The notes under the pieces are model-generated. The model had not been told where the DNA came from and made no database searches. It saw nothing but the letters and a program-made list of their open reading frames with translations. The position numbers and the translations under genes are program-made. From NCBI GenBank assembly GCA_018396975.1, contig JAGTQA010000074.1:1-37086 (forward strand): a stretch of DNA of 37,086 nt, written 5' to 3'. This document shows positions 1-37,086 of the stretch, piece by piece. Source of the DNA: Candidatus Bathyarchaeota archaeon. GTDB taxonomy: Archaea > Thermoproteota > Bathyarchaeia > Bathyarchaeales > DTEX01. How positions within the stretch are numbered: the stretch's first letter is position 1; each line of letters begins with the position of its first letter.

Positions 1-273
1 TCCATACACGGTGAAACCATTACCGTCGAGAATGATGTTGTCACGTTCTATTACGATGCCACTTGCCATAAGACCGCTCACGTTAATGTTGTCCCATAGC
101 CTATACACGACCTTATCGGTTGTGTTAATCGGTGCGCCAACCGGCTCAACAGTTCCATCAGCCCTTATATAAACGGTGCCAACCCATGCGCGAACCACCG
201 AAATCCTAAACATAAACCCCAAGAAACCAAATGCCAACCCTAGCAACATATACACGAGGGTGGTCCGTCTCAT
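1..273 (-). CDS. N-terminal part of secreted NosD-like / parallel beta-helix protein (runs off window start)
   Basis: My translation of the minus strand from ATG at 273: MRRTTLVYMLLGLAFGFLGFMFRISVVRAWVGTVYIRADGTVEPVGAPINTTDKVVYRLWDNINVSGLMASGIVIERDNIILDGNGFTVYG. Signal peptide followed by the 'TVYIRADGTVEP..API...I.IERDNIILDGNG' start typical of archaeal beta-helix surface proteins. Confidence 0.7.
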   Translation of the reverse strand, partial: MRRTTLVYMLLGLAFGFLGFMFRISVVRAWVGTVYIRADGTVEPVGAPINTTDKVVYRLWDNINVSGLMASGIVIERDNIILDGNGFTVYG

Positions 274-375
274 TTGAAACACCAAGGCTATATGTTAGCT
301 AAGATACCAATTTATATTTTTACAATAAAATTAAACTTGAAATCTAGCCTAAGTTTTCCATCAGTAATGTCCAAT

Positions 376-401
376 TAAAAAAAATAATCTGCTATAAGCA
401 G
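376..401 (-). terminator. Possible terminator: CTGC/GCAG hairpin followed by T8 on the minus strand
   Basis: Plus strand 'aattaaaaaaaataatCTGCtataaGCAG'; read on minus: CTGCttataGCAG then attattttttttaatt. Confidence 0.35.
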
Positions 402-553
402 CACTCCTGCTTCATTCTGAAATCATCACCTTCCTTCTTTGACCATGCAATTTTAGGCGGGACATGCGCGCCCCTCACATAGCTCCTAATGTCTTCATCC
501 TCCCTTAAGCATGATAGTAAAGGATGAATTCTTTTAGAGGCTCGGGGTCAGCT

Positions 554-580
554 AGTATCTCCCTATCTTTTGTTCCTCCC
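554..580 (-). repeat. Dispersed intergenic repeat, copy D (diverged)
   Basis: Minus strand AGGGAGGAACAAAAGATAGGGAGATAC; shares GATAGGGAGRTA core with copies A-C. Confidence 0.4.
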
Positions 581-628
581 TACGTTAGGGATGGGAGAAA
601 AATATGGATTTACTGGGTGGATGTGCTT

Positions 629-1804
629 CTATTGATAGTGGAATTCTCCATAGGGGCTTTTTATTGTTAGCCTGTTTCCTTCATGGCTTCTTTTGCATAC
701 TCCTATTACCTTCGCTTCTAATCCGAACTTCTCAGATAAGCTTATTATGTCGTCTGCAACATTAGGTTTCGCTATTACCTCGAAGCCTACCCCCATATTA
801 TAGTTCTCAAACATTGCCCTCCATGACTCACCGGACTCGCGCTGTATTAGGGTGAAGATTGGATCTGGGCTAAAGAGGTTATCTTTAACATAGTGTATGT
901 TCCTCCCAATCCTCAGACACTTTGTTTGCCCACCGCCCGTATTATGAACCATTCCAGAGATGTGCGCGCTGAACTGCTCCATAACCTTTAGAATCACCGG
1001 CGCATAGAGTCTTGTGGGTGAGAGAATGGCTTCTCCAATGGTCATACCTAGTTCGTCTACGTAATCATCGAACTTAAACCTGCCATAATAGCCTCTCCTA
1101 CCATTTGCGGAATCAAGAATCTCCGGATACTTCTCTTGATAGCTCTTGTGCATGAGGCATAGACGCGCTAGGGTTATGCCATTACACATTATGCCACTAT
1201 TCTCCTTCCGCTCATATTTTGTTCTACCACCACTCCTAAACCCTATTATCACGTCACCGGGCTCAATTCCCTCACCAGTTAAAACCTTAGAGAGATTCAC
1301 ACGCCCATTCATTATTACCGCCACATCCAAGGTTCTGGTCTGGTCTGGTAGATCCGCGGTCTCACCGCCGGAGAAGAGAACTCTAATCCCCTGACTGCTT
1401 AGGGTTTCAATGCATTCTTTAAAGCCTGAACTTAAAACCTTTAGCACTCCAATCTTATCGACTCTAAGCGGATTTATCGCTATATAATCCACGAAGTTTA
1501 TCGGTGAGGCGCCAACACATATAATATCATCTATATTCATGGCTAATGCGTCTTGGGCCAGGCCCCTAAACCAATCTAGGTCGCCAGTTTCCCTCCAATG
1601 GAGGTATGCTTGAACTGGCTTGCTTCCGGCGCCATCAACATGTGTCACTAGTCCATATCTTGGGAGGCCCGGGTCCTCGCTAACAACGCAGAATGAGTTG
1701 GGAAACAGGTTGCTCAAGATCTCCCTAAAGTATTCTATTCCCCTCTTTCTAACATCTACTCCGGACTCTGCATATTTTGTTCCCATTACAGCTGGCACCA
1801 ACAC
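629..1804 (-). CDS. purM: Phosphoribosylformylglycinamidine cyclo-ligase (AIR synthase) family
   Basis: YAESGVDVRKRG N-terminus, THVDGAGSKP, 'FSGGETADLP', 'HNTGGGQTK' as in PurM; 391 aa. Confidence 0.8.
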   Translation of the reverse strand: MLVPAVMGTKYAESGVDVRKRGIEYFREILSNLFPNSFCVVSEDPGLPRYGLVTHVDGAGSKPVQAYLHWRETGDLDWFRGLAQDALAMNIDDIICVGASPINFVDYIAINPLRVDKIGVLKVLSSGFKECIETLSSQGIRVLFSGGETADLPDQTRTLDVAVIMNGRVNLSKVLTGEGIEPGDVIIGFRSGGRTKYERKENSGIMCNGITLARLCLMHKSYQEKYPEILDSANGRRGYYGRFKFDDYVDELGMTIGEAILSPTRLYAPVILKVMEQFSAHISGMVHNTGGGQTKCLRIGRNIHYVKDNLFSPDPIFTLIQRESGESWRAMFENYNMGVGFEVIAKPNVADDIISLSEKFGLEAKVIGVCKRSHEGNRLTIKSPYGEFHYQ

Positions 1805-1886
1805 TACTCTTTATGCATCACGCTAAAATTATTGGTGTGGAAAAATATAAGTTGGTGTTTTTGGGACTCTTGGGTGATAGGCTCCC

Positions 1887-2555
1887 CTATTTATAGAGCT
1901 CCTCTACGATCTTCATCCTCCACTTCTCGCTCTCAAGAGTTCTGAGCTTATACACCTCATCCTCTGGAAGGAGTATTGGACCTCCTAAAATCTTTGCTAT
2001 TAGCACCATCCTTGCGAAGTCCTCCAGAAGCTCAGCCCTTTGGAATGCCTGCTCAAGGTTTGCGCCCAAAGTTATTATCCCATGATTCTTCATTAGGAGC
2101 GCATTTACATCCCTTAGTGATTCAGCAACTTTCTTGGCGTAATCCATTGTTGTTGGAGTTGCATAATCCATAAGTGGTATCCTACCGATCTGTATTATAA
2201 CCTCGGTGAAGGTTGGTATATCTAGGGAGATTCCTGCACATGCGAATCCACCGCATATGGGTGGGTGCGCATGGACTATTGCATTAACATCGGATCTCAT
2301 CTCGTAGATCATTAGGTGCCATGGTGCATCGGTTGATGGTGGATACTTGCCGTCTAAAACCTCGCCCTTCAGGCTTAATTTGACGATGTGCTCCGGCATC
2401 ATATCGGCCAGTGAGAATCCGCTAGGCTTAATTAAAACCTCATTTTTAGAGGTTCTTGCACTTATGCTTCCACCCGCGCCGCTGGTTAGATGCCTATCAT
2501 ATAATCTTCTCCCAATCCTACAGAGCTCCTCACGAAGCCTAAACTCCTCACTCAA
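1887..2555 (-). CDS. Class II aldolase/adducin family protein (L-fuculose-phosphate-aldolase-like)
   Basis: GAGGSISAR, IKPSG, 'AIVHAHPP' metal site, 'LMKNHGIITLG' typical of the FucA/AraD family. Confidence 0.85.
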   Translation of the reverse strand: MSEEFRLREELCRIGRRLYDRHLTSGAGGSISARTSKNEVLIKPSGFSLADMMPEHIVKLSLKGEVLDGKYPPSTDAPWHLMIYEMRSDVNAIVHAHPPICGGFACAGISLDIPTFTEVIIQIGRIPLMDYATPTTMDYAKKVAESLRDVNALLMKNHGIITLGANLEQAFQRAELLEDFARMVLIAKILGGPILLPEDEVYKLRTLESEKWRMKIVEELYK

Positions 2556-2591
2556 CTCTTCTCACCGCGAATAGTTTATTGGTGTAGGCAT

Positions 2592-4142
2592 TTATGTGAG
2601 ATTATAGAGTTCTCTATAGAGGTTCTTGTTCATCTCGTAGAGCTTCAAGTACAATTCGTAGTATCTGTCATAAATTTTCGATCTCTCCGGATCCGGCTCA
2701 TCAACATCTGCCGCCTTAACCCAATCCCTTATGACCTCATAACCCTTGAGAACTCCTGTTCCAACGCCGCTTAGAAGCGCGTCTCCTAGCGGTGTTCCCG
2801 GATGCTCAGCAATATATACTAGCGGGAACTTTGTTACATCTGCAAATATTCTTCTCCATAATGGCGATTTCGCCCCACCATCAACTATGCCCATTCTAGG
2901 CTTTAGCGGAATATTATTGGCTTTGGCGGTCTCAATGTTGTGGCGTAATGCGTAGGCAGCTCCCTCCATTAAAGCCCTAAATATATGCGCCCTTGTATGA
3001 GTTAATGTTAGGCCGATTATAAGGCCCTTAGAGTATGGATCCCATATTGGGGTCCGCTCGCCCATAAAGTATGGTAGGACTATTAGGCCCTCCGAGCCCG
3101 GTGGAACCTTCTCGGCCTCCAAATCTAAGATCTTATATGGACTTAGCCCAACATTTTTTCCAAGGAGAACCTCAATCTGCCCAAACTGGTCCCTGAACCA
3201 TCTTAGCATGCCGCCGGATGTCGCTGACCCTCCGAAAGTGTATAGTTTCTTCCTATCATATGCCACATGTGGATAGTTAACTAGCTTCGGGGTTAATCTT
3301 AGCTCGTCTTGGATTACGCTCCAGCAGGTTGATGTCCCAACCATGGCGGAGTGTTCACCCTCATCGATGCATCCAAGACTTAGGGCTGCAACTGGTGCAT
3401 CTATACCTCCAGCGCATACCGGTGTTCCCTTCTTTAAGCCAGAGAGCTTGCTTCCCTCCTCTGTTACTTCCCCAACAACTGTTTTCGCCTCAACGATCTC
3501 TTCTGGGAAGAAGCTTCTCGGTATACCCATTTCATCCATCAGCTTTTCAGACCAATCCCTCTTATGTATATCGAATATTCCACCATAGTTTCCAGCCGAG
3601 GAATAGTCTATGCAGACCACGCCGGTAAGGCGGTATATACAGTAGCCATTAATTGTCACGAGCTGCCTGATCCTCTCCCATGTCTTGGGCTCCTTAAACT
3701 TCAGCCAAAGCATCTTGGTGAAGCCGAAGTATGTGTCTATGGTGTTCCCGGTTATTCTAAAGATCTCCTCCTCACCTATATTTTTCCTGATCCATTCAAC
3801 CTCCTCAACAGCCCTTCTATCCATCCATATGAGGCACGGTCTTATAGGCTCCATGTTCTCGTCGCATGGAATGCCCGAGCCACTATATAATCCACTTATG
3901 GCTAAACCGCCAACCTCAGAGGGGTTAACCTTTGCCTTCGCTAGAACCTCACGGATGGTGTTGCATACTGCATCGAGCCAAACCTGAGGCCACTGCTCAG
4001 CCCAGAGAGGCCTAGGAGATATTATATCTGTCTCCTGAAAGGCCTCGGCCAATATATGCCCCTCAGCATCGACAAGAACAGATTTCGTACCAAAAGTCCC
4101 AATATCGGTCCCGATAAGAAGATTTCCCTCAGCCAAAAGCAT
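2592..4142 (-). CDS. FGGY-family carbohydrate kinase (xylulokinase-like)
   Basis: LLIGTDIGTFGTKSVLVD N-terminal phosphate motif, WMDRRA, 'GGIDAPVAALSLGC', 'DGGAKSPLWRRIFADVT'. Internal start at M12 of the listed ORF preferred. Confidence 0.85.
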   Translation of the reverse strand: MLLAEGNLLIGTDIGTFGTKSVLVDAEGHILAEAFQETDIISPRPLWAEQWPQVWLDAVCNTIREVLAKAKVNPSEVGGLAISGLYSGSGIPCDENMEPIRPCLIWMDRRAVEEVEWIRKNIGEEEIFRITGNTIDTYFGFTKMLWLKFKEPKTWERIRQLVTINGYCIYRLTGVVCIDYSSAGNYGGIFDIHKRDWSEKLMDEMGIPRSFFPEEIVEAKTVVGEVTEEGSKLSGLKKGTPVCAGGIDAPVAALSLGCIDEGEHSAMVGTSTCWSVIQDELRLTPKLVNYPHVAYDRKKLYTFGGSATSGGMLRWFRDQFGQIEVLLGKNVGLSPYKILDLEAEKVPPGSEGLIVLPYFMGERTPIWDPYSKGLIIGLTLTHTRAHIFRALMEGAAYALRHNIETAKANNIPLKPRMGIVDGGAKSPLWRRIFADVTKFPLVYIAEHPGTPLGDALLSGVGTGVLKGYEVIRDWVKAADVDEPDPERSKIYDRYYELYLKLYEMNKNLYRELYNLT

Positions 4143-4280
4143 ACACCCCAAAATAAAATAGGCAGCAATAAACATTAAAACTTTTACTCAAAGATGGGAG
4201 GAAAAAATAAAAATTTTAAGCATCAGGCAACATCCATTTATAAATCCACTTCAGATAAACTTTTAAAGCAGATCTTAACC

Positions 4281-4302
4281 CATAATATCTTGAATAAATT
4301 AT
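4281..4302 (+). repeat. 22-bp element upstream of tRNA-iMet, copy 1
   Basis: cataatatcttgaataaattat; one mismatch to the copy at 4440-4461. Confidence 0.6.
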
Positions 4303-4316
4303 ACTCTGCTGGAAGA

Positions 4317-4394
4317 AGCGGGGTGGGGTAGCCAGGTTAACCCGCTGGGCTCATAACCCAGAGATCGGTCGTTCAAATCGACCCCCCGCTACCA
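4317..4394 (+). tRNA. Initiator tRNA-Met (CAU), CCA encoded
   Basis: Acceptor AGCGGGG/CCCCGCT with A1-U72, D-stem GGGT/ACCC, anticodon arm CTGGG-CTCATAA-CCCAG (initiator GGG/CCC pairs), T arm ..GTTCAAATC.., ending ACCA. Confidence 0.92.
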
Positions 4395-4439
4395 CATACT
4401 TTGTGAGAGGTCGTACAACCATTAAGCCCTCACTTCATC

Positions 4440-4461
4440 CATAATACCTTGAATAAATTAT
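4440..4461 (+). repeat. 22-bp element upstream of tRNA-Lys, copy 2
   Basis: cataataccttgaataaattat; one mismatch to 4281-4302. Confidence 0.6.
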
Positions 4462-4544
4462 TCATCCTCCAGCATGCACAAACCCAAGAAGGATGATGGT
4501 GACAGAAATCCATAAATCTGGCTTCATTCACCAAAATATTTGTT

Positions 4545-4619
4545 GGGCCCGTAGCTCAGCCAGGATAGAGCACCGGGCTTTTAACCCGGGGGTCGGGGGT
4601 TCAATTCCCCCCGGGCCCG
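4545..4619 (+). tRNA. tRNA-Lys (UUU)
   Basis: Acceptor GGGCCCG/CGGGCCC, anticodon arm CCGGG-CTTTTAA-CCCGG, T arm GGGGGTTCAATTCCCCC; CCA not encoded. Confidence 0.93.
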
Positions 4620-4623
4620 CTAT

Positions 4624-5505
4624 TTGGTTGGGTGGTGTGGGTTGGCTTCTGAAGGCCGTGATCCGGATGCTCTTGCGGATCTTGCTGAGAGGGCTTTTAG
4701 GGGTGGTGATTATGAGGTTGCCGCCCGCATCTTTCACCGCCTCATGGTTTATTATGGGATTTTGAATGATGAGTTGAATCGTAGGAGGTTTGCTTTGAGG
4801 GCTGGGGAGTGCTATATGTTGGCTGCTGAGGGGCTTAACAATCCATCTAGGGCTATGATGCTATATTTTAGGGCCGCCCTATCTTTTATGGATGGAGGGG
4901 CCTCTGAGAGGGCCTACCTCTGCCGCTTAAAGATCTGGGATTACTACACACTAATTGCTGGTAAAAGCGATTTTAGGTGGGATGGGGAGAGCATTCACGC
5001 GCTCAAGCTTGCCGGAGACCTCTTAGCGGACTGCGGCGACCTGATTAAGGCGGCAGCAATCTATCATAATGCAGCCGAAAGGGCTGTTGATATTGGAAAG
5101 TATCAGCTAGCTGGCGGACTCTATCGGGATGCTGGGGACTGCTATAAGAGGATGGATAGGGTGGATCTCGCCCTAGAATCATATCTTAGGGCTGCGGAAG
5201 CATATTTTAGGTGCAGAAGCCACTTTGAGGCTGCATGGAACTACTGTGAGGCTGGTTTCATGCTCCTGCACTTAAATCGGTTTAGGGAGGCTCTGGAGGC
5301 CGCTGAGAAGGCTGAGCTGGCATGCCGCGAGGGGCAGATAGAGGTTTTCCTTAAGGATTTGAGCCGCATATGTTGGCTGCTAAGCCGAGGGCTCGTGGAT
5401 GATGCCAAGAAATACTGGGATAGGATAAGGGGGAAGCTTCGTGGAGAATATGTTCGGCTAATTGAGTCGTCATTTAGAGCAGTGAGGTCTAGCGGCTCAG
5501 CCTAA
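4624..5505 (+). CDS. TPR/helical-repeat protein resembling SNAP (soluble NSF attachment protein) family
   Basis: Repeated ~40-aa helical hairpins: 'AAAIYHNAAERAVDIGKYQLAGGLYRDAGDCYKRMDRVDLALESYLRAAEAYFRCRSHFEAAWNYCEAG', resembling alpha-SNAP TPR-like repeats. Start may be TTG 4624 or 4642. Confidence 0.6.
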   Translation: MVGWCGLASEGRDPDALADLAERAFRGGDYEVAARIFHRLMVYYGILNDELNRRRFALRAGECYMLAAEGLNNPSRAMMLYFRAALSFMDGGASERAYLCRLKIWDYYTLIAGKSDFRWDGESIHALKLAGDLLADCGDLIKAAAIYHNAAERAVDIGKYQLAGGLYRDAGDCYKRMDRVDLALESYLRAAEAYFRCRSHFEAAWNYCEAGFMLLHLNRFREALEAAEKAELACREGQIEVFLKDLSRICWLLSRGLVDDAKKYWDRIRGKLRGEYVRLIESSFRAVRSSGSA

Positions 5506-5902
5506 TTCCATGCTTGAGTAGGACTAGAAATATTATTAGACAAATGATTGTCAGTACCACACCTAATATTATGAGCAGGACTAAATTCTCTCCGGCGCCG
5601 AAAATTATTGGTATAGGCCCTATCATAATTATGCCGCCTAGAGAGATCTTCAGTCCGGAGAGAAGCGAAGCTAAGAGCAAGATTATTACCCCAGCGAACA
5701 TCAAAATGAAGCCTAAAAAGAACATTTTCATGAATGGGGTGGGAAGAATCTCCTCAGCCTCCTCACCCGGTGCAAGAATTCTTTTGTGGCACTCTAGGCA
5801 GAGCCATGAGTAGGGTTTTATGCACCGCTCACATATGGATCTACCGCACTCTTGGCAGACATATCTTGCGGCTCTCACACCACATATCTCGCATAGCTTC
5901 AT
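5489..5902 (-). CDS. DUF131-like membrane protein with N-terminal B-box-like zinc finger
   Basis: MKLCEICGVRAARYVCQECGRSICERCIKPYSWLCLECHKRI (Cys-rich), then two TM helices around 'GGIIMIGPIPIIFG'. Confidence 0.65.
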   Translation of the reverse strand: MKLCEICGVRAARYVCQECGRSICERCIKPYSWLCLECHKRILAPGEEAEEILPTPFMKMFFLGFILMFAGVIILLLASLLSGLKISLGGIIMIGPIPIIFGAGENLVLLIILGVVLTIICLIIFLVLLKHGIRLSR

Positions 5903-5916
5903 AGATACCATCCACC

Positions 5917-6180
5917 TTACCTACCGAGTAGGCCTAGGACCACTACGAATATTAACGCCGCAATAATTAGCACTGTTGATAGGATGATTAGGATCTTCGC
6001 GGCCTCCCTATCAGTCCCAAATATTATTGGTATAGGCCCTATCATTATTAGGCCTCCGCCCCTCACTCTCCGGCCCCTTAATCCTCCTAGGACCATCATT
6101 AGAGCCGCGATTAATGAGATGATTAACCCAATAATTATTAGGGCGAAGCCTAGAAAGAACATGAACGATGCATCGGCCAT
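5917..6180 (-). CDS. DUF131 (TIGR00304-like) archaeal small membrane protein
   Basis: 87 aa, two TM helices around 'GGGLIMIGPIPIIFGTD', the DUF131 hallmark. Confidence 0.75.
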   Translation of the reverse strand: MADASFMFFLGFALIIIGLIISLIAALMMVLGGLRGRRVRGGGLIMIGPIPIIFGTDREAAKILIILSTVLIIAALIFVVVLGLLGR

Positions 6181-6255
6181 AAATCTCCAACCAAAATATA
6201 CTCATTTGGGCAAGTAGATAAATTTAGCGTCTCAAGCAGCATAATAGAAACATAA

Positions 6256-6272
6256 ATTTACTTAAAGTAAAT
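6256..6272. promoter_or_regulatory. Perfect inverted repeat (8-bp arms) upstream of the RPA-like gene
   Basis: ATTTACTT-A-AAGTAAAT, 26 bp before the ATG at 6299. Confidence 0.35.
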
Positions 6273-6298
6273 AATTATCTTTCCCGGCTGGTAGGCGG

Positions 6299-7150
6299 AT
6301 GCTGCTCGAAGAAGTTATCGCCAGAATACTTTCAGCCAGACCAGAATTGACTAGGGATGAAGTCCTAAGGATGATTGAGGCTAGGGAGAGGAGCGCTAGA
6401 GGATTCTTAACAAGGGAAAGCGCGGCCCTATCATTGGCGGCGGAGCTGGGTATCCCAATCCAGTTCTCCTTTAAGCCAGAGATGCAGATTAAGAATTTAG
6501 TCTCAGGCTTAAACGATGTAACCGTCACCGGCCGAGTAATATATGTTTCACCGCTGAGGAGGTTCATGCGCCGGGATGGTGGGGAGGGATCTAAGAGGAG
6601 CATATATATAGCCGATAAAACCGGGAGAGTCAAAGTTAACTTATGGAATGAGAAGGCGGAATCCCCGAACTGGAATACTCTAGTGGATAAAATAGTGAGG
6701 TTATCACATGTCTCCGTGAGACGCGGGCCCAGCGGGAGGGTCGAGCTAAATGTTGACTTAAGGAGCGAGATAGAGATAGAGCCTAGCGATTTAAGGCCAG
6801 ATGACTACCCACCCCTAGCAAACTTCATCCGTAGGATTGGTGAGATAAAAGGCGATGAGAGGATTGTTGATGTAGCCGGCATACTAGAGCGGATCCATCC
6901 AATAACAATATTTAGGCGCCAGGATGGCGGTGAGGGAAGAGTTAGACGCGCAGAGTTAAGCGATCAGACTGGCAGAGTAACACTTGTCTTATGGGATGAG
7001 CATGCAGACATGATCTCGGAGGAGCACCTTGGAAAATATATCATGCTTATAAATCTAGGAGTTAGAAGGCGCTTCGATGGACAGCTAGAACTACACAGTA
7101 GAAGTCGGACAAAAATAATGCCCCTACATGGTAAGCCATCCGGATTCTAA
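6299..7150 (+). CDS. RPA-like single-stranded DNA-binding protein, two OB folds
   Basis: Two OB-fold repeats: 'VTVTGRVIYVSPLRRFMRRDGGEGSKRSIYIADKTGRVKVNLWNEKAE' and 'VDVAGILERIHPITIFRRQDGGEGRVRRAELSDQTGRVTLVLWDEHAD'. Confidence 0.8.
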   Translation: MLLEEVIARILSARPELTRDEVLRMIEARERSARGFLTRESAALSLAAELGIPIQFSFKPEMQIKNLVSGLNDVTVTGRVIYVSPLRRFMRRDGGEGSKRSIYIADKTGRVKVNLWNEKAESPNWNTLVDKIVRLSHVSVRRGPSGRVELNVDLRSEIEIEPSDLRPDDYPPLANFIRRIGEIKGDERIVDVAGILERIHPITIFRRQDGGEGRVRRAELSDQTGRVTLVLWDEHADMISEEHLGKYIMLINLGVRRRFDGQLELHSRSRTKIMPLHGKPSGF

Positions 7151-7199
7151 TCTACCTAATCCTCCAGAAAAAATAAAATAGAGAGGGTGGTTGTAACGT

Positions 7200-7478
7200 C
7201 TACTCCTTCTTTATCAGCGAGATTTCTATTGTGGAGACATTTGATTTAGGCCGGTCTGGGCTGGACATCTCCTGCGTTCCGATCTCGATCTTTTCGATGG
7301 CTATATCCTTGAGGAAGGCGCGTCTGAGGAGTTCAACGACGTCTACGGCCCTGCTTATAGCTCTTCCTCTAGCCTTAACGACAACTCTCTTCGCTCCGGA
7401 GTTAAATGCTGTTAGGCATGCGACAACATAGTTCATTACGGGCTTCTTCCCGATCATCACTTGGCTCTCTTCAGCCAT
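7200..7478 (-). CDS. albA: DNA/RNA-binding protein Alba
   Basis: '[47 protein letters not shown]' matches the Alba family. Confidence 0.95.
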
Positions 7479-7559
7479 AGCGTATCTCTACTCCTTCTCC
7501 GTCAATTCTTTGAGTTCACTTATTTCTTGTTAAACAACTTTGATATAATATTTTCCATT

Positions 7560-9386
7560 TTAGAGGAGTATGAGTAGAATTGCTAGGGTCAGCCCAAATA
7601 GTGGAAAGAGGGCGGCGAGACTCCCAGCCCTCCTCGAGACTTTATCAGTTAATAGGCTCAGCTCATCAATCTGCATCTCACCAATAACCTTAACGCTTGG
7701 AACAGTTATCTTAAGCCATGCAGCCTCAGCAGCCTCCATATTATTGAGCGCCTCCTTGATCGCCCGCCTAACACACCCAACTATAGCCTCATGCCCTATA
7801 ACCTCGCCAACCGGATGGTATCCCCTACCGCCCGGGGCAACGGCATTAACGGCATGAGTGTCTGTTGTGAATACTTCGCCGCAATCTATGCCTAAATCCC
7901 TAATGTCTGTGAGAATCTTATCGCGGAGACCGGACACCATATTGTTCCCATCCACCGTTATGTAAGCAGTTCTCTGACCATCCACCTCAATAACTATCGC
8001 CGTTATACCGCCCGGCCCCATACCATCTTTAAGACCTAAACCCTCTGGAATAGATTTTCCGGCACCAACCCTAGGGGGACTAGCCGAGTACTTAAGTTTA
8101 CTTGCCCTCTCCAGTGCTGCTGTGGCAGCGCTCTTAATTGCGGATACAGCCCTATCCATTTTAAATGGTCCATTTATACTGTTGTGCGCGTCTATGGCTA
8201 TTGCCCAAAGAAACCCCTCTTCCCTAGCCTTCCGGAGTATTATATCATTTAGCTCTAGGGGTAGATCCTCCATTGTTTCTGGGGCAACGGTTAGGGTTAG
8301 TAGGGCGCATCCATTAAATACTTGACAGCCAACTTTAGCCCCCTCCATCTCAACATATATGAATGGGGTCACTTTAGTGGAGAAGTCTCCGCAAAAATCC
8401 CTTACAGCGCCGATTAAAGCCTCCAAAACCTTCCTATTCTCTCTTTGGGAGGCTAAATCGAGCTCATGCCCAGATATCCCATGCGGAACCGAGACTATGC
8501 ATTGGAGGTTCCTCTCAAGGGCCTCCTCTATCAGGCCAGGTAGGGGGCTACTCCCAATATTCCTGAAGGGTCCGGGGTGGAGGTTCGGTATGACCATAAT
8601 GGCCTTCATTCTACGCCCATCCATACTCCTGAACATAAGCATAGATATGTTTATGCTGCGCTCCTCACCCAACCGCTCGAGTATCTCCTCAAAGGGGTGC
8701 TCTATGCCTTCAGTCCAATCGGCTAGGAATGCCCTAAACAATTTTAGCGATGGTATTCCTAGGGTGATTAATCCGGCCCTATCTAAGATCGCAGTATATA
8801 GCCGGATGCTTAGGAGGGAGAGGAGGATGGATATGAGGGTGTAGATGGCGAACTGTGTGGTGTTACTCATCTTAGTGGCGTATATGGTGAGTAGGGCTAG
8901 AAGCGGCTGAATAATTCCGGATAAAACCTTCAATACGTCCCTAGAGAATGATATGGAGCATGTTACAAGTAGGCGTAGGCATAATGCTGCAAAGAAGCCT
9001 ATGAAGAGGATTTTTACGGGCAAGTCCATGTCCGAGATGAGGAGCGCGGTTAAATTGGCTAGGAGGGCGAAAACTGAGAGGAGGAGGTTAGATGAGAATG
9101 ATAGGAAGAAGATTCTTTTAGCATTTAGGATTATATCTCCCCGAAGAAGGATCTTAAGCGCTAGAAAATCGGCGAGCAATGTGGTTATGAGCAGCATTAG
9201 CCCAATCAAGAGCCCACTAAAAACCCACTGAAGCGATGGGGTGAAGGGTATATTTGCAGCCAAACCCAAAACTAGACTTCCAGCACATAGCAAGATTAAT
9301 GTAACCCTATAAGATGGGAGCTTGAATAATGAGGAGTAATGCCTAACCGCTAAATCAATACTATCTCTATGCCAACGCTCCACCAT
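7560..9386 (-). CDS. DUF2070 family archaeal membrane protein
   Basis: N-terminal TM segments plus 'VIPNLHPGPFRNIGSSPLPGLI', 'VPHGISGHELDLASQ', 'AIDAHNSING'. Start at the internal ATG (MVERWHRDS) preferred because the listed start overlaps the Sec61-beta gene. Confidence 0.8.
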   Translation of the reverse strand: MVERWHRDSIDLAVRHYSSLFKLPSYRVTLILLCAGSLVLGLAANIPFTPSLQWVFSGLLIGLMLLITTLLADFLALKILLRGDIILNAKRIFFLSFSSNLLLSVFALLANLTALLISDMDLPVKILFIGFFAALCLRLLVTCSISFSRDVLKVLSGIIQPLLALLTIYATKMSNTTQFAIYTLISILLSLLSIRLYTAILDRAGLITLGIPSLKLFRAFLADWTEGIEHPFEEILERLGEERSINISMLMFRSMDGRRMKAIMVIPNLHPGPFRNIGSSPLPGLIEEALERNLQCIVSVPHGISGHELDLASQRENRKVLEALIGAVRDFCGDFSTKVTPFIYVEMEGAKVGCQVFNGCALLTLTVAPETMEDLPLELNDIILRKAREEGFLWAIAIDAHNSINGPFKMDRAVSAIKSAATAALERASKLKYSASPPRVGAGKSIPEGLGLKDGMGPGGITAIVIEVDGQRTAYITVDGNNMVSGLRDKILTDIRDLGIDCGEVFTTDTHAVNAVAPGGRGYHPVGEVIGHEAIVGCVRRAIKEALNNMEAAEAAWLKITVPSVKVIGEMQIDELSLLTDKVSRRAGSLAALFPLFGLTLAILLILL

Positions 9387-9454
9387 TATAATTACTTCTC
9401 CAACATTAGTGGGAGGTTTCCCACTTAAAGAATAAACTTGAACAGCCCTAAATA

Positions 9455-9631
9455 CTAGGCTGCGAGCTGTATAATTATGCATATAATGATGAATACTATG
9501 GCCAATATGATTAGCGTTCTGGGCTTTATCTTAACCCCCAAACTCTCCTCCTCAAAGAACCTTAGTAGCCCGGCGCTTGAGGCCGGCGCCGGGGCGGTCC
9601 TAGACCTCCGCCTCTCCCTCCTACTACTCAA
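9455..9631 (-). CDS. Preprotein translocase subunit Sec61-beta (SecG-equivalent)
   Basis: 'APASSAGLLRFFEEESLGVKIKPRTLIILAIVFIIICIIIQL'; SAGL-RF-EEE motif plus one C-terminal TM. Likely TTG start at 9631. Confidence 0.88.
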   Translation of the reverse strand: MSSRRERRRSRTAPAPASSAGLLRFFEEESLGVKIKPRTLIILAIVFIIICIIIQLAA

Positions 9632-9688
9632 GCCAGCCCACCAAATCCAATAGAAAACAAGACTCAACTAATTAATTTTTCTATCCCC

Positions 9689-11323
9689 TTAGATTTCCAC
9701 CCTTTCCTTCCCAAGCTTCCTGTCTAGGCATGCTTTAACGAAGCCGTAATATTCTGGGCTCGGCTTTCCAGGTCTGCTCTTGAACTCGCCGTGGAATTGT
9801 GAGGCTAGAAAGAAGAATTTGTCCGGTATCTCTAGTATCTCCATCCGCCTCCCATCAGGGCTTCTTCCGGAGAATACTAGTCCATGTCTCTCGAGAATCC
9901 CTATATATTCTGGGTTGACCTCATACCTGTGCCTATGCCTCTCATATATTTCCGTTGACCCGTATAGTTTATGGGCGAGAGTCCCCTCCTTCAATATTAT
10001 TTTGTGGGCTCCTAGGCGCATCGTTGCCCCCTTATATGCCACCTTATACTGCTCCGGCATCAAATCTATGACCGGATGCTGGGTGTTCTCATCTATCTCT
10101 GTGCTATTTGCATCCTTTAGTCCGCAAACGTTCCTCGCGAACTCTACAACAGCGAGCTGGAAGCCGTAACAGATCCCGAGGAAGGGTATATTATGCTCCC
10201 TAGCAAACTTTATCGCCGCAATCTTCCCGCCAGTGCCACGTGGGCCGAAACCATAGGGAACGAATATACCATCATACTTCTCTAAATCATTAATTTTCTC
10301 CGGGTTCTCCTCAAATGTCTCCGCCTCAATATAGTCTATTAGGACTTTTGTGCTGCATGCTGCGCCAGCATGCTTAAAGGCCTCATTCATACTGACATAG
10401 CTATCTGTTAGCCCAGTGTACTTCCCAACTAGGGCTATTTTAATGGTGTATTTGCAGTTCTTTAGGACCTCAACAAAACTCCTCCAGCTCTCAATCTTCT
10501 CTTTATCTAGGCGGTTTGGAACCAGGCCTAGTCGCCTACATATATAGTCGCCCATTCCCTGCTCATCTAGGATTAATGGAACCTCATATATTGATGGCAC
10601 ATTATATGAGCAGAACACTGCCTCCTTAGGTATTGTTCCGAAGAGGGATATCTTCTCGAGGACTTCTTTGCTGATCATTCTTGTGCATCTTGAGACTATT
10701 ATGTCCGGCTGGATTCCTATCCTACGCAGTTCATTAACGCTGTGCTGGAGCGGTTTGGTCTTCATCTCGGAGGTTACGTCGAGTATTGGGACGAGGGCAA
10801 CATGTATGTAGAGTGTGTTCTCATAGCCCTCCTCTAAGCGCATCTGCCTGATGGCCTCTAGGAAGGGCAACCCTTCTATATCACCAACAGTTCCACCACA
10901 CTCGGTTAGGACGACATCCGCCCCAGACTTCTCGGCAACAACACGTATTCTACGCTTGATCTCATCGGTTATGTGGGGGATTATTTGAACACACCTGCCT
11001 AGAAAATCCCCCCTCCTCTCCCTCTCAATAACCGTCTGATAAACCTGCCCAGTCGTAATATTATTCTCCTTAGAGAGGTTTATGTCTAGGAACCTCTCAT
11101 ACCAGCCTAGATCTAGGTCGGTTTCACCACCATCATCCGTAACAAAGACCTCGCCATGAATGTAGGGGTTCATTGTTCCAGCATCAACATTCACGTAAGG
11201 ATCTATCTTAATCGCCGTAACAGAGAATCCCCTAAACTGGAGCATCTTACCCACGGATGATGTGACTATACCCTTCCCAACAGAGCTTAGGACTCCGCCA
11301 GTAACAAAGATGTATTTAACCAT
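9689..11323 (-). CDS. pyrG: CTP synthase
   Basis: MVKYIFVTGGVLSSVGKGIVTSSVGKML; C-terminal GATase 'FLGICYGFQLAVVEFARN' and 'ASQFHGEFKSRPGKPSPEYYGF'. Confidence 0.97.
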   Translation of the reverse strand: MVKYIFVTGGVLSSVGKGIVTSSVGKMLQFRGFSVTAIKIDPYVNVDAGTMNPYIHGEVFVTDDGGETDLDLGWYERFLDINLSKENNITTGQVYQTVIERERRGDFLGRCVQIIPHITDEIKRRIRVVAEKSGADVVLTECGGTVGDIEGLPFLEAIRQMRLEEGYENTLYIHVALVPILDVTSEMKTKPLQHSVNELRRIGIQPDIIVSRCTRMISKEVLEKISLFGTIPKEAVFCSYNVPSIYEVPLILDEQGMGDYICRRLGLVPNRLDKEKIESWRSFVEVLKNCKYTIKIALVGKYTGLTDSYVSMNEAFKHAGAACSTKVLIDYIEAETFEENPEKINDLEKYDGIFVPYGFGPRGTGGKIAAIKFAREHNIPFLGICYGFQLAVVEFARNVCGLKDANSTEIDENTQHPVIDLMPEQYKVAYKGATMRLGAHKIILKEGTLAHKLYGSTEIYERHRHRYEVNPEYIGILERHGLVFSGRSPDGRRMEILEIPDKFFFLASQFHGEFKSRPGKPSPEYYGFVKACLDRKLGKERVEI

Positions 11324-11475
11324 GCTGGAGCATCCCCGCGTAAACAAGAAATAAGATTTGTGAGAACTTATTTAAAACAGTAATGTTAATGATTTTTAGC
11401 GTCTCTCCTGAACGAAAAATTTTTCTTTTCAGAGACCTTATATATCTGGATTCATCTGTTGAAGGGGAATCCAAT

Positions 11476-12504
11476 ATGAGGATTGGCGTCCTAACTGGTG
11501 GTGGGGATGCACCGGGGCTTAATGCTGCAATAAGGGCTATTGTAAAGAAGTGTGAGAGGTATGGGTTTGAGGTTCTGGGGATTAGGCGCGGATGGGCTGG
11601 GATGCTTGAGGGAGACGCTGTTCCACTGAAATATGAGAATATTAAGGATATAATCTCTATGGGTGGGACAATAATAAAGACTTCTAGGACCAACCCTCTA
11701 AAGCAACCAGATGGAATAAAGAGGATATCTGAGAACTTTAAGAAGCTCGGTCTAGACGCTCTTATAGCCATAGGCGGCGATGACACATTAAGTGTTGCTA
11801 AAGCTCTAAGCGATGCCGGATTAAATGTTGTTGGAATTCCAAAAACAATTGATTATGATGTTCCGGGAACCGAGCATACAATAGGCTTTGACACGGCGGT
11901 TAATGAGGCCATGCACCAGATAGAGAACATTAAGGCTACGGCTGACGCCCATGAGAGGGTCTTCATCGTTGAGATAATGGGTAGGCACGCTGGCTGGATA
12001 GCACTATATTCTGGGCTTGCGGCTGGCGCAGACCTAATATTAATACCTGAGGAGCCTTTCAGCATAGAGGATGTGGCGGATTTCGTGAGAAAGAAGCTCG
12101 AGAGCGGGCAGAAATCACTCGTTATAGTTATCGCGGAGGGAGCCCTAATAAAGGGCTATAAGGGGCCGATAACAAAGGACATGAAGGTCGACCAGTTTGG
12201 ACATGTTTATCTCGGCGGCATAGGCGAGTTCCTAGCGAAGGAGCTCGAGAAAATATTGGGGATTGAGACTAGATATGTTGTCCCAGCACATACTATTAGG
12301 GGTGGCTCGCCGACTGCTCTAGATCGAGTAATCGCCACAAGATATGGTCTTGCAGCAGTAGACCTAGTTAAGGAGGGCAGGTTTGGCTTAATGGTTGCGC
12401 TTAGGGCTGGAAAAATAACCGCCGTCCCGCTTTCTGAGGCTACTGGAAAGACTAAGCAAGTTGATCTAGAATTATATCAGGAGGCTAAGGTCTTCTTCGA
12501 GTAA
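11476..12504 (+). CDS. 6-phosphofructokinase, sequence signature of the PPi-dependent type
   Basis: MRIGVLTGGGDAPGLNAAIRAIV; 'AIGGDDTLSVA' (GGDD, not GGDG) and 'PKTIDYDVPG' (PKTID, not PGTID). Confidence 0.9.
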   Translation: MRIGVLTGGGDAPGLNAAIRAIVKKCERYGFEVLGIRRGWAGMLEGDAVPLKYENIKDIISMGGTIIKTSRTNPLKQPDGIKRISENFKKLGLDALIAIGGDDTLSVAKALSDAGLNVVGIPKTIDYDVPGTEHTIGFDTAVNEAMHQIENIKATADAHERVFIVEIMGRHAGWIALYSGLAAGADLILIPEEPFSIEDVADFVRKKLESGQKSLVIVIAEGALIKGYKGPITKDMKVDQFGHVYLGGIGEFLAKELEKILGIETRYVVPAHTIRGGSPTALDRVIATRYGLAAVDLVKEGRFGLMVALRAGKITAVPLSEATGKTKQVDLELYQEAKVFFE

Positions 12505-12528
12505 CCTAGCAAATCCACTAAGCCCAAT

Positions 12529-13500
12529 TTAAACCTCAATATTTAAGCCCCGCTCCCTAAGGAATTTGTTTAGCTCGTCTCTGTAGGGTAGTGCAGTTAT
12601 TGCGCCATGTTTTGTGACGACTAATGCCCCAATGGCATTGGCAACCTTAACGCATCTCTCTAGGTCCCAGCCCCTAATCAAACCAACCAGCAGCCCAGCG
12701 TTCCATCCATCTCCAGCGCCGGTAGTGTCTATAGGCTTCACCTTGAATGCTGGCTCATAAATGCGCCGCCCATCCCAAGTCTTAACCAGCGCCCCCTTAT
12801 CGCCTAGCTTTATCCCAACCACGCTAACCCCATATTTTAGGGCTTTATCAGCAGCCTCATCTGGACTGCTCGTTCCAAATATAAATTCAGCCTCTTCCCT
12901 AGAAAATGTTGCTATGTCAGAGAGCTTAAGAACCGCGCTATAGAGCCTCCTTAGAGTTCTTTCAGATCTCCACACGTCGAGCCTTAAGGTTGGGTCGAAT
13001 GAGACCTTAACCCCCATCCTCCTAGCATGTTTTATGGCTGATAAAATAGCCTTCCTCGTCGGGTTCTCTGAGAGGGAGAATCCGGAAACATGTAATATCT
13101 TCGCGGAGGAGATATAGTCGTAGTCTATGTCTTCAGGAGAGAGGGAGTCAACCGATGTCCCCTTAACCCATGGGCTCCGATAAAATATGAAGGTGCGCTC
13201 ACCAGTTTCAGGATCATTTGCAACGAATGCTAATGTTGTCCTCACATTCCCCTTAACCCTAACGCGGGATACATCAACACCATTATCCCTAAGCTCCTTT
13301 AGTAAGAAGTGGCCGAAGGGATCATCTCCAACAACAGTGATCGCACCAGCCGTTAAGCCGAGCCTAACCACGCCGACAAGGGTATTCATCGGCGCTCCAC
13401 CAAAAAATTTTCTGAATGCCGAAGCCTCAAGGTATGAGACTGGCTCGGTGGCAATGAAATCTATTAAGACCTCACCTATGCCCACAATGTCGGGCTTCAT
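12529..13500 (-). CDS. PfkB-family carbohydrate kinase (fructokinase/ribokinase-like)
   Basis: 'GIGEVLIDFI', 'FGGAPMNTLVGVVRLG', 'DTTGAGDGWNAGLLVGL' anion hole. Confidence 0.9.
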   Translation of the reverse strand: MKPDIVGIGEVLIDFIATEPVSYLEASAFRKFFGGAPMNTLVGVVRLGLTAGAITVVGDDPFGHFLLKELRDNGVDVSRVRVKGNVRTTLAFVANDPETGERTFIFYRSPWVKGTSVDSLSPEDIDYDYISSAKILHVSGFSLSENPTRKAILSAIKHARRMGVKVSFDPTLRLDVWRSERTLRRLYSAVLKLSDIATFSREEAEFIFGTSSPDEAADKALKYGVSVVGIKLGDKGALVKTWDGRRIYEPAFKVKPIDTTGAGDGWNAGLLVGLIRGWDLERCVKVANAIGALVVTKHGAITALPYRDELNKFLRERGLNIEV

Positions 13501-13515
13501 CTAATCCCCTAGATC

Positions 13516-14802
13516 CTACCTTTTCCGCTCCAGCCTCTCAATACCATTCATATATGGTCTTAGAACCTCTGGTATTATAACCGATCCATCCCTCTGCTGG
13601 TAGTGCTCTAGGATCGCCATCATTGTCCTACTCGTCGCCAGCGCCGTGCTATTGAGAGTGTGAACATAGCCTTTAGGAGGCTTACCGGGCCCCTCACGAT
13701 ATTTTATGTTGAGTCTTCTAGCTTGGTAATCTGTGCAATTTGAGTTTGAACCTATCTCCCTAAACTTCCCATCAACCATCCAGACCTCGGTATCATATTT
13801 CTTGGCCGCAACCGTTCCTATATCGCCAGTGCATACATTAACTACGCGGTAATGTAATCCGAGCATCTGATACATCTCCTCGCAGTTGCGCTGAAGCTCC
13901 TCATGGATCTCCCAAGACTGCTCCGGTAGGCAGAAGACGAATTGCTCAATCTTATTAAATTGGTGCATCCTAAAGAATCCCTTAGTATATTTGCCGTGGG
14001 CTCCAATCTCCTTCCTAAAGTTCGTGCTGATACCAACAAACTTCAATGGGAGATCACTTTTATCTAGAGTCTCATCCATATACATTGCCGCTATTGGATG
14101 CTCACTTGTGGCAATTAAGTAAAGATCTTCGCCTTCAATCTTATACATGACGGTCTCGAAGTCTGCTAGGTCCACTACGCCCTCATAGGGTTTTCTGCGG
14201 AGCATGAAAGGCGGCTCAACAAGTATAAAGCCGCGCTTCCTAAGAAAATCTATTGCAAACCTCTGGATGGCTAAATCTAGGAGGACAAGCTCTTCCTTAA
14301 AGTAGAAGAAGCCCGATCCCGCAACCTTATTCGCCCTATCCTCATCGACTAAGCCGAGCTCTTTGGCTATTTCTATATGGCTCTTTGGTTGGAAGTCGAA
14401 TTTAGGCGGTGAACCCCACCTCCTAATCTCAACATTATCATTCTCGTCCTGCCCATATGGAACCGACTCGTGGAGGAGGTTTGGTATGCGCATAAGTAGG
14501 TTTATGGATCTCTGCCTATACTCTTCAACCCTATCCTCAAGAGCCTTTATCTCATTCTGTAATTTCTCCGCTTCCATAAGCAGCCGACTATCGACCTCAC
14601 CCAACTTCTTTATCTGGGCTATCTTAACACTAAGCTCATTCCTCTTTCTCCTAAGATTATTCAGCTCGGTTTGGAGGATCCTCCATTGCCTATCAGTCTC
14701 TATGAGCTCATCTAGTATCCTTAGTTTTTCCGGGTCGTTCCTCCGCCTAATATTCTCCCTGACGAATTCCGGATTCTCCCTTATTAGCTTGATATCGATC
14801 AT
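13516..14802 (-). CDS. serS: Seryl-tRNA synthetase (common class II type)
   Basis: N-terminal coiled coil; class II motifs 'FRKEIGAHGKYTKGFFRMHQFNKIEQF' and 'HTLNSTALATSRTMMAILEHYQ'. Confidence 0.96.
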   Translation of the reverse strand: MIDIKLIRENPEFVRENIRRRNDPEKLRILDELIETDRQWRILQTELNNLRRKRNELSVKIAQIKKLGEVDSRLLMEAEKLQNEIKALEDRVEEYRQRSINLLMRIPNLLHESVPYGQDENDNVEIRRWGSPPKFDFQPKSHIEIAKELGLVDEDRANKVAGSGFFYFKEELVLLDLAIQRFAIDFLRKRGFILVEPPFMLRRKPYEGVVDLADFETVMYKIEGEDLYLIATSEHPIAAMYMDETLDKSDLPLKFVGISTNFRKEIGAHGKYTKGFFRMHQFNKIEQFVFCLPEQSWEIHEELQRNCEEMYQMLGLHYRVVNVCTGDIGTVAAKKYDTEVWMVDGKFREIGSNSNCTDYQARRLNIKYREGPGKPPKGYVHTLNSTALATSRTMMAILEHYQQRDGSVIIPEVLRPYMNGIERLERKR

Positions 14803-14924
14803 CTCTGGACACCTTGTGAATCTCTCTAAAGGATTAGAATAGCACTAAAGTGCGATATAAAGTCATCTTATCAGCAAACCTTTAATATAACCCATCCATT
14901 ATTTCTGGGTTCGGTGGTAGCTCG

Positions 14925-15611
14925 GTGTCGAAGAGCATCCGGGTTAAGGATAAGTGGCGTAGCAAAAAATGGTATACCGTCATAGCCCCACCATACTTTG
15001 GAGGCGTCGAGATAGGCTCTATACCAGCTGATGACCCCCAGAAGATCCTCGGGAGGGTTGTTGAGGCAACCCTATATGATATAACGGAGGACTTCGCACA
15101 CCAATATCTTAAGACATACTTTCAAGTTATAGGTGTGGATGGTAAGAGGGCCCTAACAATATTTAAGGGGCATGAGTATTCTAGGGACTATCTCAGGAGC
15201 CTAGTTAGGAGAAAGACAACTAAGGTTGATGGAATATTCGATATTACAACGAAAGACGGCTATAGATTGAGGGTTGCAGCATGCGCCTTCACAACGACCA
15301 GAATAAAGACCTCACAGGAGAGGGAGATACGCGCAATAATGAGGAGGATTATTGAGGAGAAGGCCAAGACGCTCAACTTCGACCAGTTCGTTCAGGAAGC
15401 CGTCCTCGGCAAGATAGCCTCAGACATATATAATGAAGCCAAGAAGATAGCCGCACTACGCCATGTTGGGATAAGAAAGACGAAGCTCCTCTCGAAACCC
15501 GAGATTCTTGAGGTTAAGGCCATCGAGAAACCTATAGAAGCGGCTGAGGAAGCCCAGCCTGAAGGGGATGAGTCAGCCGAGACCTCTCTCAGCCAAGAGG
15601 ATGCGGAATAA
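14925..15611 (+). CDS. rps3ae: 30S ribosomal protein S3Ae (eS1)
   Basis: 'DKWRSKKWYTVIAPPYFGGVEIGSIPADDP..ILGRVVEATLYDITEDFAHQYLKTYFQV'; GTG start. Confidence 0.95.
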   Translation: MSKSIRVKDKWRSKKWYTVIAPPYFGGVEIGSIPADDPQKILGRVVEATLYDITEDFAHQYLKTYFQVIGVDGKRALTIFKGHEYSRDYLRSLVRRKTTKVDGIFDITTKDGYRLRVAACAFTTTRIKTSQEREIRAIMRRIIEEKAKTLNFDQFVQEAVLGKIASDIYNEAKKIAALRHVGIRKTKLLSKPEILEVKAIEKPIEAAEEAQPEGDESAETSLSQEDAE

Positions 15612-15617
15612 CATTAT

Positions 15618-16274
15618 ATGATTCTAAAAATGGGTCAATCATCTTCTTTCTTAAGGAGAAGGGTTGCTAGGGAAGCAGCCCTCCTACTATATACGCTGCA
15701 GGAGAGGGAGTTTAAGCAGGCTAAGGAGAGGGCTGCTAAAGCATTGGGCGTTAGGGTTCTACCAACCAACCTAGAGGTTGCTGAGGAGCTGGACTCTATC
15801 GCTGATGAGTATGAGGGCGATGCGAGATGGGAGCGCCTAATACGTATGCGTAGGGAAGCCCTCGAGATAATGGAGGCTCTTAAGGATTTTAGTCCTAGGC
15901 TTATAGGCAGCGTTTGGAGGGGGACTGTAAACAGGAATAGCGATATAGATATAGTAGTCTTCTCGCAAAGTAGCAGATCCGTTATAGAAGCCCTTAGGGG
16001 GAAGAGCTTAGAAATAGTGGGGGTTGAGAGAACACCCGCCGCTAAGGACGGGAGCGGTGAGGCAACGCACATATTTATTAAACTTCCATCTGGAGATGAG
16101 GTTGAGGTGGTTGTGAGAGGCCTTGAAGATATGAATAGGGAGGAGCGCTGCGAAATATATGGGGATGTTAAGAGGGGGCTAAGCCTAGATCAGCTGAGGG
16201 AGGTTTTGCGAAGTAATCCGCTCCAGAGGTTCATTCCAAGAAAGAGGGAGAGTCTGGGTGAAGTGCAACCCTAA
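15618..16274 (+). CDS. Nucleotidyltransferase-fold protein (archaeal)
   Basis: 'LIGSVWRGTVNRNSDIDIVVF' = GS-x-RG...SDIDI motif of the MNT/pol-beta-like NTase superfamily. Confidence 0.75.
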   Translation: MILKMGQSSSFLRRRVAREAALLLYTLQEREFKQAKERAAKALGVRVLPTNLEVAEELDSIADEYEGDARWERLIRMRREALEIMEALKDFSPRLIGSVWRGTVNRNSDIDIVVFSQSSRSVIEALRGKSLEIVGVERTPAAKDGSGEATHIFIKLPSGDEVEVVVRGLEDMNREERCEIYGDVKRGLSLDQLREVLRSNPLQRFIPRKRESLGEVQP

Positions 16275-16307
16275 AAAATGTTTTAAGTATGGTTCACCAA
16301 GAATTTT

Positions 16308-16679
16308 TTGATGGTGTGGAGCAGGAGAATAATGGAGATAGATAAAGAGCAATTTAGGAAGATGTTCCCAAACCTCGCTAGGGAGATTGAGGGTGGAGAG
16401 AGCAAGATAACGATATCTTCTGTAAGGCTGGATCCAGAGGAGGGTGAGAGGGCTGCCTCAAAGAAATTTGATGGATACAACCCAGACGTGATCGACTTTC
16501 TAAGAAGATGCGATAATGAGGAGCAGGCTGAGGAGATAATAGCCTATCTGGAGAGGCGGGGTGAGATAAGCCACCAGTACGCCTCAAGCCTAAGAAAGCA
16601 GCTTAAGGAGAAGGGTGTTAGGAGTTTTGGGCCAAAGAAGGGCGAAGCATATTATCTTAGGGAGGCTGGATACAAGTAG
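16308..16679 (+). CDS. Conserved archaeal protein, DUF2095-like
   Basis: 123 aa; 'FRKMFPNLAREI', 'DFLRRCDNEEQAEEIIAYLERRGEISHQYASSLRKQLKEKGVRSFGPKK'. Confidence 0.5.
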   Translation: MMVWSRRIMEIDKEQFRKMFPNLAREIEGGESKITISSVRLDPEEGERAASKKFDGYNPDVIDFLRRCDNEEQAEEIIAYLERRGEISHQYASSLRKQLKEKGVRSFGPKKGEAYYLREAGYK

Positions 16680-16777
16680 CTGAGATCATAGTTACGCGTA
16701 ACTTTTAAAAGGCTATAGGATTACATATTCCCTAAACTGTCCAATCTCCTAACAATACGTAATGGGGCCTGCATAAG

Positions 16778-18559
16778 TTGGGATGTAAGTATAGGTCTCT
16801 GGTAATCCATCTTCTTCTATTCTCTCTCATAATCCTCTATCTGCCCACAAGCATTATTCAGGCTGAGAATAACTCTGCCCAGTATTATGGGAGGGTGTCC
16901 GTCGGTGTAGAGAGGAGGGTAGAGTTCCTCAGCGGCGGCTACATTAGGATAAATGATACATTCACCCTCTCCTTGAATATTTCTGAGAGCGAGTCTCAGC
17001 CCACCGGGGCTACAGCGTATCTCACCGACTACACTGTTGGCGTGCCAAAAAATTACAGCAATAACTTAGTCTATTACTCGGCCCATGACTTTAGAGGCGA
17101 GATGCTCATAACGGCTCTGGAGGATGAGGGGGGATTCTTATGGTTAAAATTATCCTTCCCCGAGCCGATCACGCTTGCCGGTGATGGAATATACAATTTC
17201 ACGGTGACTTATGTCTTTTCCGATATGATTAGGAGGGAGGCTGGTAGGGTCTTTCGAGCCGAGTTTCCGCTATATCCCAGCCTAAGGGAGGAGGCAGCCT
17301 ACTGTAATGTTACGGTTGTCTTCCCATCAGCTGCATCGGTCTCAGAGAGCGATTATCCGAGTGATGTCTTCATTAACAAGACTAGCGACAACAGAATCCT
17401 ATGTAATTCCACCAGCCCGCTCATGGCATACGCAAACATTTCCTCATGGGCTAGGTTCTCAAGCACAACCTTCAGCCTACTAAAATTTCTAAATATGAGG
17501 AGGGAGATTAATATTGAGGGCTGGGGCAAGATTAGTGTAACAGACTTCTACGAGATAAGCGTGGTTAATAATAATGTTATAGGGCTTAATCTCCCATCTG
17601 GCGCATCAGGCATAGTAGTTTATGATGCCTACGGGCAATATGAGAAGAGCAATATAATTATCTCGGAGATGGAGGACTCAGTGTCCGTTAAGGTTATATT
17701 GGGTGAGAAACTCACGGATTATGGAGGTGGCAGAATAGCCGTATCCTATACGCTTCCCTTCTGGAAATATATTGTTAGGGAGGGATGGCAGAACTATATA
17801 TTAAACATAAATCTCACCAAGCCCGACGAGTGGGTGATAGATCATGCATCAATCATAATCGTCCTACCTGAGGGTGCTAGCATCATCCAAGAGAATGGTG
17901 TAAACCTAGCATCTAGTAAGGTCGGTTTATTCCAAGAGAGGGTGGCCGCCGAATACTATAGAGTTACGAGATATCAGAGTTTAGGCCTAAGCATAAAATA
18001 CCAGTATATGATTTTGTGGGCTGCATTTAGACCGACCCTGCTGGCTAGCGCCATAGCTGGTATAATAGGCTTAGCCGCAATAACTGTTAGGTTCATGAGG
18101 CTGGGTAGGGTCAGGGCCGTCATCCCAGCAGCGCATGTTCCGCCCGAAACCCTGAAGAGGTTTATTGAGACCTATGAGGAGAAGATTCGCATAATTTCTG
18201 AAATAGACAGTTTGGACCAGCAGTCTAGGAGGGGTAAGATATCAAGACGCCATTATAGGCTCCAAAGGAGGCTCCTAGAAGAGCGCCTATCAAACATCCA
18301 GAAGGGCATTAACGAGCTCAAGGCGGATATAGAGTCTGCTGGGGGCCACTACACTGACCTAATGAGGCGGCTGGAGGCTGCGAGCGCAAACATAGAGACT
18401 GTAAAAAGAAGTATTGCTGAGGTTGAGATTAGATATGCGCGTGGCGAGATATCGGCCGAGACCCGTCGGAGGCTCATTGAGGAGTATGAGCGTAGGAAGA
18501 GGGAGTCTGAAATCGAGATAGATGATGTTCTTTTAAGCCTTAAAGAGGAGATTTCGTGA
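16778..18559 (+). CDS. Ribophorin I / OST1-like secreted-domain, single-TM, coiled-coil protein
   Basis: Signal peptide; 'EINIEGWGKISVTDFYEISV', 'YTLPFWKYIVREGWQNYILNINL...EWVIDHASIIIVLPEGASI', then one TM (MILWAAFRPTLLASAIAGIIGLAAITV) and a C-terminal coiled coil, the same order as eukaryotic ribophorin I. Confidence 0.7.
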   Translation: MGCKYRSLVIHLLLFSLIILYLPTSIIQAENNSAQYYGRVSVGVERRVEFLSGGYIRINDTFTLSLNISESESQPTGATAYLTDYTVGVPKNYSNNLVYYSAHDFRGEMLITALEDEGGFLWLKLSFPEPITLAGDGIYNFTVTYVFSDMIRREAGRVFRAEFPLYPSLREEAAYCNVTVVFPSAASVSESDYPSDVFINKTSDNRILCNSTSPLMAYANISSWARFSSTTFSLLKFLNMRREINIEGWGKISVTDFYEISVVNNNVIGLNLPSGASGIVVYDAYGQYEKSNIIISEMEDSVSVKVILGEKLTDYGGGRIAVSYTLPFWKYIVREGWQNYILNINLTKPDEWVIDHASIIIVLPEGASIIQENGVNLASSKVGLFQERVAAEYYRVTRYQSLGLSIKYQYMILWAAFRPTLLASAIAGIIGLAAITVRFMRLGRVRAVIPAAHVPPETLKRFIETYEEKIRIISEIDSLDQQSRRGKISRRHYRLQRRLLEERLSNIQKGINELKADIESAGGHYTDLMRRLEAASANIETVKRSIAEVEIRYARGEISAETRRRLIEEYERRKRESEIEIDDVLLSLKEEIS

Positions 18560-18568
18560 TTTACTCCC

Positions 18569-18595
18569 CTTATTCGGATTCCGAATCGGAATAAG
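18569..18595. promoter_or_regulatory. Near-perfect 27-bp palindrome, candidate operator
   Basis: CTTATTCGGATTC-C-GAATCGGAATAAG; 12 of 13 arm positions pair; 39 bp upstream of the TrmB-like start codon. Confidence 0.5.
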
Positions 18596-18634
18596 TAGGA
18601 AATCTGATATGTTTTTTCAATACAGTTTTGTTTT

Positions 18635-19483
18635 ATGGCGGTAAGGGGGATGTCGCCGAGAATATTTTGGAGAGACCTACAAGATTATTTTGGTCTCTCA
18701 GAGTATGAGGCAAAGGCCTACGAGTTTCTGGTGGGGGAGGGCCCCTCAACCGCTAGGAGGATAAGTGTGGCATGTGGGATTCCAAGGACGAAGATCTATG
18801 AAACCCTAAAGAAGCTCATTGAATATGAGATGATCATTGAGGTCCCGGTCAATCCTAAGCGCTTCGCGGCTCTGCCACCAAGCGAAGTCTTAAGGCCCAT
18901 ACTTAAGCTTCAAAAGATGGCTATTAGACGCTTTAATGAAATTGTTTGGAGTTTGCAGAAGAGATATGAGAGGACGATATCTTTAACCAGCATGTTGAGG
19001 GGGGAGTTCTGGCTCTTCCTCGGATCAGATACTATAAAGGGTGTTTCAGACGTGTTATCTAAGGCGAGAAGGGAGATCGTCACCCTACTCTCATGGGGTT
19101 CCTTTGCTCAATTCTACAATGTTTTTGGGAGACTACTTGATGGATTAGTTGAGCGTGGGGTGAAAGTTCAAGTGTGCTTCTCAGCCGACTCGGAGATAGA
19201 TCGAAGAATCTGCAGAAATATAGGCTTAAACTATAAGGTTGTCAACATTAACCTATCCTCCTCAATAATTTTCCTAAGGGTTGACGATGAATATTTAATA
19301 GTATATGTGCCGCTTAGAAGCAGTGGACTAACCAATGGCGATGGCGTAGCGGTTCTACTCAAAAATCGAATATTAAGCAGCTTACTCGATGAGGTTCTCT
19401 GGGGTTCGTCGCGATTGGAGGGAAGGGGCCAATCAATAAATCATCTGATGGGGTTAGCACCCCCGGCTGCACACCAACACTAA
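18635..19483 (+). CDS. TrmB-family transcriptional regulator
   Basis: 'YFGLSEYEAKAYEFLVGEGPSTARRISVACGIPRTKIYETLKKLIEYEMI' TrmB winged HTH plus a phospholipase-D-like-fold C-terminal region. Confidence 0.85.
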   Translation: MAVRGMSPRIFWRDLQDYFGLSEYEAKAYEFLVGEGPSTARRISVACGIPRTKIYETLKKLIEYEMIIEVPVNPKRFAALPPSEVLRPILKLQKMAIRRFNEIVWSLQKRYERTISLTSMLRGEFWLFLGSDTIKGVSDVLSKARREIVTLLSWGSFAQFYNVFGRLLDGLVERGVKVQVCFSADSEIDRRICRNIGLNYKVVNINLSSSIIFLRVDDEYLIVYVPLRSSGLTNGDGVAVLLKNRILSSLLDEVLWGSSRLEGRGQSINHLMGLAPPAAHQH

Positions 19484-19514
19484 TATAACTCATTTTGAAA
19501 TCGTGAGTTTTCAC

Positions 19515-20546
19515 TCATACGCTTCGACATCTTCTTTTAGAGAGGAATTGCACCCCAATAATTACTAGCTGATAAGCTATGATCCATAGCATAGAGTATA
19601 ATGGCCCATAGTAATTGTGGAAGCGCTGGACCTCTAGGGATGTAGCACCATACTCCACCGCTAACATGAAAATTCTCACTATTCTCAAAGCATTAATGAG
19701 GTATGTGATTATAGCGCCTATTAAGAAGTAGGCTGCTTTCCGCCTCCACGAAAAATCCTCATCCTTCAAAAATAATATAGTTATGACCGAGTATATTATG
19801 AGACTATCTATGCCGGAGCACGGCCAAGCTATGCCGAATGCAGCCTCCCCCCTATCGCTCCAAACCCTTAAAACTGGTGTCTTATAGGACTGCCCCTCTA
19901 GATCAACCCTATAGCCCATTAAGGCTAGGAGGTTCGATGCTAATATCGCTGTGGATGGGACGAGTATCTGGAATGGTGTAAACTCTCCGAAGGGATAGAG
20001 GTTATCTATGAGGTAGATTGCGCCCAAAATCCCTATTAGGGTTATTGGTAGGAGGAAGTATCTTAAGCCTTTAATGCCGTAAGCCAATACTGCCATGACT
20101 AGAGATAGTATTGTGAAGACAAGATATTCTACTGTGAGCGGCATTGTTCTCGACCACCAATCCAGCCCATAATGTTTGGGGGATATTTCCATTATTAGCG
20201 TGTTGAGGCCGGAGAAGTATGCAGCTAAAACATATACTGTTGGGAGTAGGGACACGATAAATAGCGTTATTAGGCGGCTGGACCTAACCTCCTGAATCTT
20301 TAATGGGATCTCCTTCCAATTCATGGAGAGTTCAAGGGAGGAAAGCCATAGAAAGAAGAGGTAGTATGCTCTGCCCTTCCAAGTCTCCTCATATGAGCTC
20401 GGATATAAAATCCACAATATGAGGAAGGATATTGCGAAGGACACGACGAAGAGAACCTTTAATATACTAAACAATCGAATTTTTATGGTGGTCGAAGCCT
20501 TCTCTCTCAGCAGCCGCACTAAAATGCGCAGTAAATTTGCCATCAC
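19515..20546 (-). CDS. Exosortase/archaeosortase family transmembrane protease
   Basis: Multiple TM helices with Cys/Arg/His motifs in order: 'IAWPCSGIDSLIIYSVI', 'YLINALRIVRIFML', 'RFHNYYGPLYSMLW'. Confidence 0.85.
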   Translation of the reverse strand: MMANLLRILVRLLREKASTTIKIRLFSILKVLFVVSFAISFLILWILYPSSYEETWKGRAYYLFFLWLSSLELSMNWKEIPLKIQEVRSSRLITLFIVSLLPTVYVLAAYFSGLNTLIMEISPKHYGLDWWSRTMPLTVEYLVFTILSLVMAVLAYGIKGLRYFLLPITLIGILGAIYLIDNLYPFGEFTPFQILVPSTAILASNLLALMGYRVDLEGQSYKTPVLRVWSDRGEAAFGIAWPCSGIDSLIIYSVITILFLKDEDFSWRRKAAYFLIGAIITYLINALRIVRIFMLAVEYGATSLEVQRFHNYYGPLYSMLWIIAYQLVIIGVQFLSKRRCRSV

Positions 20547-20660
20547 CTAAACAACCCTAACAACAAGATCCTACAAAGATAAAAATCTTTTGTGGAATTT
20601 AAGAGAGCATGTCTTTTGCATCAGAAATACCAGCTAAAACCGGATGGAAAATTTTCCCCA

Positions 20661-21716
20661 TTAAATAGACCAGTATCTTGATTGAACCCTCTTTACAGCC
20701 TCAATTATTTTCTCCGCCCCCTTCTGGGCTGCTAGATTTATGGGCGGCCTCCTATCCATAATTTTAATCGCCATGCCAGCCATTCTAGCTATGCATGCTG
20801 CAGCAGCCCTTCTGAGCAGCCAAGTGTTATATCCGCCCTCTAGAACCGCCACCAACCTACCACCGCACACTTTATGCGCCAGATCATGTATTACGCCGAA
20901 GATTTTTGGGTATATTTGGGCTGATAGGGCTAAGTTTCCAATACCATCCCTATAATATCCGTCGAAGCCGGCTGAGACAAGTATGAACTGCGGCCTATAC
21001 TGTTCCGCTATGGGTAGAACTACTGTCTTCATGGCCCTCCAGTATGCTGGGTCGCCTGATCCATATGGAAGCGGTATATTAACTGTGTATCCGCGCCCCT
21101 CACCAGCGCCAACCTCCCATATGAAGCCCGTTCCGGGAAATTCCCTTGGATCCTCATGTATGCTCATGTAGAGCACGCTGCTGGTGTCATAGAATATGTC
21201 CTGTGTCCCATTACCATGATGTGTGTCTATATCGAGGATTAGAATCCTCTCCAGCCCATGCTTCCTCTGTAGGTATCTTGCCGCTATGGCAACATTATTG
21301 AATATGCAGAATCCCTCTGAGTAGTCCGGACCAGCATGGTGGCCCGGGGGCCTAATAAGCGCAAATGCATTACTGAACTCGCCAGAAATAACCCTCTCCA
21401 CAGCCTCGATTGCGCCCCCAGCGGCCATTATAGCGACATCAAAGCTCTCTGCGGATACTTCGGTCTCCTCGTCAAGCAGTCCTCCCCCAGCGCTACATAT
21501 GGATCTAACCCTATTTATATGCTCAGCTTTGTGGATTGACTCTAGATCCTCCATGCTTGCTGGCCTAGGCTCTATTAGCCTAATGCATCCAGTCTCGATT
21601 AGGCGGCTCTCTAATATGCCATTTATTATTGCAGTTAGTCGCCGTGGCCTCTCTGGATGCCGGCCTCCAGTTCTATGATCTAGGTATCTTGGCGTGTATA
21701 TTATTGCCGTTCCCAT
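20661..21716 (-). CDS. Histone deacetylase / AcuC-like family protein
   Basis: 'HPERPRRL', 'RPPGHHAG', 'FNNVAIAARYL', 'DIDTHHGNGTQDIFYD', 'SAGFDGYYRDGIGNL', 'LEGGYN'. Confidence 0.93.
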   Translation of the reverse strand: MGTAIIYTPRYLDHRTGGRHPERPRRLTAIINGILESRLIETGCIRLIEPRPASMEDLESIHKAEHINRVRSICSAGGGLLDEETEVSAESFDVAIMAAGGAIEAVERVISGEFSNAFALIRPPGHHAGPDYSEGFCIFNNVAIAARYLQRKHGLERILILDIDTHHGNGTQDIFYDTSSVLYMSIHEDPREFPGTGFIWEVGAGEGRGYTVNIPLPYGSGDPAYWRAMKTVVLPIAEQYRPQFILVSAGFDGYYRDGIGNLALSAQIYPKIFGVIHDLAHKVCGGRLVAVLEGGYNTWLLRRAAAACIARMAGMAIKIMDRRPPINLAAQKGAEKIIEAVKRVQSRYWSI

Positions 21717-21719
21717 CCC

Positions 21720-23198
21720 CTAAACCACCAATCCCCGAAATATCTGGCTGACCAATTCATGCATCTTTAATCCTTTTCTCCGCGCTATCCTATTAAGGGC
21801 TTTACTCACTCCACTCCCATACTGAATTGCCTTCTTAGGTCTGAGATAGACCTCCTGTGGAAGACCCATATGTCTAGCCAGATGCCTAAGTATCCTCTTC
21901 CTTAGGGGGTCATCTGCGGACGCAATCTTCATGCTCGCCGGTAAGCTGAGCGCTAGCGATGCTAGATCATAATCTACGTAGGGAAATATGACCTCGACAC
22001 TATGGAAGGAGCACACCTTCTCCTCCGGCTCCAAACTGGCCTCATGAAGCCTTAGCACATCGTTATATAGGGTTTGCTCAAGATCCTTCTCCGACCGACA
22101 ATAATCCTTAAGATACTTGTGGTAGCCAGCGAAGAGCTCATCGCTTCCCTGACCTGAGAGCATAGCCCTAAAGCCCATTCCGGAGGAGGTCTCAGCTGCC
22201 CAGAATAATGGAATATATATTGACGCCTTGAGGGCGTTGTCCTCCTCAATCAACCAAATAACCTTAGGTAATGTTTCCTCAACATCCTCAATCGTGTAGG
22301 CTTTGGCCTTAATTGGAAGCCCTATCTCGCCGGCAACCTTCTCAGCATGCTCCAGATCCTCGGAGCCTTCAAGCCCAACTGATATGAGAAGCGGCCTCAC
22401 ACCGGCCTCAACCGCCAGGGCAGCTATAACCGTGCTATCTAGGCCTCCGGAGAAGGGAACTGAGACCGCCTCTAGGCCCACCGTTCTCTTTCTAACCGAC
22501 TCTAGAAGGATCCTATGGAGCTCTTGAACGGCTTCCACCCCACCAATCAATCTAATTTTAGGCTTCTCTAGGGTCTTAACTGGCCGGATTATTAGGCTAC
22601 TCTCCGATATCTCGACTAGGCTGCCGGGTGGAAGGGACCTTATACATTCATCTCCTATCCCCAGAGCCCACAGAGCCTTACGCTCAGAGGCCAGAGCATA
22701 GAGCCGCTCGCTCACGCCAAGATAGAGCGGCTTAGCCCCCATAGGATCTCTCCCAGCAAACATTCTACCACTATCCTCTAGGATTACGAAAGCGAATGAT
22801 CCATCCACATCGCGAATTATACTCTCAGCAGCATCTTTAGCACTACTAAACCGCCCAACTATATTGGAGATAGCGCTGGCCCCAAGCGGAGGCCTAAATC
22901 CCCTTCCATCAAAGGCAATCCTAAACTCACCCCACTCAATAGGCTGTGGTGCGTCACCCAGCAGTATGGGATTAAAGATATAACCCAGCGCGATGCTGGA
23001 TTTAGTATCCCTCAATAGGGTGGTTAGGCTCTCGAGATCCTCAAATCCAAATGTCGCAGAATCCGTTGATACACCATAAACGGCACCCCTATGCCTCAAT
23101 ACGCCTAGTACTTTAATGGCTTCCGGAATGACGTTCTCCCCGCGCCTAGAGACCAAAGATATTAGGCCGCCCACAGCCGAGACCCCACAACCATACAA
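21720..23198 (-). CDS. Asparagine synthase-like protein (class II GATase + AS domain)
   Basis: N-terminal 'CGVSAVGGLISL', 'FAGRDPMGAKPLYLG'; C-terminal 'VPFSGGLDSTVIAALA' PP-loop, 'LSGQGSDELFAGYHKYL'. Confidence 0.85.
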   Translation of the reverse strand: MYGCGVSAVGGLISLVSRRGENVIPEAIKVLGVLRHRGAVYGVSTDSATFGFEDLESLTTLLRDTKSSIALGYIFNPILLGDAPQPIEWGEFRIAFDGRGFRPPLGASAISNIVGRFSSAKDAAESIIRDVDGSFAFVILEDSGRMFAGRDPMGAKPLYLGVSERLYALASERKALWALGIGDECIRSLPPGSLVEISESSLIIRPVKTLEKPKIRLIGGVEAVQELHRILLESVRKRTVGLEAVSVPFSGGLDSTVIAALAVEAGVRPLLISVGLEGSEDLEHAEKVAGEIGLPIKAKAYTIEDVEETLPKVIWLIEEDNALKASIYIPLFWAAETSSGMGFRAMLSGQGSDELFAGYHKYLKDYCRSEKDLEQTLYNDVLRLHEASLEPEEKVCSFHSVEVIFPYVDYDLASLALSLPASMKIASADDPLRKRILRHLARHMGLPQEVYLRPKKAIQYGSGVSKALNRIARRKGLKMHELVSQIFRGLVV

Positions 23199-23260
23199 TT
23201 CAATAATCCAAAATTTTAAGGCTCCTGAATTCGACTGCTGAAAAGCATATGCTTGGGCTA

Positions 23261-23295
23261 GAGGGAGAGGCTATTTTGGGAGATAGGGAGGTATC
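23261..23295 (+). repeat. Dispersed intergenic repeat, copy A
   Basis: GAGGGAGAGGCTATTTTGGGAGATAGGGAGGTATC, upstream of purB. Confidence 0.55.
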
Positions 23296-23382
23296 TACAC
23301 CATAAGCGATTAAGCTAATAAGTGTGAATAATAGCATTTATATCGGTGGCAGCAGCATAACCACCCTCAGAGGCGGATTGCA

Positions 23383-24753
23383 TTGCCCATACTCCCCATA
23401 GATGCCGGGCGATATGGAACCCCCGAGATGCTCAAGGTATTCGAGGAGGAAAATTACATCCAGAGAATGCTCGATGTAGAGGCCGCACTCGCATGGGCCC
23501 AGAGCGAAGTCGGCGAAATCCCAAAAGAGGCAGCCGAGAAGATCATGGAGATGGCATCAACAAAATATGTTAAGGTCAGCCGAGTAAAAGAGATTGAGAA
23601 GGAGATAAAGCATGATGTCATGGCCCTTGTTAGGGCCCTATCAGAGGTCTGCGGGCCGAGCGGGGCATACGTCCACCTAGGAATAACAAGCTACGATGTG
23701 GTTGATACGGCTAGGGCCCTCCAAATCAGGGATGCATTAGACATAATTGAACGGCGCCTAAATGAACTGGAGCTAGTCCTCCTGAACCTAGCCGACAAAT
23801 ATAAGAGCACGATAATGATGGGGCGGACCCATGGGCAGCATGCCCTCCCAATAACATTTGGGCTCAAAATGGCGGTTTGGATGAGGGAGGTCTCGAGACA
23901 CATACAAAGGTTGAGGGATTGTAGAAGGCGCATTCTGGTTGGAAAGATAACTGGCGCGGTTGGAACGCAGGCTGGCTTAGGCCAAAACGCCCAAAAGATC
24001 CAGAGGCTCGTTATGGATAGGCTTGGGCTTCAGCCCCCAGAGGTCACAACCCAGATAATTCAGAGGGATAGGCACGCTGAGCTCATATGCCTTCTAGCGA
24101 TCATAGCCTCCTCACTAGACAAGTTTGCGACCGAAATAAGAGAGCTCCAGAGGACTGAGATAGCCGAGGTCTTCGAGCCCTTCGAGAGGCAGAAGCAAGT
24201 TGGGAGCTCAACAATGCCCCATAAACGCAACCCTGAGATATGTGAGAGGGTATGTGGGCTGGCGAAGGTTGTTAGGAGCCTAGTTATCCCAGCCCTAGAA
24301 AATATCCCCACATGGAACGAGAGGGATCTAACACAGTCATCGGCCGAGAGATTCATCATACCCGAGGCATTCATCCTAGTTGATTACATGCTGAGCCTAA
24401 TGATATGGGTCCTCTCAAACCTAGAGGTTGACGAGGAGAGAATGCGCAAAAACATGGAGTTAACTGAGGGAAGAGCCCTCTCAGAAGCCGTCATGATAGC
24501 ACTAGTTAGGAAGGGAATGAACCGACAGGATGCGCATGAACTCCTAAGGCAGCTAGCCATCAAAAGCGCCATAGAGAAAAGACACTTTAAGGAGATCCTC
24601 CTAAACAATGAGACCATAAGAAAATTCCTCTCTGAGGAAGAGGTTAGTGAGGCGCTGGACCCAAAAAATTACCTTGGCACAACGATCGAGCAGATAGAGA
24701 ATGCCATAAAAATAACTAGGCTTGAGAGGCTTGAGAGGGGCCTAAAAGATTAG
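23383..24753 (+). CDS. purB: Adenylosuccinate lyase
   Basis: 'PIDAGRYGTPEM', 'GSSTMPHKRNPEICE' fumarase/ASL signature; TTG start. Confidence 0.96.
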   Translation: MPILPIDAGRYGTPEMLKVFEEENYIQRMLDVEAALAWAQSEVGEIPKEAAEKIMEMASTKYVKVSRVKEIEKEIKHDVMALVRALSEVCGPSGAYVHLGITSYDVVDTARALQIRDALDIIERRLNELELVLLNLADKYKSTIMMGRTHGQHALPITFGLKMAVWMREVSRHIQRLRDCRRRILVGKITGAVGTQAGLGQNAQKIQRLVMDRLGLQPPEVTTQIIQRDRHAELICLLAIIASSLDKFATEIRELQRTEIAEVFEPFERQKQVGSSTMPHKRNPEICERVCGLAKVVRSLVIPALENIPTWNERDLTQSSAERFIIPEAFILVDYMLSLMIWVLSNLEVDEERMRKNMELTEGRALSEAVMIALVRKGMNRQDAHELLRQLAIKSAIEKRHFKEILLNNETIRKFLSEEEVSEALDPKNYLGTTIEQIENAIKITRLERLERGLKD

Positions 24754-24778
24754 GGGTCACACCCCTGAGAAGGCCGTA

Positions 24779-24815
24779 GAGGAGGATAGGGTATTCGGGG
24801 AGATAGGGAGGTATC
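24779..24815 (+). repeat. Dispersed intergenic repeat, copy B
   Basis: GAGGAGGATAGGGTATTCGGGGAGATAGGGAGGTATC, between purB and ilvB. Confidence 0.5.
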
Positions 24816-24980
24816 ATCCCAATGATAGCAAAAGATTTTTAAGCAACATCCGCATACTACTATCCGGTTCTTCCCCCGGAGGGCGAAAAGTGAGGGATAT
24901 ACGGGTACGGAGGGATCGCTACCTCCATAGCGTGCGCTGATCCTGAAGCCCAAACCCCCTCCATGCACAAAACAGCTCAG

Positions 24981-25048
24981 AAAGATTTTTGGGAAGAGCC
25001 CCGGCAAAATAACATTCCACACAGTGTTCTGTGGGCCATAAAATCTTT
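24981..25048 (+). promoter_or_regulatory. Candidate structured 5' leader of ilvB
   Basis: 9-bp outer stem AAAGATTTT (24981-24989) / AAAATCTTT (25040-25048) enclosing GGGaagagCCC and CCACAcagtgttcTGTGG. Confidence 0.4.
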
Positions 25049-25065
25049 GGAGAGGTGCTTCTCGA

Positions 25066-26748
25066 ATGGTTAGGATGAGTGGTGCAAGAGCCCTAGTTGA
25101 GGCCCTAAAAAGGGAGGGCGTCGAGGTTATATTCGGCATACCGGGAGGCGCAATACTACCAGTATATGATGTGCTATACGACTCAGACATAAAGCATATT
25201 TTAATGCGCCACGAGCAGTGCGCCGCCCACGCCGCCGATGGATACGCCAGAGCCAGCGGTAGGGTCGGCGTATGCATGGCCACCTCAGGCCCGGGTGCAA
25301 CAAACCTAGTTACTGGGATCGCAAACGCCTACATGGATTCATCGCCCATAATTGCCATAACCGGGCAGGTTCCCAGAGCATTTATAGGGAAGGATGCATT
25401 CCAAGAGACCGATATAATAGGCATAACAACGCCAATAACCAAATGCAACTTCCAAGTTAGGAATGCAGCAGATATACCAAAAATCGTTAAGACAGCATTC
25501 TACATCGCCTCAACCGGTAGGCGAGGCCCAGTTCTCATAGACCTACCAAGAGACACGCAGCTCGAGGAGGCTGAGATGAACTTTGATGAGAAGATTGAGC
25601 TCAGAGGATATAAGCCAACATACGACCCCCATCCACTGCAGGTTGAGAAGGCTGTTCAATTACTGATTCAGGCGGAGCGCCCGGTTATAGTTGCTGGAGG
25701 GGGCGTCATAGCCTCAAACGCATGCTCCGAGCTTATCGCATTGGCCGAGACACTACTAGCACCGGTTGCAACAACATTGATGGGTAAGGGCGCCATACCT
25801 GAGGACCATCCACTCTCCCTCGGGATGCTTGGGATGCATGGGACCGTCGCAGCCAATTATATAGTCCAAGACGCGGATGTCCTACTGGCTGTTGGAATGA
25901 GGTTCTCAGATAGAAGCACGGGGAATATTAGGGCCTTCTGCCCAAATGGGAAGATAATTCATGTAGACATAGACTCCTCCGAGATAGGAAAGAACATTAA
26001 ACCCCACATTCCAATAGTCGCCGACGCCAAAAAAGCCCTACAAGCCATACACAGCCACCTAATCGAGAAGTTCAAGAGGAAGGAGCGGTCAACATGGCTA
26101 AGTAGGGTCCAAGAGCTCAAGAAGATACATGAGGAGATGATAAAGTCTGAGGGAGATGGGATTAAGCCGCCGGCCCTGATGGCCGAGATCAGGCGGCTCC
26201 TACCGAACGATGCAATAGTGACGACCGAGGTTGGCCAGAACCAGATGTGGGCAGCCCTATATTTAAAAACCTATAAGCCCAGGACATTCATAAGCTCGGG
26301 CGGCTTAGGAACAATGGGATTCGGATTCCCAGCGGCGATAGGTGCTAAGGTTGCATGCCCAAATGTTCCAGTTGTCGATATAGCCGGGGACGGAAGCTTC
26401 ATAATGACAGAGCAGGACTTAGCCTCATCGGTTGCATGGAAGATTCCAGTCATAGTAGTCGTCTTGAACAATTCCGTCCTCGGCATGGTCGCCCAATGGC
26501 AGAGGCTCTTTTATAGGAGGCGATACTCGGCAGTCGACCTCAAAGGCATACCAGACTTCGTTAAGCTGGCTGAGGCATATGGAGCGCAGGGATTCAGAGC
26601 CCAGTCAATCGAAGAGTTTAGGGCGGCATTTAAAGAGGCTCTAAATAGTGATGTAACAACAGTAATAGATGTTCCAATATCGTCGGAGGAGAACGTTATG
26701 CCCATGGTCCCGCCGGGGAATAGCCTTAAAGACATAATGTTGAGTTGA
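25066..26748 (+). CDS. ilvB: Acetolactate synthase, large (catalytic) subunit
   Basis: 'VEVIFGIPGGAILPVYDVLY', 'HEQCAAHAADGYARASG', ThDP motif 'DIAGDGSFIMTEQDLASSV..VVVLNN'. Confidence 0.96.
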   Translation: MVRMSGARALVEALKREGVEVIFGIPGGAILPVYDVLYDSDIKHILMRHEQCAAHAADGYARASGRVGVCMATSGPGATNLVTGIANAYMDSSPIIAITGQVPRAFIGKDAFQETDIIGITTPITKCNFQVRNAADIPKIVKTAFYIASTGRRGPVLIDLPRDTQLEEAEMNFDEKIELRGYKPTYDPHPLQVEKAVQLLIQAERPVIVAGGGVIASNACSELIALAETLLAPVATTLMGKGAIPEDHPLSLGMLGMHGTVAANYIVQDADVLLAVGMRFSDRSTGNIRAFCPNGKIIHVDIDSSEIGKNIKPHIPIVADAKKALQAIHSHLIEKFKRKERSTWLSRVQELKKIHEEMIKSEGDGIKPPALMAEIRRLLPNDAIVTTEVGQNQMWAALYLKTYKPRTFISSGGLGTMGFGFPAAIGAKVACPNVPVVDIAGDGSFIMTEQDLASSVAWKIPVIVVVLNNSVLGMVAQWQRLFYRRRYSAVDLKGIPDFVKLAEAYGAQGFRAQSIEEFRAAFKEALNSDVTTVIDVPISSEENVMPMVPPGNSLKDIMLS

Positions 26749-27269
26749 TGGCTATGGAGGGGAAGAAAGAGGATATCTACATGATATCGGCCATAGTTGA
26801 ACATAAGCCTGGAGTATTATATAGCGTCTCAAACATGTTTAGGAGGAGAGGCTTCAATATAGAGAGCATATCAGTTGGGGAGTCTGAGCAACCCGATCTA
26901 GCTAGGATGACCATAACAATAAAGGGGGATGAGGACACCGTTGAGCAGGTTGTCAAGCAACTGAAGAAGCTCATAAGCGTCGTTAAAGTCAGCATACTAG
27001 ACCCGAAAAATACTGTTTCTAGGGAGCTGGCGCTCATAAAAGTGAATACGCCCGACGCCAGAATAAGATCTGACGTAATAAATTACACGGAGATCTTTAA
27101 GGGGCACGTCGTTGATGTAGCCCATGAATCACTGATAATAGAGATAACTGGCGACACGGATAAAATAAATGCCTTCATAGAGCTTATGAGACCCTTTGGT
27201 ATAAGAGAGATTGCAAGAACCGGCATAGCCGCCCTCCCGAGAGGGATGAGATCTACCAGAATGGAATAA
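26745..27269 (+). CDS. ilvN: Acetolactate synthase, small (ACT) subunit
   Basis: '[34 protein letters not shown]' ACT domain; start overlaps the ilvB stop. Confidence 0.95.
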
Positions 27270-27291
27270 TAACATATTGGGAGGAATTTTA

Positions 27292-28281
27292 ATGGTTAAA
27301 GTGTATTTCGATAAGGATGCAAACCTTGATTTAATCAAGGATAAGGTAATAGCCGTAATAGGTTATGGAAGCCAAGGACACGCCCAAGCCCAAAACATGC
27401 GCGACTCCGGCTTAAACGTTATTATCGGGCTTAGACCCGGAGGCGAATCTTGGAAGAGGGCTATAGAGGACGGCTTCGACGTTTACCCAATAGCTGAGGC
27501 CGCTAAGATGGGCGACATAATATTCATGCTAATCCCAGACATGATACAGCCAGCAGTATATAGGGAGCATATTGCTCCGAACCTCTCAGAGGGTAAGGTA
27601 TTGGATTTCGCACATGGATTCAATATACACTTCAAACAGATAACTCCGCCAAAAAATATTGACGTAATAATGGTTGCGCCTAAAAGCCCGGGGCCAAGGC
27701 TCCGCGAAACATATCTAAATGGGTTCGGCGTCCCAGCCCTAATAGCAGTCTACCAAGATTATTCAGGTAGGGCTAAGGACATCGCCCTAGCAGTAGCTAA
27801 AGCCTTGGGATGCACTAGGGCCGGTGTCATAGAGACAACTTTTAAAGATGAGACTGAGAGCGATCTCATCGGCGAGCAGACAGTTCTGGTTGGCGGCCTC
27901 ATTGAGCTGATTAAGAAGGGCTTTGAGGTTCTTGTTGAGTGTGGATATCCGCCTGAACTCGCATATTTTGAGGCATGCAACGAGGCCAAGCTGATAATGG
28001 ACCTTATATATGAGAGGGGTATAACCGGCATGCTTAGAGCCGTCTCGGACACGGCCAAATATGGTGGTCTGACGGTTGGGCCAAAAGTCATAGATGATCA
28101 TGTTAAGGAGAATATGCGCAGAGCAGCCAGAGAAGTCCAAAGCGGAAAGTTCGCCCAGGAATGGATAAGCGAGCATGCGTCTGGGGAGAAAACCCTTAAA
28201 GCTCTCATGAAGGAGATTGAGGAGCACCCCCTCGAAAAGGTTGGATCCATTATACGTAAAATGTCTGGATTGGAGAAGTAA
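27292..28281 (+). CDS. ilvC: Ketol-acid reductoisomerase
   Basis: '[38 protein letters not shown]', '[15 protein letters not shown]'. Confidence 0.97.
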
Positions 28282-28290
28282 CTATTTTGA

Positions 28291-29580
28291 GTGGCGATGA
28301 AGCCAATGGCGGGAATGACAATATCCGAGAAGATTCTTGCAGCTGCCTCCGGGAAAGATTATGTTAGGCCGGGCGAGATTGTCGATGCAAGGGTTGACAT
28401 GGCAATGGTAAATGAGATAACTGGGCCCCTAGCCATACAGACCTTTAAGCGCATAGGACTAAAAAATGTCTGGGATAACCAGCGCATAGTCCTAGTCCTA
28501 GACCACCAGGTTCCAGCAGACTCGGTTAAGTCGGCTGAACTACATAAGATCATGAGGGAATTTGCCAAAGAGCAGAACATTCCATTTCTCTATGATGTTG
28601 GCGATGGAGGTATATGCCACCAGATCATGGTTGAGAGGGGACATGTTAGGCCGGGCGAGCTCATAGTCGGCGCCGACTCACATACATGCACATATGGAGC
28701 CCTAGGGGCATTTGCAACAGGGATAGGCTCAACGGAGATGGCTGCCGTATTCGCGACTGGCAAACTCTGGCTGAAAGTCCCTTCAACAATAAGAATTAAT
28801 GTTACTGGGCGGTTCAGCGATTTTGTAACCCCAAAAGACCTGATATTGGATGTTATTGGTAGGGTTGGGGCTGATGGAGCAATATATAAGGCTGTAGAGT
28901 TCACCGGCCCGACAATAAGCGAGATGGATATCAGCGGCCGCCTAACCCTATGTAATATGACCGTTGAGATGGGAGCTAAAACCGGTATAATCGAACCTGA
29001 CGAGAAGGTAATACAATATGTTAGGGAGCGGACGAATAGGCCATTCAAGATCTTTAGGAGCGATGAGGACGCGAACTACGAAAGAACACTAGAATTCAAT
29101 GTGGACAATCTAGAGCCCATGGTTGCATGCCCACACTCAGTCGATAATGTTAAGCCAGTTAAGGAGGTTGAGGGTGTGGAGATCAACCAGGCATTTTTGG
29201 GCTCATGTACAAACGGCCGGCTAGAGGATTTGGAGTTGGCCGCGAGAATATTGAGGGGTAGGCGGGTTAAGAAGGGTGTTAGGATGCTCGTCACCCCAGC
29301 CTCATCGGAAGTTTACCTGAAGGCTCTCGAGATGGGGATCCTAGAGGTCTTTGTTAGGGCTGGGGCATGCATCTGCAACCCAACATGCGGAGCATGCTTT
29401 GGAGGGCATATGGGACTGCTGGCCGCTGGCGAGATCTGCATAAGCTCCTCTAACAGAAACTTCGTTGGGAGAATGGGTAGTCCAGAAGCCCAAATCTACT
29501 TGGCCTCTCCAGCAACAGTCGCCGCATCAGCAGTTGAGGGGAAAATAACCGACCCAAGAAGGTTTCTGGGGGGTGCGTAA
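28291..29580 (+). CDS. leuC: 3-isopropylmalate dehydratase large subunit
   Basis: 'VGADSHTCTYGALGAFATGIGSTEMA', 'FLGSCTNGRLEDL', 'CICNPTCGACFGGHMG' Fe-S ligands. Confidence 0.95.
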   Translation: MAMKPMAGMTISEKILAAASGKDYVRPGEIVDARVDMAMVNEITGPLAIQTFKRIGLKNVWDNQRIVLVLDHQVPADSVKSAELHKIMREFAKEQNIPFLYDVGDGGICHQIMVERGHVRPGELIVGADSHTCTYGALGAFATGIGSTEMAAVFATGKLWLKVPSTIRINVTGRFSDFVTPKDLILDVIGRVGADGAIYKAVEFTGPTISEMDISGRLTLCNMTVEMGAKTGIIEPDEKVIQYVRERTNRPFKIFRSDEDANYERTLEFNVDNLEPMVACPHSVDNVKPVKEVEGVEINQAFLGSCTNGRLEDLELAARILRGRRVKKGVRMLVTPASSEVYLKALEMGILEVFVRAGACICNPTCGACFGGHMGLLAAGEICISSSNRNFVGRMGSPEAQIYLASPATVAASAVEGKITDPRRFLGGA

Positions 29581-30089
29581 TGAAGGTTTCTGGGAGAGCC
29601 ATAATATTTGGCGACAACGTGAATACGGACGTCATAATTCCAAGCAAATACCTTACATCCCTAGACCCAAATGAGCTAGCTAAGCATGCTATGGAAGGCA
29701 TAGATCCAAGCTTCCCAAGTAGGGCTAAGAGCGGCGTAATAATTGTTGCTGGAAGGAACTTTGGCTGCGGCTCAAGCCGAGAGCAAGCCCCCATAGCGCT
29801 CAAATACTCCGGGGTTAAGTGTGTAGTAGCGGAGTCATTTGCGCGCATATTCTATAGGAACGCCATAAACATAGGTTTACCGGTCCTAGAGTCTCCTGGA
29901 ATTAGGGGTTTAGTTAATGAGGGAGATACGCTAACAGTGATTCTGGATGAGGGGAAGATCATAAACGAGAGTAAAAATATAATTGTTAAGGCAAATAGGC
30001 TTCCAAACTTCATTCTTGAAATTATTATGGATGGAGGTTTAATTGAGCATCTAATAAAAACCATGAGAGGTGAGAGATATGAAGTATAA
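29580..30089 (+). CDS. leuD: 3-isopropylmalate dehydratase small subunit
   Basis: 'GDNVNTDVIIPSKYL', 'GRNFGCGSSREQAPIALK'. Confidence 0.95.
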   Translation: MKVSGRAIIFGDNVNTDVIIPSKYLTSLDPNELAKHAMEGIDPSFPSRAKSGVIIVAGRNFGCGSSREQAPIALKYSGVKCVVAESFARIFYRNAINIGLPVLESPGIRGLVNEGDTLTVILDEGKIINESKNIIVKANRLPNFILEIIMDGGLIEHLIKTMRGERYEV

Positions 30090-31113
30090 GATTGCCCTGA
30101 TACCCGGTGATGGGATAGGTCCAGAATTAACCGAGACAACAATACGAGTCCTAAATGCTGTTCAAAGAAGGTTTAATCTGAACCTGGATTTTGTTGAGCT
30201 AGAGGCTGGGGATGCATGCTTTGAGAGGAGGGGAACGGCGTTACCGGAGGAGACGATTAAGGCAATACGTAACTCACATGTCTGCCTTAAGGGGCCGGTT
30301 GGCGAGACCGCCGCTGACGTTATCGTTAGGTTGAGGATCATGTTCGATTTATATGCGAATATTCGCCCAATAAAGTCCTATCCAAACGCTCCATGTCTAA
30401 GGGACGATATAGACCTAGTCTTCGTTAGGGAGAACACCGAGGACCTATATAAGGGATTCGAGTTTAAGATAGGCGGAGACACAGCTATAGGCTTAAGGGT
30501 AATAACGCGGAGGGGATGCGAGCGCATAGCCAGAAAAGCCTTTGAGCTAGCGGCAAAAAGGAATAAGAAGCGTAGAGTTACAGCCGTCCACAAGGCGAAC
30601 GTTATGCGTGTGACATGCGGACTATTCGCGGAGGTCTGCCGCAGCATAGCAAAGGAGTACCCCAACATAGCCTTCGACGAGCAATATGTTGATGCGGCAT
30701 CGATGAGGCTGATAAAAGAGCCCCAGAACTTCGATGTTATAGTGACGACAAACATGTTCGGTGACATACTCTCAGACGAGGCCGCGCAGCTCGTCGGCGG
30801 ACTGGGCATGGCTCCCGGAGGGAATATAGGCGACGACTTTGCGATATTCGAGCCGATCCATGGATCAGCGCCTACTAGGGTTGGTAAGCACACGGCCAAC
30901 CCATGCTCTATGATACTCGCGGCCAAAATGATGCTTGAGTGGCTCGGCGAAAAATATGGTGATCGAGCATGCGTATTGGCTGCTGGAGCAATAGAATCTG
31001 GATTAATATCAGCCCTAAAGAAGGGCCTATCAGTCCCAGACCTAGGTGGAAAGTTAAAGACTTTTGAGATGGGAGAGGCAATAGCTAATGAAATAATGGA
31101 ATTAAACCTTTAG
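30079..31113 (+). CDS. leuB: 3-isopropylmalate dehydrogenase-type beta-decarboxylating dehydrogenase
   Basis: 'IALIPGDGIGPE', 'RENTEDLYKGFE', 'NMFGDILSDEAAQLVGGLGMAPGGNIG'; position between leuD and leuA. Confidence 0.9.
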   Translation: MKYKIALIPGDGIGPELTETTIRVLNAVQRRFNLNLDFVELEAGDACFERRGTALPEETIKAIRNSHVCLKGPVGETAADVIVRLRIMFDLYANIRPIKSYPNAPCLRDDIDLVFVRENTEDLYKGFEFKIGGDTAIGLRVITRRGCERIARKAFELAAKRNKKRRVTAVHKANVMRVTCGLFAEVCRSIAKEYPNIAFDEQYVDAASMRLIKEPQNFDVIVTTNMFGDILSDEAAQLVGGLGMAPGGNIGDDFAIFEPIHGSAPTRVGKHTANPCSMILAAKMMLEWLGEKYGDRACVLAAGAIESGLISALKKGLSVPDLGGKLKTFEMGEAIANEIMELNL

Positions 31114-31125
31114 GGGGATTTATGT

Positions 31126-32628
31126 TTGGATCCCGACTACATAAGGATATTTGATACAACCTTACGTGATGGTGAGCAAACTCCCGGAGTATCCCTAACA
31201 CCCGAGGAAAAGATGGAGATAGCCCTCCAGCTCGATAAGCTGGGCGTAGACGTTATTGAGGCCGGATTCCCATCAGCTTCTAGGGGTGAGCAGAAAGCCC
31301 TTAAGGAGATAGCGAATGCTGGCTTAAGGGCCCAGGTCTGCGCATTGGCCAGAGCCTTAAGGAGCGATATTGACATAGCATTAAATTGTGATGTCAAGTA
31401 TATTCATACTTTTATCTCGACATCAGATGTGCAGATGAAGTATGCCCTAAATATGACTCCGGATCAGGTTGTGGAAGCCGCCGTAGATTCCATACAATAT
31501 ATTAAGGATCATGGGGTCATATGTGAGTTCTCACCTATGGATGCAACTAGAACAGACATGGATTTTCTTAAGAGGGTTTGTAAGGCTGCTGAGGAGGCTG
31601 GCGCAGACTACATTAATATACCGGACACAGTTGGAATTATGACTCCCAAGGCCATGGAGAGATTAATTAGGGAGCTGAAGGAAGTAGTAAATGTTCCCTT
31701 AAGCGTCCACTGCCATAATGACTTTGGGCTTGCAGTTGCAAACTCGCTTGCTGGGGTTGAGGGCGGGGCCAGCCAAGTCCACGTGACAGTTAATGGTTTG
31801 GGTGAGAGGGCTGGGAACGCCGCCCTAGAGGAGGTCGTTATGTGCCTCCACCTACTCCATAATAAGAGGACTGGCATAAACACGAGACTAATCTATGAAA
31901 CCTCAAAGATTGTTTCGCGCTTAACAGGCGTTGTGATACAGCCAAACAAGGCTATTGTTGGGGAGAATGCCTTTGCTCACGAATCTGGCATACATACTAG
32001 GGGTGTAGTTGTTAAGCCCCTAACATTCGAGCCGTTCAGCCCGGAGCTAGTTGGCAGAAGACGTAAGCTCATCGCTGGGAAACATGCTGGCAGGCATGGG
32101 ATTAAAGCCGAGCTAGAAGATGCTGGCTTCCACCCAACCGAGGAGCAACTTAGGGAGATAGTTGCCCGCGTCAAGGAGCTCGGTGACAAAGGTAAGACCG
32201 TGACGGATGCGGACCTATTCGCTATTGCTAGGGCTGTCATGGGCAAGACGGCTGAGGAGAAGATTATTGAGTTAAGCGATTTGGCAGTGGTCACGGGGAT
32301 TAGGGTGATCCCGACAGCATCAGTTAAGCTGATTATTGATGGCAAGGAATATGTTGCGGCTGAGACCGGCGTTGGGCCGGTTGACGCCGCGATCAAGGCA
32401 ATACAGAAGATCACGAGTACTCTAGCGGATGTTAGGTTGAAGGAGTATAGGCTTGAGGCCCTAACCGGTGGATCAGATGCTGTGGCCGAGGTTATAATTA
32501 AGGTTGAGGATAGGGAGGGAAATGTTGTCTCAGCGCGGGGCGCAAGAGAGGATATTGTTATGGCGAGTGTAGAGGCCATGATAAACGGTATAAACAAGAT
32601 CCTTCTCAAGAAGCTTAGAAAAGCCTAG
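31126..32628 (+). CDS. leuA: 2-isopropylmalate synthase family
   Basis: 'IFDTTLRDGEQTPGVSLT', 'CHNDFGLAVANSLAGVEGGASQVHVTVNGLGERAGNA' plus a C-terminal LeuA regulatory-like domain; TTG start. Citramalate synthase not excluded. Confidence 0.9.
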   Translation: MDPDYIRIFDTTLRDGEQTPGVSLTPEEKMEIALQLDKLGVDVIEAGFPSASRGEQKALKEIANAGLRAQVCALARALRSDIDIALNCDVKYIHTFISTSDVQMKYALNMTPDQVVEAAVDSIQYIKDHGVICEFSPMDATRTDMDFLKRVCKAAEEAGADYINIPDTVGIMTPKAMERLIRELKEVVNVPLSVHCHNDFGLAVANSLAGVEGGASQVHVTVNGLGERAGNAALEEVVMCLHLLHNKRTGINTRLIYETSKIVSRLTGVVIQPNKAIVGENAFAHESGIHTRGVVVKPLTFEPFSPELVGRRRKLIAGKHAGRHGIKAELEDAGFHPTEEQLREIVARVKELGDKGKTVTDADLFAIARAVMGKTAEEKIIELSDLAVVTGIRVIPTASVKLIIDGKEYVAAETGVGPVDAAIKAIQKITSTLADVRLKEYRLEALTGGSDAVAEVIIKVEDREGNVVSARGAREDIVMASVEAMINGINKILLKKLRKA

Positions 32629-32720
32629 CTTAAGCCGTATATTGATGTTATCTTCAGCCTTATCATGGCTCATAAAGGTTAAAAGGGATTTTAAAGAGAC
32701 TTTTCTGGGAGGATTGAACC

Positions 32721-33752
32721 TTGATAGGTAAGCTCCCACTGAACTTTATGCTCAAGTATGTTTATCCTAGGATTGGGCATATTGATCCAAGTGTTATTGT
32801 TGGGCCTAGTGTTGGTGAGGACGCTGCCATAATTGATCTTGGAGATGGCAGGGTTCTAGTCGTCCACAATGATGCAATAACCGGCGCCGTTAAGTCCCTT
32901 GGCTGGCTGGCGGTCCACATAGTCTCGAATGATATTGCTGTTAGGGGCGCTAGACCCAGATGGTTCTTAATGTCTCTATTTCTTCCAGAGGAGGATTTCG
33001 AGTCAGCCGTGGATGAGATTATGGGTCAAGTTGATAGGGCTGCTAAGGAGCTGGGTTTGATGGTTATTGGAGGGCACACTGAGATTACGTCCGGGATAGA
33101 TAGGCCTATAATTGGGACTACTGCATTGGGCCTAACGAGGAGGGACGGGTACGTAACGACTTCCGGGGCTAGGATAGGAGATTACATAATTGTTACGAAG
33201 GGGGTTGGTATAGAGGGAACAGCAATAATATGCACTGATTTCGCCGACCACCTAAGAAAGAGGGGGATTGATGAGAGCATAATTAGTTGTGGAGCCAGAT
33301 TCCTCGACATGGTCAGCGTGGTTAATGAGGCTATTTTGCTCGCTGAGAATGGGCTCGCCACGGCTATGCATGATCCAACGGAAGCAGGGCTGCTAGGCGG
33401 CCTAGCCGAACTAGCATATGCATCAAAGAAGACTATTGAAGCCTATGAGGATAGTATACCCATGTTTAAGGAGACTGCAATAGTCACCTCGGCCCTAAAC
33501 GTTGACCCACTTAGGCTCATAAGCTCCGGGGCTCTGGTTGCCACCATCCCACCGGATAAGGTTTCTAGGGCCCTTAAGATTCTCGGTGATGAGGGTGTGG
33601 AGGCGAGGATTATTGGTAGGGTTAGGGAGTTTAATGGGAACTTGGTTGAGATTCGTAGGTTGGATGGGAGGATTGAGGTTATTAGGGAAGCCTATTTTCC
33701 AGATGAGATCTTCCGGCTTTGGGAGAGGGTTAGGCTAGAGGAGATCCAGTAA
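32721..33752 (+). CDS. AIR synthase-related / HypE-like protein
   Basis: 'PSVGEDAAIIDLGDGRVLVVHNDAITG', 'NDIAVRGARPRWFLMSLFLPE', 'MVIGGHTEIT', 'AMHDPTEAGLLGGLAELA'. Confidence 0.85.
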   Translation: MIGKLPLNFMLKYVYPRIGHIDPSVIVGPSVGEDAAIIDLGDGRVLVVHNDAITGAVKSLGWLAVHIVSNDIAVRGARPRWFLMSLFLPEEDFESAVDEIMGQVDRAAKELGLMVIGGHTEITSGIDRPIIGTTALGLTRRDGYVTTSGARIGDYIIVTKGVGIEGTAIICTDFADHLRKRGIDESIISCGARFLDMVSVVNEAILLAENGLATAMHDPTEAGLLGGLAELAYASKKTIEAYEDSIPMFKETAIVTSALNVDPLRLISSGALVATIPPDKVSRALKILGDEGVEARIIGRVREFNGNLVEIRRLDGRIEVIREAYFPDEIFRLWERVRLEEIQ

Positions 33753-33798
33753 AAAGATATATTGAGCAGTCAGCTTATTTTCCGGTATCTTCAGGAGT

Positions 33799-34851
33799 GT
33801 GTTGGAAAAAGTGATTAGGGAGAAAAGGAGCACCCCATTTTTTAAGAGGAAGCTCGAGCCAATAGAGGTTAAAACTCCAAAGAAGATCTCTGAGCTCCTA
33901 TCTGAGATGGCTAAAACCGGCTTTCAGGGCAGGAAGCTTGGTGAAGTTGTTGATGTTTGGGAGGAGATGCTAAAGGATGATGTGGTAATATTCTTTGGTT
34001 ATGCTGGTTCAATGAGCACTACTGGGCAGTGGAAGATAATTAATTGGCTTATTGAGAGGCGCTTTATAGATGTGATAGTCTCAACCGGAGCGAATATATC
34101 TGAGGATATACTTGAGGCCATGGGCGGGACATATTGGCAGGGCCATCATTTGGTCGATGATTACGCCCTATTCCAGCATAAGATAGATAGGTTCTACGAC
34201 GTTTTCGCCGACGAGTATGAGTATAGGCAAATGGAGAGGTTAATAGCTGATTTCATGAGGAGGGTTGATCCAGGCCGCAAATATTCCTCAGCCGAATTCC
34301 TATATTTGTTCGGACGGGAGCTCTCTCGTCTCGGAATCAAAAGTATTGTTGCAACGGCATATGAGAATAATGTTCCAGTCTTCTGTCCAGCTATAGTTGA
34401 CAGCGGGTATGGAGTTGCATATCTCTTAAATAGGAGATTTGTTGAGGGCTTCGATATAACTATAGATCAAATGAGGGATTTTGAGCAGATGGTTGAGATA
34501 AAGGGGAGGGCTAAGAATACAGGGGTGATTTATATTGGTGGTGGGGTTCCAAAGGACTTCATACAGCTCACTGCGGTCAGCGTAAGTCTAACTGGGATAA
34601 AGAGTGAGGAGGAGTGCGCTCACAAATATGCCATTCAAATAACGACTGATGCGCCCCATTGGGGAGGGCTATCCGGATGCACCTTTGAGGAGGCTGTAAG
34701 CTGGGGTAAGGAATCGAGGGAGGGGAGGAATGTTCAATGCTACTGTGATGCGACGATAGCTCTTCCCCTAGTTGTCCATGCATTGGCTGAGAGGGTTGAG
34801 AGGAGGGTGAACATACCCGATCTCTCATGGGTCTTCAGCAGTGTGGAGTAG
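33799..34851 (+). CDS. dys: Deoxyhypusine synthase
   Basis: 'FFGYAGSMSTTGQWKIINWLI', 'VDVIVSTGANI'-like segment, 'CPAIVDSGYG', 'TDAPHWGGLSGCTFEEAVSWGK' with the catalytic-Lys context. Confidence 0.92.
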   Translation: MLEKVIREKRSTPFFKRKLEPIEVKTPKKISELLSEMAKTGFQGRKLGEVVDVWEEMLKDDVVIFFGYAGSMSTTGQWKIINWLIERRFIDVIVSTGANISEDILEAMGGTYWQGHHLVDDYALFQHKIDRFYDVFADEYEYRQMERLIADFMRRVDPGRKYSSAEFLYLFGRELSRLGIKSIVATAYENNVPVFCPAIVDSGYGVAYLLNRRFVEGFDITIDQMRDFEQMVEIKGRAKNTGVIYIGGGVPKDFIQLTAVSVSLTGIKSEEECAHKYAIQITTDAPHWGGLSGCTFEEAVSWGKESREGRNVQCYCDATIALPLVVHALAERVERRVNIPDLSWVFSSVE

Positions 34852-35302
34852 ACATTGTATCTGCCCGCATCTTACGGAGCAGAGCGGCAAAGGCTCGCCT
34901 ATTTAAGAAAGCTGGCGGATTAGGGTCTTCAATCAAATATTTGTAGACTTTATCTTCATCGAGCCTTATCAGCCTAAGGAATGTTGGCCAGTCAATAACG
35001 GTCTCGGAAGTAAATGTTCCCCCACTTCCCCTCCTAACTAAGAGCACTCTTCCGCGCCTACAGAATCTTGCAGCCCTAGGTGAGACTACAACGGGTCCCG
35101 GCGCCGTTGACTTAGCCCTAAAACCATTTATACATGGAATTTTTGCCCTGGTTAATGCAACAGCGTAGTATATGTCGCTTCTGGAGGGGTGAACTCTCCA
35201 ATACTTTTTTGAGATTATCGCCGAGACTAGGTTCTCAATATCGCGCCTAGAGCATTCGGGATAGACTCTCCTAAAGTGTCTCCTCAATTCCTCGGCGCTC
35301 AA
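34835..35302 (-). CDS. Hypothetical archaeal protein, 155 aa
   Basis: Long ORF with plausible protein character, basic; no family recognised; 17-bp convergent overlap with dys. Confidence 0.6.
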   Translation of the reverse strand: MSAEELRRHFRRVYPECSRRDIENLVSAIISKKYWRVHPSRSDIYYAVALTRAKIPCINGFRAKSTAPGPVVVSPRAARFCRRGRVLLVRRGSGGTFTSETVIDWPTFLRLIRLDEDKVYKYLIEDPNPPAFLNRRAFAALLRKMRADTMSTPHC

Positions 35303-35363
35303 ACTCGGCTTCCCCTCTTTGGCTAATATTGCATGTGCTGGTTAGTGCCCTCCGAGTATACAT

Positions 35364-35400
35364 GATATCTCCCTATCTTCCCGTATAGCCTCTCCCTCTC
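35364..35400 (-). repeat. Dispersed intergenic repeat, copy C
   Basis: Minus strand GAGAGGGAGAGGCTATACGGGAAGATAGGGAGATATC, upstream of the minus-strand gene starting at 35302. Confidence 0.55.
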
Positions 35401-35483
35401 AGTCCATGCAGTCTGTATCTGGGTTAGCGCCGCCTCTCCCAAAATCTTATTGGAGTGTGATGGATTTAACTGTTAGGGGGCTG

Positions 35484-35999
35484 ATGTCAATGTCCTACTG
35501 TCCAAATTGCGGTGGTAAGGTTGATGAGACGGATGTCTTCTGTAGGAGGTGCGGCTTTAACATGGCCCATCTTAGGGCATCGCTTAACCGGATTGAGGAG
35601 TCGGTTAGGGCGGTTATCATGGAGAGGATCGATGGGATTAAGCGTAGGGATGCTGAGGCTATACGGAAGATTGTTGATGAAGAGTATTATACCAAGTTTG
35701 ATGATTGGCCTCCATTCGAACGCCAGGGGATGGATGGGTTGAGGAGGGAGGCTGAGGCCCTAAAGGTTCTGAAGGAATATAATTATGAGATTAGCGATTT
35801 GAGAATAGATATTCTAGGCGGGGACGTTGCCTTAGCATCCTTCATCATAAGGTATCGTGGTAGAATAAGGAGCCTAGACTTTAACGTGAGGTCTAGGGTG
35901 ACGATGGTTCTGCTTAAGAGGGAGGGTGGCTGGAGACTTGTCCATGAGCATTGGTCTAGGATACCCGAGGGTGGAGGCTGGAGGGGAAGGCTCCTATAG
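35484..35999 (+). CDS. Zinc-ribbon + SnoaL/NTF2-like domain protein
   Basis: 'SYCPNCGGKVDETDVFCRRCG' zinc ribbon, then an alpha+beta region ending 'VTMVLLKREGGWRLVHEHWS' typical of SnoaL-like folds. Confidence 0.7.
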   Translation: MSMSYCPNCGGKVDETDVFCRRCGFNMAHLRASLNRIEESVRAVIMERIDGIKRRDAEAIRKIVDEEYYTKFDDWPPFERQGMDGLRREAEALKVLKEYNYEISDLRIDILGGDVALASFIIRYRGRIRSLDFNVRSRVTMVLLKREGGWRLVHEHWSRIPEGGGWRGRLL

Positions 36000-36110
36000 T
36001 CGGCGCTAATCTCTCCAATATCATACGACTGCAGCAATAGTATTGAACATTATTGGGAAAGCCTTTTAAGGGGGTCAGTAATATAATGAGGTCTTGTTTG
36101 GTGATTCGAT

Positions 36111-36440
36111 ATGCCAGTTCAGAGATTTAGGATAACTCCAACAAGTAGAGGGGCGCTCTTCAAGGCTAAGAGATGGTTCTACTCAACATTCTACACTAAG
36201 GCTCCGGCGGAAGTTAAAGAGGAGAATAAGAAGGCCTGGACAAGCCTAGCCGCAAAGATCGTGGAGGAAGTTAATGCACGCAATGCATCAGATAAGCCAA
36301 CGAGGCTCACAATAAACTATGAGGTTGGACCGCGCGGCGAGTTTAAACCCATTTCGGCGGTAATAGAGCTCATGGAGATAAAACCCCTAGAAAACTTCAC
36401 AATAAAGATTGCTGAGAAGTCCGAGGCCGGTGGAAAGTAG
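36111..36440 (+). CDS. Small basic hypothetical protein, 109 aa
   Basis: Clean ATG ORF with a promoter-like AT-rich upstream; 'RFRITPTSRGALFKAKRWFYSTFYTKAPAEVKEENKKAW'; family not recognised. Confidence 0.65.
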   Translation: MPVQRFRITPTSRGALFKAKRWFYSTFYTKAPAEVKEENKKAWTSLAAKIVEEVNARNASDKPTRLTINYEVGPRGEFKPISAVIELMEIKPLENFTIKIAEKSEAGGK

Positions 36441-36612
36441 CTTTATCCCTAGAATTCAACTCTAGATTATTATGCTAAAAGCACTTAAACCCATATTATC
36501 CCCATTATTTAGTCAATTTGGAATAATTGGGAGAAGTCTCTGTCCTAAAAATTTAAGGGCTGGACGCTAATCAGATAGTGTATGCAGGTGATATCGGAGA
36601 GGGACTAGATAG

Positions 36613-37086
36613 TTGCCTAGGATTGGGGTGCCAATCGGCCATAAAAGATTAGTCCCCTACTTTCTGCACCTAGCGTTATCTATCCTAGTCCAATACGCCC
36701 TCCTAAGGGCTTTTATCTCCGAGGGGCTTGCCACTGCTACATCGCAGATATCCGCAATAGTGCTCCTATACCTAATCCCACTAAACGTCATACTCGTGCT
36801 CCTATTCAGCTGGATTTATCTAATGAGACATCCATCCACAGCATTGCCTAAAACTCTGGCAAAGGGTGGCGGGGTAACCAAATCGCTTATAAGAGCAAGC
36901 CTATCCCAACCAGCCTTCAGAGGGGTCCTAGGCATTACACTTCTCTTTGGCTTTCTATCATTAACAATATTTGCGCTCTTCTCTCCCCAATCCTTCTTCC
37001 GTCTCTCCTTAAGCCTTTACTGGAGTAGTGGGCTATTCAGGGACCTAATTAAATCATCCTATCGGCTCAATAAGTTTATGGCTGAC
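36613..37086 (+). CDS. Polytopic membrane protein, partial (runs off window end)
   Basis: Open from TTG 36613 to the window end (158 codons): MPRIGVPIGHKRLVPYFLHLALSILVQYALLRAF...LYLIPLNVILVLLFSWIYLM...GITLLFGFLSLTIFALF...; hydrophobic segments. Confidence 0.6.
   Translation, partial: MPRIGVPIGHKRLVPYFLHLALSILVQYALLRAFISEGLATATSQISAIVLLYLIPLNVILVLLFSWIYLMRHPSTALPKTLAKGGGVTKSLIRASLSQPAFRGVLGITLLFGFLSLTIFALFSPQSFFRLSLSLYWSSGLFRDLIKSSYRLNKFMAD

Follow-up and report, generated by a model that had tools for sequence, protein, structure and literature searches.

The window, which is the whole stretch of DNA that was analysed (37,086 nucleotides), contained an unbroken reading frame of 593 residues on the forward strand, and all three of the protein blocks cited in the initial annotation were found in this frame. 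The frame and its neighbors are laid out as follows.

14925..15611, forward strand: ribosomal protein S3Ae (eS1), syntenic (PF01015, 7.9e-76); adjoins the OST1 locus in the order
15618..16274, forward strand: nucleotidyltransferase-domain protein, syntenic (PF01909, 5.9e-6; conserved synteny)
16308..16679, forward strand: DUF2095 protein, syntenic (PF09868, 2.1e-31; conserved synteny)
16778..18559, forward strand: OST1/ribophorin I homologue, 593 aa, TTG start (PF04597, 2.1e-7; Foldseek to human and yeast OST1, 9.8e-29 to 1.2e-19)
16778..16864, forward strand: signal peptide of OST1, approximately residues 1-29 (hydrophobic helix, Kyte-Doolittle maximum 2.31; modelled helix 3-33)
16895..17461, forward strand: extracellular beta domain 1, residues 40-228 (from the model; region aligned to human OST1 10-254 by the A2 profile)
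17276-17278, forward strand: P167 in beta domain 1, near-invariant among 27 sequences
17477..18004, forward strand: extracellular beta domain 2, residues 234-409 (site of the Pfam match; aligned to human OST1 from residue 273)
17624-17626, forward strand: D283 in beta domain 2, near-invariant among 27 sequences, paired with the D of human 'RDEIG'
18011..18115, forward strand: transmembrane helix, residues 412-446 (from the model; hydropathy maximum 2.03 at residue 420)
18143..18553, forward strand: cytosolic four-helix bundle, residues 456-592, basic (Foldseek TM-score 0.88 to 8whn; profile to 8whn_A, 2.3e-21)
18635..19483, forward strand: TrmB-type regulator, syntenic (PF01978, 3.5e-20); adjoins OST1 in close relatives
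20661..21716, reverse strand: histone-deacetylase family protein, syntenic (PF00850, 1.8e-96); kept next to OST1 by most families of the order

Hydropathy and an AlphaFold2 model built on A1, an alignment of 14 Bathyarchaeia sequences, indicated a type I layout with a signal peptide, for which the cleavage site is approximate, and a single transmembrane helix. The model (mean pLDDT 82.9) opens with a hydrophobic helix at the N-terminus; two beta domains come next (about residues 40-228 and 234-409), then a helix that spans the membrane (412-446) and, last, four long helices (456-592). The top eight matches of the model to PDB entries by Foldseek were all human or yeast OST1, with the human chains in the order 8b6l_O (9.8e-29), 6s7o_E (4.1e-25), 8pn9_E and 6s7t_E (1.3e-23, TMt 0.70) and the yeast chains in the order 6ezn_A (7.9e-22), 8agb_E, 7oci_A and 6c26_1 (1.2e-19); the first protein other than OST1 was found at 5.3e-6. 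The model and the Foldseek matches agree in assigning the OST1 fold to both luminal beta domains. High overall rmsd values were noted against full human chains, probably because the relative placement of domains in the model is unsure (pTM 0.58). The four-helix bundle, which superposed on the corresponding region of OST1 from the Asgard archaeon Ca. Prometheoarchaeum syntrophicum MK-D1 (8whn; PMC11417166) with a TM-score of 0.88 and an rmsd of 1.9 over 142 columns at 25% identity, is the counterpart of the OST1 ribosome-binding domain. The signal peptide, beta-rich ectodomain and single transmembrane segment described in the initial annotation stood, as did the comparison that it had proposed with the luminal domains of Ost1, while the region it described as a charged coiled coil of about 130 residues is better described as a four-helix bundle.

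Agreement with OST1 was also evident from sequence comparisons. The window protein matched PF04597 (Ribophorin_I) with a score of 30.8 bits, above the gathering cut-off of 25, over a span of only about 60 residues when searched alone, and 11 of the 14 sequences in A1 matched this family, the best at 3.3e-16. In phmmer searches of PDB sequences, residues 272-372 aligned with residues 284-383 of human OST1 (6s7o_E, E=5e-4) and residues 453-587 with the cytosolic domain of MK-D1 OST1 (8whn_A, E=3e-6); the first of these alignments bears out the earlier claim that blocks of the protein line up with human ribophorin I, and the human blocks that it quoted are real. Matches to human OST1 and 8whn_A were at 5.8e-13 and 3.8e-12, respectively, for the A1 profile. 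The profile of A2, an alignment of 27 sequences from across the phylum, matched human OST1 at 4.5e-37 over nearly its full length, in two stretches (human residues 10-254 and 273-607) of which the second corresponds to domain 2, the transmembrane helix and the cytosolic part, and matched MK-D1 OST1 (8whn_A) at 2.3e-21. Two columns, those of P167 and D283, were near-invariant in A2. Eukaryotic OST1/RPN1 (human 6s7o_E, yeast 6c26_1) likewise has two luminal beta domains and one transmembrane helix, and the human protein has in addition a cytosolic bundle. Yeast Ost1, which is without this bundle, was aligned by the A2 profile over the ectodomain region only (2.5e-14, residues 21-454). By sequence profile and modelled fold alike, the window protein, which is about 15% identical to eukaryotic OST1, is a true relative of ribophorin I/OST1, as the initial annotation had proposed for an archaeal genome. 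Neither of the two results that the initial annotation had listed as refuting it, the lack of a significant PF04597 match and a fold unlike the two Ost1 luminal domains, was obtained. The identification names a gene that no NCBIfam model covers.

The family includes several domain variants. The part after the transmembrane helix was net basic in all 27 members and, in 25 of these, consisted of 146-160 residues with a net positive charge. Two members of family f21 (L148:4816-6087, reverse strand, and L149:4890-6179, forward strand), which are 424 and 430 aa in length, have just 25-40 residues after the transmembrane helix, and are OST1 homologues that kept the ectodomain without the cytosolic four-helix bundle, a state shared with yeast Ost1. 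Domain 1 was absent from members of 412-467 aa in three genera (g2, g3 and g5) of the family to which the window belongs, and was swapped in genus g11 of family f4 (genomes G008-G010) for an unrelated region at the N-terminus that contains stretches of the type 'ASLTGTIYDSGVDTDDDG', in the following OST1 homologues, all of which kept domain 2, the transmembrane helix and the bundle.

L093:865-2448, forward strand: g11 OST1 homologue
L095:919-2814, reverse strand: g11 OST1 homologue
L100:1042-2640, reverse strand: g11 OST1 homologue

Both luminal domains were retained in most members and domain 2 was found in every variant examined. Domain 2 and the transmembrane helix therefore form the constant core of the family, since the variants drop or replace either domain 1 or the bundle.

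The catalytic subunit, STT3/AglB, was found in 146 of the 163 genomes of the order. It was also found in the same genome as the window OST1 (STT3, 2.4e-34, contig G000:C1), where AglB is a protein of 741 aa (L114:5082-7307) with a WWDYG motif in its translation. STT3 was undetected in three genomes that contained OST1 and were each at least 90% complete (G107, G029 and G162), perhaps as a result of gaps in these MAGs. The initial annotation had advised a search for STT3/AglB and OST3/6-like genes; both are encoded, the latter as a membrane-only protein next to AglB.

L114:4239-4646 (contig G000:C1), reverse strand: OST3/6-family membrane protein, 135 aa, divergent from AglB (PF04756, 2.7e-7)

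This protein matched PF04756 at profile positions 169-285 only, which represent the membrane part of OST3_OST6, and the thioredoxin domain that is fused to the membrane domain in OST3/OST6 and MAGT1/TUSC3 was absent from it. The A3 profile, made from 19 proteins of this kind, matched human OSTC/DC2 (6s7o_H) at 7.4e-12 as opposed to 0.46 for MAGT1. The 135-aa protein is thus a membrane domain alone, nearer to OSTC than to MAGT1, and resembles human OSTC/DC2 in being short; it differs in being archaeal and in that its bridging to SecYE is putative. Among solved structures, human OSTC/DC2 is the one to which it is closest. The OSTC-like gene is linked to AglB across the order and was located no more than 8 kb from it in 53 of 66 genomes tallied. 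Matches to the thioredoxin portion of PF04756 (about profile positions 2-104) were discounted, since they probably mark ordinary thioredoxins and were seen also in controls, e.g., E. coli. On the other side of AglB and convergent with it, a gene (L114:7622-8761, contig G000:C1, reverse strand) encodes a Trx-DsbD membrane protein of 379 aa, which has a CxxC in its N-terminal part as well as a DsbD_TM domain; as a candidate oxidoreductase partner of AglB this protein was rejected, no homologue having been found in the other AglB loci fetched. At two other loci, the gene after AglB encodes a glycosylphosphotransferase of the MraY/GPT type.

Compared with the eukaryotic Sec61/OST/TRAP translocon and with subcomplex I (Ost1-Ost5) of the eukaryotic OST, other parts were unmatched. 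No match to TRAP-beta (PF05753) was found at E≤1 in the source genome, the assembly of which is 93% complete. Searches for Ost5/TMEM258 (PF05251) gave nothing above cut-off in the 163 genomes of the order, where a very short protein could be missed, and nothing at E≤0.01 in the source genome. The complex, if formed, would therefore not be of the full eukaryotic type. MK-D1 is likewise an archaeon whose genome encodes AglB/STT3 and a protein of the OST3/6 family besides OST1, but it belongs to a different phylum and, in contrast with the source genome and its lack of a TRAP-beta match, reportedly possesses the alpha, beta and gamma subunits of TRAP (PMC11417166).

The reading that we favor, with a probability of roughly 0.78, is that OST1 belongs, as a non-catalytic subunit, to an archaeal OST that is built around AglB/STT3 and docks on the ribosome and the translocon. 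As a type I membrane protein, OST1 would place its two beta domains outside the cell, a single helix in the membrane and the basic four-helix bundle in the cytoplasm. The outer domains may lie beside the active site of AglB and hold the emerging acceptor chain, while the bundle would bind the large ribosomal subunit and the OSTC/DC2-like protein encoded beside AglB would bridge AglB to SecYE. To our knowledge archaea are without an endoplasmic reticulum, and archaeal OST1 would for this reason be located at the cell membrane, as opposed to the ER location of eukaryotic OST1; there, OST1, AglB and the OSTC-like protein would together link N-glycosylation with translation as well as translocation. 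Ribophorin I keeps the protein-glycosylating enzyme of eukaryotes at the ribosome. In mammals, the cytosolic domain of RPN1 touches the 60S subunit in cryo-EM, and DC2/OSTC bridges STT3A to Sec61, also from cryo-EM, for co-translational glycosylation (PMC6929149). Similarly, the cytosolic domains of both MK-D1 and human OST1 bind ribosomes in pull-down experiments (PMC11417166). Parts like those of mammals and MK-D1 occur here, and the likeliest role of the window protein is therefore that of an OST subunit holding AglB close to the ribosome during translation. Physical assembly of this complex, binding of ribosomes by the window OST1 and an effect of this protein on glycosylation are predictions of the proposed role in N-glycosylation. 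Observations that weigh against this reading are the location of the OST1 gene away from AglB, the three genomes with OST1 in which STT3 was undetected, the eight high-quality genomes with no detected OST1, the loss or replacement of domain 1 in some genera and the unmatched TRAP-beta and Ost5.

The main rival reading holds that the OST1 homologue works at the membrane independently of AglB, serving as a receptor for ribosomes or a translocon-side anchor, and that the glycosylation role was added later in the Asgard/eukaryote line. Consistent with such a role, the bundle was kept in 25 of 27 members while luminal domain 1 was lost or replaced in several genera, the OST1 gene does not adjoin AglB and sits instead beside S3Ae in a translation-related block, and three nearly complete genomes with OST1 were those noted above in which STT3 was undetected. 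However, AglB is also present in most genomes with OST1, the luminal part persists in the family (both domains in most members and domain 2 throughout the variants examined) and the f21 proteins keep the ectodomain and lose the bundle, a pattern hard to reconcile with a role as ribosome receptor alone. We therefore regard a role independent of AglB as unlikely, and the OST-subunit reading as the better account of these observations.

The source assembly is a Bathyarchaeia MAG of 1.1 Mb in 75 contigs. The S3Ae gene of the window, 1.9 kb upstream of OST1, was 95% identical to a Candidatus Bathyarchaeota MAG, and the best 80 S3Ae matches were nearly all from Bathyarchaeota MAGs; the genome is not Asgard, and the expectation in the initial annotation that OST1 would in this case extend beyond Asgard archaea has been realized. 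Among the 163 genomes of the order, OST1 was detected in 61 by PF04597 alone and in 136 by the A1 profile, which found it in 80 of 88 high-quality genomes and left it undetected in eight. In a phylum sample of 397 genomes, the A2 profile gave matches in 247, the weak ones including coiled-coil proteins. Some matches spanned the helical region alone, in ORFs about 190-290 aa long; these probably represent CdvA or other coiled-coil proteins and were excluded as OST1, and for this reason the count, tallied by hand, was restricted to matches at E of about 1e-20 or better, of which there were examples in 82 genomes from 27 families outside the class. The Pfam model independently confirmed five of ten proteins from beyond the order, of which one belonged to the same class and the remaining four to different classes, and had no match in any of 14 control genomes, including those of Sulfolobus acidocaldarius, Haloferax volcanii and Methanocaldococcus jannaschii. 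The OST1 family, with members in at least 27 families outside the class, is thus widespread in Thermoproteota.

The gene block made up of SerRS, S3Ae, the nucleotidyltransferase, DUF2095, OST1, TrmB, histone deacetylase and AsnB was conserved to a varying degree across the order; proximity of OST1 to S3Ae was looked for outside the order and not found there. Between the TrmB and histone-deacetylase genes of the window, an exosortase/archaeosortase family protein is encoded at 19515-20546 on the reverse strand (TIGR04178, above cut-off), for which the nearest named model was thaumarchaeosortase, well under the cut-off of that model.

That the OST1 gene of the window was acquired laterally from Asgard archaea or from eukaryotes in recent times, or is an artefact of binning, is highly improbable. 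The sequence does come from a MAG in many contigs, and the tree (30 rows, with long end branches), which served as a test of the Bathyarchaeia group, was made without full-length Asgard sequences. Nevertheless, archaeal housekeeping genes flank OST1 in one and the same order throughout Bathyarchaeia, and this conserved order argues against both explanations. In addition, the Bathyarchaeia sequences formed one group in the tree (support 96/95) with the eukaryotic pair outside, deeper branches being unresolved, and divergent homologues were found in the 27 families noted above from other classes of the phylum. Least probable of all, and already largely refuted, is a convergent or generic likeness of an archaeal surface protein that has beta-sandwich domains, a transmembrane helix and a coiled coil but is unrelated to OST, since resemblance of single beta domains of the model to M1 aminopeptidase domains, a weak match of the bundle region to CdvA and the short Pfam match of the window protein alone are outweighed by the order of the domains and an alignment with human OST1 over the full length (4.5e-37), by the fold search, in which more than 13 orders of magnitude set the lowest-ranked OST1 apart from the best match of any other kind, and by the lack of Pfam family matches in the 14 control genomes.

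From the Bathyarchaeia OST1 and the spread of the family through the phylum, it follows that the OST1 part of the glycosylation machinery is probably older than both eukaryotes and Asgard archaea. OST accessory subunits have mostly been discussed as eukaryotic inventions or as an Asgard inheritance. No prokaryotic candidates were found in 2016 (PMC4973528), ribophorin was described as found in mammals only in a 2022 eLife paper (PMC8993221), Ost1 and Ost3 were named from Asgard archaea only in a 2023 Nature paper (PMC10307638), and DC2/OSTC has been described as restricted to vertebrates (PMC6929149). The occurrence of OST1 in TACK archaea is nonetheless already known from 2024, when a single sentence placed OST1 and OST3/6 in eukaryotes, TACK and Asgard archaea (PMC11417166). 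The present results go further than that statement in how widely the family occurs, in its synteny and domain variants and in the OSTC-like gene next to AglB; for these, no earlier description was found in open-licence papers, and no description of ribophorin in Bathyarchaeota was found in the same literature. Should both OST1 and an OSTC-like adaptor prove common throughout Thermoproteota, the coupling of N-glycosylation with the ribosome and the Sec channel would predate the ER and could be studied in archaea. More tentatively, and at somewhat under even odds, the common ancestor of TACK and Asgard archaea may have had a multi-subunit, ribosome- and translocon-docked OST of the STT3A type, composed of AglB, OST1 with its ribosome-binding bundle and a thioredoxin-less OSTC/DC2-like Sec adaptor. 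The OST3/6 thioredoxin domain, TRAP and Wbp1/Swp1 would then have joined at a later stage, in the Asgard/eukaryote line or close to it.

Within the bundle of the window protein, two helix-helix turns were noted to carry similar motifs, RRGKISRRHY (residues 484-493, window 18227-18256) and ARGEISAETRR (residues 554-564, window 18437-18469), and their similarity suggests a duplicated helical hairpin.
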